Part shown: one piece after another, positions 1-55,398 of the stretch
How positions within the stretch are numbered: the stretch's first letter is position 1
Layout of the letters: each line of letters starts with the position of its first letter
Assembly (NCBI RefSeq): GCF_004366375.1
Contig: NZ_SOEF01000015.1
Coordinates: 9,115-64,512, forward strand
Reading direction: 5' to 3'
DNA: 55,398 nt
Source: Halanaerobium congolense
GTDB taxonomy: Bacteria; Bacillota; Halanaerobiia; Halanaerobiales; Halanaerobiaceae
The notes under the pieces: model-generated
Seen by the model: the letters and a program-made list of their open reading frames with translations, nothing else
Databases searched by the model: none
What the model was told of the DNA's origin: nothing
Made by a program: the position numbers and the translations under genes

Positions 1-102
1 TTCTATTTTCTGTTTAAAAATTCTTTTTCTATACTCATATTTCTTTTCTCCAGAAATAATTTTATCTACAAATTCTGGCTTAATCGATAATAAGGCTTTC
101 AT
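1..102 (-). CDS. ASCH-domain protein, 5' fragment cut by window edge
   Basis: The first 34 codons of an ASCH-domain protein, beginning at ATG 102-100 and running off the left edge. The translation begins MKALLSIKPEFVDKIISGEK and is the same as the N-terminus of the complete ASCH gene at 10613-11014. It has the same upstream ribosome site (AAGGAAGG, 8 bases before ATG). ASCH is a PUA-like fold that binds RNA or modified nucleotides and is often found near toxins and GNATs. Whether this copy is complete beyond the window cannot be told. It may be a second whole gene or the stub of a recombination event. Confidence 0.75.
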   Translation of the reverse strand, partial: MKALLSIKPEFVDKIISGEKKYEYRKRIFKQKIE

Positions 103-127
103 CGGCTTGACCTTCCTTCACTATATA
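2..127. repeat. Direct repeat copy 1 (ASCH gene 5' end)
   Basis: Bases 2-127 match 10914-11039 with a single mismatch that I can find (C at 119 against T at 11031). After 127 the two diverge. The shared block covers the ASCH start, its ribosome site and, in copy 2, the tail of the upstream GNAT gene. Confidence 0.9.
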
Positions 128-196
128 GTACTGTCAACTGCCCTTACTCCAAAAAAGTCAAATCATTAAACTGTAAATATTTTCTTATAAATCTTA

Positions 197-1354
197 TTAT
201 CTCTCTTCTCTAATAATCTCAGTAATATCAACATACTCATTAGGAATAACAAGATCATTATCTAAAGCAAATTCAAAAAATAGCTTTTTATACCACTGAG
301 AACCCTGGTAATATTTATACCAATTAGAATCCAGAAAATCCTCTTCTAAATAAACTTCTTTTACAATTCTGCCATTAAAATCTTCTAAAATAAAATACTG
401 AAAAGCTTCCTCTAGCCAGAGATTTTCATCATAATTTAAAAACTTATCATTTTCTTCAAAAAGCTCTTCATCTATCATAAATTCTTTCCAGCTTTTAATC
501 CGATCATTTTCTTTTTCTTTTAATACTAAAGTTCTAAAAAATTTATTTTCATTAACTTCAGCAGCAGAATCATCTCTATATTGTGGGTTTGTGTTTAAAA
601 AAATCTGCAGATGTTTTTTAATCTCTTTAAATGCACCAGTAAATCTTTCTTTATTACTGATCCTCGTTGTTTTATATTCCTCAGAAAAGTCATTGGAACT
701 ATCAAAACAATATTTCCAGTCCAAATATGGCATATCAGGGTAAGTAAATACCTGTCCGTGACCATAAGCTGGCAGGTATTTATCTTTGGTATTGTATTTA
801 AGCTGATCAAATAATTTATTTGCAAATCCCCAGGGATCAAAATCTTCTTCAATTTTATTGGAAGTAGCAAGTTCTTCTACATCATTGACCTTACTTAAAA
901 TTCCCGAGAAACCCTGATGAGAAAAAGTATCTGCATAAGCATGAAGAGTAATTCCTAATTTTATGGGATCCCCCTCCTTTAACGCTGCCTTAAGTATATC
1001 CATAATAATTGGTGATTCTTTTTTACATCGCATCTTCTTCACAAAACTTTCTCCGTCACAACCGGGAACAAAGTGAAAAGCTGTGGTATTATTAATCATA
1101 GCACCATAATTGAAAGTATTAACTATAAAATAATCATGACAGGTTGCAGCATTAATAATCTTTTCAGAATCGCCAAAATCTTTTTTGAGTCCTGAAAGTA
1201 TTGCTCCAGGGTTATCATCAGCAAGAGTTATTTTATTTATTTTAGCATCATCAACAAACTGGGAAGCATAAGCTATTTTGTGAGCAGTTTCCTTTTCTAT
1301 TCCAACAGAACGGGCCATTGCCAGCAGAGCATAGAAGTGAGCATCTTTTTTCAT
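197..1354 (-). CDS. DUF6765 family protein
   Basis: A 385-residue soluble protein that I recognise as DUF6765 from its N-terminus (MKKDAHFYALLAMARSVGI, then IAYASQFVDDA). The central HAYADTFSHQGF resembles the histidine/aspartate-rich metal-binding helices of zinc-dependent phospholipase C-like folds, so a metal-dependent hydrolase is possible. No biochemical role is established to my knowledge. There is no signal peptide or membrane segment. The ATG at 1354 is preceded by a weak GGGTGATTTTAG site. It is the last gene of a minus-strand run with DUF2284 (25-bp spacing from the ORF end) and the dCTP-deaminase-like gene. The family name is fairly sure and the function is unknown. Confidence 0.75.
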   Translation of the reverse strand: MKKDAHFYALLAMARSVGIEKETAHKIAYASQFVDDAKINKITLADDNPGAILSGLKKDFGDSEKIINAATCHDYFIVNTFNYGAMINNTTAFHFVPGCDGESFVKKMRCKKESPIIMDILKAALKEGDPIKLGITLHAYADTFSHQGFSGILSKVNDVEELATSNKIEEDFDPWGFANKLFDQLKYNTKDKYLPAYGHGQVFTYPDMPYLDWKYCFDSSNDFSEEYKTTRISNKERFTGAFKEIKKHLQIFLNTNPQYRDDSAAEVNENKFFRTLVLKEKENDRIKSWKEFMIDEELFEENDKFLNYDENLWLEEAFQYFILEDFNGRIVKEVYLEEDFLDSNWYKYYQGSQWYKKLFFEFALDNDLVIPNEYVDITEIIREER

Positions 1355-1379
1355 CTAAAATCACCCTAATTATTTATTC

Positions 1380-2051
1380 TCACTTACTCTCTATCTTGTT
1401 TTTAGTCGACTTAAGAGAATTTAAATATTCAATGAACCTATTTTCTATCTTTTGACTAATTTCCTTATCTGCATAAAAAAGTCCAATTGACTTAACCATA
1501 AAATCAATATCTCTATAATTTTCTTTATTATACCACTGCAGTTCTATTCCAAATTCATTTTTTAAAGTCTTTTCAACATTAACCCCTGTTGCTTCCAGTG
1601 AAAAAGTTCTTTTTTTGGGTTTTCGACATATATTTTCACCTATTTTAAAACTACATTTTTTACTGCAGCCCATGCAAAATCCATTATTCAAAAATATTAG
1701 ATTATTATAATCATCTCTGATTGTATAACCAAGATTGGTAAGTAAATTTGAAAGGATTATATCCTGAAATCTATAATGAATATAATAATTATTACTGTTT
1801 TTAACACCTTCACTTTTATATTCTGAGAGCAATTTAGCATAGATCATAATTGAATATTTTTTGGTTTTAATGATATCTCCAAATTTTGGAGCTAATGGGG
1901 GGCAGCCTCCGCCCTGTTGGTAGTTACCACAGCCCTCACATAAAGAGGTTATATAATCATAATCATACACATAATTTTTTGATTCAATGAATTTATAGCC
2001 CATTTCTATTGGATAAGTTTTCCCATTTCCTGTTGTATATAAATATTCCAA
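1380..2051 (-). CDS. DUF2284 cysteine-rich metal-binding protein
   Basis: About 223 residues with clustered cysteines: CEGCGNYQQGGGCPPLAP near the N-terminus and CMGCSKKCSF followed by a further Cys (NICRKP) in the middle. This is the pattern of DUF2284, predicted metal-binding proteins that probably carry an Fe-S cluster or zinc. The conserved TFSLEATGVNV stretch after the cysteines fits the family. I chose TTG 2051-2049 because GGGGAGG lies 10 bases upstream. A longer reading from TTG 2078 would place that ribosome site inside the coding frame. It lies between the DUF6765 and dCTP-deaminase-like genes with short gaps, so co-transcription is likely. Confidence 0.8.
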   Translation of the reverse strand: MEYLYTTGNGKTYPIEMGYKFIESKNYVYDYDYITSLCEGCGNYQQGGGCPPLAPKFGDIIKTKKYSIMIYAKLLSEYKSEGVKNSNNYYIHYRFQDIILSNLLTNLGYTIRDDYNNLIFLNNGFCMGCSKKCSFKIGENICRKPKKRTFSLEATGVNVEKTLKNEFGIELQWYNKENYRDIDFMVKSIGLFYADKEISQKIENRFIEYLNSLKSTKNKIESK

Positions 2052-2081
2052 AATAAAATATCCTCCCCTGAAAATCAATTC

Positions 2082-2903
2082 TTACCTTATACCAATCGCA
2101 AATAAGGTTCCAATTAGAGCAATTATTATCCCACCAGCTATAGAACCATATATTTTTATACTGGATTCTAACTTCTCAATTCTATTATTATTTTTTGCTA
2201 AAGAAACACTGGAACCCTGAATCATAGAAATTAACTCCAGCGGAATAGATTTGAATCCATCTTTATCCGTAAAATAATTATTTTTCCCATTTATAACTTC
2301 TTTTAAAGATTCTGGAATATAATCTTCCTCATCATCATTTTTTAAATCATTTTCAAGTTCACTTAAATCTTGAGTTAATGTTAAAAAGAAAATCATAAAA
2401 ACAGGAGTTCCCTTTTTCATAATTATATCATCAGGTCCGGCATTATAAACAGAAAAAATTAGCTTCCCCTTATACCCGGGATCAACATGAAACCCTGAGA
2501 TATTGACCAGCCCCATCTTCTTATACTTAAATCTTACCGAAATAAACCCCATTAAATTAGAAGGGACATTAATATCTTCTTCGGTTTCTAAAAGAGCAAA
2601 ATCTCCAGGTTCTATAGTCAGATACTGATTGTTTTCATCTAGAATAGTAGGACTTTTATTACCAGTTATATATGCTTCTTTACCAAGATTTAAATCAACC
2701 TGCCAGCCGTTAAAATTGTTCCAGTCCAAACCAGAAGAACACTCTTTACATTCTCTTCCCCTTATATCTCCATTATCCGTTTTCTCCTGGCATTTTTCCC
2801 ATCTTTCGCAAGTGATTAATGACTTATTTTTTTCGTCATTATCTTTATTCTCTATCTGTTCAATTAGATCTTTTCCAGAAATAATCCCCATTTTTTTATG
2901 CAT
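2082..2903 (-). CDS. Membrane-anchored dCTP deaminase/dUTPase-fold protein
   Basis: A 273-residue protein with three parts: a cysteine-bearing N-terminal region (CERWEKCQEK, CKECSSG), a trimeric dUTPase/dCTP deaminase fold (YLTIEPGDFALL, VNISGFHVDPGYKGKL, VYNAGPDDIIMKKGTPV), and a C-terminal membrane helix (GSIAGGIIIALIGTLFAIGI). The Asp of HVDPGYKG matches the dUTPase motif. The strand that carries the catalytic Glu in E. coli Dcd (LEFYN) reads FSVYN here, so deaminase activity may be lost. ATG 2903 follows GAGGAGG at 6 bases; an upstream TTG lacks this. dCTP deaminases are known anti-phage enzymes, but a role here is inference. Confidence 0.75.
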   Translation of the reverse strand: MHKKMGIISGKDLIEQIENKDNDEKNKSLITCERWEKCQEKTDNGDIRGRECKECSSGLDWNNFNGWQVDLNLGKEAYITGNKSPTILDENNQYLTIEPGDFALLETEEDINVPSNLMGFISVRFKYKKMGLVNISGFHVDPGYKGKLIFSVYNAGPDDIIMKKGTPVFMIFFLTLTQDLSELENDLKNDDEEDYIPESLKEVINGKNNYFTDKDGFKSIPLELISMIQGSSVSLAKNNNRIEKLESSIKIYGSIAGGIIIALIGTLFAIGIR

Positions 2904-3030
2904 TATTTTCCTCCTCAACAAATCTTAAAACCAGGTACTGGCAGCAAACATAGTTAGTAAAATTCCAATTATAACAAATACTAAGTATAAGATATTTTTT
3001 TAATTTAATACATATTTTTACATTATATTT

Positions 3031-3060
3031 AAAAAAATAAGAACTTTTCAGTTCTTATTT
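3031..3060 (-). terminator. Rho-independent terminator after radical SAM gene
   Basis: A perfect 10-bp stem (AAATAAGAAC / GTTCTTATTT, 3035-3044 with 3051-3060) and a 6-base loop. On the minus strand it is followed by a run of T. It overlaps the stop codon of the radical SAM gene. Confidence 0.85.
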
Positions 3061-4065
3061 GATTTCATATTCTATACAGCCTGGATCTGGACCGATTAAC
3101 ACATCTTTATGTTCCAACCATCTCTGCCCAGGACAGCCGCCTTTACAATCTTCAAGTTGACTGCAATTATTACAGTTGCTTATCTTATATTTATTTAACT
3201 CCCTAAGCTGGTTTAATCTTTTATCATTCTGCCAGATGTAATATAAGTCATGTTGATTAATATTACTAACTGCCTTATCAGATTTAAAGGCTTCACAGGG
3301 GTGAACATCACCATTGGGACTGATTAAAATTTTATCTTCTGCAGCCGAACAATTATCGGCCTCATCAATAAACAGGCATTTATACGGCGCACCTTTACGG
3401 ATAATGATATCTTTCTTATTATTTTCTAATCTTTTAACCATTGATTTTAATTCTTCAACTTCCAGACTATCCATAATCAAATTTTTGTTTTCAGTACATC
3501 TTCCCTGTGGTACCAGTCTTAATAACGAAACCTGGTTTATCCCCAACTCATTTGCCAGTTCAATGATTTGCGGTATTTTTTTATAATTAACTGACATAGG
3601 AACTGTGTGTATTTCAGTATTAATATTATGTTCTAAAGCAGCTTCAATAGAATTTATAGTAGTATTAAAACTCCCTGTAACTCCAGTTATATAATCATGC
3701 AAATTATTTTCATCAGAGAAAATACTAAAAATTAGAGTATCTACATGCTCTTTTAAAAATAATAATCTTTTCTTGGATATAACATTATTGTTTTTCATTA
3801 CTCCGGAGGTATAGATATTAATGTTATAATTCAAATCATAAGCTTTTTTAACCATTTTTTCAATTTCAGGATGTAATAAAGGTTCTCCACCTGATAAAGA
3901 AAGAAATTCCGCTCCCAGTTCTTTAGCAGAATATAATAATTTTTCAAATGCATCCAGAGAGATAAAAGTATCTTTATCTGGAGCTGCCTCTGTTGAACAG
4001 TGTTTGCACAACAAATTGCATCTATCAGTTAACTCAATAGAAATAGATTTAATTTTTTCAAACAC
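3055..4065 (-). CDS. Radical SAM/SPASM domain protein
   Basis: About 336 residues. The radical SAM motif CNLLCKHC (CX3CX2C) lies near residue 15, followed by LSLSGGEPLLHPE, the SAM-binding GGEP motif. The C-terminal SPASM region supplies auxiliary-cluster cysteines: GDVHPCEAF, then CNNCSQLEDCKGGCPG. Such enzymes modify peptides or mature other enzymes, but no substrate peptide gene is visible beside it. I chose GTG 4065-4063 because GGAGGTG lies 5 bases upstream; the longer reading from an upstream ATG adds a stretch with no family similarity. It is set apart from its neighbours by 150 bp on each side and has its own terminator, so it is probably monocistronic. Confidence 0.85.
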   Translation of the reverse strand: MFEKIKSISIELTDRCNLLCKHCSTEAAPDKDTFISLDAFEKLLYSAKELGAEFLSLSGGEPLLHPEIEKMVKKAYDLNYNINIYTSGVMKNNNVISKKRLLFLKEHVDTLIFSIFSDENNLHDYITGVTGSFNTTINSIEAALEHNINTEIHTVPMSVNYKKIPQIIELANELGINQVSLLRLVPQGRCTENKNLIMDSLEVEELKSMVKRLENNKKDIIIRKGAPYKCLFIDEADNCSAAEDKILISPNGDVHPCEAFKSDKAVSNINQHDLYYIWQNDKRLNQLRELNKYKISNCNNCSQLEDCKGGCPGQRWLEHKDVLIGPDPGCIEYEIK

Positions 4066-4215
4066 AATATCACCTCCATAGTCCCTTCTCTTTCCCTCTA
4101 TAATAATTATATTACATGAAATTGTAATAATCAATTAAATTTCGGAAATATTAATCATCTATTTATATATTTTGTGATATATTTAATAATTCCTGCAAGA
4201 TAAAATTATTTTATA

Positions 4216-6063
4216 TTAAAAACGCTTTATTTTTTTCTCAAAATGTTTTTTCAACTCAATGTAATATTTTTGAATCCACAAGGCATAATTAAGAATCGAT
4301 TTCTCCAATGATTCAAACTTATCTAGATAAAACTTAGCTTTCTTATCATTCCCAATTACCAAATAATAAAAAGCAATCCTTACATAATAGGTATCTAATG
4401 CTAATATAGACAATGAATTTAATTTCACCAATTCATTATCAGCCAATTCAACATATTTTTTCATAACCTCAAAAAACTTGTCTTTTTCCTTTATACTATC
4501 CTCAGTTATATTAAAAAGTGCTTCATCAGCAATATCTAATTCTACCCCTAATCTTTCGGCTAACATATTATTATTCTGATAAATATTCTTTATATCGTCT
4601 AATAGTTCATATGTTTTCTCAAAATTATAAGGCTCAGTATAATCTCTTATTAATCCAATTTTTTCTTTTAAATAATAACTTTTCTCTTTTATTTCATATT
4701 GCTCCAGTTTAAGAATATAGTCTTCCAGATCAGAAATAGCATCTTTTTTCATATAAGCGATTACCTTCCTCTGTAAGGCTGAGTTACCTCTAATTCTTAA
4801 CTGTTTTAATACAATAGAAATTTCCTTTAAGGCATTATATCTTCCCGGCATTTTCATTGTCAGATATTCATTAATATTTTTATTTATCTCACGTAAAATT
4901 ACTGCTACATTCATACTACTATTAAACATTAATCTTAAACTATTTATATCTAAAGCGAGTTTTTTATCTTGAGAAAGTTTTGGCCGTAAATCAAAATGAC
5001 TATCAATTAGATGTGTTATCAGCTGATTTTTATCCATCTTCTGTCTAGCTAACTCAATTTTTAAGTTAAATAGCTCAAATGAATCCAAAATAATATCTGA
5101 ATCTATAAGTTTCTGATACTCAGACATATATTCTTGACTTTTTTCGAGCTCTCTATTCAAAATAAGTGTATGCACAAGGTTTTGATAGGAAACATGAATA
5201 AGATGTTTTTTATTAGCTTTTTGAGCTAATTCTACACTGGAAGTATAATAATTAATGGCATCTGTTTTATTTCCCTCTAAACATCTAACTCGCCCATAGT
5301 TATTATAAATCATAGCTTTTTTAACGTTATCAAAATCATCATTATCAGAAATAATGTCTACTGCTTTTTGTAATAAATTATTGACAGTCTCTAGATTTAA
5401 AGTTTTCCTCTCTATTAAAATAGACCGAAGCATTAGATAAAAAGGATCATTTTGATCATCAATAATATTTAGTAATCTTTCGGCTTTACTTAGATTACCA
5501 AATTTTATCAACAAATTCGCCTTATTTAATCTTACTTTTTTCTTTTCTTTAGAAAATAATTTATTATCATCTATTTCATTGTAAACCTGATAGGCTTCTG
5601 ATAATTTATTAATCTGTTGGTAGTAATCTGCTTTAAGCAAATTATAATTATATTTTTCAACAAAATCAACCATATATATCGGCTTTTGAGTAAACAAATC
5701 TTCATTTTCTATAGTTCTTCCCTGATTTAAAGTCTTTTTTAATTTATTTAGCTTAATCTTACTCAAAAAAAGAGGCATTTTTGCAGAAAAATAGGAAACA
5801 AAAATATACGTGATTAATAATAAAGCCAGAATAATATTAATTAATACATCATAGAAATTAATAATACCAAGTAAAAAATAATTAATTATCACTAATAAAA
5901 TAGCCATAAAAGTTAAGTATCTGTAAATATATCTTGGATGACGTAGTTTAATATAATTATGGAGTAACAAAACATTAAAAACGAGAATAACTAAATTTAC
6001 TAACACAAATTTGTTATTGATTAGTTCTGCAAAAGAAATTAGCAAACTTGCTAGTTCAGCCAT
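4216..6063 (-). CDS. Membrane protein with TPR-like repeats
   Basis: About 615 residues. The first ~110 hold roughly four hydrophobic helices (FVLVNLVILVFNVLLL, FMAILLVIINYFLLGI, VLINIILALLLITYIFVSYF). The remainder is a long helical, cytoplasmic-looking array with TPR character, for example LSEAYQVYNEIDD and YNNYGRVRCLEGNKTDAINY. This layout suggests a membrane-tethered scaffold or sensor. I recognise no named family. ATG 6063 is chosen for AGGTG 8 bases upstream; a TTG at 6150 would add a basic leader with no clear ribosome site. It follows the IetAS-like pair on the same strand after about 130 bp, so it might be a third member of that operon, though this is not a known association. Confidence 0.6.
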   Translation of the reverse strand: MAELASLLISFAELINNKFVLVNLVILVFNVLLLHNYIKLRHPRYIYRYLTFMAILLVIINYFLLGIINFYDVLINIILALLLITYIFVSYFSAKMPLFLSKIKLNKLKKTLNQGRTIENEDLFTQKPIYMVDFVEKYNYNLLKADYYQQINKLSEAYQVYNEIDDNKLFSKEKKKVRLNKANLLIKFGNLSKAERLLNIIDDQNDPFYLMLRSILIERKTLNLETVNNLLQKAVDIISDNDDFDNVKKAMIYNNYGRVRCLEGNKTDAINYYTSSVELAQKANKKHLIHVSYQNLVHTLILNRELEKSQEYMSEYQKLIDSDIILDSFELFNLKIELARQKMDKNQLITHLIDSHFDLRPKLSQDKKLALDINSLRLMFNSSMNVAVILREINKNINEYLTMKMPGRYNALKEISIVLKQLRIRGNSALQRKVIAYMKKDAISDLEDYILKLEQYEIKEKSYYLKEKIGLIRDYTEPYNFEKTYELLDDIKNIYQNNNMLAERLGVELDIADEALFNITEDSIKEKDKFFEVMKKYVELADNELVKLNSLSILALDTYYVRIAFYYLVIGNDKKAKFYLDKFESLEKSILNYALWIQKYYIELKKHFEKKIKRF

Positions 6064-6193
6064 TGTTTTCACACCTGCTCCTATCAGCTCCATTTTTGTG
6101 ATCAAGTGCCTGGTTAATTGTCTTTTTTTAATTTTTAAGTTTAAATTCAATACCTATATTAAACTTTAATCTCAATTTCTTCAGCAATATCAA

Positions 6194-7930
6194 TTAAGTT
6201 GTAGTAGTATTATTATAATTATCATTTTTTTCTTTTTCTTTTCTATTTATTCTTGATAAAAAAGTCTGTTCATCTTCGTCAGGTCTTTTTAAATCAAATC
6301 TCAATAGAGCAGAAGGATATCTATATCTATCTTTCCATCCTATCTCTCCCGGCCCTGGTTCAATAAAATAAGATAATGTTAGTTTCATTTTCACTTCTAT
6401 TTCAGCTAATGATAGTAAAACATCTTTTGGCCAGGGGATTTTATATAAATTCATTTCTTTTGAACGATAATTGCTCGACCCTTTTTCAAAAGGTTGGATT
6501 TCATCTTCAATTATTAAGTTAACAGCATTCTCATAACTCCATTTAGCTCTTTCTAGATTTGGAACTCCATAACCACAAGTTCTTAATAACTTTAAATAAT
6601 CAGATTTAAGTTCTCCATCTAGAAACTGTTCTTTCATTTTATCTGTCCATTCTGCTGAATGAATAATTAGGGCTCTTATTGTTTCCGGCCAGACTTCTGG
6701 ATACTCAGACATTAATTGCGAAGCAGACCAGGATGAAGGTGCTCCAGTATTTAAAATATAATTATCTGCTGTTACTGCCATGCAGAAAACTCGATTTAAT
6801 TCAGGGTTTTCTATTTCTGCTTTATAAATAGCTTCTTCTAATATATATCCGTATAACTCTTCATCATTTTCTCCAGTTGAAGGAAGAATTTTGACTGATT
6901 CAATAAAATGATCAATATCTAATTTTTTACCCGTGTTTATTATTTGTTGTAAGTCATTATAAATTGCTAATCCAGCCATCATTGTACCATGACCAGAATG
7001 ATCATGGCTCCCTCACTCTAAATTATAACTCTGACAGTTATTATTACAAACTGGATCTATAAGTGGATGTCCTGAATTCAAACCGGTATCAAGTACACAA
7101 ACACTAGTTTTGCAATTCTTATTCATATTTAATCGTGATAATAAATCATCTACCCACTCAATCTGTTCCCTGTTTTCTAAACCTGTAAAAAAATCAGTAG
7201 TTAATGATTTCCTTCTTATTTCAGCAATTACTGGTCCCTCTTCTATTAAATCTAAAATTTGTTTGTTATTAAGATAAACAGAAAATACTTTTCTTTCAGG
7301 AAAATTAATAACACCTTTACCAACCTGAATATCTAAAGATTCAGCTAGCTTTATAAAATCATTTTCTATATCCTCATCATTATCATAAATCCAAATCTCA
7401 CACCACAATTTATCTTCATCGGGGATCCACTCTATCTCACCCTGCCAGAACGATTCTAAAATTGCCAACTTAATATCCTCAATACAATCAATTAAATCTT
7501 GATTGCTTCTTCTACCTTTACTAGTTACCTGATCAGGATCTAAATATTTTTTTATTTTACCTAGAAAATGTCCCTCTTTACCGTCGGGAATAAAAACTAA
7601 AACTTTCATCTTATTAGCTTCTTTTAAATACTTAATATTAAGTATTCTAATTTTCTTTCTTCTATCTTCTAAACTTTTGACTTTATATTTAAGCGAATCA
7701 TCAATTATGAATTCTATATATGTTCCCTGTTGAGACCTGAAATATTTATTTTCTTTTTTAGTTTTCTTCTTTTCAGCCTCTTTCCAGATGTTTTTTAATT
7801 TGTCAACTAGTTTATTACCATGCTTTGAAACTTGCTTTGTAGGAAATTCATTATTTACTGGTGTGCTTTTTGGTGTAAAATCAATTATATCTGGAGACAA
7901 ATTAATAAATATATTTCTTTTATTCTCCAT
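6194..7930 (-). pseudogene. IetS-like subtilisin (S8) protease, broken by TGA and deletion
   Basis: The minus-strand frame encodes one S8 protease interrupted by TGA at 7015-7013. The upstream part ends with the catalytic Asp (VCVLDTGLNSGHPLI). The frame continues in register after the stop with Gly, Ser and then HDHSGHGTMMAGLAIYNDL, which carries the catalytic His. In relatives a Trp stands at the stop (WG...HGHGT), so TGG to TGA is likely. There is also a deletion: GAPSSWSA is joined directly to SQLMSEYPEVWPETIRALI. In the family these blocks are separated by over 100 residues holding the oxyanion Asn and the Ser nucleophile (DTSAAT-type), and both are absent. It follows the AAA gene by 14 bp. 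IetAS is a described plasmid-incompatibility and anti-phage pair. Confidence 0.85.
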
Positions 7931-7944
7931 TTTTATTTAGCACC

Positions 7945-8901
7945 TCAATTTTCGTATGAAATTTTTTTCTCTTCTATCATTCGTTCTAATAATCCTTTAT
8001 TAACCATATCCTCATCATTTAATATAGTTTCTTTAATAGCATCATCACAAGCTTTTGTTATCTCTGAATGACTTAAACCTTTAGCTATTTTTACCATATC
8101 ATCTATTAAAAAATCATTTTTAGAAAAGGAAGCTATTCTATTTTTAATTAAACGATAGATTTCCTTTTCAGTTGGCAATTTATAAGAAATTATATCATCA
8201 AATCTTCTAAAAAGTGCTTCATCTAATAATTTAGGATGATTAGTTGCAGCTAAAACAATACTTTTAGAGTTGTCATTTTCTAAAAACTGCAAAAAAGAGT
8301 TAATAACACGTCTCATTTCTCCCACATCATTATCTAAAGATCTTTTGTAACCTATTGCATCAAATTCATCAAATAAAAATACTGCTTCAATATCTTTAAT
8401 CATCTCAAAAATAACCCTAAGCTTTGCACTAGTTTCTCCCATATATTTTGTCACTAATTTATCCAATTGAACAGTAAATAACGATAAATTTAATTCTTTT
8501 GCTATAACACTGGAAGTATATGTTTTCCCGGTTCCAGGGGGACCTTTTAATAATATTTTTCTTCTGTTTTCTAAACCATGTTTTAATAACTTATCTCTTT
8601 TTTTATATTCTTTTACAATTCTCTTTATTTTATTATTAATATCATCATTAACTATTAACTCTGATAAATAATGTTTTTCATTAACTTCTTCAACAAGGCC
8701 TTTATATTCTCTCTTTAATCTTACTACCTTTTGAGGTCGATTTTTATATTCATCAACTAAAGAACGAATATCTCTAGCAATTATCTGATGCCCATTTTTA
8801 GCTTCATGAGCAGCTATTCGCAAAGCAACTGTAGAAAACTGTTCTTTGTCCCCATTAAAATGTGTTTTTATTATGCTTTTGAGTTGTTCTCCTGTTGCCA
8901 T
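7945..8901 (-). CDS. IetA-like AAA+ ATPase
   Basis: A 318-residue AAA+ ATPase: Walker A LLKGPPGTGKTYTSS, Walker B AVFLFDEFDAIG, sensor 1 VLAATNHPKLLDEALFRRFD with the arginine finger region, and a C-terminal lid (AKGLSHSEITKACDDAIKET). The N-terminal ~90 residues are helical and probably bind the partner. Its pairing with a downstream S8 protease on the same strand matches the ietA-ietS arrangement known from Agrobacterium plasmids and from defence screens. The family role would be a sensor or unfoldase that controls the protease. Here the ATPase reads through intact while its protease is broken, so the system is probably inactive or in decay. ATG 8901 is preceded by GGTGATAAATT. Confidence 0.8.
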   Translation of the reverse strand: MATGEQLKSIIKTHFNGDKEQFSTVALRIAAHEAKNGHQIIARDIRSLVDEYKNRPQKVVRLKREYKGLVEEVNEKHYLSELIVNDDINNKIKRIVKEYKKRDKLLKHGLENRRKILLKGPPGTGKTYTSSVIAKELNLSLFTVQLDKLVTKYMGETSAKLRVIFEMIKDIEAVFLFDEFDAIGYKRSLDNDVGEMRRVINSFLQFLENDNSKSIVLAATNHPKLLDEALFRRFDDIISYKLPTEKEIYRLIKNRIASFSKNDFLIDDMVKIAKGLSHSEITKACDDAIKETILNDEDMVNKGLLERMIEEKKISYEN

Positions 8902-9060
8902 AATTTATCACCAACTTCCTTTATTCCGTAATACAAATGTATCTATATAATTATTATATTCTATAATATTAATCATATCAATAAAATAATTCAATTTAAC
9001 TAAAATTCCCTATTATTACTCAAAAACTCAATTCAACACAGGGAGCACTGTTGCAATAAA

Positions 9061-9098
9061 AAAATTCCCACCAGGATTATAGAAGTCTGATGGGAATA
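9061..9098 (-). terminator. Rho-independent terminator
   Basis: Minus strand ATTCCCATCAG / CTGGTGGGAAT, an 11-bp stem with one G-U pair, followed by a run of T. It lies just downstream of the GNAT gene. The same hairpin design recurs at 10050 and 15194. Confidence 0.8.
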
Positions 9099-9151
9099 AA
9101 TATTCATTACTATTTATTTTTCTTATCATATCTGGATCTGTTACTATAAAT

Positions 9152-9736
9152 TTACTTATAATAATTTCGTATTAACTGAAGCAAGCCATTACTACTATTA
9201 ACCTGTAGACTTTTAAAACCATGCTTCTCATAAAATTTAATTAAAGAATCGTTGTTTTCACACTCAACCATAATAATTCTGCCTCCAACAAGTTTTTGGC
9301 TTCTTTCAATAATATTAATAGCTCTATTTATTATTTCTTCTCCGTTTATTTCACTACGATATAAATCATTTTTAGCTAACTGAGCAATTAAATATACAAT
9401 AATTGAATCACGATTTCCACTGATTCCATCAATCTTTTTCACTCGACTTCTTGATATATCAGCAGTAAATTCTAATTCTTTTAATGTAATTGAAAAGTAA
9501 GCCAGTATTTCATTTGTTTCCTGAAAATTATCTTCATCAATTAGAAAATAAGTCCTGGTGATTCCTTTTTCTTCTAGCATGACTGCAGTGCTATCATAGC
9601 CTCTGCTTCCATTTTTTATAAAATTTTCTATATCTTTATTCCTTTCACAATAAAAAAAGGAAATAGCTTTATCTAAAATCCCTTGTTTTCCAGGATCAGT
9701 TTTAGCCATTTCCAACAATTTATTTAATGAAATCAA
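9152..9736 (-). CDS. GNAT acetyltransferase, probable toxin
   Basis: A 194-residue GNAT-fold protein. The C-terminal signature VGGRIIMVECENNDSLIKFYEKHGF is typical of acetyl-CoA-dependent GNAT enzymes, with the substrate pocket before it. The N-terminal half (FFYCERNKDIENFIKNGSR, then ITRTYFLIDED) matches the layout of GNATs found as tRNA-acetylating toxins. It starts with TTG only 2 bases after the stop of a 52-residue gene, an arrangement typical of toxin-antitoxin operons with translational coupling. A later ATG (MAKTDPGK) is possible but would drop conserved sequence. It is followed by a strong terminator. The toxin role is inference from architecture. Confidence 0.7.
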   Translation of the reverse strand: MISLNKLLEMAKTDPGKQGILDKAISFFYCERNKDIENFIKNGSRGYDSTAVMLEEKGITRTYFLIDEDNFQETNEILAYFSITLKELEFTADISRSRVKKIDGISGNRDSIIVYLIAQLAKNDLYRSEINGEEIINRAINIIERSQKLVGGRIIMVECENNDSLIKFYEKHGFKSLQVNSSNGLLQLIRNYYK

Positions 9737-9738
9737 TA

Positions 9739-9897
9739 CTACATTTCTTCTAATATCTTTTCACCCCTATCCATCTCTTTTTCCACATCAATTTTAGGGA
9801 CATTATATTTTTCTTTTTCATTTGCTGGTTTTAACAAAATTTCTAATTTTTCATCAGAATCGATAACAAATTTATCAAAAATAGAAGAAGTAGCCAT
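9739..9897 (-). CDS. Small antitoxin-like protein upstream of GNAT
   Basis: 52 residues starting MATSSIFDKFVIDSDEKLEI and ending KEMDRGEKILEEM. The N-terminal pattern (short Ser-rich start, then IFD-x2-V-x-D) is common in small proteins encoded directly before GNAT toxins in Firmicutes, where it acts as the antitoxin and operon repressor. The acidic, charged second half fits a protein that wraps its partner. GGAGATGATATTT before ATG 9897 gives a good ribosome site. It ends 2 bp before the GNAT start. Confidence 0.65.
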   Translation of the reverse strand: MATSSIFDKFVIDSDEKLEILLKPANEKEKYNVPKIDVEKEMDRGEKILEEM

Positions 9898-10046
9898 AAA
9901 TATCATCTCCTTTAGTTCTAGCTATTACTTTCTATTTAAATTATATATGAATTTTATTAAGTTTGCAATCTTTATTTCAAAAAAATTCCATATTATATTC
10001 CGAGGCTATTTATAACTTCAGCTGTTGTAGTCTTTGTTGAATTGAA

Positions 10047-10088
10047 ATAAAAAAACTCCCACCAGAATTTTATAACTCCAGTGAGAGT
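10047..10088 (-). terminator. Rho-independent terminator
   Basis: Minus strand ACTCTCACTGGA / TTCTGGTGGGAGT (a 12-bp stem with some G-U pairs) followed by seven T. It ends transcripts from the DUF1883 side. Confidence 0.8.
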
Positions 10089-10107
10089 AACAGTCTAAAT
10101 TATTAAT

Positions 10108-10233
10108 TTATTTATTCTTTCTATATATGCCGGCTCCCCAACCACCCAGAAAACCTAAACCAATTTTTAAAACATCTAAAAAGATATCCTGACTATCTTT
10201 TGCTAAGAAAACTGTAAAAATTGTGATTTGCAA
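10108..10233 (-). CDS. Small hydrophobic ORF, doubtful
   Basis: 41 codons from TTG 10233 to TAA 10108. The second half (IFLDVLKIGLGFLGGWGAGI) is a likely membrane helix with a basic tail (YRKNK). No good ribosome site precedes the TTG and an in-frame stop lies two codons earlier, so this may be the tail of a once longer small membrane protein. The rest of the 360-bp gap between the antitoxin and DUF1883 holds only the terminator. Confidence 0.3.
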   Translation of the reverse strand: MQITIFTVFLAKDSQDIFLDVLKIGLGFLGGWGAGIYRKNK

Positions 10234-10257
10234 GAGTTAAATTGATAATTATGTATT

Positions 10258-10518
10258 TTATAAAACCCATACTGCTGATTTTACTTTCCCAGAATAACCC
10301 CCTAAATCAACAACTACATACCAGTGTCCAGTTCTCGGGATTTCTGCTTTAAAAGGAGATTGTTTAACATATCCACCTATAAATTTATATCTCTTTCCTG
10401 CTTTAAACTTCAGATAATTTGTCCTGTCCATTACTCTAACATTTGCAGCATATTCTAACTGAACTTCAACTATTTTTCCAGCTGAAACATTCTTTAAATC
10501 ATAAAATTGATACTGCAT
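10258..10518 (-). CDS. DUF1883 domain protein
   Basis: 86 residues, recognisable as DUF1883 from MQYQFYDLKNVSAGKIVEV, VRVMDRTNYLKFKAG and TGHWYVVVDLGGYSGKV. The family is a small all-beta domain, sometimes fused to TIR or other effector domains, and is enriched in defence islands. Its function is not known. ATG 10518 has AGGAGC 6 bases upstream; the longer frame reaching 10599 has no ribosome site and adds unrelated sequence. It lies downstream of the GNAT-ASCH pair on the same strand and may be co-transcribed with it. Confidence 0.75.
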   Translation of the reverse strand: MQYQFYDLKNVSAGKIVEVQLEYAANVRVMDRTNYLKFKAGKRYKFIGGYVKQSPFKAEIPRTGHWYVVVDLGGYSGKVKSAVWVL

Positions 10519-10612
10519 TATTTTGCTCCTTTTAATTAAATTTTGGGAGATAAAATATTTACATCCTAAACCCTTATATTTACCAACAAACCTCTCCAAC
10601 CATTATCTTTTT

Positions 10613-11014
10613 CTAATTACTACTCAATTTCTCCTCCATAAAATCATCATCCACATACTTAAAAGATTGTGGTGCAGTGAAATTACTTAAACTATCTTTA
10701 GAAATTGCTTTATTATAAAGACTTAATTTATCAATTTTCATCGCATAACCCTGATCTTTATCTTTAAAATAATCACTAAAATAATCAAACTCAATACCAG
10801 ATTCATGCTTTGTCTCCGACCAGATATTTAGTGGAGTATCATTAATTATTTTGTCAATGGTAAATTCACCAATAATCTTACCTACCGGCATAGTACAATA
10901 AATGACAACTGACTCTATTTTCTGTTTAAAAATTCTTTTTCTATACTCATATTTCTTTTCTCCAGAAATAATTTTATCTACAAATTCTGGCTTAATCGAT
11001 AATAAGGCTTTCAT
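10613..11014 (-). CDS. ASCH domain protein
   Basis: 133 residues. The N-terminal MKALLSIKPEFVDKIISGEK and EYRKRIF are the classic start of small ASCH/PUA-like proteins (substrate-binding Lys and Arg in GEKKYEYRKR), followed by the strand VIYCTMPVGKIIGEFTID. Proposed roles are binding RNA or modified bases. The start overlaps the end of the upstream GNAT gene by 23 bases, so translation is coupled. The ribosome site AAGGAAGG is 8 bases upstream. The first 34 codons are duplicated at the left window edge. Confidence 0.8.
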   Translation of the reverse strand: MKALLSIKPEFVDKIISGEKKYEYRKRIFKQKIESVVIYCTMPVGKIIGEFTIDKIINDTPLNIWSETKHESGIEFDYFSDYFKDKDQGYAMKIDKLSLYNKAISKDSLSNFTAPQSFKYVDDDFMEEKLSSN

Positions 11015-11039
11015 CGGCTTGACCTTCCTTTACTATATC
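10914..11039. repeat. Direct repeat copy 2 (ASCH gene 5' end)
   Basis: Matches bases 2-127 with one mismatch. It lies across the overlap between the ASCH start and the GNAT-EVE end, so in this copy both genes remain intact. Confidence 0.9.
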
Positions 11040-12038
11040 TTTAAATTGTTGATCAGTTAGTCTTAAGACTCCCCAGTAATCGTCTCCATTCATACCAAGT
11101 TCTTCAATTAATTTTTTTCTTATTAATCTTTTCTCCAGAGCAATATTATAGGTCATTTTTATTACATATAGCGGATCAAAATCTCTATAATAACTTCTTA
11201 ATTCGCTTTCATTAAAAATACTGTAATCACTTGTATAATCAAGATAATCATTTAAATCAACAAAGTCACTTCCAGTTTTTACTTCCTCAACTACCGCTAT
11301 AGAAGTTACTACTGAACGCCATTTAGCCTGAAACTTCCTATCCGTAGTTCTATAGATAACTATAATATCACCTGATCTTATATTTCTAACATCACTCATT
11401 TTGCAAATATAAACCTTATGAATGCTATTTGTATGGGTTTTATCTTCTAGTAAATCGAATTTTTCATTTTCCAGAAGAGAATCAGGAAACATTCTACTGT
11501 GATATTTAGGATAAATTGATAATATAAATTTATTGTTATTACTACTCTTGACAAGCGGATAATTTAATAAAATATCTCCCTGATCTTCAAATTCTTTAGT
11601 TAATACTAATTCAGTCCCATTTACTGTCTCTTTTTCCCCATGTTTTTTAAATCCATATTTTAAAAACAAATCAACAAGTGCCTGATGTTTTTCAAAAACT
11701 GTAACATATACAATATCAGAATTGAATTTCACTGCATGATCAAAGGCTTTTTTAATAAACCTTTCTCCTAGTCTGGTTCCGTGTGGGTTAACCTTCATTG
11801 TACCTATCTTTAAAATATCATCCGCTATTATTCTGGGATTTACATCATCAACAACACCATTTTCTTTTTTTAAATATAAAAAACCCTGCACTCCGTTATC
11901 TTCCAGAATATAAGCTTTTTTCTCTGCCTTTCTAGAAAACCAATCTTCAAAACCAGCATAATCAGATTTTAAAGAATCAAAAAAAGGATCATTAATGTCA
12001 ATTTCACTAAACTTTTTCACTTTAAGATAGTTGCTCAT
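10992..12038 (-). CDS. GNAT acetyltransferase fused to EVE/PUA-like domain
   Basis: 348 residues in two parts. Residues ~1-155 form a GNAT domain (IGTMKVNPHGTRLGERFIKK, with the acetyl-CoA loop, and VDLFLKYGFKKHGE). Residues ~165-345 resemble EVE/PUA-like domains (ILSIYPKYHSRMFPDSLL, SGDIIVIYRTTDRKFQAKWR, DDYWGVLRLTDQQF). GNAT-EVE fusions followed by an ASCH gene are a recurring pair in bacterial mobile islands. The target is unknown; RNA or nucleotide recognition by the C-terminal domain with acetylation by the N-terminal domain is a fair guess. GGGAGG lies 6 bases before ATG 12038. Confidence 0.75.
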   Translation of the reverse strand: MSNYLKVKKFSEIDINDPFFDSLKSDYAGFEDWFSRKAEKKAYILEDNGVQGFLYLKKENGVVDDVNPRIIADDILKIGTMKVNPHGTRLGERFIKKAFDHAVKFNSDIVYVTVFEKHQALVDLFLKYGFKKHGEKETVNGTELVLTKEFEDQGDILLNYPLVKSSNNNKFILSIYPKYHSRMFPDSLLENEKFDLLEDKTHTNSIHKVYICKMSDVRNIRSGDIIVIYRTTDRKFQAKWRSVVTSIAVVEEVKTGSDFVDLNDYLDYTSDYSIFNESELRSYYRDFDPLYVIKMTYNIALEKRLIRKKLIEELGMNGDDYWGVLRLTDQQFKDIVKEGQADESLIID

Positions 12039-12110
12039 TTTATACCTCCCAGAAATATTTTTATGATCTGTTAAATTATATTTCTAGATTAGTATAATTT
12101 TTCCTTCTTA

Positions 12111-13652
12111 TTATAATGAAAAATTCAATAATTCCAACAACATATCCAAATTAACCCCATAATGTATTAATGAAATTGAAAAAACAATAGACAAGAAAAT
12201 ATTTGTCCAAAAATAAGCATTAAACATCGCATTCTTTTTATCCATTATACTTCTGTCATCATTATTCTCACCTGTAATTTTTTTGATTTCATCTTCATAT
12301 AAAATTGATTTGCAATGATTTTTAAAATTTTTATAAGTATAAATAATATGTTGTCTATTTCCCCAGATATAAATCGAATGATATAAAGTATTAAAAACTA
12401 TAAAAATTCCAGATCCAACCATTATTAATCTTATAAATCTAACAGGTATTTCCCTAGTAATATATGATAATAATACAGTAATAATCGCACCAACTACTCC
12501 CAATATATTGCTAGTAAGCACTTTCATTAATTGTTTTATTTCACTATCCAAATCTTTAATCCTATCATAAATTTGCAATTCAATATTATTTCTTTCTTCA
12601 AAATAGACTCTCATTTTATCTTGAATATAAGTTTTAAAAATGCTCCTAGATGAGTTATAAATATTCTCAATATTATTTAAAAACTTTTCGAAAATATTCT
12701 CAGTTTTTGACAAGCTGGAGTTTCGAGTTATAACATTTCTTACAATTTCTATTCTATCGGGAATTTTAACATCATAGATCCAATCATATAAATCCATTGC
12801 TATTTTTATATCATCTGCAGCAATATCTAATTTATCAATTTCATCTATATTGGTTTTAATTATTTTGTATCCTTCAATAACAATAAACTTTTTTCCTTCC
12901 CTTTCCTCCAGTCTATTTGCAATAAAGATAAATATTGTTTTTAAAACAATTTTATTGAAATAATTAATTAACCACTTTTCAAGGTCATTATTTAGACTTT
13001 TATCAGAAAAATAGAAAATGTCTGGTGGTAAATTGGATAATGAACTATAGTAGCAATTTTCTTTTTGCTTTTCTATTTTATAACATAAATTTTTTGTATC
13101 TCCATTAGTTTTAATTTCTAACTTATCTAAATTATTTCCGCCTAAAATTTTAAAATAATTATTTGATAAATCAATTTCATTCTCCAGTAATAAAATCCAG
13201 TTGTCTTTAGAAAAGTATCTGCTTAATTCACTGTAACTAATGTCATTGAGCCAACTTTTTAGTTTATCTTCAAAGAAAAATAAATAACTTTTTCCATTAG
13301 AAATATTATGATTTCTTTTCTTTAAGAACTTATTTTTATCAATACTAATTTTAAACTCAAAATTTTTATCTTTATATCTTTCAAATCTTTCGGTGTAAGT
13401 ATCCAGTTCCTCTTTATTATAAGTAACAGTATTAAAGCTTTTATTTCTACCACTAACTTCATCTGAATATATATAAATAGTAACAGCATTTTTTAATATT
13501 GCAAAAAGCTCATCATAATTAACATTTAATATTTCATTAATTTCATCCCCGGTTAATTGACTTGTTACTTCTAAATATTCATCATCTTCATTATAGGCAG
13601 TATCAGGTAATTCATTTAAGATATCTTTTATAATTTTCATTAAATCTCTCAT
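12111..13652 (-). CDS. Membrane protein partner of NdpA-family gene
   Basis: About 513 residues that I do not recognise. The first ~370 are soluble and mixed alpha/beta, ending in a helical stretch with coiled-coil character (YFEERNNIELQIYDRIKDLD). They are followed by about three membrane helices (NILGVVGAIITVLLSYIT, LIMVGSGIFIVFNTLYHSIY, AYFWTNIFLSIVFSISLIHY). The topology, a large sensor or effector head before C-terminal helices, is seen in many defence effectors. ATG 13652 is chosen because AGGTGG lies 8 bases upstream. It starts 12 bp after the NdpA gene, so the two form an operon. Confidence 0.6.
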   Translation of the reverse strand: MRDLMKIIKDILNELPDTAYNEDDEYLEVTSQLTGDEINEILNVNYDELFAILKNAVTIYIYSDEVSGRNKSFNTVTYNKEELDTYTERFERYKDKNFEFKISIDKNKFLKKRNHNISNGKSYLFFFEDKLKSWLNDISYSELSRYFSKDNWILLLENEIDLSNNYFKILGGNNLDKLEIKTNGDTKNLCYKIEKQKENCYYSSLSNLPPDIFYFSDKSLNNDLEKWLINYFNKIVLKTIFIFIANRLEEREGKKFIVIEGYKIIKTNIDEIDKLDIAADDIKIAMDLYDWIYDVKIPDRIEIVRNVITRNSSLSKTENIFEKFLNNIENIYNSSRSIFKTYIQDKMRVYFEERNNIELQIYDRIKDLDSEIKQLMKVLTSNILGVVGAIITVLLSYITREIPVRFIRLIMVGSGIFIVFNTLYHSIYIWGNRQHIIYTYKNFKNHCKSILYEDEIKKITGENNDDRSIMDKKNAMFNAYFWTNIFLSIVFSISLIHYGVNLDMLLELLNFSL

Positions 13653-13664
13653 ACTAAACACCAC

Positions 13665-14693
13665 CTATTTAATATTATAATCATAATTATCAGTTTTAAT
13701 AGAAATCTCATAACCGCCATCATCCAGAGTTTTAACTTTGATATATCTTTTTTCATCATATAAAACTTTATCTAGTCTTATTTGAATATCTTCTCTGGTT
13801 TTTATTACTACTTTTTTATTATTTATAATTTCTTTATCAGGTTTAAACTCATAATCTCCTATGTCCTCTGATATTAAAAACTCAACATATTCTTCTTGAT
13901 TTTCCTCAGATATCACATCAGAAAACTCTCTAATATTTATTTGCGATTTTCTTTCCAGGGTATTATACATATAACTAATAATTTCTTCGCGTTCTTTACT
14001 ATCTTCATACTTTTCATTTACAAAATCAATTGTAGAATTTTTAAATACTCTGGTTTTATGTTTATCATCTTTTTCTAATTTTGCATTTAAAAAATTTCTT
14101 AGAAAAAACTGAGCAATATCTTGATCAGCAGACTTAGAATTGGTCTGTTTATCTAATATAACAATATCAAAATTATTATCATTATTTTCAGGTTGAATAA
14201 ATGCTGATTTTTGTAATTTCTGATTTAAGTTAGGGAGACTACTTCTTTCATCAACAACTAATTTTGTTTTTGTTTTTCCATCTTCAGTTTCTTCAACATC
14301 ATGTCTATAGATTTCGTTATAATCCATTTTTAATAATGCTAAATAATTCTTACTATTAGATTCAAAACTAACTACAATTAAATCAGCCGGAGATATTGTT
14401 TTATTTGACATAGATATAAATAACTGATTTGCGATTTCTTTACTACTTTTCACAAATGTATCTGGATTTTCAAAAATATTATTACAACTTATTTTAACAG
14501 AATTATTTTCTCCTTCAAATTTAGCTGCCCTAGTTTTGTCATCATTAACAGATTTCAAAATATGCTTTTTTATAAATTCTTTTATTTTATCATCTAATTC
14601 CAGAGTGTAATCACTCATTTTCTTGAATTCTTCTCTATTGTTTAAGATATGTAATATAGCATTTTTTATTACCGGCTCTTTAATATTTCTCAT
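13665..14693 (-). CDS. Nucleoid-associated protein, NdpA/YejK family
   Basis: 342 residues from ATG 14693 (upstream GGGAGG, 13 bases away). NdpA-family features are the start IKNAILHILNNREEF, then ADLIVVSFESNSKNYLALLK followed by MDYNE, and QDIAQFFLRNFLNAK. The family binds nucleoid DNA in Gamma-proteobacteria, but many copies in Firmicutes lie in accessory islands beside a membrane or effector gene, as here. An upstream TTG/ATG would extend the protein by about 33 poorly conserved residues. The DNA-binding role is from the family; the defence role is inference from context. Confidence 0.75.
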   Translation of the reverse strand: MRNIKEPVIKNAILHILNNREEFKKMSDYTLELDDKIKEFIKKHILKSVNDDKTRAAKFEGENNSVKISCNNIFENPDTFVKSSKEIANQLFISMSNKTISPADLIVVSFESNSKNYLALLKMDYNEIYRHDVEETEDGKTKTKLVVDERSSLPNLNQKLQKSAFIQPENNDNNFDIVILDKQTNSKSADQDIAQFFLRNFLNAKLEKDDKHKTRVFKNSTIDFVNEKYEDSKEREEIISYMYNTLERKSQINIREFSDVISEENQEEYVEFLISEDIGDYEFKPDKEIINNKKVVIKTREDIQIRLDKVLYDEKRYIKVKTLDDGGYEISIKTDNYDYNIK

Positions 14694-14959
14694 CGTTTTG
14701 TTTATGCCTCCCCTGTCAAATTCATTATAATACATTTGTTTGTTATTATCAATTTTTATTTTTTTATATCCTATGATCAATTTAAGGTTCATATTTGCTT
14801 TTTATAATAATCTTTACATTTAGACTGGTTTTAAGCTATTACTATATTTCTCTATATTCATAAGTTTTCCTGCCGTTATTTAATATTCATAGCAAAATAG
14901 CAACCCTAAAAATTGCAAACTAAAATTCTCTATTATTGCAGAAAAATTTTCCTTACAAA

Positions 14960-15100
14960 ATCTAAAAACTGTAAAATCTTATTTAGCGAAAAGTGTAAAA
15001 AAATATTTAGCAAATAACCTGGTACACATTTCAATTAGCAGGTGGTACATTTTTAGTTTAGCAGAAAGCAGTAGCATTATCTGCTGGCACTTTTTATGGA
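14960..15100. repeat. Degenerate IS21-like terminal repeats
   Basis: The 590-bp gap between NdpA and TIGR04076 has no gene. At 14960-15100 there are four spaced TTAGC units (TTTAGCGAAAAGTGTAAAA, ATTTAGCAAATAACCTGGTA, AATTAGCAGGTGGTACATTT, TTTAGCAGAAAGCAG). Multiple terminal repeats of this kind are typical of IS21-family ends. No istA or istB is present, so this would be a solo end or relic. Confidence 0.4.
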
Positions 15101-15193
15101 TCCAGCTATAAAAATATTTTACTTCTCTGCCGGATACTCGCCGCAGTATCAACAATTATAATTTATGAAAGTATTCAACTTACTACATATAAA

Positions 15194-15221
15194 GAAAAAA
15201 CTCCCACCTTCCAGTGAGAGT
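15194..15221 (-). terminator. Rho-independent terminator
   Basis: Minus strand ACTCTCACTGG / GGTGGGAGT followed by six T. It belongs to the same hairpin family as at 9061 and 10047 and closes the TIGR04076 transcript. Confidence 0.75.
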
Positions 15222-15284
15222 AACAGTCTAATATTAGCTGCATCTAAACAAATTTATGTATATATTGTATGATAACTAGAGGCT

Positions 15285-15596
15285 CTAGGTTTTCAATGAT
15301 TCATTAGTTATACTTACCTCCATAATAACAGTTCCTCCACCTGTATAATCACAGGGGTCCAGACACTGGAGATAAGATTTTTCTTTATCATTATTTTTAG
15401 AAAGTCCTAACTGGTCTGCTGTAATTCCACGGGATAAAGCATTATAATATGGCAAAATACTTGCTAATGAGTGCATACAAAGCTCTTTTTCAGAATTTAA
15501 TTTATACCCATTTTTAATACTAAATGTATCGCCAATATTATAAACTGGGCAATCACCTTTTATTTTTACAACTTTTACCTTTAAATCTTTCACCAT
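15285..15596 (-). CDS. TIGR04076 family protein
   Basis: 103 residues, recognised as TIGR04076 by CPVYNIGDTFSIKNGYKL, LCMHSLASILPYYNALSRG and the C-terminal LQCLDPCDYTGGGTVIMEV. It carries four conserved cysteines, suggesting metal or cofactor binding. The function is unknown and the family is common in anaerobes. It ends the long minus-strand polysaccharide run and may simply be co-transcribed from it. Confidence 0.75.
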   Translation of the reverse strand: MVKDLKVKVVKIKGDCPVYNIGDTFSIKNGYKLNSEKELCMHSLASILPYYNALSRGITADQLGLSKNNDKEKSYLQCLDPCDYTGGGTVIMEVSITNESLKT

Positions 15597-15623
15597 AAAA
15601 TCACCATTATTTAAATTGAGACC

Positions 15624-16835
15624 TTATAAATTTTCTAGTACAACACTCAATTTCTTAGCTATTTTTTCTCTAGTAAAATTCTCCAGTACATACGCCTGTC
15701 CATTTTTACTGAAATCTCTCTTTAAATCTTCATTATTATATAATTGTAAAATAGCATCTTTTAAAGCAGCACTATCACCAGGTTCAACAGTTAATCCACC
15801 ATTAGAATCATTTACTATTTTAGCAGATTCACCGGCAGCACTCAGAATTACAGGACATCCTGCTCCTAATGATTCGAATAGTTTGCTGGGCACACTATCT
15901 TTTAGGTTTTCATTTTTTAAGGGAATAATACTCGCGTCAGAATATCTTAAAAAAGTATATATCTTTTTATGAGGATATAGACCTAAAAATTTCAAGTTAT
16001 TTAATTCGGCTTTTTTTGCTCGCTGTTCTAATTCATCTTTTTCTAAACCATCACCAATTATAAGAAATTGAATATCATTATAATCTTTTAGATTTTCAGC
16101 AGCATCAATAATAATATCGAGGCCCTGAGCTAATCCAACATTCCCAGCATAAACTAAAGTGAATTTCTCTTTTAAATTAAATTCGTCCACAATTTTATTA
16201 TCTATATCATTCTCTAAAAAAATTTTATCAAATCCATTACTGATATATTTAATTTTTTCATTGCTAATTCCTTTAGATTTCAGTTTTTCTTTTTTCATAT
16301 TAGTAACTGTAGTTATTAGATCAGACTTTTTATATAAAAAATTAGCCATTTTATCTAATATTTTATACTGAAAGCCACCTCTGCTAATTTGCCCGATTTC
16401 TTCAGCGACATCAGGCCAGATATCTCTTACATCAAAAACCAGTGGAGTTTTTTTAAGTGCTGAAATAGGCCAGGCACTTATGCTAATAAAAAGTGGTGGT
16501 GATGAAGTTATAATTACGTCATACTTCTCTTTTTTGAAAAGAAAAAATAAAGATGAAATCATAAAGCTCAAGTAATTTAGCAGTCTATTAAAAAGATTAA
16601 CTTTTGGAGAAGCATAAGTATAATAACGATAAATTTTGATCCCGTTTATTTCTTCATCCATATAAATCTTTCTTTTATATCCATCAGGCTTAATACCAGA
16701 TGGATAACTAGGAAATCCAGTTAGAATTTCTACCTGATGCCCATCTTCTTTTAAATTTTCAGCTAAGCCGGAAATTCTTTTAGTTGCCGGACCTGTTTCT
16801 GGCAAATAATAATGCGTATGAAATAGTATCTTCAC
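15624..16835 (-). CDS. Glycosyltransferase family 4 (WbuB-like)
   Basis: About 403 residues with the GT-B fold. The N-terminal MKILFHTHYYLPETGPATKR is the acceptor-side Rossmann domain. The donor side includes LVYAGNVGLAQGLDIIIDAA, IIGDGLEKDELE and DSVPSKLFESLGAGCPVIL (E-x7-E-type nucleotide-sugar motif). WbuB-type enzymes transfer N-acetyl-fucosamine-like sugars in O-antigen and capsule assembly; the donor here is not known. GTG 16835-16833 is preferred because AGGA lies 10 bases upstream and the protein then begins as relatives do; a GTG three codons earlier is possible. It is the last transferase in the locus. Confidence 0.85.
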   Translation of the reverse strand: MKILFHTHYYLPETGPATKRISGLAENLKEDGHQVEILTGFPSYPSGIKPDGYKRKIYMDEEINGIKIYRYYTYASPKVNLFNRLLNYLSFMISSLFFLFKKEKYDVIITSSPPLFISISAWPISALKKTPLVFDVRDIWPDVAEEIGQISRGGFQYKILDKMANFLYKKSDLITTVTNMKKEKLKSKGISNEKIKYISNGFDKIFLENDIDNKIVDEFNLKEKFTLVYAGNVGLAQGLDIIIDAAENLKDYNDIQFLIIGDGLEKDELEQRAKKAELNNLKFLGLYPHKKIYTFLRYSDASIIPLKNENLKDSVPSKLFESLGAGCPVILSAAGESAKIVNDSNGGLTVEPGDSAALKDAILQLYNNEDLKRDFSKNGQAYVLENFTREKIAKKLSVVLENL

Positions 16836-16851
16836 ATTATTCACATCCTAC

Positions 16852-18687
16852 TCAATTCTTATTTATTTTAATTTTACTTATTATTTCTAATTCTTTGTCA
16901 TTACTTTTTAATTCATATATAATTTTCTTGCTCTTAAGCAGCTGATTCCAATTATAAGAAACAAAACTTTCTGCAACTCTTATTTTACCTAAATTTTTAT
17001 TATCATTAATCTCAATAGTCATTATTACATTTTCAAAATAGCATTTAACCTTATTATTTGTTATTAATTTTATATCAGTAAAGGTTGGAGCTAATTGAAA
17101 AAATGACTCTAATTTATTTTCACTTTCATTTTTGAAATTTATCTCATCATATAATATTATTCCATTATTAATATCAAGCTGTCTTTTATGAGTATTGCCT
17201 TTATAATCAATATTTGAAGCCTTAACTGAAGTTAAATCATCATCCTGTTTATAATGCAATAATTTTGATTTGCTAGTTTTAGAAACTCTAAAATTATCCA
17301 CAAGCCTACTTTTATTATTTTCATTAATACTAATAGTATTATGACTTCTAGTGCTTTTAAAGTATTCTCTAAATTCTGGATCATGATAACTATATACTCC
17401 TGGATCAATTAAAAGAGCTTCCCTACCTGCATATAATTCAAAGCTTAATTCGTCAGAATGGCTGTGTCCGGGACAGTGTTTGGGGTTTATGGAATCAAAA
17501 TCAAAAACTAGATATCTATCTTCTTTATTCCAGCCATCTCTATAAATAAAATAACCAGCATCTTTAAATAGTTTTTCTTTAACTGCTGGTTTACTAGAAT
17601 CCATATTTATATATTCTTCATATTCTTTTTTAGAAAATATACTTTTAAAATAATTTAATTCAGCACCCTGGGCACAGTATTTAAAGTCACTTCTATTAAA
17701 TAAATATGCTGCAACAGCCATTAATTCTTTTGGATTAATTGGATAGTCTTTAACTGAATCATTTAATAAAGGCAGCTGCAAATCAGGTCTGATTAAATTT
17801 AAAAGTGCATCAAACATTTCTGCAATAGTTTTGTATAAATCAAAGTCATAACTTATATTATTTCTCTTTAATAATAAGTGAATTTCCAGATAATCTTTGA
17901 GCGTCACCAGGTGATAACTGCTGCTTCTCTCATCCTGCAGGCCATCATTTAATACTTCAATATTTTTTCGCCTGCTTAATATCTTCAAACCTTTTTGAAA
18001 CCATTCATCTGCTTCTTTTACTTTAAAAAAGACACCGGCAAAAATCAAGGCTTTAGCATCACTTGTTAAATGATTATTATTTAGATCATACTCTAAATTT
18101 GAACTCAAAAAAGTAGCCTGTTCAAAAATAGATTTTTTTATTTTCTTATATATTTCTTTAGAAATAAGATTTTCCTTTTCTAAATAACTAATTGCATTAA
18201 TCCAATTAACAATTCTTCGAGAAATAGGGTAAGGATCCCAGGAAATATTTTGACCAAACTTTGTATTGCACACCCAATTATTCATTAAAGATAATAATTT
18301 ATCAATGTATTTTTGGTTTTGATTTTTATTATATTCTCCAATTAAAAGGGATGCATAATTAAAATAATTTAATTCATATAACCATAAAGTAGAATATTCA
18401 TCAGCTATCCTATTCCAGATAATTTCATTAAAATTATGCTTTTTATTTAAAAATTGAAATTCATTATTCAATATTTTATCAGCTTTAATCTGATCAGAAT
18501 CAAAAAAGTTATTGAATAAAGGTGAAAAACTACTATTGACAATAATTTCATCTTCTACAGAATAAAATGACTTCAATAATAATTCACTTTTATAAATAAA
18601 GTTGTTTTTTATTATTTTTAACAGCCTATAAAACAATTGTTTTGGCGATATTCGTTTTATTATATAAAAATAATCAATTAATTTCAT
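16852..18687 (-). CDS. Heparinase II/III family protein
   Basis: 611 residues: an N-terminal all-helical (alpha/alpha toroid) domain with WDPYPISRRIVNWINAISYL and LNNNHLTSDAKALIFAGVFF, then a C-terminal beta-sandwich domain with CPGHSHSDELSFELYAGRE and FKSTRSHNTISINENNKSR. The His and Tyr residues of the lyase centre lie in these two stretches. The family cleaves uronic-acid polymers by beta-elimination. In polysaccharide loci such proteins often trim or modify the nascent polymer. ManNAcA made by the nearby wecB/wecC is a candidate substrate sugar. There is no clear signal peptide. ATG 18687 follows GGGAAGG at 5 bases. Confidence 0.85.
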   Translation of the reverse strand: MKLIDYFYIIKRISPKQLFYRLLKIIKNNFIYKSELLLKSFYSVEDEIIVNSSFSPLFNNFFDSDQIKADKILNNEFQFLNKKHNFNEIIWNRIADEYSTLWLYELNYFNYASLLIGEYNKNQNQKYIDKLLSLMNNWVCNTKFGQNISWDPYPISRRIVNWINAISYLEKENLISKEIYKKIKKSIFEQATFLSSNLEYDLNNNHLTSDAKALIFAGVFFKVKEADEWFQKGLKILSRRKNIEVLNDGLQDERSSSYHLVTLKDYLEIHLLLKRNNISYDFDLYKTIAEMFDALLNLIRPDLQLPLLNDSVKDYPINPKELMAVAAYLFNRSDFKYCAQGAELNYFKSIFSKKEYEEYINMDSSKPAVKEKLFKDAGYFIYRDGWNKEDRYLVFDFDSINPKHCPGHSHSDELSFELYAGREALLIDPGVYSYHDPEFREYFKSTRSHNTISINENNKSRLVDNFRVSKTSKSKLLHYKQDDDLTSVKASNIDYKGNTHKRQLDINNGIILYDEINFKNESENKLESFFQLAPTFTDIKLITNNKVKCYFENVIMTIEINDNKNLGKIRVAESFVSYNWNQLLKSKKIIYELKSNDKELEIISKIKINKN

Positions 18688-18716
18688 ATTTGCCTTCCCT
18701 ATTTCAAAAAAAATAT

Positions 18717-19829
18717 TTAATTAAAATCCTTTAATATTCGTTTTGCTATTCTATAACTTGCCTGACCATCACCATAAGGATTAGAAGCCTGTGACATTTT
18801 AAGATAAGCCTGCTCATCATTTAATAGTTCATTGGCTGTATTGTAGATAGCTGCTTTATCTGTACCTACTTTTTTTACAGTACCAGCATTAACAGCTTCT
18901 GGTCTTTCAGTAGTATCTCTTAGAACTAATACAGGTTTACCTAATGAAGGTGCTTCTTCCTGGATTCCACCTGAATCTGTTAAGATCAAATATGATTTAT
19001 TCATTAAATTAATGAAAGGCTCGTAATCAAGTGGTTCAATTAAATGTACTCGAGCTGCATCTTCAAACTTTTCAGCAGCCAGTTCCCTGATTACTGGATT
19101 TAGGTGAACTGGAAAAACAACTTCTGCTTCATCATTTTCTTTTAAGACATCATTGATTGCATCAAAAATATTCTCCATTGGCTTACCCAGATTTTCTCTA
19201 CGGTGAGCTGTTAATAAGATAATCTTTTTGTTGGCAAAATCAATGCTTTTTAATAATTCATCTGCAAACTGATAATTATCATCTACTACATCTAATAAAG
19301 CATCAATAACTGTATTTCCTGTCACAGTTATCTTTTCTGGATCAACATTTTCTTTTAAGAGATTTTCTTTTGCTAACTCAGTTGGAGCAAAGTGCAGATC
19401 TGCAATAACTCCAGTGAGATGCCTGTTCATTTCCTCAGGAAAGGGAGAGTATTTGTTATGGGTTCTAAGACCTGCTTCAACATGGCCCACCTTTATCTGC
19501 TGATATAAGGCTCCCAAAGAGGAAACAAAGGTCGTAGAAGTATCTCCGTGAACTAATACTAGATCTGGTTTTTCTTTTTCGTAAACTTCTTTAATCCCCA
19601 TTAATACTCTGGCAGTTACTCCACTTAGAGTCTGTTTATCTTTCATAATATTTAAATCATAATCAGGTGTGATCTCAAATAATTCTAATACCTGATCCAG
19701 CATTTCTCTATGCTGTGCTGTCACTGTTACAATTGTTTCTATATCCTCTTCTTTTTTTAAGGCTTTAACTACTGGTGCCATTTTTATTGCTTCTGGTCTG
19801 GTACCAAAAACAGTCATTACTTTAATCAT
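18717..19829 (-). CDS. wecB: UDP-N-acetylglucosamine 2-epimerase (non-hydrolysing)
   Basis: 370 residues and full length. It interconverts UDP-GlcNAc and UDP-ManNAc in the cytoplasm. Family motifs are VFGTRPEAIKMAPVVKAL, VHGDTSTTFVSSLGALYQ, GHVEAGLRTHNKYSPFPEEM and LTDSGGIQEEAPSLGKPVL. It lies 28 bp after wecC, the next enzyme in the route to UDP-ManNAcA, in an operon arrangement. The start ATG 19829 has GGAGG 6 bases upstream. Confidence 0.93.
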   Translation of the reverse strand: MIKVMTVFGTRPEAIKMAPVVKALKKEEDIETIVTVTAQHREMLDQVLELFEITPDYDLNIMKDKQTLSGVTARVLMGIKEVYEKEKPDLVLVHGDTSTTFVSSLGALYQQIKVGHVEAGLRTHNKYSPFPEEMNRHLTGVIADLHFAPTELAKENLLKENVDPEKITVTGNTVIDALLDVVDDNYQFADELLKSIDFANKKIILLTAHRRENLGKPMENIFDAINDVLKENDEAEVVFPVHLNPVIRELAAEKFEDAARVHLIEPLDYEPFINLMNKSYLILTDSGGIQEEAPSLGKPVLVLRDTTERPEAVNAGTVKKVGTDKAAIYNTANELLNDEQAYLKMSQASNPYGDGQASYRIAKRILKDFN

Positions 19830-19857
19830 TATTAACCTCCATTACAATAGCGAATAT

Positions 19858-21174
19858 TTATTTATCGAGTTCAGCTACTCCATATTCTTTATGCCAGGCA
19901 TAGTCAGAATAATCTCCGATTTTGATAACTTTAAAACCTGCTTTTTCCCATTTTTCTTTATCTAAGATATTTTTAGTATCATAAACTTTAGTATTTCTCA
20001 TTTTAGGAGCAAGATTGGCTGGATCAAGATCTTCAAATTCATTATGGTCAGCTCCAATGATTATAATATCTGATCCGGAAACTGATTTTTCTAATTCATT
20101 TAGACCATATTCGCTTTTTTGAGGTTCTGAAATATGAGGATCATAAATACCTAAGTCAATGTTTTCCGATTCAAGTATTTCTATTATCTCTAATATCGGA
20201 CTTTCTCTTAAATCATCCACATTACCTTTATAAGTTATGCCAAAGATAGATATTTTAGGATCACCGATACCAAATAATATTTCTTTAACATTTCTAACTA
20301 CAAATTCCGGCATACTGTCATTAATATTTCTCGATAATTCTATCATCTTTGCTTTCTCTGGTGCACTTTCTACAATAAACCAGGGATCAACTGCCAAGCA
20401 GTGGCCACCAACACCAGGTCCTGGTAGATGAACATTTACTCTTGGGTGTTTATTTGCTAAAGCTATTGCTTCCCAGATATCTATTTTATTTTCTTCTGCT
20501 ATTTTTGCAAGTTCATTTGCCAGAGCTATATTAACATCACGATATGTATTTTCCATTAATTTTACCATTTCAGCTGTTGTAGCATCTGTTATGTACATAT
20601 TAGCCTGAACAAAGCTTTTATAAATTTTTCTTGCTTTTAAAGCTGATTTTTCATTGATTCCACCAATAATTCGGTTGTTATTTACCAACTCCTGAATAAT
20701 TTGACCTGGTAATACTCTTTCCGGACAGTGAGCCACAAACAGTTCTTCTCCTAATTCTAAATTAGATTTTTCTAAAATAGGTAAAACCACATCTTCTGTA
20801 GTTCTGGGAGCTATAGTTGATTCAATTATAACCAGATTATCTTTTTTAAGATAAGGTAGAATACTTTCAGTTGCATCTTTTACATATTCTAAGTTGGCAG
20901 TTTTATTTTCGGTTAACGGTGTAGGTACTGCAATAATAAATACATCTGCTTCTACCGGTTCCAAAGAAGCACTTAAATTACCTTCCATTACTGCACCTTT
21001 AACCATTTCTTTTAAACCCGGTTCTTCTATATGAATATCTCCATCATTAATTGTATCTATCACATGGTCCTGCACATCTACTCCGACTACCTGATGACCA
21101 TTTACAGCAAACATAGTTGCAGTTGGTAATCCAATATAACCCAGCCCAACACAGCATATTTTTTCTTTTGTCAT
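19858..21174 (-). CDS. wecC: UDP-N-acetyl-D-mannosamine dehydrogenase
   Basis: 438 residues. It oxidises UDP-ManNAc to UDP-ManNAcA using NAD. The sequence shows the Rossmann motif VGLGYIGLPTATMFAVNGH, the three domains of the UDP-glucose/GDP-mannose dehydrogenase family and GPGVGGHCLAVDPWF with the active-site Cys. Members of the family also include UDP-GalNAc/GlcNAc dehydrogenases, so specificity is inferred from the neighbouring wecB. ATG 21174 is chosen because GGAGTG lies 6 bases upstream; the GTG of that site would be an alternative start adding three codons. Confidence 0.92.
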   Translation of the reverse strand: MTKEKICCVGLGYIGLPTATMFAVNGHQVVGVDVQDHVIDTINDGDIHIEEPGLKEMVKGAVMEGNLSASLEPVEADVFIIAVPTPLTENKTANLEYVKDATESILPYLKKDNLVIIESTIAPRTTEDVVLPILEKSNLELGEELFVAHCPERVLPGQIIQELVNNNRIIGGINEKSALKARKIYKSFVQANMYITDATTAEMVKLMENTYRDVNIALANELAKIAEENKIDIWEAIALANKHPRVNVHLPGPGVGGHCLAVDPWFIVESAPEKAKMIELSRNINDSMPEFVVRNVKEILFGIGDPKISIFGITYKGNVDDLRESPILEIIEILESENIDLGIYDPHISEPQKSEYGLNELEKSVSGSDIIIIGADHNEFEDLDPANLAPKMRNTKVYDTKNILDKEKWEKAGFKVIKIGDYSDYAWHKEYGVAELDK

Positions 21175-21188
21175 TTTATCCACTCCAA

Positions 21189-22424
21189 TTATTTAGATAA
21201 TGTATAATTGATTGCTTCCAGAAAGTCAGCAGCAATTTTCTCTGTTGTATGATATTTTTCTACATACTCTCTGCCATTTTCAGCATATTGTCGACCCTCT
21301 TTATCAATATTCTGATACAAATTTCTAATAGTCTCAGCAAGTTTCCTAGGTTTATGTGGTTCAAGAGTAATACCTGCTTTAGCCTTAGTGATTAAGCTTC
21401 CTCTCACATTAGATGCAAAAACAATGGGCTTTTTAGCTGCCATATAATCATAAAATTTATTTTTACTAATACCATATTCAAAGGCTTTGCGGTCCATTAG
21501 GCCACAAAATAAAATATCTGATTTTTTTAAAATTAAAGGAATATAATCACGAGGTTGTTTATCAATCATAACTACATTATCAAGTTCTTCAACTTCAATA
21601 ATATTTTCTAACTTTTCTTTTTCTCCCCCGCCGCCAACTATCACAAACTTAAAGTTATCTATGTCTCTTAAATATTTAGCAGCTTTAACAAAGGTAGGCA
21701 ATCCTTCACTTTTTGATAGTGCTCCAGTATAAGTAACACAAAAATTATTATTCAATATATTATTTAAACGGTCAGATAGTATTTCATCACTCATTTTCTT
21801 GTTTTTATCAAATCTTTCTAAGTCCAAACCATGGGGGATATGGAACACCTTATCCCGATTAGTATTATATTTTTCTGCCATGTACTCATCAGCAAAAGGG
21901 GCAGTAGTTATAATTGCATCGGCTAGAGAATAATACTTTTTTTCTATTGATTCAAAATATGTAAATATCATTTTCCTCAATAATCCACTGAAGTCTTCGT
22001 ACATACTCAAAGGCCAAAGATCTCTAACTTCAACAATAAATTTAGCATTATATTTTTGACTTAGTTTATAACCACTCATCCAGGCGAAGGGATGAACTGA
22101 AGAAGCAATTACTACATCTGGTTCTTCCTGAAAATCTCTATAATTAGCAGTTTTTCTTTTATAATCCTGATAATTTAAAAATCTCCCCAGTGTACCTTTA
22201 TAGGCAGGTTTTGTTTTAAATCTTATAAATTCAAATTTATCATTAAATTTCTTTTTATTTACTTCATCTTGAAAGTAATAATTTTTATTTCTTGTGTCAT
22301 ATGATGAGGCCATTACACTAATATGATGTCCCTCTTCTGAAAGCTGTTCTGCTAACTCAAAATGCCTTCCTCCACCACCAACATCAGGTGCACTGGCGTG
22401 ATGATTAAGTAATAATATGTTAAT
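21189..22424 (-). CDS. Glycosyltransferase family 4, unusual ATT/ATC start
   Basis: About 411 residues, GT-B fold. Donor-side features are FCVTYTGALSKSEGLPTFVK, KFVIVGGGGEKEKLE and KNKFYDYMAAKKPIVFASN. The first ATG (22313) would cut off the N-terminal Rossmann strand. The frame remains open upstream and encodes INILLLNHHASAPDVGGGGR, then HFELAEQLSEEGHHIS, the normal start of this family. The only initiation codons near the strong ribosome site (AAAGGGAG) are ATT 22424-22422 or ATC 22430-22428; no ATG, GTG or TTG fits. The product probably transfers one sugar of the repeat unit. Confidence 0.8.
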   Translation of the reverse strand: MNILLLNHHASAPDVGGGGRHFELAEQLSEEGHHISVMASSYDTRNKNYYFQDEVNKKKFNDKFEFIRFKTKPAYKGTLGRFLNYQDYKRKTANYRDFQEEPDVVIASSVHPFAWMSGYKLSQKYNAKFIVEVRDLWPLSMYEDFSGLLRKMIFTYFESIEKKYYSLADAIITTAPFADEYMAEKYNTNRDKVFHIPHGLDLERFDKNKKMSDEILSDRLNNILNNNFCVTYTGALSKSEGLPTFVKAAKYLRDIDNFKFVIVGGGGEKEKLENIIEVEELDNVVMIDKQPRDYIPLILKKSDILFCGLMDRKAFEYGISKNKFYDYMAAKKPIVFASNVRGSLITKAKAGITLEPHKPRKLAETIRNLYQNIDKEGRQYAENGREYVEKYHTTEKIAADFLEAINYTLSK

Positions 22425-22498
22425 TTTGATCCACTCCCTTTACTTCCCACAAATCTCAAAATATCTGAGTACTATGTATTTAAATAATAACTTGTTAA

Positions 22499-23233
22499 CT
22501 ATTTTCTAATATGTTTTGGGGCTTCAATATTTTCTATAGAAGCTATAGTAGCTTCATCAGGTTTCAAAACCTTAAATTCTACTTTTTGATTATAAACATT
22601 ACCAATAAAGTCCTCAAATTCAAAAATTAAAGAAAAAGAGTCACCATGTTCTTTTGTTTCAGCATAATTACTAATAATAATTTTATAGATTTTTTCTTCT
22701 TCCTGTTTTAATACATTAACTGAGGTTTGAATGGTTTTTTCATTAGTAGAATACAACTCAGAATTAGAATCCAGCTTCAATTTGTGACCATTAAATTTTG
22801 CAAAATTCCTTTTAATTTTCAAATCAACAATATTTCCTAAACCAATATTTTTAACTTTGATAAGAATTTTATTTTTAGTTAGCATTCTTTTCAAATCTTG
22901 ATTTCCTAAAACAAAGTTCTTATTAAAATCAATTTTATGTTTCTCTTCTTCAATTTCACTAAATAAAATTGATTCAAAAACTAAATATGGTATTATTGAC
23001 AAACGATTTTTTTCATCTTGTAGCTCTGTATTTTTCTTTAATGTCATGTAAAGAACATATAAAGTAATAAATCCAGTTATAATACCTCCAGAATAACTCC
23101 CGAAAAAACTCATCCAATTTTCTGCTTCAAAACTAGTTAAATAAGGAAAATCAAGAATAAGATTATTAATAATAAATGGGAGTGAAAATGGAAAAACAAA
23201 CATTAAAAAAATTAAAAGAATTAATATCAACAT
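22499..23233 (-). CDS. Small membrane protein, unknown
   Basis: About 244 residues. The first ~75 hold two hydrophobic segments (LILILLIFLMFVFPFSLPFI, GGIITGFITLYVLYMTLKK), followed by a charged linker and a beta-rich cytoplasmic domain (ILIKVKNIGLGNIVDLKIKR, FSLIFEFEDFIGNVYNQKV). This two-TM plus beta domain form is common among hypothetical proteins in defence or surface loci. No family is recognised. ATG 23233 is preferred (GGGGCGAG 8 bases upstream) over TTG 23251. It sits 28 bp after the helical protein below, so it may belong to the same inserted block. Confidence 0.55.
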   Translation of the reverse strand: MLILILLIFLMFVFPFSLPFIINNLILDFPYLTSFEAENWMSFFGSYSGGIITGFITLYVLYMTLKKNTELQDEKNRLSIIPYLVFESILFSEIEEEKHKIDFNKNFVLGNQDLKRMLTKNKILIKVKNIGLGNIVDLKIKRNFAKFNGHKLKLDSNSELYSTNEKTIQTSVNVLKQEEEKIYKIIISNYAETKEHGDSFSLIFEFEDFIGNVYNQKVEFKVLKPDEATIASIENIEAPKHIRK

Positions 23234-23261
23234 CACAATTTCTCGCCCCAAATAAATATTA

Positions 23262-24740
23262 TTATAATAAAGAATTAATTTTTCGAACTATCTCCGGCTC
23301 CTCAAAACTATCATGAAATCTCAACCATAGCCTCTGGTCGCTGAAAACATCAGCAAACCTTTCTTGTAGCAAAATTGAGATAACAATCTCTTTTTCCTGA
23401 ACAATAGTTGCTAAAATATAAACTTTAGTCAGAAAAACAAAATAAGCAGCCCTGGCTCCTTTAAAACTTTCATGCCAGCTATAAGCTGCAGTTTCGTATT
23501 CTTTTAGCACACTTTTTAATTCACTTTCAGCATCAGCAGCATTTTCTAAAGTCAAAAAATAATAGTGGTAAACAAAGCTATAATAATTAGTGTAAACTAA
23601 TTTGTCTATATATTCTTCCTCTGCAACCAGTTCAGCTAAATAAGAATCCCACTCTTTCTTAATCCAGCTGCATAAATAAAATTGCTCTACAGAAGTTGTA
23701 TTTTCAATAAAAATCTTCAGAAATAATTGATTGGCTTCTAAATTATTTTCACTGTGATACTGATTCAAATTAATGGTATCTAAATATAAATCAAAATAAC
23801 CTTGATTTAATTGGGCTAAGACCAATGCCAGTAATTTTGAGAATGATTTCTCAGACTTAAATAAGTTAATCATCTCTCTAAAAAAAATCTTATCAGTCAA
23901 AGCCAATTCTTTTAACTTTCCAGTCAGAATCTCAGTCTCAGCATCAGTCAACTTCAGATCATCAGATTTAAATAACTGCCGCAGCAGTTCTAAAAGCAGC
24001 CATTTATTATCCTGAATATAATTAATTGAATCTCTAATCTGCTGTTCAGTAAATAAATTAAAATAAGCTAAAATTTCAATTGGATCAGTTTTGGTACTCA
24101 AAGAATCCAGTAGAATAGATATCTCAAGCTGAGCAGCAAAGCTTATAATAGATCTAAACAATACCGGAAAAGCAAAGATATTAATTCCATCTTCAAGGCC
24201 TCTTATAAAATTATATGCATAACTAAAATTTAAGTCTTCAATTGCACAATAAAATTCATCTATATTTCTAGTTTCAAGTTGATTATATTTTTTTAAGTCA
24301 TCTAAACTAAATTTGTTATATTTAAGCATAAACTGAAGCTGTTCTTTAACCCATTTAATTTCAACTGACGAATAGTCATTTAAGTTAATGATGCCATTAC
24401 ATTCTAATCTTAATATATCACGAAGATATACTGCAAGAATCAACTTTTTTAAATCGTCTTTTTCAACAGCTTCTGCAAAATATTTTCTAATTTCTTTGAT
24501 TATCTCAGCTAATCGAATAAGATCTTTTTCTCTTAACTCGGCATCTGCATAATTAGCATAGCGATTAGTAAAATTCACTATTTTAACTACTTTATTTCTC
24601 AAATTTTCGGGAAAGGATTCAGTTAAAATTTCTTCAGTACTCTTATCAGAAAACTCAACCTCTAAAAAATCAAAATAAGATTTATTTCCAACTCCTGGCA
24701 GTTTAGAAAGTCCCTTTTTTACTAATTGGTCTTTAGTCAT
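23262..24740 (-). CDS. Helical protein with HhH-like N-terminus, VPA1262 partner
   Basis: 492 residues, not recognised. The N-terminus (KKGLSKLPGVGNKSYFDFLE) resembles a helix-hairpin-helix, a DNA-backbone-binding motif. The rest is almost wholly alpha-helical, rich in Leu, Glu and Lys, with no catalytic motif I can name. It overlaps the end of the VPA1262-family gene by 8 bases, so the two are translationally coupled and probably act together. A function in nucleic-acid binding or as a regulatory partner is inference. Confidence 0.6.
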   Translation of the reverse strand: MTKDQLVKKGLSKLPGVGNKSYFDFLEVEFSDKSTEEILTESFPENLRNKVVKIVNFTNRYANYADAELREKDLIRLAEIIKEIRKYFAEAVEKDDLKKLILAVYLRDILRLECNGIINLNDYSSVEIKWVKEQLQFMLKYNKFSLDDLKKYNQLETRNIDEFYCAIEDLNFSYAYNFIRGLEDGINIFAFPVLFRSIISFAAQLEISILLDSLSTKTDPIEILAYFNLFTEQQIRDSINYIQDNKWLLLELLRQLFKSDDLKLTDAETEILTGKLKELALTDKIFFREMINLFKSEKSFSKLLALVLAQLNQGYFDLYLDTINLNQYHSENNLEANQLFLKIFIENTTSVEQFYLCSWIKKEWDSYLAELVAEEEYIDKLVYTNYYSFVYHYYFLTLENAADAESELKSVLKEYETAAYSWHESFKGARAAYFVFLTKVYILATIVQEKEIVISILLQERFADVFSDQRLWLRFHDSFEEPEIVRKINSLL

Positions 24741-26342
24741 CTTTTGAACACCACACTAAAGTATCATCGCCAGCAGCAGTGAGTTCATCCCAGAGATCAT
24801 TAAACTCATCTAAAATAATTTGAGGATTATTAAGCTTCTGTAAGATATGATGATTTTTACCCAATCCATTAACTGAAGTTCCCAGAGACCAGACTGCAGG
24901 TTTATGTAGTCTATCAGAATAGGGGAATAATAAAAAGCGGTCATGAAAATTCCAGCCATAATTATTATTTCTTACTCTGAATTCTAAATTTAAAGCAAAA
25001 TTATCACTTGCAACTTTAAAGTAAGCTTTTTCTCTTCGAATCCATCTTTTCAAATTGGCATTTTTTATTCCCAATCTATTATTATGAATTTTCTTTGAGC
25101 TTTTATTGTAAGCTGTTATCGCTTTCAGAGGAACATTCCTGTATAGACAATGATAAAGAGTCTGCATTAAATCCTTATGATTTAAATAAGGATCCCAAAG
25201 ATAGGCTCCTTTTCTACCATGTTTTTCTATTAATTTTCTTATATCTTCTAAAGCTTTCTTCCTATCATCAATACCATTTTTCCCATACTGGATTATAGAT
25301 AAGTTTTGAGCAAGTCTTTTCTTTTCATTCTCATATTTGCGCTTTTTAATATGACTAAAATAATCTGAATATTTTTTGGAAGTTCTTTTTGAAAGTGACT
25401 TAAGTTTAATTTCAACTTTTTTCTCTTCGCATTTAATGGTTCTAATGACACTTTCAGCTTCAATTAATAATTCAAAGTTTTCTCCCAGATAAGAATTTAC
25501 AATATGAGCAGCTATTAAATTATTCTCCTGATTATAGATAATAAATTCATTCAAATTTTTAGAATTGCCAGTAGTGATAGAATTTTTATTTTTTAAAGTG
25601 TTTTTAGGATTATAAAAGCCCATTAGATTACCATCAAATTCATTTTTAGCTATTAAACTAAATTCTTCTTTGTTTTTAACTTCAGGATGCCAGATAAGCT
25701 TTAAATTACTCCCATTCCAATTTTCTTTGCTGCTGTTTTTATAAGTTAAGAGAGTAACTGGAAACTGAAAGATGATATTACCAACTCTATCTTTTATGAA
25801 AGTTAAATCAATAGGAATAATATCCCTTATTTTTTCAGCAGTTTTTTTGAATTCTTCTGGACTATTAAAAACTGAGTCAAATATATTTTTATCCTGATCA
25901 AAGAATTCTAAGATATAAGATCCATTGTAAAAGTTGTTTTTCAATACAGAGTTGACAGGAATTAATTTTGAACCATCTGAGCGAACAAACTGTTTAGGTA
26001 CAGAAATTAAATCAGCTATATTTAACTGATCTTTATCATCTGACCATTTGTCTTCTTCAATTAGTTTTTGATATTTGTTTTCTATTTCAGGAAGACTTTT
26101 ATATTCCTGACTTATTCCTAGAGAATATTCATTATTTATCTCAATGAGTCCATCTGTTAAAAAACCATCTTGATTAAGCTCAGGTTTATTTTCTTCTAAA
26201 ACAATTATTGTATATAAGTTTCTTGGCGTTTTGTGTTTTTTATTAAAAGCAAAGATGATTGTGACTTCAGCTCGTTGATAAAAACCTAGATTCCCTTTTC
26301 CAATTAGAAGGTTGTATTCTTTTAAGGAAACTTTTTATTCAT
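24733..26342 (-). CDS. VPA1262 family protein with apparent frameshift near start
   Basis: About 535 residues when reconstructed. The reading frame is open from a TAA at 26337-26335 to its end but has no usable start codon before TTG 25959. ATG 26342-26340 lies in another frame (MNKKFP then stop). A one-base slip in the AAAAAGTTT run joins it to VSLKEYNLLIGKGNLGFYQR, the expected N-terminus. The N-terminal domain resembles VPA1262 proteins. The C-terminal half has YLWDPYLNHKDLMQTLYHC, NFHDRFLLFPYSD and VWSLGTSVNGLGKNHHILQK, a PLD-like HxD/GTS pattern. It is inserted in the polysaccharide locus together with the helical gene and looks like a defence cassette. Confidence 0.6.
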
Positions 26343-26373
26343 TCTAATTCACAACCTTAATTACTTTTGTAAA

Positions 26374-27450
26374 CTATAAACAGTCGCCCAGACCTTCATC
26401 TGCTAGTATTTTTCTGATCTCTTTTACTTCTTGGGCTCTATTTTTGTCACAAATTAAAATTGCATCTTCTGTATCTACTATCACTACATCATCAAGTCCA
26501 ATGGTAGTTACTACTTTATTTGGACTGTGAATAATAGAATTAGTAGTATCTATACCATAATGTTTACCGACGACTACATTACCGTTATCATCTATTTTTT
26601 TGATTCTCTCCAGCGCAGGCCAACTGCCAAGATCATCCCAACCAAAAGAACTAGGGATAACAAAAATGTCATCTGCTTTTTCCATGATTCCATAATCTAT
26701 AGATACACTTTCCATCTGCTTAAATTCATTTTTTATAACTTTCTGTTCTAAATCTGTTCCCAAAGCATTTTTTATATTTGCTAAAGACTTATACATTTCA
26801 GGTAAATATTTCTCTATATTATATAAAATACTATCCAGTCGCCAGATAAACATTCCACTGTTCCAGAGATAATTACCATCATTGAGAAATTCTTTAGCAG
26901 TATCTAAATCAGGTTTTTCAGTAAAGTTTTGAACTTCAAATACCTGATCTCCATCTATTGTATGCAAGTGATCACCATAATGAATATATCCATAGCCTGT
27001 TTCTGGATGAGTTGGCTTAATACCTAAAGTAACAAGATTTTTGCCAGTTGCAGCAGTCATTACTGCTTTAGATAAAATATCCACAAATTTCTTTTCATCT
27101 TTTATTAAATGATCTGCAGGTAAAACAATCATTGTTGAGCCCGGATATTTGTTTTCGATCACCACTGATGATAGGCCTATACAAGCAGCAGTATTCCTTT
27201 TCATTGGTTCTACTATTATGTTTTCTTTTGGTATACCATCCAGCTGTTTCTTGATTGCTTTTTGGTAGGCTTCATTAGTTGCAATAAATACCTGTTCTAA
27301 GGGAACAAGTCCACTTATTCTTTCTACAGTTTCCTGCAGCATTGTTTTTTTTTCATCATTTAATTTTAAAAACTGCTTAGGATTATCTTTTCTGCTTAAG
27401 GGCCAGAATCTTGTTCCTTCTCCACCAGCCATAATTAATGCTGTTATCAT
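26374..27450 (-). CDS. manC: Mannose-1-phosphate guanylyltransferase
   Basis: 358 residues, the short form without the C-terminal isomerase domain. It makes GDP-mannose from GTP and mannose-1-phosphate. Motifs are LIMAGGEGTRFWPLSRKDNP with the nucleotide-binding loop, PKQFLKL, VLPADHLIKDE and FTEKPDLDTAKEFL. The ATG at 27450 is preferred (GGAGTG 7 bases upstream); an upstream in-frame start adds five residues. The GDP-mannose could feed one of the glycosyltransferases in the locus. Confidence 0.9.
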   Translation of the reverse strand: MITALIMAGGEGTRFWPLSRKDNPKQFLKLNDEKKTMLQETVERISGLVPLEQVFIATNEAYQKAIKKQLDGIPKENIIVEPMKRNTAACIGLSSVVIENKYPGSTMIVLPADHLIKDEKKFVDILSKAVMTAATGKNLVTLGIKPTHPETGYGYIHYGDHLHTIDGDQVFEVQNFTEKPDLDTAKEFLNDGNYLWNSGMFIWRLDSILYNIEKYLPEMYKSLANIKNALGTDLEQKVIKNEFKQMESVSIDYGIMEKADDIFVIPSSFGWDDLGSWPALERIKKIDDNGNVVVGKHYGIDTTNSIIHSPNKVVTTIGLDDVVIVDTEDAILICDKNRAQEVKEIRKILADEGLGDCL

Positions 27451-27480
27451 TTGAAACCACTCCAAATATTTATATATTAC

Positions 27481-28623
27481 CTAGTGTAATAATGATTCAT
27501 AAAAAGCTGTTGTTTTTTTGCCAATATCTTTCCAGGAATAATACTGTTTAATTTTAGTCCATAATTCCTCATTATTTTTTATTTTTCTAATTTCATTTCC
27601 GTTGTTAATAATTTCTCTCAAACAGTTCTTTAACTCAGATTTAGTTGGTTCAATAACCCAGCCAATTTTTCCAACCTCGAAAGGGTCAGTTAATCCACCT
27701 CGGTCGGAAACTAGAACTGGTTTTTCTTCAGCTAATACAGATAATAACACACCACTTTGAGAGATGTTCAAATATGGAAGTAAGATCACGTCTGCAACTT
27801 TCATATATGCAGCAAAATTATCTAAAGGTAGAAATCTAATATCAGTAATTACATTATTATAATTACTTATCTCTTCTATTCTATTTTTTAGTTGATCATT
27901 TTTACAAGAACCAGTAATTAATAAAATAATATCTTCATTACTATTTAAAAATTCATTTTCTTCCCATAAATCTAATAATAAATCTATACCCTTATTTTTT
28001 CTAATAGATCCAATAAACCCCAAAACAATCTTGTCATTTAAATTATTATTTTTATAAAATTCATTTTTAATTTTATTAGTATTATTTTCATCATAATTTA
28101 ATTCTAATAATCCATGAGGTATAACTTTAATTTTATCATTATATATATTAAATCGATCTATGATTTCTTCTTTTGATCTATTAGTATGGACTATAATACC
28201 ATCAACTAAGTTATAAATCTTATTATATATTTTTTTATATTTATTGCCAGTATCATGAGGTAATACATTATGAGCGGTAAAAACAATTCTGCTTTTCGGT
28301 AATAACATTTTAATTGTCTTTAGCAAGATATAGTCTAAAATAGGTAATCTAAACCACTGAAAATGAATAATATCTGGTTTATTATTTTTTAATATAAATA
28401 ATAATTTTATCTGAGCAATTAAATAACTAAAGAATTTAAAAACATGCTTTTTATCACTGTAATTATATATTGATTTAAACTTAAAATTTGAAATAGTCTT
28501 TTCCTCAAACTTACTATTTCCTAATAATATTTTTTCTTTAAAATTGACATTTTTTAAAAGATTTTTATCATAAAGTTCTAAATTGCTATATGATTGAGGA
28601 TCAATTAATATAATATTATTCAT
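27481..28623 (-). CDS. Glycosyltransferase family 4
   Basis: 380 residues, GT-B fold. The N-terminal half includes DIIHFQWFRLPILDYILL and IVFTAHNVLPHDTG. The donor half has VLGFIGSIRKNKGIDLLLDL, YMKVADVILLPYLNISQSGV and EEKPVLVSDRGGLTD. The sugar is not known. Its start overlaps the end of the polymerase gene by 8 bases. The genes run together in one transcript. Confidence 0.83.
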   Translation of the reverse strand: MNNIILIDPQSYSNLELYDKNLLKNVNFKEKILLGNSKFEEKTISNFKFKSIYNYSDKKHVFKFFSYLIAQIKLLFILKNNKPDIIHFQWFRLPILDYILLKTIKMLLPKSRIVFTAHNVLPHDTGNKYKKIYNKIYNLVDGIIVHTNRSKEEIIDRFNIYNDKIKVIPHGLLELNYDENNTNKIKNEFYKNNNLNDKIVLGFIGSIRKNKGIDLLLDLWEENEFLNSNEDIILLITGSCKNDQLKNRIEEISNYNNVITDIRFLPLDNFAAYMKVADVILLPYLNISQSGVLLSVLAEEKPVLVSDRGGLTDPFEVGKIGWVIEPTKSELKNCLREIINNGNEIRKIKNNEELWTKIKQYYSWKDIGKKTTAFYESLLH

Positions 28624-29815
28624 TAAATTTCACCTTTCGAATATTTATACTTAAAGTATAAATTATAAAATAAAAAGCAACACCAACAAATGAAGTTATA
28701 AGCATCCTATTGGCAAAGTAATTTCCAAAAAAAGAAAAATCAATAAAAGATAAAAAAATCAAATAAAGTGAATACATAAAATAATTAATCCTTGAATAAT
28801 AACCAGTTATTAAAATCATTAAATTAATGAATATTATAAACACAATTACACCCAAATATCCTAAATCAAGATAGGGTTTAAGAAAAATTGTACCTACATT
28901 TGAACTTCTTTCATCTCCAAAGTTATATCTAACAGATTTTAAATTTTCTTTAGTTGAGATTTGCATAAAATCTAAAAATGGGTATAATAAATAAGATTCT
29001 TTTATATTATTAACATTGATAATATTTTCTGACATATGATATGAGAAACCTTCAAAAGAAGAAGTCAAATATAAATATATTTTTTCAATTATATTTATTT
29101 CTACACCAGCAGTATAATAAAATGAATAACTAAAAACAAACAATAAAATCACACTCAAGAAAATAACAAATAAAGTCTTAAAGTAATTAATTTTATTAAA
29201 TCTTTCATAAAACATATGGAAACAAACCATCATTAATAATAGTATGCCCCCCTTTCTATTATCTGCAATTAAAATAATAAATGATGTTACAATATATAAA
29301 TTTAAATATTTAAATTTATAATTATATATTTTAAAATATATTAAATTAATAAAAGAAACAAAATTAAGTGTACGGAAGTTACCAATAAAAGGATTTATAT
29401 ATAAATTAGTTTCTAAATAATAAGGATATTTAGTATACAAGGTAATAATGTTAATTAAATTTTTGTCATTTAATAAAATATAATAAGAAAAAATTAAAAG
29501 AATAACGTTTATAATAACAGTTATTTTTGTGCAATTATATAAAATTTTTGGATGTTTTAAATATACAGTGTTCACTTTAGAAATTGATGTATTAAAGAAA
29601 AAATATACAATAACAAAAAAAGAAAAGATAATTAACAAAACAAAAATATTGCTTTTATATAGAGAATGATTTTTATAAAATGTATTCCAATTTAAATAAT
29701 AAAAAAATAAAGAAAATAAAAAAAACAAGACAAAAGTGTATCTATGATATCTAACCGGTTTCTCTAATAATAAAATAATCCCTAATAATACTAATAGACC
29801 TAAAGCAAATATCAT
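28616..29815 (-). CDS. Wzy-like polysaccharide polymerase
   Basis: 399 residues with roughly ten to twelve hydrophobic segments and a larger extracytoplasmic loop near the middle. It has low sequence conservation, as usual for O-antigen/repeat-unit polymerases. The segment NKNLINIITLYTKYPYYLET and the loop with LKSVRYNFGDERSSNVGTIF fit this group. It would polymerise lipid-linked repeat units on the outer face of the membrane. It is placed between two glycosyltransferases with 4- and 8-base overlaps. An O-antigen ligase-like protein is the alternative. Confidence 0.7.
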   Translation of the reverse strand: MIFALGLLVLLGIILLLEKPVRYHRYTFVLFFLFSLFFYYLNWNTFYKNHSLYKSNIFVLLIIFSFFVIVYFFFNTSISKVNTVYLKHPKILYNCTKITVIINVILLIFSYYILLNDKNLINIITLYTKYPYYLETNLYINPFIGNFRTLNFVSFINLIYFKIYNYKFKYLNLYIVTSFIILIADNRKGGILLLMMVCFHMFYERFNKINYFKTLFVIFLSVILLFVFSYSFYYTAGVEINIIEKIYLYLTSSFEGFSYHMSENIINVNNIKESYLLYPFLDFMQISTKENLKSVRYNFGDERSSNVGTIFLKPYLDLGYLGVIVFIIFINLMILITGYYSRINYFMYSLYLIFLSFIDFSFFGNYFANRMLITSFVGVAFYFIIYTLSINIRKVKFNE

Positions 29816-30855
29816 TTTTTATCACTCTCATACTTTCCAAAATTACTAAAATAATAGTCATAAAAACCTTTTAACATCATTTTTATGTTATCATATTCAC
29901 CTGAAATTAACCATTGAGTTAATCTAACTAATCTAGTTATTATAAAAAATATATTAAAAGTAACTGAATAGATAATGTTAGGACTATTTTTTTTCATGAA
30001 CAGTAATCTATTTCTAGTAAAATAATAAGATAAAATTGGATTTGTTTTCCCAACTGAAGCAGAAACTTTATGATATATTTTTGAATTCGGACAAAACAGC
30101 AAGTCTAAATTATGATTTCTAATCTTAGCTGAAAAATCATCATCTTCATAATACAAAAAATAATCTTCATCTAATTTCAATAAATCTTGATCTTTCAATA
30201 AGTTCGTATTTAAAAGCATACAACATCCAGTTAAAAAATCTGTTTTAATAGGTTTCTCTAAACTCTTTGCCATAGCAGTATAATCAATATTCAATCCCAA
30301 ACCTTTATACCAGTTTCGTCTCCCTTTATAAAACCATATCTTTTTTTTCTCAGGATACTTATAAATCGCAGGTGCACTTGCTGCTGAATTATTTCCTTCT
30401 AGACATTCAACTAAATGATCTAAAAAATTATTTTCGACTAATGTATCATTATTTAATAATAATATGTAATCTGAATTAAATTTTAGAGAATACTCAATTC
30501 CAATATTGTTTCCACCAGCAAATCCTAAATTTTTATTAGATTTAATCAAAGTGATTTTTGAAAAAAAATCATTTACACCTATTTTCTTTTTTGACTTTTC
30601 ACTATCATTTTGATTATATTCATGAACTTTCAAATTATCTTTTTTATAACTAAAATTTGTAACTTTTCGAATACCAGATAACTGATTTTTGCACCAATTA
30701 TCTATATTTAAAAAGGATTCATCAGTAGAATTATTATCTACAACCACTATATTATAGTTAGGATATGTAATACAACGTAAAGATTCTAAACATTCAATTG
30801 TATCTTTTACGCCATTATAGTTTAATAAAATTATATTGACCTTAGGATAATTCAT
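29812..30855 (-). CDS. Glycosyltransferase family 2 (rhamnosyltransferase-like)
   Basis: 347 residues, GT-A fold. It shows VNIILLNYNGVKDTIECLES, NIVVVDNNSTDES, LGFAGGNNIGIEY and ILLLNNDTLVENNF, with the NND metal-binding motif, followed by YFLYYEDDDFSAKIRN (ED catalytic region). This group includes rhamnosyltransferases, fitting the rfbABCD genes next door. The C-terminus carries a hydrophobic segment (YSVTFNIFFIITRLVRL), probably peripheral to the membrane. It starts 88 bp after rfbD. Confidence 0.85.
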   Translation of the reverse strand: MNYPKVNIILLNYNGVKDTIECLESLRCITYPNYNIVVVDNNSTDESFLNIDNWCKNQLSGIRKVTNFSYKKDNLKVHEYNQNDSEKSKKKIGVNDFFSKITLIKSNKNLGFAGGNNIGIEYSLKFNSDYILLLNNDTLVENNFLDHLVECLEGNNSAASAPAIYKYPEKKKIWFYKGRRNWYKGLGLNIDYTAMAKSLEKPIKTDFLTGCCMLLNTNLLKDQDLLKLDEDYFLYYEDDDFSAKIRNHNLDLLFCPNSKIYHKVSASVGKTNPILSYYFTRNRLLFMKKNSPNIIYSVTFNIFFIITRLVRLTQWLISGEYDNIKMMLKGFYDYYFSNFGKYESDKK

Positions 30856-30943
30856 TTAATCCACCTGCAAATTTAATTATAGAAAGTGTTTTATAGTTTT
30901 TTATCACTAACTAAAATTTAATATTTTAATACAATTTAAACTT

Positions 30944-31795
30944 TCATATTATAAATTCCTTATTAGTTTTAATAAATTTATAAATGGCTTTTTTGAAATT
31001 AACTAAATGCTCAAATTTATTATTCAAACTAAATTTACTTAATCTAGAATTTTTGGGCCTTTTAGCCTCGGTCTCAAACATTTGACTATTAATGGGCTTA
31101 ACTTTGACATCCATATTTGAAGCCTCAAATATTAACTTAGCAAACTCATACCAACTACAAAAACCTTCATTAGTTGCATGATAAGCCCCATATTTATCAG
31201 TTTTGATCATCTCAACAATAAGCTTTGCTAAATCACCAGTATAAGTAGGTGAACCATATTGATCAGCAACAACTGATATTTCGTCTCTTTCTTTTCCTAG
31301 TTCAAGCATTGTTTTAACAAAATTATCACCATGTGCTCCGAAAACCCAAGAAGTTCTTACAATGAAATACTTATCTAATAATTTCTGTACTTCCTGTTCT
31401 CCCTGATATTTTGTTTCTCCATAATAATTAATTGGATTAGGTTGATCAGTCACTTTAAAAGGTTCTTCACCTTGACCATCAAATACGTAATCTGTGCTTA
31501 TATAAAGCATTTTTGCACCTAACTCTTTAGCTGCTTCAGCTGCATATTTAGTTCCTTCTACATTCACCTTATAACACAACTCTCTTTCTACTTCAGCCTG
31601 ATCAACATCCGTATAAGCAGCACAATGAACTATTACATCTGGCTTATAATCTAATATAAATTCTTTAGTTTCATTTTCATTTGTTAAATCAAAATCTTCT
31701 TTATCTACACCTATATGTTCTATATTTAATTCTTTTAATTTTTTAACTACATCATAACCAAGCTGTCCATCAGCACCAGTAACTAAAACTTTCAT
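30944..31795 (-). CDS. rfbD: dTDP-4-dehydrorhamnose reductase
   Basis: 283 residues, last step of dTDP-L-rhamnose synthesis, NAD(P)H-dependent. It shows VLVTGADGQLGYDVVKKL, HCAAYTDVDQAEVE, YISTDYVFDGQGEEPF and the catalytic YGETKYQGE, plus RTSWVFGAHGDNFVKTM. It shares one base with the end of rfbB, so the two are coupled. Confidence 0.93.
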   Translation of the reverse strand: MKVLVTGADGQLGYDVVKKLKELNIEHIGVDKEDFDLTNENETKEFILDYKPDVIVHCAAYTDVDQAEVERELCYKVNVEGTKYAAEAAKELGAKMLYISTDYVFDGQGEEPFKVTDQPNPINYYGETKYQGEQEVQKLLDKYFIVRTSWVFGAHGDNFVKTMLELGKERDEISVVADQYGSPTYTGDLAKLIVEMIKTDKYGAYHATNEGFCSWYEFAKLIFEASNMDVKVKPINSQMFETEAKRPKNSRLSKFSLNNKFEHLVNFKKAIYKFIKTNKEFII

Positions 31796-32826
31796 TAGTT
31801 AGTCACCTGCTTATCTTTATAAATTCTTTGATAATAATTCTTATAATCACCACTAAGAATATTCTTCCACCATTCTTTATTATCAAGATACCATTGAATT
31901 GTCTTTTTGATTCCTTCATCAAATAAAATAGTTGGTTCCCAGCCAAGTTCATTGCTAATTTTAGTTGGATCAATAGCGTATCTTAAATCATGGCCGGCTC
32001 TATCTTTAACAAAAGTAATTAAAGATTCAGGTTTATTAAGTTCATCAAGAATAGTTTTAACTACTTCTAGGTTACTTCTTTCATTATGACCACCTATATT
32101 ATAAACTTTACCTTCTTTACCTTCATGTAAAATTAAATCAATAGCTCTGCAGTGGTCTTCAACATATAACCAATCTCTAATATTTTTCCCTTTACCATAA
32201 ACAGGTAACTCTTCTTCTAATAAAGCCTTAGAAATCATCAAAGGTATTAACTTTTCTGGAAACTGATAAGGACCATAGTTATTAGAACATCTTGAAATAG
32301 TTATTGGAAGTCCAAATGTTCTATGATAAGCTTCTACTAACAAGTCAGCTGAAGCTTTAGAAGCCGAATATGGTGAAGATGTTGTTATTGAGGTTTCTTC
32401 AGTAAACATTAATTCTGGTTTATCTAACGGCAAATCACCATATACTTCATCTGTTGATACCTGATGGAACCTTTCGATTCCATATTCTCTGCAGGCATCC
32501 ATTAAAACTTGAGTCCCCATAATATTAGTTTCTAAAAATATTCCTGGATCCTCAATTGAACGATCAACATGAGATTCAGCAGCAAAGTTAACTACCATAT
32601 CAAAATTCTCTTCTTCAAATAAATCAAAAATTAAATCTCTATCCCTAATATCACCTTTAACAAATCTAAAATTATCATTGTTCATTACTGGTTCTAAAGT
32701 TTTTAAGTTACCAGCATAGGTTAAAGCATCTAGACAGACAATTCTGTAATCAGGATGTTTGTCAAGCATATAAAATATGAAGTTGCTGCCGATAAAACCA
32801 GCTCCACCAGTTACTAAAATATTCAT
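31795..32826 (-). CDS. rfbB: dTDP-glucose 4,6-dehydratase
   Basis: 343 residues, second step of the rhamnose pathway. It is an NAD-dependent SDR enzyme: NILVTGGAGFIGSNFIFYML, NFAAESHVDRSIEDP, VSTDEVYGDLP and the catalytic YSASKASADLLV. The start ATG 32826 has GCGAGG upstream. It is complete. Confidence 0.94.
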   Translation of the reverse strand: MNILVTGGAGFIGSNFIFYMLDKHPDYRIVCLDALTYAGNLKTLEPVMNNDNFRFVKGDIRDRDLIFDLFEEENFDMVVNFAAESHVDRSIEDPGIFLETNIMGTQVLMDACREYGIERFHQVSTDEVYGDLPLDKPELMFTEETSITTSSPYSASKASADLLVEAYHRTFGLPITISRCSNNYGPYQFPEKLIPLMISKALLEEELPVYGKGKNIRDWLYVEDHCRAIDLILHEGKEGKVYNIGGHNERSNLEVVKTILDELNKPESLITFVKDRAGHDLRYAIDPTKISNELGWEPTILFDEGIKKTIQWYLDNKEWWKNILSGDYKNYYQRIYKDKQVTN

Positions 32827-32846
32827 CTATTTAAACCTCGCTTAAT

Positions 32847-33398
32847 TTAATATTTAAAATTGCAATCGCTATTGACTAATAAAGGTGCATTCTTATCTTT
32901 TTCTGATAAGATAGGATTATCTATTCCCCAGCCAACATTTATTTCAGGATCATCAAATCTTATACTCCTGTCATATTCAGGAGCATAAGATTCATCAACT
33001 TTATACTGTACTTCAGAATTATCACTTAAAGTTAAAAATCCATGAGCAAAACCTTTAGGTATTAAGAACTGTTTTTTGTTTTCAGCACTTAATTCTACTC
33101 CAAACCATTTTTTATATGTAGGTGAACCTTCTCTTAAATCAACCGCAACATCATAAATACTACCTCTGGTACATCTAACTAATTTAGTCTGTGCTCTAGG
33201 AGATAGTTGAAAATGAAGTCCTCTTAAAACTCCTTTTTCTTTTGATAAAGAGTGATTATCCTGAATAAATTCTATCTCAAGACCATTATTTTTAAATTTT
33301 ATAGCTGAATAACTTTCTGTGAACCAGCCTCGATTATCTTCATAAATTTTAGTCTCTATTATGTACAAATCTTCAATTTCAGTTTTTATTACTTTCAT
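32847..33398 (-). CDS. rfbC: dTDP-4-dehydrorhamnose 3,5-epimerase
   Basis: 183 residues, cupin-fold epimerase. The signature is FIQDNHSLSKEKGVLRGLHF, then VRCTRGSIYDVAVDLREGSP and IPKGFAHGFLTLSDNSEVQY, with the catalytic His of RGLHF and the Tyr later (VQYKV). It lies between rfbB and rfbA with short gaps. The start has GAGGTG upstream. Confidence 0.94.
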   Translation of the reverse strand: MKVIKTEIEDLYIIETKIYEDNRGWFTESYSAIKFKNNGLEIEFIQDNHSLSKEKGVLRGLHFQLSPRAQTKLVRCTRGSIYDVAVDLREGSPTYKKWFGVELSAENKKQFLIPKGFAHGFLTLSDNSEVQYKVDESYAPEYDRSIRFDDPEINVGWGIDNPILSEKDKNAPLLVNSDCNFKY

Positions 33399-33411
33399 AC
33401 TGCACCTCTAA

Positions 33412-34302
33412 TTAATATCTTATTTTATCTTCAGCTACTTTTTTAAGAAACTGTCCATAAGGAGAATTACCATATTTCTCAGCTGATTCTAATAAAGTTT
33501 CTTTATCTATCCAGTTATTTCTATAGGCTATTTCTTCTAAAGCAGAAATTTTAATTCCCTGACGGTGTTCTATTGTTCTTACAAATTCTGCTGCTTCCAA
33601 AAGGGTATCCATTTTACCAGTATCCAACCAGGCAAAACCCCTACCTAATAGCTGAACATCAAGATCTCCTTCTTCTAAATATTTCCTGTTTAGATCAGTT
33701 ATCTCGAGTTCTCCCCTATCACTTGGCTCTAAATTCTTAGCATAATCAACAACTCTGTTATCATAAAAATATAATCCAGTAACTGCATAATTTGATTTTG
33801 GATTATCAGGCTTCTCTTCTATAGAAGTAACCTGTCCCTCTTCATCAAAATCAACTATGCCAAAACGTTCTGGATCATCTACATAATAACCAAAAACTGT
33901 GGCTCTATCTTCATTATTAACTGCTTCTTTAAGTAAAGAAGTTAAATGATTACCATAGAAGATATTGTCTCCTAAAATCATTGCAACATCATCATCACCA
34001 ATAAATTCTTCCCCAATTATAAAAGCTTGAGCAAGTCCATCAGGTGAAGGTTGTACTTCATAACTTAATTCTATACCAAACTGACTTCCGTCTCCCAATA
34101 ATTCTTCAAAACGCGGTAAGTCTTCTGGAGTAGAAATAATTAATATTTCTTGAATTCCAGCTAGCATTAGAATTGATAATGGATAATATATCATTGGTTT
34201 ATCATATACCGGTAATAATTGTTTGCTTGTTACTAATGTTAATGGATATAATCTTGTTCCTGATCCACCTGCAAGTATTATTCCTTTTGTTTTTTTAGAC
34301 AT
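33412..34302 (-). CDS. rfbA: Glucose-1-phosphate thymidylyltransferase
   Basis: 296 residues, first step of the dTDP-rhamnose pathway and its feedback-regulated entry. It shows [55 protein letters not shown] and [16 protein letters not shown]. It is full length; AGGAGG lies 8 bases before the ATG. Confidence 0.94.
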
Positions 34303-34326
34303 TCAAATGATCCTCCTATAAATTAA

Positions 34327-35700
34327 TTATAAATCCCCTTTGTTTTTGAATTCATTAATTAAACCCATGAATTCTGATTTATAAAAACCAAATACTAAAA
34401 TCAATAATCCAACACTAAAAACTATAGTTCCAACTAAAAGACTAACTAAATTACTAGAATATATGAATAAAACAACAAAAATAACTAAATATAAAACTTC
34501 CTTTAAGCTAACAAATAATGTTTCAAAATGTCTAGAAGAAAAATAAAACCAGATATAAAAAGAAATCGTTGTTGCTATAGCAATTGCAATATTATTACCA
34601 AATACTGTGAGAGCAATAAAATTTAAAATAACAGATATTAAAAGCATAGAAAAAACTGTTTTTACATATAATTTATCACTTTTTCTCACTTTATAAAGAT
34701 TAACATATAATGCTTTAATAGTAATCAGAGCTGGAAACCCAGCAAAGATAATTGCAATAATATTTAAAGCCGGTATATGTTTTGGTATGAAATTATTAAC
34801 TATGAATGAAAAAAGAAAATATGAACTACTAGCAAAAGAAGCAATAATAATAAAATAACTCTTTAATTTCTGTAAAATTTTATCATTACTATTACGAGAT
34901 AAATAAGGATAAAAAACTTTTGTTATAGAGTTAATAAATATATTAATCATTGCCATCATAGACATAGCAAAAGAATAAAATGCAAAATCAGAAGTTGTTA
35001 ATGCTAATTTCACAAACCATCTATCAATAGAATAAAATGCAATCGATGATAAATTGCCGAGCATAATAAAAAAACCAATATTAAATATACTTTTTATTTC
35101 CTCAAAATCTACTGTTGTATCAACTGATTTTGTTAATTTATAAAAATTATATTCTAAAATAAGAAAGATAGATGTATAGGCAAACAACCTTATTATAATA
35201 AAAAGCCAATAGTTTTCAATTTTAAAAATAAAAATTACTGCCAGATTAGCAATTAACATTACAATTGGTGGAAAAATTAAGATTTTAGAGTAAATATCAA
35301 ATTTTCCGATTGCTTGATAGAAAAACTTATAAAAAGTGAGCAAATTAAATGGAATTATAGATAATGAAAATGCTAATAATATTTTATCATCTATAAAAAA
35401 TGAAGTGATAATAATAGCAATACTAATAATAAATTGAAAAACTAAGAAGAAATGGTGTTCTCCTTTTAATAAAGACTTATCCACTTCATCTTCATAAGAA
35501 CCACCATATTTTATAAACAATCCATCTGCTAATCCAAAATGCAAAATCCCTACATAACCCAAATATAAGGTGAACGTTTTAAAATAGGCATATTGATCTA
35601 AAGATAAAAAAGATGGTATAACTAATCCTGAAACTATTCCAACAGCTAAAGTTATTACATTAGAGCCAAAAACCTTAAATAAATCTTTTCTTAAATCCAA
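34327..35700 (-). CDS. Wzx-like polysaccharide flippase (MATE superfamily)
   Basis: 457 residues with about twelve to fourteen membrane helices. It begins LFKVFGSNVITLAVGIVSGL, typical of the Wzx/MVF flippases, which translocate lipid-linked repeat units across the membrane. It starts with TTG 35700-35698, supported by GGAGG 8 bases upstream. It is the first gene of the polysaccharide operon on this strand. The upstream ~145 bp are AT-rich with no clear promoter I can fix. Confidence 0.82.
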   Translation of the reverse strand: MDLRKDLFKVFGSNVITLAVGIVSGLVIPSFLSLDQYAYFKTFTLYLGYVGILHFGLADGLFIKYGGSYEDEVDKSLLKGEHHFFLVFQFIISIAIIITSFFIDDKILLAFSLSIIPFNLLTFYKFFYQAIGKFDIYSKILIFPPIVMLIANLAVIFIFKIENYWLFIIIRLFAYTSIFLILEYNFYKLTKSVDTTVDFEEIKSIFNIGFFIMLGNLSSIAFYSIDRWFVKLALTTSDFAFYSFAMSMMAMINIFINSITKVFYPYLSRNSNDKILQKLKSYFIIIASFASSSYFLFSFIVNNFIPKHIPALNIIAIIFAGFPALITIKALYVNLYKVRKSDKLYVKTVFSMLLISVILNFIALTVFGNNIAIAIATTISFYIWFYFSSRHFETLFVSLKEVLYLVIFVVLFIYSSNLVSLLVGTIVFSVGLLILVFGFYKSEFMGLINEFKNKGDL

Positions 35701-35845
35701 TTAAATATCCTCCAAATTCCATCCTCTAAACATAAAAAAATAGTTTTTTACATCAAAACCTCTCTCGAGATTTAAATATAAAAAACTAATTTATATATAT
35801 TATTTATATTCACTCTAAATCTCTGCCCCACTTCAACACAGTGTC

Positions 35846-36021
35846 CACTTTGTTGAGATCAAAGTGTATTGCTAAAAAAATAACCTGATCATGAACTTAT
35901 ATCATAGTTTTTTAAACCTCTACTCAATTCATCTTACTCATATGAAAACCTCGGTTCCAAAGATTTTCATACATATTCAATTGTCAACGTACCTGAGTTA
36001 AGATTTTATTTTGTGACATTG
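35846..36021. repeat. 176-bp dispersed repeat, copy 1
   Basis: It starts with a perfect inverted repeat (CACTTTG / CAAAGTG around a 7-base loop) and runs to GTGACATTGG. It matches 36888-37064 closely, with scattered substitutions and a one-base indel. The stretch 35701-36116 has no gene. Confidence 0.85.
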
Positions 36022-36116
36022 GATTTTATATCTCAGATAATAATTTTATGAATTTAAACTATCGTACTCATCAAATATATCATCAAATATTCTTTAAAAG
36101 TTGAATTTTGGTCTTC

Positions 36117-36269
36117 CTAAAATACCCATGAAGGGCCATAAGAATTAATATGCGGCACATTTGTAAAATGCCCATCAACAGCAGCTATAGAGTTCTCCCC
36201 ATTGGCCAACATTTCGTAGATGAAACTGGTATCTAAATATATTGATTCAGGTATTGTAATATTATCCAA
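36117..36269 (-). pseudogene. Truncated PIN-like toxin
   Basis: About 50 codons from TTG 36269. The protein opens with IPESIYLDTSFIYEMLANGE, the N-terminal beta-strand and first acidic residue of PIN-domain ribonucleases, and continues IAAVDGHFTNVP to a stop. A PIN domain needs about 130 residues with three or four acidic residues, so most of the fold is missing. It lies 30 bp after the 59-residue gene, its probable antitoxin. No upstream ribosome site is obvious. Confidence 0.6.
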
Positions 36270-36299
36270 ATTGTTCTTTCTTATTGAAAAAAAGGAGAT

Positions 36300-36479
36300 T
36301 TATTTTCCACAAGATTCCCCCCTCAATTCCTCTAAAGTTTTTTTCCATTTTCCATAATTTATTTTACAGTCATCTTGGAGAGCGAAAAGATTTTCTCTAA
36401 GCAATTTAATTCTTTGTTCTTTATTTTCAGGACCAATATTTTTCTTTTTTAACTGCTCTCTACAGAAAAATTTATTCAT
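36300..36479 (-). CDS. Small antitoxin-like protein before truncated PIN
   Basis: 59 residues starting MNKFFCREQLKKKNIGPENK and ending LRGESCGK. It is highly charged and helical. A strong ribosome site (AGGAG 8 bases before ATG 36479) supports expression. I recognise no family, but its position directly before a PIN-like fragment fits an antitoxin left without a functional toxin. A longer reading from 36515 would ignore the ribosome site. Confidence 0.55.
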   Translation of the reverse strand: MNKFFCREQLKKKNIGPENKEQRIKLLRENLFALQDDCKINYGKWKKTLEELRGESCGK

Positions 36480-36887
36480 AAAAACAAACTCCTTTATAAT
36501 TCGTATACACATCAATTAAGTCAGCATATTCTGATTCAAAAGAGTTAATTCCTTTTTCATTGAAATTCTGAAAACCATATCCTCCATTATCAATTTTTTG
36601 GACTTCAGGATAATTTTCAATTTAATATTGGTATTTCTACGGGCCAAAAGCATTATAAAACTGGATGGGAATTCCCCTATCGTCATTGGAACTTCAAAGC
36701 AAATGAGCACGAATTCGATAAAAGCAAAACTAAAAACAATTAAAAAAACCCCATCTCCTCTACGTAAATATCCCAAGTGTAACTTGAGACTTCGATTTGA
36801 CAGGACTTTATTATCTTATATAGTAAGTATAATCCTATCAAAACTGAAAATCAAGTACTCTATTAAAATTTTATAAATCCCTGCATT
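36480..36887. other. Degenerate stretch without a confident gene
   Basis: On the minus strand an 86-codon frame at 36516-36776 and a stretch in another frame (EVQKIDNGGYGFQNFNEKGI, ending CFYE at 36474) could be pieces of one gene broken by a frameshift. An opposing plus-strand frame at 36598-36876 is probably a shadow. I cannot assign a family. Confidence 0.3.
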
Positions 36888-37064
36888 CACTTTGTTGAGA
36901 TCAAAGTGTATTGCTAAAAAAATAACCTGATCCTTGAACTTATATCATAGTTTTTTAAACCTCTAACCCAGTTCATCTTCCCATATGAAAACCCCGGTTC
37001 CAAAGATTCCCATACATATTCAATTGTCAACGTACCTGAGTTAAGATTCTATTTCGTGACATCG
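36888..37064. repeat. 176-bp dispersed repeat, copy 2
   Basis: It has the same layout as copy 1, opening with the CACTTTG / CAAAGTG inverted repeat and ending at a palindrome (TGACATCGGCTGTCA). It abuts the 3' end of the AbrB gene; the palindrome contains its stop codon. Confidence 0.85.
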
Positions 37065-37068
37065 GCTG

Positions 37069-37317
37069 TCATTTTTCTTCCCGAATTTTCTCTACATACT
37101 CATTTACATCTTCTTCAGAATTTAAATATTGTTTTTTAGCTTCATCTTTCATATTTTCCTGAATTTCTTTTAAGGCAACTAATGAAGCATTTAGCACAAA
37201 AATGTTTCCATTCTCCTCCGCAAATAAAACTTTATCTCCTTCTTTTAACTTTAACTTTTTCCTTATTTCTATTGGAATAGTAATCTGACCTTTAGATGAA
37301 ACTCTTGCAAGTTCCAT
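37069..37317 (-). CDS. AbrB/MazE/SpoVT-type antitoxin, orphan
   Basis: 82 residues. The N-terminus MELARVSSKGQITIPIEIRK is the swapped-hairpin AbrB DNA-binding fold, followed by LKLKEGDKVLFAEENG. The C-terminus (EIQENMKDEAKKQYLNSEED) would bind a toxin. Such proteins usually precede a PIN toxin, but here the downstream side is the repeat, so the toxin appears lost. The stop codon lies in the TGACA-TGTCA palindrome. ATG 37317 lies after GGGGGT. Confidence 0.8.
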   Translation of the reverse strand: MELARVSSKGQITIPIEIRKKLKLKEGDKVLFAEENGNIFVLNASLVALKEIQENMKDEAKKQYLNSEEDVNEYVEKIREEK

Positions 37318-37804
37318 TTATTAACCCCCTTTGTCTTTACTTTCTTTGTTTTCCTTACATATATTATATCAAAAAAAGAATAATATGTATACTAAATATT
37401 AATGAAGGATAGGGGCTAAAATAAAAATAATGATCTAAAAATCTATTAAAGCATATATTCATTTAAAATTAAAATAGGCATAATATTGCAGATAACTCTT
37501 TTACCTCTCGCAATCTTTATTTTATAACATTATTTAAGATACATCAAATAATTAGAGTATCTAATTTTGTCGAATGACAAAGTAAAACTTTTCAGTTAAC
37601 ACTATTTTTGACATCGGTTGTCACATTTGTGGATTTTCTTTATTTATTTCGATTAATTTATAAATTTAATGCTGCAGACACTCAATAAACTTTTTCAACC
37701 TTTTCTAACGTGTTCAATTTCTTAACAACTTTTATTATAATACACTCTTGCCTTAAAATCAATTAATATTTCTCTGTTTTTTTGTCGAATTAGCTTGAAT
37801 TTAA
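37318..37804. other. Non-coding gap with one palindrome
   Basis: No gene is seen. At 37608-37623 there is TTGACATCGGTTGTCA, near-identical to the palindrome at 37057-37071, so the AbrB gene is bracketed by the same TGACA-N5-TGTCA motif about 550 bp apart. It may be an operator or an element end. Confidence 0.45.
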
Positions 37805-37833
37805 TTGAACACAAGTTCGTTTTGTGGTATAAT
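37805..37833 (+). promoter_or_regulatory. Sigma-A promoter of Rpn gene
   Basis: TTGAAC (37805-37810), a 17-base spacer, TATAAT (37828-37833). It lies 70 bp before the ATG of the Rpn gene. Confidence 0.8.
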
Positions 37834-37902
37834 ATACTTAAAGATTAGTTCTCAGGCCTTATCTTTTTAAAGATAAAATTCTAAGAGAAAGAGGTTAGAA
37901 AA

Positions 37903-38913
37903 ATGCAAACTCCTCACGACAGGTTTTTTCAAGATATGTTCGACAAAAAGATTGTCGCAGAAGAATTTATCAAAAATTATTTGCCTCAGGAATTGTTAGA
38001 ATTGATTGATATGGATAAGTTGGAGATTTCAAAAAAATCATTTGTTAGCAAACATTTAAGAAAATATTTTTCAGATGTTGTTTATAGGGTTCAATTAAAT
38101 AAACATAATGCCTATGTATACTGCCTTTTTGAACACAAGAGTTATCCCGACAAAGATGTTTCCTTTCAACTTCTCAAATATATGATTCGGATCTGGGAAC
38201 ATCACCAGGATCATTATGATGAAGAACAGCTGCCGTTAGTAATCCCCCTCTTGATTTACCATGGGGAAAAGAGGTATAATATAGGTAAGAGATTTAACTC
38301 AATGATCAATACTCAGCCGAATACTGAAAAGTTCATTCCAGACTTTGAATATTTGCTTTTTGACTTTTCTAAGTATAGTGATCTGGAGATTATAGGAAGT
38401 ATACAGTTACAAATAGTTTTAAAAATACTTCAAACTAGCTTTATTGATAATAATTATGATAAAATATTTACTGACATATTAAAGTTGATCAAAAAATTGA
38501 ATGATACTAAGACTATTTTAGAATATTTCACAACAGGAATGGAATATATTCTAGAAATTAAGGATTATGATTTTGATATTATGCATGATAAAGTTAATTT
38601 AATCATCCCCGAAAGGAGTGAGACTTTCATGTCTACAGCTAATAAATTGCGTGAAGAGGGTAAATTAGATGGAATTAAAAAAGGGATTAAAGAAGGTAGA
38701 AAAGAAGGAATGAAAGAGGGTAGAAAACAGGAATTAATTGAAACTATTTCAATCTTAATAAAGGATAAACTCCCAATAGATAAGCTTCCGGACAATCTGG
38801 AGAGTAAACTTAATAAATTAGATTTAATTGTTTTAAGAGAAATTCGCACTGATTTATTAAAGGATATTATAAACATTGAATCACTTGAAGATTTAGAAGA
38901 ATACTTAAACTAA
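37903..38913 (+). CDS. Rpn family recombination-promoting nuclease
   Basis: 336 residues, Rpn/PD-(D/E)XK putative transposase family: HDRFFQDMFDKKIVAEEFI, then VVYRVQLNKHNAYVYCLFEHKSYPD (nuclease core with the D-x-EHK-type residues) and LLKYMIRIWEHH. Rpn proteins are DNases that promote RecA-independent recombination. The C-terminal tail has EGIK/GRKEG repeats (GIKEGRKEGMKEGRKQELIE), typical of the family. It has its own promoter and terminator and begins the plus-strand block. ATG 37903 follows AGAGGTTAG. Confidence 0.85.
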   Translation: MQTPHDRFFQDMFDKKIVAEEFIKNYLPQELLELIDMDKLEISKKSFVSKHLRKYFSDVVYRVQLNKHNAYVYCLFEHKSYPDKDVSFQLLKYMIRIWEHHQDHYDEEQLPLVIPLLIYHGEKRYNIGKRFNSMINTQPNTEKFIPDFEYLLFDFSKYSDLEIIGSIQLQIVLKILQTSFIDNNYDKIFTDILKLIKKLNDTKTILEYFTTGMEYILEIKDYDFDIMHDKVNLIIPERSETFMSTANKLREEGKLDGIKKGIKEGRKEGMKEGRKQELIETISILIKDKLPIDKLPDNLESKLNKLDLIVLREIRTDLLKDIINIESLEDLEEYLN

Positions 38914-38944
38914 AGAGCAGACTTTTCTGCTCTTTCTTTTTTTA
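38914..38944 (+). terminator. Terminator of Rpn gene
   Basis: AGAGCAGA / TCTGCTCT 8-bp stem, CTTT loop, then a T-rich run. The same hairpin follows both AAA genes at 40658 and 42408. Confidence 0.88.
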
Positions 38945-39015
38945 GTTATTCTTCATCGACATCTACCCCAGCCAAAAAAGACAAATCCTTATTGATTTTT
39001 TCTTCTGCAGTTTAA
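38945..39015. repeat. Captured tail of the 42452 gene, copy 1
   Basis: The minus strand of this stretch encodes KDLSFLAGVDVDEE and stop, the expected C-terminus of the gene at 42452-42718. It is followed on the plus strand by the AAA promoter. The same tail recurs at 40690-40755. Confidence 0.7.
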
Positions 39016-39044
39016 TTGATAATCAATAAAATTTAAAGTATAAT
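39016..39044 (+). promoter_or_regulatory. Promoter of first AAA gene
   Basis: TTGATA, a 17-base spacer, TATAAT (39039-39044). The same promoter precedes the second AAA gene at 40759-40787. Confidence 0.78.
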
Positions 39045-39067
39045 TAATTTAACTTGGAGGTGGATTT

Positions 39068-40654
39068 ATGCAAAATATTGGAATTGATCTTGCTGATTTT
39101 GAATATATTAGAAAAAATAATCTTATTTATGTAGATAAAACTGAATTTTTATATAAAATAGTATCTGAAAACAAATATTATTTCCTATCACGCCCTCGAC
39201 GTTTTGGTAAAACCCTTTTTGTTGACACTCTAGAAAAATTCTATCAGGGCAAAAAAGACCTTTTTGAGGGGCTTTATATCTCAAACCAGGATTTGGATTG
39301 GGAAAAGCATCCAGTTATTAGACTGGACTTCAATGAAATAATATCTCAAACTACTGAGCAATTAAAAATCGTACTTACCGAAAAATTAATTGATTATGCT
39401 AATCAATATAATCTTGAACTGACCTCAACTTATGTGCCTACTAAATTTAACGAATTAATAAAAAAAATCTCAAAAAAAACTAAGCATGGAGTTGTCTTAT
39501 TGGTAGATGAATATGATAAACCAATATTATCTCATTTTGGAGTAATTGAAGGCTCTATAAATAAAATTAGAACTGCCCGTGCCAATCAAAATTTTTTGAA
39601 ATTAGTTTATGATAATTTAAAACCACTTGAGCCCTATCTGGAAAAGGTTTTTATAACAGGAGTCACAAAATTTAGTAAGTTATCGATATTTTCGACCTTA
39701 AATAATCTAATTGAACTTGATCAAAATGAAAAATTTGCTGAAATAATGGGTTATACAGAAAAAGAATTAGATGAATATTTTAGTCCCTATTTTTCTAAAC
39801 TTGCAGAAAAAAATAATTTAACTATCCCTGAATTCAGAAATAAATTTAAACAAATGTATAATGGCTTCCGTTTTACAGAAAAAGACAGTCGAGTCTATAA
39901 TCCTTTTTCTGTAGGCAATGCATTAAAAAATTCTCGATTTGATAACTACTGGTTTGAAAGTGGAACACCTACCTTTTTGGTTGAATTAATTAAGAATAAA
40001 AACTTTGATCTCAGTAATTTAGAAAATATAGAAGTTGGAAAAAATGAAATAAAAGCTTATGATATAGGTAATATACAAATAATACCTCTTCTTTTTCAAA
40101 CAGGTTATTTAACAATCAAAGAAATTGAAGATCAGGTAATATATAAACTTGATTATCCTAACTATGAGGTAGAAAATAGTTTCAATCTAAATCTGGCGAA
40201 ATCTTTTTCTCAAAACAAAATTACAGTTCCAGTTGTACATCGGCTTAAAAAATTATTAATTAACAAAGAATTAGAAAAATTCATCCAACAGATTAAATCA
40301 ATATTTTTCAGTCTGGTTAATATCAATATTCCAAAATCGCTTCAGGATAGAGAAGCTTATTACAACAGCCTCTTTTATCTGATAACTACTTTATTAACAG
40401 ATAACAATTTAAATGTTTATTCGGAAGTACTAACCTCTGAAGGAAGAATAGATAGCACAGTTGAAACTGAAACTGATATTTACATTATAGAATTTAAGGC
40501 AAATCAAGATGCTGAGATAGCTTTAAAGCAAATAAAAGATAAAAATTATGCTGAGAGATTTAAAATTAAAGACAAAAAATTAGTTTTAATTGGTATCAAT
40601 TTCGACACTGAAAAAAGAAATATAAAAGATACTAAAATTGAAGAAATAGATTAA
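39068..40654 (+). CDS. AAA-ATPase-like / PD-(D/E)XK protein (DUF1703), copy 1
   Basis: 528 residues. The N-terminal AAA-ATPase-like domain has YVDKTEFLYKI, a modified P-loop SRPRRFGKTLF and Walker B VVLLVDEYDKPIL, then KVFITGVTKFSKLSIFSTLN. The C-terminal DUF1703 PD-(D/E)XK domain has EGRIDSTVETETDIYIIEFK. The family is found in many copies in anaerobes and is often mobile or defensive. ATG 39068 has GGAGG 7 bases upstream. It forms a tandem pair with the next gene; the closing domains are nearly identical in DNA, while the central part differs. Confidence 0.85.
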   Translation: MQNIGIDLADFEYIRKNNLIYVDKTEFLYKIVSENKYYFLSRPRRFGKTLFVDTLEKFYQGKKDLFEGLYISNQDLDWEKHPVIRLDFNEIISQTTEQLKIVLTEKLIDYANQYNLELTSTYVPTKFNELIKKISKKTKHGVVLLVDEYDKPILSHFGVIEGSINKIRTARANQNFLKLVYDNLKPLEPYLEKVFITGVTKFSKLSIFSTLNNLIELDQNEKFAEIMGYTEKELDEYFSPYFSKLAEKNNLTIPEFRNKFKQMYNGFRFTEKDSRVYNPFSVGNALKNSRFDNYWFESGTPTFLVELIKNKNFDLSNLENIEVGKNEIKAYDIGNIQIIPLLFQTGYLTIKEIEDQVIYKLDYPNYEVENSFNLNLAKSFSQNKITVPVVHRLKKLLINKELEKFIQQIKSIFFSLVNINIPKSLQDREAYYNSLFYLITTLLTDNNLNVYSEVLTSEGRIDSTVETETDIYIIEFKANQDAEIALKQIKDKNYAERFKIKDKKLVLIGINFDTEKRNIKDTKIEEID

Positions 40655-40657
40655 ATT

Positions 40658-40687
40658 AGAGCAGACTTTTCTGCTCTTTCTTTTTTT
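40658..40687 (+). terminator. Terminator of first AAA gene
   Basis: AGAGCAGA / TCTGCTCT stem with CTTT loop and a T-run; duplicate of the hairpin at 38914. Confidence 0.88.
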
Positions 40688-40689
40688 AT

Positions 40690-40758
40690 TATTCTTCATC
40701 GACATCTACCTCTGCTAAAAAAGATAGATCCTTATTGATTTTTTCTTCTGCAGTTTAA
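40690..40758. repeat. Captured tail of the 42452 gene, copy 2
   Basis: The minus strand encodes KDLSFLAEVDVDEE and stop. Differences from copy 1 lie mostly at third codon positions, which suggests that the tail was under protein-level selection before it was captured. Confidence 0.7.
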
Positions 40759-40787
40759 TTGATAATCATTGAATTTTAAAGTATAAT
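40759..40787 (+). promoter_or_regulatory. Promoter of second AAA gene
   Basis: TTGATA, 17-base spacer, TATAAT (40782-40787); copy of the promoter at 39016. Confidence 0.78.
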
Positions 40788-40811
40788 TAATTTAAGCTGG
40801 AGGTGTCAAAG

Positions 40812-42404
40812 ATGAAGGATATTACTGTTTCAAAAGCCAATTTTGAAGAAATAATAAAAGATGATTTTATTTATGTAGATAAAACCGAGTTTTTATATAA
40901 AATTATAAGTAGTAGAGAACCATATTTTTTTCTCTCTCGACCGCGACGCTTTGGCAAAACTCTTTTTGTAGATACTCTAGAAAAATTCTATCAGGGTAAA
41001 AAAGAACTTTTTGAAGGGCTTTATATCTTTAATCAAGATTGGAATTGGGAAGAACATCCGATTATTAGACTGGATTTTAATATGATACCTTCAGAAAACA
41101 GAGAAGTTTTAAATAAAAGTTTACAAAAGATTTTTAGTAAAATTGCTGCCAGATATAATATCGACCTAATAGTTGAAGAAGCATACTATATGTTTCCAGA
41201 GTTAATAGAAAAGCTTTATAATAAATTTGATCAGGATGTTGTCATTTTAATCGATGAATATGATAAACCTATAATTTCTAATCTTAAGTCTCCTTTAAAA
41301 GAAAACAACGCTAATTTTAAAGTTATAGACGAAAATCAGGATTATCTTAAAATGCTTTATGACTATTTAAAACCACTTGAAGGCTACTTAGAAAAGGTTT
41401 TTATTACAGGTGTATCTAAGTTCAGTAAGTTATCTATATTTTCAACTTTAAATAATTTATTTGAAATTGATCAAGAAAGTAAATTTGCTGAAATAATGGG
41501 TTATACTGAAGCAGAATTAAATAAATATTTTAAACCACATTTTGCTAAACTCGCAGAAAAAAATGGTTTAACTATCTCAGAATGCAGAAAAAAATTCAAG
41601 CAAATGTATAATGGTTTTCGATTTACAGAAAAAGATAGTAGAGTTTATAATCCTTTTTCAGTCGGCTCCGCTTTAAAAAATACTAGATTTGATAATTACT
41701 GGTTTAAAAGTGGGACCCCTACTTTCCTAATAGAATTAATTAAGAAAGAAAATTTTCAGATTACTAATTTAAACAATCTGGAAGTTAATAAAAATAAGTT
41801 AGATGCGACTGATATTAAAAAACTTAAACTTATTCCCTTATTATTCCAAACTGGATATTTAACAATTAAAAAAATTAAAAACAAAGAAATTTATAAACTT
41901 GGTTATCCTAATCTAGAAGTTGAAAAAAGTTTAACTCAAAATATTTTAGATGAATTTACTAATGAAAAAATTGAATTACCCCTTATCTACTATATTAAAA
42001 AATCACTTATAAATAAAAATCTAGAAAAATTTATAGAACAGATGAAATCAATATTTGCAGGCCTGGTTAATATTAATATTCCAAAATCTCTTCAAGAACA
42101 AGAAGCTTATTACAACAGCCTCTTTTATCTGATAACTACTTTATTAACAGATAACAATTTAAATGTTTACTCAGAAGTCCTAACATCTGAAGGAAGAATT
42201 GATAGCATAATTGAAACTGACACTAATATTTATATTATAGAATTTAAGGCAAATCAAGATGCTGAGATAGCTTTACAGCAAATAAAAGATAAAAATTATG
42301 CTGAGAGATTTAAAATTAAAGACAAAGGAATAATTTTAATAGGCACCAATTTTGACACTGAAAAAAGAAATATAAAAGATATTAAAATTGAAGAAATAGA
42401 TTAA
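40812..42404 (+). CDS. AAA-ATPase-like / PD-(D/E)XK protein (DUF1703), copy 2
   Basis: 530 residues, a paralogue of copy 1 with the same layout: YVDKTEFLYKI, P-loop SRPRRFGKTLF, Walker B VVILIDEYDKPII, KVFITGVSKFSKLSIFSTLN and the C-terminal EGRIDSIIETDTNIYIIEFK nuclease core. Divergence is greatest in the segments after the P-loop block and before the nuclease, and DNA identity is very high over the nuclease. ATG 40812 is chosen because GGAGG lies 8 bases upstream; a GTG three codons earlier overlaps that site. Confidence 0.85.
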   Translation: MKDITVSKANFEEIIKDDFIYVDKTEFLYKIISSREPYFFLSRPRRFGKTLFVDTLEKFYQGKKELFEGLYIFNQDWNWEEHPIIRLDFNMIPSENREVLNKSLQKIFSKIAARYNIDLIVEEAYYMFPELIEKLYNKFDQDVVILIDEYDKPIISNLKSPLKENNANFKVIDENQDYLKMLYDYLKPLEGYLEKVFITGVSKFSKLSIFSTLNNLFEIDQESKFAEIMGYTEAELNKYFKPHFAKLAEKNGLTISECRKKFKQMYNGFRFTEKDSRVYNPFSVGSALKNTRFDNYWFKSGTPTFLIELIKKENFQITNLNNLEVNKNKLDATDIKKLKLIPLLFQTGYLTIKKIKNKEIYKLGYPNLEVEKSLTQNILDEFTNEKIELPLIYYIKKSLINKNLEKFIEQMKSIFAGLVNINIPKSLQEQEAYYNSLFYLITTLLTDNNLNVYSEVLTSEGRIDSIIETDTNIYIIEFKANQDAEIALQQIKDKNYAERFKIKDKGIILIGTNFDTEKRNIKDIKIEEID

Positions 42405-42407
42405 ATT

Positions 42408-42432
42408 AGAGCAGACTTTTCTGCTCTTTTTT
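42408..42432 (+). terminator. Terminator of second AAA gene
   Basis: Third copy of AGAGCAGA-CTTT-TCTGCTCT, followed by TTTT. Confidence 0.85.
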
Positions 42433-42451
42433 AATTATTCCGCATCGACAT

Positions 42452-42718
42452 CTACCCAGCCAAAAAAGACAGATCCTTATTGATTTTTTCTTCTGGTAAA
42501 AGCTCCATTTCATCATTATCAATTATTAGAGCTTTTAAATTACTTAATTTAACATGCTTTGTTCTTTTCTGCCATCTCTCTCCAATTTTGTGTTTCTTTA
42601 TTTGATATAGAATTCCTTTTTCTGGATTATGAGCAGCAATATCAAGCCAATCTCTTGTTTCTTTTTCAGTTAATAATTCAATCTTAATTGTTTTATCTAA
42701 AATAATTATTTCATCCAC
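42452..42718 (-). CDS. Unrecognised 88-residue protein with shortened C-terminus
   Basis: It starts at GTG 42718 (MDEIIILDKTIKIELLTEKE) and ends KDLSFLAG and stop. The captured tails at 38945 and 40690 read FLAGVDVDEE or FLAEVDVDEE, with GGGGTA where this copy has GGGTA. One base is therefore missing here and the protein ends six residues early in a new frame. I do not recognise the family. The middle (HKIGERWQKRTKHVKLSNLK) is basic. A fragment with QEKFNNILDE just upstream (42722-42757) suggests a lost partner gene. Confidence 0.5.
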   Translation of the reverse strand: MDEIIILDKTIKIELLTEKETRDWLDIAAHNPEKGILYQIKKHKIGERWQKRTKHVKLSNLKALIIDNDEMELLPEEKINKDLSFLAG

Positions 42719-42756
42719 CTACTCATCTAGTATATTGTTGAATTTTTCCTGGATTT

Positions 42757-42782
42757 GACCCTTCTCGGGGCAAGCCCACGAG
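42757..42782. mobile_element. IS200/IS605-type end relic
   Basis: TCTCGGGGCAAGCCCACGAGG can form a hairpin and closely matches the tnpB tail at 55312-55332 (CTCGGGGCAAGCCCTCGAGG). It is probably the right end of an IS200/IS605 element left after deletion; no transposase is next to it. Confidence 0.45.
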
Positions 42783-42895
42783 GTTTGCAAGCAGACTTTC
42801 ACTCTATCACGATGAAATATTATTAAATTCATTATAATCTATAATTTTATATTCATACTCAATAATCTTTTGGTATTTCTATAGATTAAAACAAA

Positions 42896-42938
42896 AAGAG
42901 AGCAGTATATTTCTTATAATAACCGCTCTCAGTCATAT
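42896..42938 (-). terminator. Terminator after YgiT-type gene
   Basis: Minus strand GAGAGCGG ... CTGCTCTC followed by TTTTTG; it closes the toxin-antitoxin pair at 42953-43498. Confidence 0.7.
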
Positions 42939-42952
42939 GTCATATTAAATTA

Positions 42953-43186
42953 CTAAGCCACTAAATCAAAATAATTAATAATTATTACTTCCGCAGCATT
43001 TTCTCTATAACTATCAATAATCTTTTCAATTTCTAAAGCAACTTTATGCTCTAAATAATATTCGCCACATTGTTTACAAACATTAGCAGGAACATTTTTA
43101 ATAATAATAATAAAATTATCAAGATCAACAATATGATTTACATTTCCTTTTTCTAAATCACCTTTGCACATCAAACATTTTTCCAT
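42953..43186 (-). CDS. YgiT-type zinc finger antitoxin-like protein
   Basis: 77 residues with two CxxC pairs (CLMCKGDL and CKQCGEYY) of the YgiT/MqsA-type N-terminal zinc domain. The C-terminal DNA-binding half of MqsA is absent, as in most short YgiT proteins. It follows DUF4258 by 6 bp. In this pair the zinc-finger protein is thought to be the antitoxin. The ribosome site GGAGG lies 8 bases before ATG 43186. Confidence 0.8.
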   Translation of the reverse strand: MEKCLMCKGDLEKGNVNHIVDLDNFIIIIKNVPANVCKQCGEYYLEHKVALEIEKIIDSYRENAAEVIIINYFDLVA

Positions 43187-43192
43187 ATTGCT

Positions 43193-43498
43193 TCACCTCC
43201 GATTCTTAAAATCATCTTCCCAAATTTCTTCATCAGGGTAATAAGTGGTAATCATCCATAATTTATTATTTCCTACAGCACACACTATGTGAATTGGTTT
43301 TTTCTCTTTATTGTAGCCTAAAACAAGACAACTTGGATAGGGATAATCATCAGGATAATTTTCAATAATTTCTCCATTCTTTATTGAAAACATAATATCA
43401 TTAATTTTTATTCTTCTTTTCTGCATTTTCTTTAAAATATGCTGACTCCAGTTGATCTTTTCAGATTCTAATAATTGAATTATTCTGTTCAAATCCAT
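43193..43498 (-). CDS. DUF4258 family toxin-like protein
   Basis: About 101 residues with the DUF4258 hallmark pattern: WSQHILKKMQKRRIKINDIM, GEIIENYPDDYPYPSCLVLG and PIHIVCAVGNNKLWMITTYY. Members are RelE/BECR-like and are regularly paired with YgiT-type zinc proteins. ATG 43498 is chosen over a TTG three codons upstream because GGAG lies 10 bases before it. It precedes the antitoxin, the reversed order of MqsRA-type modules. Confidence 0.8.
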   Translation of the reverse strand: MDLNRIIQLLESEKINWSQHILKKMQKRRIKINDIMFSIKNGEIIENYPDDYPYPSCLVLGYNKEKKPIHIVCAVGNNKLWMITTYYPDEEIWEDDFKNRR

Positions 43499-43560
43499 AT
43501 CTATCAAACTCCAATTTGGGAATTTAATTCTTATATATATTATACCATTAACAATAAATT

Positions 43561-43821
43561 TTATAAAGAAATCTCCAGATATCTTCTGAGAATTGTTTTA
43601 ATCCGTAATTTTTTTGAATAATCGAGAAGTTTAGGAATGTTTTTGCCTTTGCTTGTTAAATAATTTCTAATGGCAGTATTTAAAAGTGAAGGATCCATAT
43701 TATTTCTATTTTTTAAAATATCACAAATAGTTCTTTCTTTATTATAAACCTTAATCACACGACCAAAATTTGTTTCTTTTTCAATAACTCCAATAGAGTA
43801 AAATTATTTTTGATAATCCAT
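43561..43821 (-). pseudogene. AbiEi-type antitoxin remnant
   Basis: The frame starts at a well-placed ATG 43821 (AGAGGTG upstream) with MDYQK, meets TAA at 43806-43804, then continues in the same frame with GVIEKETNFGRVIKVYNKER and on to TICDILKNRNNMDPSLLNTA, the C-terminal part of AbiEi-family antitoxins. The wHTH and middle are missing, so there was an internal deletion. The downstream AbiEii nucleotidyltransferase toxin is absent. Confidence 0.65.
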
Positions 43822-43949
43822 ATTTACACCTCTTTTACTGTTGCGCTATAATTATATTTTAGCGCATTAGTAAAATTATTTTTTGGTGTATTTAGTTAAA
43901 ATCTGTAATCTGTATCTGAAATTAAATCTGTTAATGTTGAACATAAGTT

Positions 43950-43978
43950 TTGACTAATGGTATAAATAGTAATATAAT
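43950..43978 (+). promoter_or_regulatory. Promoter of VbhA-Fic pair
   Basis: TTGACT, 17-base spacer, TATAAT, 60 bp before the VbhA ATG. Confidence 0.78.
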
Positions 43979-44037
43979 ATAATTAGTAAGATAATTCTTT
44001 AATCATTTTGAAAAATCAAATGTGAGGAATGATATTA

Positions 44038-44229
44038 ATGAAAAAAATGAGCAGCAAAGAAATCGACGAGATTATAGAGAATGTTAAAGCATCATTAGCA
44101 GTAGAAAATATTAAAGTTGATAATATTAGTGTCATTACTGGAAAAAAATATTTAAATGGTGAAATTTCAAGCAAAGAAGCAATTGATAGTATTACTGAAT
44201 ATATAAGAAACAAACAACTGAGACAATGA
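44038..44229 (+). CDS. VbhA-type antitoxin of Fic
   Basis: 63 residues. The inhibitory helix carries (S/T)xxxE(G/N) as SLAVEN, followed by ISSKEAIDSITEYI. VbhA-type antitoxins block Fic AMP-transferases by placing this Glu in the active site. ATG 44038 follows GAGG by 10 bases. The Fic start overlaps its end (ATGA). The partner is broken, so this is an orphan. Confidence 0.8.
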   Translation: MKKMSSKEIDEIIENVKASLAVENIKVDNISVITGKKYLNGEISSKEAIDSITEYIRNKQLRQ

Positions 44230-44617
44230 ATTTTTCTACTAAATATGGGTCAGGAAATTCTAAATATTGCTATCCAAATTCAGATGTTTTGATTAATAAG
44301 CAAAATATCAATATATAGAAACAAGTGCTATAAAGCTATTTGAAGAACTAAAAGAGGAAAATTATTTAATAGGCACCTCATTTAATCAATTTTCTGAAAA
44401 AGCCTCCTATTATATGGCAGAATTAAATATTATTCACCCATTCCGAGAGGGTAATGGTAGAACTATAAGAGAGTTTATTAGAATTTTAGCTTTAAAAAAT
44501 GGTTATCAAATTAAGTGGAATTCTATAAATCAAAAAACACTTTTTAAAGCCTCAGTAGAATCTGTACTAAACTTAGACCCTTTAATAAAATGCATTAAAG
44601 GGGCAATTAAATCTTGA
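44226..44617 (+). pseudogene. Broken Fic AMP-transferase gene
   Basis: It begins at ATG 44226 as MNFSTKYGSGNSKYCYPNSD and stops at 44319. A second frame encodes KYQYIETSAIKLFEELKEEN, then AELNIIHPFREGNGRTIREF with the Fic motif HPFxxGNGR. A deletion of some tens of residues together with a frameshift separates the parts. It ends in a clear terminator. The catalytic motif is intact but no start serves the second half except internal ATG 44414. Confidence 0.75.
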
Positions 44618-44630
44618 TTTTTAAACTTCT

Positions 44631-44656
44631 GAGCAGTATATTCTGCTCTTTTTTTA
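44631..44656 (+). terminator. Terminator after broken Fic gene
   Basis: GAGCAG / CTGCTC stem, followed by TTTTTTT. Confidence 0.8.
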
Positions 44657-44822
44657 TGTTTTAAAAAATTGACAATCCAGGTTCTATAGCTGAATTAATT
44701 TTCAGCAAAAGTTCCTCTCCTACGCGTTTCCCAAATCTTTTTTCAGTCCATCCAGATCATCAATATTAAAAACTGATATTATATCATTCTAAATATAATT
44801 AATAAAGAAAGGATAATCTCAA

Positions 44823-44915
44823 ATGAAAAGAATGAGCAGCAAAGAAATTAAAGAGGCAATAGAAAATGTCAGGGCATCAATATTAGTGGCAAATCTATGT
44901 TTATATCCATTTTGA
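44823..44915 (+). pseudogene. Second, truncated VbhA antitoxin
   Basis: 30 residues (MKRMSSKEIKEAIENVRASI, then LVANLCLYPF and stop), clearly a copy of the gene at 44038. The inhibitory Glu is replaced by Ala (SILVAN versus SLAVEN) and the rest is lost where an IS end begins. Between 44657 and 44822 no gene is seen. Confidence 0.7.
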
Positions 44916-44949
44916 TATCCGGAACTGATGCCAGAAACATATAATTCAA

Positions 44950-45070
44950 CTCCTAAAAAAAATCCTCCTTAATGGAGGAATACAATTGAGTAGTATTCTC
45001 TCTTTTAAAGTTTTCCGCTGCTCTCGGGAAACTAACTTATATACTAATTATATACCTTAAATTTGACTAT
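44950..45070. repeat. 121-bp repeat, copy A (IS end)
   Basis: Nearly identical to 49321-49440. It starts CTCCTAAAAA, contains the hairpin TCCTCC-TTAAT-GGAGGA and ends near the TTTGACTAT stretch. On the minus strand the hairpin followed by T acts as terminator for the J-like gene. Confidence 0.8.
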
Positions 45071-45078
45071 GTCATATG

Positions 45079-46455
45079 TTATTTATTAAGACAGCATTTT
45101 TTATATTTTTTACCACTGCCGCAGGGACAGGGATCATTGCGGCCTACTTTATTTTTACTAACAATCTGCCCTGATGCCAGCTCTTTGTAATCAGAATCCT
45201 GATCTACTTTTCTCGGCTTTTCAAATAGAGAAAGCTGCCTATTATTAAGCTGTTCCCGGCAGTTAGCAGCAATTTTATCCCATTCATTTCTAAAAGTATC
45301 ATACATTCTTGGATACTTCTTTTTCAACCTTTTTACTGCCTGTAAATTTGCTGAGTATTCTTCTTTAAAGTTCTGCATAGCATATTTGTCTGGAAAATCT
45401 ACAAAAGTTTCCGGATCCAGCTCTTCATAGGCCCAGTTAAAAAATAATCTGCTGCCCGTATAGAAAATATAGGGGGATAACTTAGGATCTGCAGACATTC
45501 TGTCAACTTCATTTAAAATCTTTTCTGTCAGCTGTAATTTTTTATATTCAAGCTCAAGATCGGGATCATCTTCAAATAACATAAGCAGTTCTGTAATATA
45601 TAATTGAGCCTTAATATCACCATGTTCTTCTGCTTCAAAGTAATTTTCATCAAGAACATAAATAATATAATCTCTTAATTCCTGATCTTCATTTATCTTT
45701 GCTATAAAAGATTCTGTTAAAGCAATCAGGCTGTCTTTTTTCTCCCATTTTTCGTATTTATTTATCAGAGCAATTGCTATTAAAAAATGTCGGATATTAT
45801 CTTCATCAGGCTCCGAAAAAGTTTTTAATTCATTTGATAAAACATTCCAGATTTTATTAAACTTTCCCTGCTGATCATAAACACCAATATAGACATCTGT
45901 CATTTCTGATTTTTTATCTGGAAATTTCTTTTCCATTTCTTTTAGAACTCTATTAGCATATTTGGTGTATTGTTCTGATTCCAGAAGCAGAACAATTTTA
46001 TTCAACAGCAGTAAATACTCCTGCTTTTTAGGAAAAAGTTCTTCCAGCTGTTCAAAAATATCATTAAAAAGATTTATATCTCCTTTCATTACAGCCACTT
46101 CTGCCTTAAGCCTTAAAATATATAAATTATCAGCGGCAAGTTCGGCTGCTTTGTTTAAAAGAAATTCTGCCTCTTCAATCTTCCCCCAATCCATATAATC
46201 TAATGCTTCCTGCAAAAATTTTGACGCCTGACCCTGATATTTAGTTTTTAAATCATAGCCACTTCTTTTAAAAGGATCTTTTAGAGTATCATAGGCCTCT
46301 CTAATTACTTTAAACTCTTCCGGGTTTTCTTCCGGTGGAAATTCTCGAACCTTTTCCAGGTATCTCTGCTTAATTAATTCCTCCCCCGCATTGGAATTTG
46401 TACCCAGAATACGGTAGAGATTTGAACTCTTAAAAACACTATTTTTTAATTTCAT
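45079..46455 (-). CDS. J-domain-like / TPR / SEC-C protein
   Basis: 458 residues. The N-terminal ~70 form a degenerate J domain ([53 protein letters not shown]) in which the HPD triad is PPE. The middle is helical with TPR-like repeats. The C-terminus has the SEC-C zinc motif [19 protein letters not shown]. It follows the Hsp70 gene by 6 bp in the operon, so it is probably the Hsp70's co-chaperone or client adaptor, working without a standard HPD contact. It is intact. Confidence 0.8.
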
Positions 46456-46461
46456 AAAAGA

Positions 46462-48330
46462 TTATTCCTCCATTTCCAGATCCAGAATTTCTTCGAAAAC
46501 TTCTTCCAGGGCCTGCCGCAATTTATCTTTATCCCCGCTCTCAAGAGCCTGATCAAGTCTCTTAACCATGGACTTAAATTCTGAGCGGCTGATATTTTCA
46601 TTTTCTACAAATAATTCTCCGGCTCGCTCTTTTAAATTTTCTGCTTCTAAAGCCAGTCCTTTAAAATCCGCAAACTCTGCTGCAAAATCATCAAGTTCTG
46701 ACTCCTCAATATCTTCAGATAGATCCGGGTTATATTCAATTTTTTGCAGGTTATTTTCGGCATTCTCTGCCATCCCTGCAAGCTCTTTGTGAAAGTTTTC
46801 CAGCCTCTCCAGGCTTTCCTGATATGATTCTTCTGATTTTCGGTCAACTGCATCCTGGACAGTAAGCTGCATTTCTTTATCTGTAGAAAGTGATCTGGCA
46901 GTTACATCAAGAATCCCGTTAATATTATAATTTAAGCTAACTGCAATTTTTTCTTCGCCGGCTCTTTTAGCTGGAATTCCGTCCAGAATAAATTCTCCCA
47001 GATAATGATTTTCTTCTATCCAGTCACCTTCACCCTGGTAAATTTTAATTTTAACCTGCTCCTGATTGTCAAAAGTTGTAGTAAATACTTTTGTTTTACT
47101 GGTTGGAATCGTTGTATTTCTGTCAATAATACTTTCAAAACCGCCCGGTTTAAAGCCCAAAACTCCCTGGTCTTTAAGCACCTCTATCCCCAGTGAATAG
47201 GGAGCAACATCTGTAACTATCATCCCACTATCGGAAAGCAGACCTGCTTTTATACCTGCCTGAACAGCTGCTCCTTTTGCTACCGCCTGATCGGGGTCTA
47301 TCTCATTCTGGGGTTCCTGATCAAAAAAATCACGCAGAAGTTCTCTGACCCTCGGGATTCTGGTTGAACCACCAACTAAAATCACCTGCTCAATCTCGTC
47401 TGGAAGCAGTTCCGCATCTTCCAGTACATTCTTAACACTATTTAAAGTCTCCTTCAGCAAATTATCAATTAAGTCAATAAATTCTTTTCTGCTTATTTCC
47501 ATCTCAAAGGCCACCGGCTGGTTATTTTTTACCATCAGAGCCGGTATAGAAACCTGAACCTGTTTTTGATCTGATAATTTTATTTTTGTTTTTTCTGCTT
47601 CTTCTTTTAGGCGGGCACAGGCGCTTAAGTCTTCTCTTGGATCCAGACCACTTTCTTCTATAATTTTTTCAGCAAAATAATCTAAAAGTATCCTGTCGAA
47701 ATCGGATCCACCCAGTTCTTTATTACCTGCCGAAGCTTTTACTTCCAGGATTCCGCCCATTAATTCCAGAACAGAGACATCAAAGGTACCTCCCCCCAGA
47801 TCATAGACCAGAAACTGGTGGTCATCATCAAGTTTATCGAGACCATAGGCCATAGCAGCTGCTGTTGGTTCATTGATTATTCTTTCAACTACAAAACCTG
47901 CCAGTTCACCAGCTTTTTTAGTAGCCTGTCTCTGCTGATCGGTAAAATAGGCGGGAACTGTAATCACCGCTTCTTTTTCAACTTCATCACCATAAATCTG
48001 ATCAACATATTTTTTTAGTTCTTTTAATATTAAGGCTGATATCTCCTCCGGCAGCAGCTTCTGATCAGCAATTTTAAGCATTTCATTTTCGCCCATTTTT
48101 CTTTTAACCTCTGCTATTGTTCTCTCAGGCACCGCCACCAGAGCTGATTTAGCATCACTACCGACAATAACCTCACCCTTCTGATCAATGTGAACTACTG
48201 AAGGTAATAAGGGGCTGTTTTCTTCCATGAGAGTTACAACCTCTGCTTTACCTTCAATAACAGCTGCCAGGGAAGAATTTGTGGTACCCAGATCAATCCC
48301 CACAACCGGTCTAAAACGATCTTTACTCAT
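46462..48330 (-). CDS. Hsp70 family protein (DnaK-like, alternative)
   Basis: 622 residues. The ATPase domain has [35 protein letters not shown] and [17 protein letters not shown]. The substrate-binding domain ([23 protein letters not shown]) is present with a short C-terminal helical lid ending LEMEE. It overlaps the GrpE stop by 4 bases. The accessory operon, not the housekeeping dnaK, is indicated by the partner proteins and by the lack of a CIRCE operator upstream. The GC content of the operon is visibly higher than that of its neighbours. Confidence 0.9.
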
Positions 48331-48950
48331 TGTTTGGCCTCCTTATAGACAACTACCTGTGATTTGCGTAATATATTATCTTCCTGATCCTGATAACCCC
48401 GTTTGATAACTTCAACAATCTGATTGTTATTATAATTTAAAACCGGCTGCTGCGGATATTCTGTTAGAGCTTCCGAATTTACAGTGGTTAAGGCTTCCGC
48501 CCGGCGGGGATCAAATTCTTTTTCTTTTAAATTCAGCTGATAGATATCATTTTGCTCCAGGAGTTTAAGCAGTCTCTGACTCCAATTTTCCAGTAAACTG
48601 CTCCAGCTGTTTTCATCACTGTCCAGTCCTCTTTTAAGCAGGTCAAACTCATCAATTAGCTCAATTATTTTTTTACTGCTGTTTTCGACATTTAAGCTGT
48701 AACTATCAACTCTGCTTTTTAATTTAGAGATTAATTCCTGATCAAGGCTCTGTTGATTAACCAATTGTGAAAGCTCATCAATTTTTTTGAAAAGATCCTG
48801 ATTCTGTTTATACTGTAGGCGGTTCATTTTTTTCTCTGACTTATCTAAATCATTAATTTTTTCTTCCATGGAATTTACTTTTTCAGTTAAATTCTCTATT
48901 TTCTCTAAAAGTTTTTGCTGGTCATCATTCTGCCAGAATTTCCAATTCAT
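48327..48950 (-). CDS. GrpE-like nucleotide exchange factor
   Basis: 207 residues: a long N-terminal coiled coil ([20 protein letters not shown] and on), then helices and the GrpE C-terminal beta domain ending [31 protein letters not shown]. It would speed ADP release from the adjacent Hsp70. Start ATG 48950 follows TTGGAGG at 8 bases. It is the first gene of a GrpE-Hsp70-J operon. Confidence 0.75.
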
Positions 48951-49134
48951 ATCTCAGCCTCCAACTTAATTATTCGTTACGTCAAATCTAATAGTTTTTT
49001 CAAAAATATTAACAGTTATCATAATTTTCAGGTTGGAAATCTCCATAAAATGCAGGAATCCCTTCCCCTGAGCTCTTAAATATTAATTGAGAGATCACAA
49101 CCTACTACACCCAGAAAGGAAGGGATCCTAAGTT

Positions 49135-49359
49135 ATGAATTCTCGAAATTTTCCTAATTTCCTGCTTAAACCTCTTATAAATTTTGTCCTTTTGATCTAT
49201 CTTTTTTTCTCCAGACTCTTTCACGTGGACTTTGAAGCTAAAGAAAACGGTGAACCGATTAAAGCTGTTAATCGTTGTAAGCCTCTAACTGTAGATGTAG
49301 AGGGTGCTCCAAATGTAGAGCTCCTAAAAAAATCCTCCTTAATGGAGGAATACAATTGA
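49135..49359 (+). pseudogene. Insertion sequence transposase remnant
   Basis: 74 codons with a hydrophobic start (MNSRNFPNFLLKPLINFVLL) ending ELLKKSSLMEEYN and stop. The last 13 codons lie in the 121-bp repeat and are also seen at copy A. This looks like an N-terminal fragment joined to the C-terminal end, a deletion derivative of an IS. The family is not known. The ribosome site AAGGAAGGGA lies upstream. In 48951-49134 there is an inverted pair (AGGAATCCCTTCC / GGAAGGGATCCT). Confidence 0.4.
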
Positions 49360-49440
49360 GTAGTATTCTCTGTTTTAAAGTTTTCCGCTGCTCTCGGGAA
49401 ACTACCTTATATAATAATTATATATCTTTAATTCGACTAT
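49321..49440. repeat. 121-bp repeat, copy B (IS end)
   Basis: Matches copy A (44950-45070) with a few substitutions. The two copies bracket the GrpE-Hsp70-J operon about 4.3 kb apart. Confidence 0.8.
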
Positions 49441-49513
49441 ATCAATGATTCCATCACTCGAAAACAGGAATAAGTGTAAATTTCAGATCCATTATAGGAA
49501 ATAGTAATTCTAT

Positions 49514-49915
49514 TTATTTAGCCCAATTTTCAAGAGAAAGATCTGTAATTCTTTTAAATTCTTTTGTATTATTTGTAACTAAAATCAAGTTTTCTGCTAT
49601 AGCATGAGCAGCTATCATTAAATCATAGGCTCCTCTAATCCTGCCTTGATTTTCTAGATCTGCTCTAATACTTCCATATTTTATAGCTGCATTCTGTTCA
49701 AAAGGTAATATTTCAATTGGACCAAGAAAACTTGCTAAAGCTGTTTGGTTTTTGTCTTTATATTGACTTTTTTCAACACCATATTGTAATTCAGCAAATG
49801 TAACCATAGAAATACAAATATCACCAATATTACAAGTTTGAAATTTATCAAGAACTTTTTTGGGTTTTTCTTTAATTATATAAATACATATATTAGTGTC
49901 AAGCATATATTTCAT
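49514..49915 (-). CDS. vapC: VapC-type PIN toxin
   Basis: 133 residues, intact PIN-domain ribonuclease: the first acidic position in MLDTNICIYI, Glu in TFAELQYGVEKS, and the third and fourth acidic positions in GAYDLMIAAHAIAENLILVT and NTKEFKRI. VapC toxins cut tRNA or rRNA. It follows vapB by 2 bases. Confidence 0.9.
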   Translation of the reverse strand: MKYMLDTNICIYIIKEKPKKVLDKFQTCNIGDICISMVTFAELQYGVEKSQYKDKNQTALASFLGPIEILPFEQNAAIKYGSIRADLENQGRIRGAYDLMIAAHAIAENLILVTNNTKEFKRITDLSLENWAK

Positions 49916-49917
49916 AA

Positions 49918-50148
49918 TTATAGTTCCTCTCGATTTTGTAGTTCGGGTTGATTTCTATTTTCTAAAAAATCATCAGAAAAACTATCTAAACTCTTAGTAA
50001 GAGTTTCCCATTTGCTGTCTTTTGGAATCAACATAACAAAATCACCAATTTTATTAACAAAAACTTCAGATTCATCATTAAAACGATATTTTTTAGGAAG
50101 TCGAACCGCCTGGCTTCTACCATTTTTAAATATTTTTGCAACATCCAT
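49918..50148 (-). CDS. vapB: VapB-type antitoxin
   Basis: 76 residues. The N-terminal swapped-hairpin fold has AKIFKNGRSQAVRLPKKYRF, typical of VapB/AbrB-like antitoxins, then FVNKIGDFVMLIPKDS. ATG 50148 is chosen because AAGGAG lies 9 bases upstream; an ATG three codons earlier touches that site. The C-terminus (FSDDFLENRNQPELQNREEL) wraps the toxin. Confidence 0.88.
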   Translation of the reverse strand: MDVAKIFKNGRSQAVRLPKKYRFNDESEVFVNKIGDFVMLIPKDSKWETLTKSLDSFSDDFLENRNQPELQNREEL

Positions 50149-50220
50149 GATAACCATCTCCTTCCAGTTTGGTATATATTTAAGTCTATATCATTGTGAA
50201 ATTATTTGTCAAGGAGACAA

Positions 50221-50304
50221 TTATAGTCCCCCTTTAGAGTTTCTAAATTTTATAACATGATAATAGATCATACCTTCTACTTTTCTCAATTTTACAGTTT
50301 TCAT
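50221..50304 (-). CDS. 27-residue ORF, likely antitoxin remnant
   Basis: ATG 50304 follows GAGGTG by 7 bases and gives MKTVKLRKVEGMIYYHVIKF, then RNSKGGL and stop. It looks like the start of an AbrB/VapB-like protein cut short. The gap 50158-50543 holds nothing else but AT-rich sequence. Confidence 0.35.
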   Translation of the reverse strand: MKTVKLRKVEGMIYYHVIKFRNSKGGL

Positions 50305-50543
50305 AGTCGATCACCTCAACTATATTATAGTACTTATATTATTCGAAAGCCAGGTAAAAAAGATTAAATACTGCCGTTGTTTAGCACCACATGCCGTGAT
50401 ATAATTATATACGTGAAGAAGTGATATTAATATTCTACTGGTTTTTTAAACAAAAGAAATAACATCAACAGGCTGCTCAATAATTGAATTATGCAGTGCA
50501 AATAAGATTCTGGAATTTCAGATATCTAAGGAGGACCTTAATT

Positions 50544-51275
50544 ATGTTTGATAATATTGATCAAAAAAAGAAAAAAATTGAAGAAAAGAGACCACTACCC
50601 AAAAACACTTTAAAAAGCTTAAGAAAAAAACTCCTTTTGGAGTGGACATATAATTCAAATGCAATTGAAGGTAACACATTAAGTTTATCAGAAACAAAAG
50701 TAGTGCTGGAAGATGGTATAACAATCGGTGGAAAAACATTAAAGGAACATTTAGAAGTTGTAAATCATAAAGAAGCTATTAATTATATGGAGGATATCAT
50801 TAATAAAGATGAGAAACTTTCAGAAAGACAAATTAAAAATATACACTATCTAATACTCAAAGGAATAGATGATGAAAATGCAGGTAAATATAGAAGTGAG
50901 AAAGTAGTAATAAGTGGCGCTGAGCATGTTCCTCCTGCCCCAGTTTTTATTCACGATCAAATGGAAGAACTAATTAATTGGTATTATGATAAAGGCTCAA
51001 CTCTTCCTACCATAGAAAGAGCTGCCAGATTACACACTGACTTTGTTAAAATACATCCATTTATTGATGGAAACGGTAGAACAGCCAGGATATTATTGAA
51101 TTTTGAGTTAATAAAAGCTGGTTATCCAATTATTATTATCAGAAATGAAGATAGAGTTAAATATTATGAAAGCTTAGATAAAGCACATACTACTGGTGAC
51201 TATAGTGACTTTATTGACTTAGTATCTGCATCTTTAAATAAAAGTTTAGACATCTATTTAGATATAATTAGTTAA
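50544..51275 (+). CDS. Fic family protein (class II)
   Basis: 243 residues. The inhibitory motif (S/T)xxxE(G/N) is SNAIEG in the N-terminal helix, and the Fic core is HPFIDGNGRTARILLNFELI, intact. It would transfer AMP from ATP to protein Tyr, Ser or Thr residues. The start ATG 50544 has AAGGAGG 9 bases upstream; the frame from 50484 adds 20 residues with no ribosome site. It is complete and stands alone. Confidence 0.88.
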   Translation: MFDNIDQKKKKIEEKRPLPKNTLKSLRKKLLLEWTYNSNAIEGNTLSLSETKVVLEDGITIGGKTLKEHLEVVNHKEAINYMEDIINKDEKLSERQIKNIHYLILKGIDDENAGKYRSEKVVISGAEHVPPAPVFIHDQMEELINWYYDKGSTLPTIERAARLHTDFVKIHPFIDGNGRTARILLNFELIKAGYPIIIIRNEDRVKYYESLDKAHTTGDYSDFIDLVSASLNKSLDIYLDIIS

Positions 51276-51304
51276 ATAAAGATATTTACCGGCTCCAGGT
51301 GGTT
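51275..51304. repeat. Captured tail of the wHTH gene, copy 1
   Basis: The minus strand encodes HLEPVNIFI and stop, identical to the C-terminus of the gene at 52620-53129, but there is no gene body here. The second copy is the real end (52620). Confidence 0.8.
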
Positions 51305-51383
51305 AATCTTATAATATTGTAGAAGAATATTTAGCTGAATTAAAAAGCAGCATGAAGTTTAAATTTAATATAGTCATCAATCC

Positions 51384-51424
51384 CATAAACATACTCATTT
51401 AAGTATTAATTGAGTATGTTTATG
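51384..51424. promoter_or_regulatory. 14-bp inverted repeat operator upstream of Fic-wHTH
   Basis: CATAAACATACTCA / TGAGTATGTTTATG, a perfect 14-bp inverted repeat with a 13-base loop. Two further half-sites (ACATGTTTATG, AATAAACATGG) flank a TATAAT at 51446-51451, so it resembles a repressor operator. Confidence 0.75.
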
Positions 51425-51504
51425 TACTTATGAACATGTTTATGTTATAATAAACATGGTCATTTGTTGTTTAATGAATATCTTTAAGAAAGGATGAGTA
51501 TATT

Positions 51505-52551
51505 ATGATGTCATTTAAAAATGATCGATTAAAAAAATTAGATATACCAATGAATATTGTTAAATTAATTGGAAAAATAAACGAATATAAAGGGAAACAG
51601 GATTTATATATAGAACAATCTCCACAAATTTTAGAAAAGCTTCAAGAAGTTGCTGTTATAAAGAGTACAAAAGCTTCAAACAGTATTGAAGGAATTGTAA
51701 TCACTGATAAAAGACTAAAAGAAATAATGAAAGATGATACTAATCTTAGAGAAAGATCAGAAGGAGAAATAGCAGGTTATAGAGATGTTCTAAATACTAT
51801 TCATAGCTCTTATGATGCAATACCCGTAACTTCAAATATAATTTTACAGTTACATCGAGATATGTATAAATATATATCTGAAAAAGGTGGAAGTTGGAAA
51901 AGTCAGGATAATATTATTGGTGAAATCCTACCTAATGGTGAAAAATTTGTTAGGTTTAAACCGGTTGCTGCGTCAAATACTGCTGCCGCTATGGATTCTC
52001 TTTGTAACTTTTTGAATAACGAAATGCAGGAAGAGAACATAGAACCATTAATCCTAATTGGAAGTTTTATCTTAGATTTTCTTTGTATTCACCCTTTTAA
52101 TGATGGAAACGGAAGAATATCAAGGTTATTAACATTGCTATTATTATATAAATATGATCATAAAGTAGGAAGATATATAAGTTTAGAAAAAATAATAGAA
52201 GACAGTAAATCGAGTTATTATAAGACATTAAATAAATCCTCCATAGGCTGGCATGAAGGAAAACACAACTTATTTTTTTGGTTAGAATACTTTCTCGGAA
52301 CACTTTTAGCAGCCTATAAAGAATTTGAAGAACGTGTAGGTATGGTGAAATCAAAAAAAGGTAATAAAAGCTATAGGGTTGAACAAGCTGTAAAAAATAT
52401 TATCGGTACTTTTTCCAAAGATGATATTAGAAATGCCTGTCCTGATGTTTCAGATTCAACTATAGATAGAGTCTTGAGACAGTTAAAAAAGGATAATGTA
52501 ATTGAAGTTCTTGGTAAAGGCAGAAATGCCAAATGGAAAAGATTAAAATAA
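51505..52551 (+). CDS. Fic family protein with C-terminal winged helix
   Basis: 348 residues. The inhibitory motif is SNSIEG in the N-terminal part, the Fic core is HPFNDGNGRISRLLTLLLLY, and the C-terminal ~60 residues form a winged HTH (FSKDDIRNACPDVSDSTIDR, VLRQLKKDNVIEVLGKGRNA). The wHTH suggests that it binds DNA, probably its own promoter with the IR above. The start ATG 51505 follows AGAAAGGATG. Confidence 0.88.
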   Translation: MMSFKNDRLKKLDIPMNIVKLIGKINEYKGKQDLYIEQSPQILEKLQEVAVIKSTKASNSIEGIVITDKRLKEIMKDDTNLRERSEGEIAGYRDVLNTIHSSYDAIPVTSNIILQLHRDMYKYISEKGGSWKSQDNIIGEILPNGEKFVRFKPVAASNTAAAMDSLCNFLNNEMQEENIEPLILIGSFILDFLCIHPFNDGNGRISRLLTLLLLYKYDHKVGRYISLEKIIEDSKSSYYKTLNKSSIGWHEGKHNLFFWLEYFLGTLLAAYKEFEERVGMVKSKKGNKSYRVEQAVKNIIGTFSKDDIRNACPDVSDSTIDRVLRQLKKDNVIEVLGKGRNAKWKRLK

Positions 52552-52568
52552 TATATTTAGTCCAGACC

Positions 52569-52597
52569 AAAAAAGCTGCCCAACTAAGAGCAGCTTT
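52569..52597 (-). terminator. Terminator of wHTH gene
   Basis: AAAGCTGC / GCAGCTTT stem with a minus-strand T run (GCAGCTTTTTTGG). It also follows the Fic gene on the other strand and may be bidirectional. Confidence 0.75.
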
Positions 52598-52619
52598 GAA
52601 TTCCAAAAAAATATAAAAT

Positions 52620-53129
52620 TTAAATAAAGATATTAACCGGCTCCAGGTGCTCTACTTTTAAATCTGGATCCCAGTGCAGAAGCAGACTCTCCTCTTTATT
52701 TATATTTGCCAGCTCTTCCTCTGCAGTAAATATTTCAAACTCCAAATTATTTTCCCTTAAGACTAAAGAAACCAGATCCAGGATCTCATCTTCCTCTTCA
52801 TCACTGTAAAGATAAAGATCTTTATCCTCTTTTTCAGCCCGGGCTGCTAATTTAAGTACCTCGGCTTCGATTTCTTTAATTGCCTGATAAGACTTTTTTA
52901 CATATCTAATAGTCTTTTTAGTTTTTTCCTTAATACCAGCCGGGGTTAAGATATATTTAATATTCCGGGAATTAAGCCTTTCGATTTTAATCAGACCCTT
53001 TTTAGCACACTTTTTAAGCAGGGTATTAACCAGACCTAAAGAAATACCGGCCTCTTTTGCTATTTCCCGCTGGGAAGGACTATCTTTACTGTTTAGTATA
53101 TTTAAAATATCTGTTATTTTTTGCTCCAT
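52620..53129 (-). CDS. MarR-like winged-helix regulator
   Basis: 169 residues. The N-terminal wHTH is MEQKITDILNILNSKDSPSQ, REIAKEAGISLGLVNTLLKK, and RLNSRNIKYILTPAGI as the wing. It continues into a long helical/charged region (EVLKLAARAEKEDKD). It resembles EPS-associated MarR-like regulators. ATG 53129 has GAAGGAG 5 bases upstream; the longer reading to 53168 lacks this. The last nine residues recur at 51275. Confidence 0.75.
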   Translation of the reverse strand: MEQKITDILNILNSKDSPSQREIAKEAGISLGLVNTLLKKCAKKGLIKIERLNSRNIKYILTPAGIKEKTKKTIRYVKKSYQAIKEIEAEVLKLAARAEKEDKDLYLYSDEEEDEILDLVSLVLRENNLEFEIFTAEEELANINKEESLLLHWDPDLKVEHLEPVNIFI

Positions 53130-53180
53130 ATTAACTCCTTCAAGATGGTCAATTATTATTGCTTTCAATACAAAACAAAA

Positions 53181-53262
53181 CTAATCTAAAATATTTTTTA
53201 TTTCAATTTCAAGTTCTGGTATTTTCTTTTTAAATGTTTCCCATACTATTTCTAATAGAATA
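53181..53262 (-). pseudogene. HEPN (DUF86) toxin remnant
   Basis: The last ~25 codons of a HepT-like HEPN protein: DSILLEIVWETFKKKIPELE, then IEIKNILD and stop. The rest, including the Rx4-6H motif, is gone. It lies just after the MNT gene, as the partner of an MntA-HepT pair should. Confidence 0.65.
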
Positions 53263-53265
53263 CTA

Positions 53266-53565
53266 TCATATCAGTGACACCTGATCTCGAATTACTTCTT
53301 TTTTGAAATCTTCTTTTTTTGCAAATTTTTTCAATCCACTATAAGTAACAATATCAACTGATAAACCCAGAGCTTCTTCAATATCTAATTTTACAGCGGT
53401 TAATTCAAATAAATCATTTTGAGAAAGTTCTACGATTAAATCAAGATCACTTTTACCATTAACAGCTTCACCGCGAGCATAGGAGCCAAATATTCCAGCT
53501 CTCTTAATATTGTGTTTATTTAATATGTCTTTAATTTTTTTTCTCTGCTCCTGTGAAAGATTCAT
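53266..53565 (-). CDS. MNT nucleotidyltransferase (MntA-like antitoxin)
   Basis: 99 residues with the nucleotidyltransferase motif AGIFGSYARGEAVNGKSDLD and LIVEL. MntA-type proteins inactivate HepT by AMPylation. It is apparently complete while its HEPN partner is reduced to a tail. ATG 53565 is preceded by GGAGG. Confidence 0.85.
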   Translation of the reverse strand: MNLSQEQRKKIKDILNKHNIKRAGIFGSYARGEAVNGKSDLDLIVELSQNDLFELTAVKLDIEEALGLSVDIVTYSGLKKFAKKEDFKKEVIRDQVSLI

Positions 53566-53719
53566 AATTGATCTCCCTCCTAAAGTGAAAACTTAACTCT
53601 AATTATATTATATCACCTACTGTGAAAATTATAAATATAAAAATTGAATTTAAACCAGTTTCAAAGATCATTAATAGACATCTTAACTTATTTAAAGCTA
53701 CTTGTTAATACCCTAAAAA

Positions 53720-53830
53720 GTTGTGATTCTAATTGATGAATATGATAAGCCCGTATTTGCAAGTCTGATCGATTCTTACAGCTATCAATTCAATTATGAA
53801 AAATGCAGCAGATTTCAAAAATCACCTAAT
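53720..53830 (+). pseudogene. Relic of an AAA/DUF1703 gene
   Basis: It encodes VVILIDEYDKPVFASLIDSY, then SYQFNYEKCSRFQKSP, the Walker B region of the same family as the genes at 39068 and 40812. No start or end is left. The rest of the 53566-54030 gap has no gene apart from the terminator. Confidence 0.65.
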
Positions 53831-53850
53831 ACAAAAATTATAAATATAAA

Positions 53851-53878
53851 TAAAAAACCGCCCCGGGAAAAGGACGGT
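53851..53878 (-). terminator. Terminator after MNT-HEPN gene
   Basis: Minus strand ACCGTCC / GGGCGGT followed by TTTTT. Confidence 0.7.
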
Positions 53879-54030
53879 AAAAACAAGGAGAAAAGTATCT
53901 AGTACTTTAATTTATGTTATAGCTGCTATCTGCAGCAGCTTTAAAAAGGGGATAAACTGTATTTCTTTTAGCTTAATTATATAATAGCAGCTCTGGATTA
54001 AAAATACTTTAAAAAAATATTAGAAACAAA

Positions 54031-54873
54031 TTAGAAATATCGATTGACAATTAAATCAACAAAACTTTCTATATCTGACAGATTATTATTTATGATTTGA
54101 TATATATATTCCTCATCAATTTGATCATAGAGATGAACAATTCTATTTCTAAATTTAGTCATTTTAACAAACTTTAACAGCATATCTTCCGTGATAATCC
54201 CTTCATCAGCAAGTATTCTAAAAGAATCTGCACTTGTATCAGGACTTGTATATCCTTCTCGAGAAATAATATGGGCTGCTATATCCAGCATAGCTTCTAC
54301 TGCTGCCTGCAAATTATATTTAGCAGTGTCATAATTTCTATAATCGCTTAAAAATTTATGTTTTTCAAGTTCAGATAGTTCTTTTAATTTTTTCAGATTA
54401 GCTCTGATGAATTTTAGCTTTTCTGCTATCCGTTTATGATTTATTCCTGCTGTTTTCTCCTTTATTCCTGTAATATACTCCTGCTGAAATTTATATTTAA
54501 ATCCTTCAGCATCAGGACCAAGTCTTAAAACCCCTTCTTTAAACTCAGCAGTCTCAATTTCATCTCTGCTGTAAATTAACTCTCCACCTGTAACTACTTC
54601 ATACTTAAAAGCCAGTTTAACATTATTTAAATTGATTAAATCAATATCATATTTTCCTAATTCCAATTCCAGTCGTGCTGCCAGCTCCATCTGCTCGAGC
54701 ATCCCTGGTGGGTTATCAAAAAGCACGGCTAAATCCAGATCACTATCGGTCTTTTGATACTTCGTGCCATAAGAGCCAAAAATATATGCCAGCTTAACAT
54801 TTTCTTCTTTTTTTAAAAAATCAGCTACATTTTCTTTAAGCTCAGGCTCAAGTTTTCTTTTTAACTTTTCCAT
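54031..54873 (-). CDS. MNT-HEPN fusion protein
   Basis: 280 residues. The N-terminal MNT domain has AYIFGSYGTKYQKTDSDLDL and the C-terminal HEPN/DUF86 domain has the Rx4H motif in KFRNRIVHLYDQIDEEYIY. It joins in one chain what other loci keep as separate antitoxin (MntA) and toxin (HepT). It is intact. Immediately upstream lie remains of a split pair of the same kind, so this may be the surviving one. The start ATG 54873 is preceded by GGTGAG. Confidence 0.85.
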   Translation of the reverse strand: MEKLKRKLEPELKENVADFLKKEENVKLAYIFGSYGTKYQKTDSDLDLAVLFDNPPGMLEQMELAARLELELGKYDIDLINLNNVKLAFKYEVVTGGELIYSRDEIETAEFKEGVLRLGPDAEGFKYKFQQEYITGIKEKTAGINHKRIAEKLKFIRANLKKLKELSELEKHKFLSDYRNYDTAKYNLQAAVEAMLDIAAHIISREGYTSPDTSADSFRILADEGIITEDMLLKFVKMTKFRNRIVHLYDQIDEEYIYQIINNNLSDIESFVDLIVNRYF

Positions 54874-54899
54874 AATCTCACCGTCCTGGATTGAAGGCT

Positions 54900-55147
54900 T
54901 TAATCAATATATTCCTTAAACCACTTGAAAATGGCTTTTAAGTCACTTAAATTTTCTTTAATGATCACCAGTAAAATTTCTGGATCAATCTCTGCATAAT
55001 CATGAACAATTATATTCCTGAATTTAGCCATTTTTATATAACTCTCAACATTTTCTTTAATAATATTATTTTCAGCCAGGATCTCTATAAATTGACATAT
55101 TCTTCCAGGTGTTCAAGCTTATTTCTGACTACTTCTGCATCTACCAC
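54900..55147 (-). pseudogene. HepT-like (DUF86) remnant
   Basis: It starts at GTG 55147 (VDAEVVRNKLEHLEEYVN), then jumps frame to EILAENNIIKENVESYIKMA, followed by KFRNIIVHDYAEIDPEI with the RxxxxH motif, and ends at 54900. The middle is deleted and a frameshift is present. Confidence 0.75.
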
Positions 55148-55149
55148 AG

Positions 55150-55305
55150 CTAAAACCCCTTTCCCAGAATCTGCTGTTTAAATTTTAAATCAACATTTTC
55201 AAAATCAACAATATCAACTTTTAGATCAATTAATTTCTCCAGCTCAGCCATTAGTTCTAATTTTAAATCAAATTTCTTAAATTTATCTAACCTTTCAGAA
55301 TAATT
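55150..55305 (-). pseudogene. MNT nucleotidyltransferase 3' remnant
   Basis: It encodes YSERLDKFKKFDLKLELMAE, then LEKLIDLKVDIVDFENVDLK and stop, the C-terminal half of an MNT domain. Its catalytic GS motif would lie upstream but is replaced by the tnpB tail. Confidence 0.7.
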
Positions 55306-55398
55306 GACCCTCCTCGGGGCAAGCCCTCGAGGATTCCTGCTTCTTAGAAGTGGTAACCCACCATCTCCACAGGCTTAAAATCCTGTTAGCCCAACAGT
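55306..55398 (-). mobile_element. IS200/IS605 tnpB 3' tail, cut by window edge
   Basis: The minus strand reads TVGLTGF, an in-frame TAA, then ACGDGGLPLLRSRNPRGLAP and RRVN, which recalls the closing ACGDG segment of TnpB/OrfB proteins. The CTCGGGGCAAGCCCTCGAGG hairpin is the probable element end. It joins the MNT remnant, so the element appears inserted in that gene. Confidence 0.6.

Follow-up and report, generated by a model that had tools for sequence, protein, structure and literature searches.

Why do two tandem genes for predicted ATPase-nucleases in Halanaerobium congolense each stand behind the 3' end of a neighbouring, convergently transcribed gene, and how could such an arrangement have arisen? 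The window, that is, the whole stretch of DNA that was analysed (55,398 nucleotides), carries the two genes, here AAA1 and AAA2, between an Rpn gene (37903-38913) and a minus-strand open reading frame at 42452-42718 that belongs to a gene here called X. The locus is composed as follows.

37903-38913, plus strand: Rpn-family gene (Transposase_31, YhgA-like; Rpn1); PF04754 E=5.5e-61, TIGR01784 Rpn family
38914-38944, plus strand: terminator hairpin T1, after Rpn; AGAGCAGACTTTTCTGCTCT followed by a T run; fold -13.4 kcal/mol, z -3.6
38946-39007, minus strand: orphan X tail 1; about 20 sense codons plus stop, frame intact, without gene body
39008-39067, plus strand: promoter segment of AAA1 at the left end of the AAA unit
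39068-40654, plus strand: AAA1, AAA-ATPase_like and PDDEXK_9 domains (DUF1703 family), 528 aa; PF09820 E=2e-56, PF08011 E=6e-20
40658-40688, plus strand: terminator hairpin T2; fold -11.2 kcal/mol, z -3.4
40689-40750, minus strand: orphan X tail 2; allele CTCTGCT
40751-40811, plus strand: promoter segment of AAA2; 98% identical to the promoters of the relative G004
40812-42404, plus strand: AAA2, AAA-ATPase_like and PDDEXK_9 domains (DUF1703 family), 530 aa; PF09820 E=3e-54, PF08011 E=8e-18
42408-42430, plus strand: terminator hairpin T3; fold -17.3 kcal/mol, z -6.4
42435-42718, minus strand: X, ImmA/IrrE-like (Peptidase_M78) remnant; N-terminal half with HExxH gone
42720-42830, minus strand: C-terminus remnant of Xre, the gene before X in relatives; split by a dispersed repeat of about 55 bp

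The repeated element is a T-tail block of 94 bp, composed of a terminator hairpin (T) and the last ~20 codons of X (the tail). One copy lies directly 3' of each of Rpn, AAA1 and AAA2 (38914-39007, 40658-40750 and 42408-42495; spaced by 1744 and 1750 bp), and transcription of Rpn points toward the first of them. The initial annotation had described a unit of terminator, X tail, promoter and AAA gene that occurs twice, with a third terminator and tail attached to X itself, and this was borne out when the three copies were mapped. Against a reference copy, the 41-nt tail core shows 88-98% and the hairpin 84-100% ungapped identity; the aligned T-tails of the window are 91.7-94.4% identical in pairs, and T1 and T2 are identical over 31 bp. 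A whole-genome search with a 154-bp block retrieved copy 2 (E = 4e-57) and copy 3 (E = 8e-29) and no fourth T-tail, all other matches being no better than 5.7e-5. The repetition is far above chance. The hairpin by itself was rejected as a rare unique site, since five sites in the genome, three of them at this locus, carry the exact stem around a 6-base loop of whatever sequence. Read by eye, the promoter of AAA1 consists of TTGATA (39016-39021) and TATAAT (39039-39044), 17 bp apart.

In both AAA proteins an N-terminal PF09820 and a C-terminal PF08011 domain exceed the Pfam gathering scores, which places them in the DUF1703 family as predicted AAA-PD-(D/E)XK ATPase-nucleases. Their family and neighbourhood suggest that they are probably anti-phage or toxin-like nucleases. 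The two proteins are 69% identical to each other, and an alternative GTG start at 40803 would extend AAA2 to 533 aa. Relatives of these genes occur within the genus: AAA2 shares 98.7% DNA identity with the second AAA gene of G004 and AAA1 82.4% with the other one (AAAa), while the single gene of G007 is 79.6% identical to AAA1. Other, more distant AAA genes of the genus reach 41-55% identity, the match in G003 covering a fragment of just 137 residues. Outside the genus, a broad search of genome contigs returned AAA relatives of at most 42-49% identity, uninformative for the junctions. The T-tail was found neither next to the genus's other AAA genes (41-55% identity) nor beside a distant homologue (29%) on C7 of the same genome, and the tail was consequently rejected as a general feature of the AAA family.

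The intact form of X could be recognized in relatives. In three same-genus genomes (G001, G004 and G009) X encodes 265 aa (264 in G009) with an HELYH (HExxH) motif and a Peptidase_M78 domain, and it follows an Xre regulator. An intact orthologue of 265 aa matches PF06114 (E=4.5e-10) and PADLOC PDC-M69B (E=1e-52), and the Xre and X genes of these three relatives together match the PADLOC candidate defence pair PDC-M69A/B. The window holds no such pair, as its X is without HExxH and its Xre is only a remnant. Alignment with the three relatives indicates that about 490 bp of X are missing, HExxH with them (..KTIK|IELL..), and a 1-bp deletion in its tail causes a frameshift and an early stop at 42452-42454. 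These two losses make X a pseudogene, so that the open reading frame ending at 42452 is not the real, intact gene that it had been taken for. In contrast to X's own tail, both orphan tails have remained in frame.

We searched 11 same-genus genomes, four of which were informative (G001, G009, G004 and G007). The initial annotation had proposed to compare relatives with differing numbers of AAA copies, and such relatives do exist. G001 and G009 have no AAA gene at the locus and show the uninterrupted order Rpn, T-tail and, in convergent orientation, X and Xre, although in G009 an insertion interrupts Rpn itself. In G001 the terminator of the Rpn gene Rpn2 is also followed by a decayed X tail. 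G004, which is another species, has the order C-terminus of Rpn2, T-tail, AAAa, T-tail, AAA2 and T, followed directly by the Xre remnant; its last AAA gene thus has a terminator but no tail, and an intact X-Xre pair lies upstream of the array. This array contains a 98-N assembly gap, hence its AAA count is at least two. The Xre remnant is truncated at the same base in G004 and in the window. G007 carries, in place of Rpn, a single AAA gene with its own terminator and no tail; this gene immediately follows the sequence found upstream of Rpn in the window. A relative with exactly one tailed AAA copy was not found. The locus lies in a hypervariable, fast-changing region of defence and toxin-antitoxin genes.

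The joints of the unit were then read base by base. Copies 1 and 2 are joined to the AAA promoters at the same base, TTCTTCTG|CAGTTTAATTG (39007/39008 and 40750/40751), and read through it as TTCTTCTG|CAGTTTAATTGATAATCA, while copy 3 continues into the body of X as TTCTTCTG|GTAAAAGC at 42495/42496. The left junction, TTCTTCTG|CAG, is identical in G004. Independent insertions with no shared junction, which the initial annotation had named as speaking against its reading, are not what the window and G004 show, and a joint placed at the same base twice in the window and again in another species most simply arose once. At this founding joint the X tail shows no visible homology to the AAA promoter. 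Apart from G004, the junction was absent from the rest of the genome and from 60 relatives (E<=1e-3). The junction 30-mer is also absent from IMG/VR contigs, and carriage by a virus or phage was rejected on this basis. The start of the AAA unit in G007 lies no more than 1-2 bp from the base used in the window and G004, but it adjoins a different sequence (the Rpn upstream region). Such a near-coincident left end in two contexts is more than plain illegitimate joining requires.

Two kinds of marks record where the copies have exchanged sequence. The bases before the hairpin identify the upstream gene, being TAAAGAGC after Rpn and ATTAGAGC after AAA, and the tails fall into two main alleles. The CAGCC allele is found in window copies 1 and 3 and in the Rpn-linked X of G001, with TAGCC as a near variant in G009; the CTCTGCT allele is found in window copy 2 and in both array tails of G004. 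The combination of upstream-gene marks and tail alleles points to exchanges in the hairpin and in the distal tail. Copy 3 of the window has an AAA-type start with an X-type tail, which puts the exchange in or just 3' of the hairpin, and copy 1 joins an X-type tail to an AAA promoter, which puts it in the distal tail. Tails 1 and 2 of G004 differ only within the first 11 bases of the block and are identical from there through the tail.

The AAA genes are mosaic as well. Within codons 70-430, 170 sites set AAA2 and AAA2 of G004 apart from AAA1, AAAa of G004 and the G007 gene, and for the same split the first 70 codons and the last 100 offer only 3 sites each. Compared at silent sites, AAA1 and AAA2 are identical at 81/90 over the last 100 codons and at 176/268 elsewhere (p=3e-6, for a region picked post hoc). 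Constraint on the 3' ends was considered as a cause of this likeness and rejected: AAAa of G004 and the G007 gene are not more alike there (83-87% against about 91%), which argues for exchange among the members of the arrays. Judged from the tail alleles and the AAA mosaic, the putative exchanges fall within the terminator, within the tail and at either end of the AAA genes.

Taken as sequence evidence, these observations make it probable that homologous recombination both built and reshuffled the locus, a small tandem array of AAA/nuclease genes of the DUF1703 type. It has the marks of an array of this kind: a unit bounded by direct repeats, a shared junction, differing copy numbers in relatives and exchange mosaics. 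The founding joint would have been illegitimate, an AAA unit having inserted into the body of a copy of X, or taken its place, with the 3' end of that copy left behind. Since Rpn and AAA end in near-identical hairpins, an arrangement of Rpn, T-tail, AAA and T has direct repeats of about 22-30 bp on both sides of the tail and AAA gene. If the T of Rpn and that of AAA then underwent unequal crossing-over, the period of T, tail and AAA could result; the predicted product is the form seen in G004, T-tail-AAA-T-tail-AAA-T, in which the last T is not followed by a tail. The form of the window may have followed by two exchanges, one on the right, where the last T would have recombined with the T of an intact T-tail-X, and another on the left, where the first tail of the array would have recombined with the native tail of an Rpn-T-tail-X locus. 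The shared truncation of Xre suggests that the right flanks of the window and G004 are one and the same, and that larger deletions or exchanges also occurred. We infer this order of events from four species, and the participation of RecA likewise. The X tail would have no function in the cassette, being a hitch-hiking scar that adds homology.

The initial annotation had gone further in proposing a defined amplification mechanism that uses the 3' end of a neighbour. The unit is real and its junction appears to have a single origin; a dedicated mechanism is unsupported, because alleles and mosaics are patterned as in homologous recombination between repeats. In addition, the AAA gene of G007 and the last copy of G004 are tailless, and neither a recombinase site nor a recombinase gene is tied to the junction.

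A different history would be stepwise decay, in which each AAA gene once faced a full X-Xre pair, in tandem modules of gene, terminator and convergent X-Xre, and all but the last X were deleted. The decayed X tail behind Rpn2 of G001 and the Xre remnants on the right in G004 and the window do imply that more than one X-Xre copy once existed. However, the deletions would have to stop at exactly TTCTTCTG|CAG for each AAA gene, and one joint copied by recombination is simpler, so we regard this history as unlikely.

Less credible still is a discrete mobile cassette, in which a recombinase acting in trans would move the AAA unit, from its left end AGTTTAATTGATAATCA to the terminator at its right end, beside terminators; the X tail would then be part of an attachment site and the locus an integron-like array. 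It may be invoked because the left ends in two contexts agree to within 1-2 bp, and because a tyrosine recombinase of 187 aa lies 0.5-20 kb away, at one border of the region in G001, G004, G007 and G008. Nevertheless, there is no sequence resembling the T-tail or the junction beside this recombinase, nor are there repeats at that place common to the genomes. The unit shows no target duplication and no fixed right end, the G004 array ends in a T without tail, and the junction recurs nowhere else in the genome or, at E<=1e-3, among the 60 relatives. An integron or other site-specific cassette was rejected, no recombination site being common to the cassette ends and the surroundings of the tyrosine recombinase. 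Transposon insertion was also rejected, as the unit ends lack inverted repeats and AAA1 and AAA2 lack a transposase domain. Mainly on account of the coincident left ends in G007 and in G004 and the window, we keep a very small probability for the AAA gene being a fixed-end cassette that a trans-acting recombinase moves into the 3' ends of convergent genes, the tail being restored at each entry; if true, a defence-gene array would grow while leaving the neighbouring gene unbroken. Highly improbable, finally, is a retained tail with a function, for example in antisense or within the 3' UTR or terminator of the AAA mRNA: both orphan tails keep the X frame that is shifted in X's own tail, but intact frames of 20 codons are expected anyway in recent copies, the hairpin by itself already is a terminator, and the tail is absent from the AAA gene of G007 and the last one of G004.

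The findings need no new kind of system, and homologous recombination within the array can be compared with known cases. Families of DUF1703 paralogues with recombination among their members were described in Cardinium cCpun (PMC6387759). They share the AAA-ATPase_like and PDDEXK_9 architecture (PMC6387759), although Cardinium has at least 25 divergent paralogues, whereas the tandem here is locus-specific and consists of two close ones only, which share a 94-bp scar. The locus also resembles RecA-type tandem amplification, with a period bounded by direct repeats (first the terminators of about 22-30 bp, then the 94-bp T-tails) and with loss and gain of whole units predicted; it differs in that the 3' end of a convergent gene forms part of the repeats, and that the copies are at 69% protein identity with homogenised ends. 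The units of promoter, gene and terminator in a row, amid toxin-antitoxin and defence genes and with a tyrosine recombinase bordering the region in relatives, recall integron arrays, but no attC-like site was found, no integrase is tied to the junction, and the recombination tracts reach into the genes. Rpn (YhgA-like) nucleases contain an intragenic antitoxin, RpnS (PMC10327210; PMC5350276), and are phage-defence toxin-antitoxin genes-within-genes (PMC10327210). Here an Rpn gene lies upstream of the array, and in G004 its C-terminal part is kept separately; Rpn stands outside the AAA unit and has the terminator alone in common with it.

The locus advises some caution, as tails found between tandem paralogues may be recombination scars and not functional parts. 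It also offers a worked example of predicted defence nuclease genes with diverged centres and homogenised ends. In this sense, the mapped junctions indicate how a common intrinsic terminator, together with a scrap of a neighbour's 3' end, may serve as the homology by which nuclease genes grow in number, are transferred and are re-sorted.

In each of four relatives, the variable region corresponding to that of the window is flanked by a tyrosine recombinase of 187 aa, as follows:

L034:6880-7443, 187-aa tyrosine recombinase
L104:11621-12181, 187-aa tyrosine recombinase
L105:3965-4525, 187-aa tyrosine recombinase
L106:10506-11066, 187-aa tyrosine recombinase

Because sequence conservation stops at the stop codon of this gene in the four relatives, the recombinase seems to mark the edge of the variable region. 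In the relative G001, an AbiEii toxin gene adjoins the Rpn-family gene Rpn2, which is followed by a terminator and then by a decayed tail of the ImmA/IrrE-like gene X (L032:6488-7267 and L032:7275-7352). Here too, a gene seems to have taken the place of an X copy of the variable region.

In the window, the remnant of the Xre regulator gene is interrupted by a ~55-bp sequence, CTTCTCGGGGCAAGCCCACGAGGTTTGCAAGCAGACTTTCAC... (42752-42810). It has 26 matches in its own genome, itself included, several of them at contig ends, and is a dispersed repeat or an insertion-element end. Also, the start of a small ORF is present as two related copies (44037-44216 and 44822-44918, 78%), the second being broken; relatives carry one intact copy, reading MKRMSSKEIKEAIENVRAS....

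In the AAA array of the relative G004, a 98-N assembly gap (L031:12722-12819) lies between two occurrences of one promoter/start sequence, possibly reflecting a hidden extra AAA copy or else overlapping contig ends. Ahead of this array, Rpn is reduced to essentially just its C-terminal part (94 aa, L031:10507-10791), corresponding to the stretch behind an internal ATG in the window. Within the Rpn gene of the window, this ATG is preceded by AGGAG, gaaaggagtgagactttcATG. Translation from it would yield a C-terminal protein of its own (38630-38913), in the manner of RpnS of E. coli.
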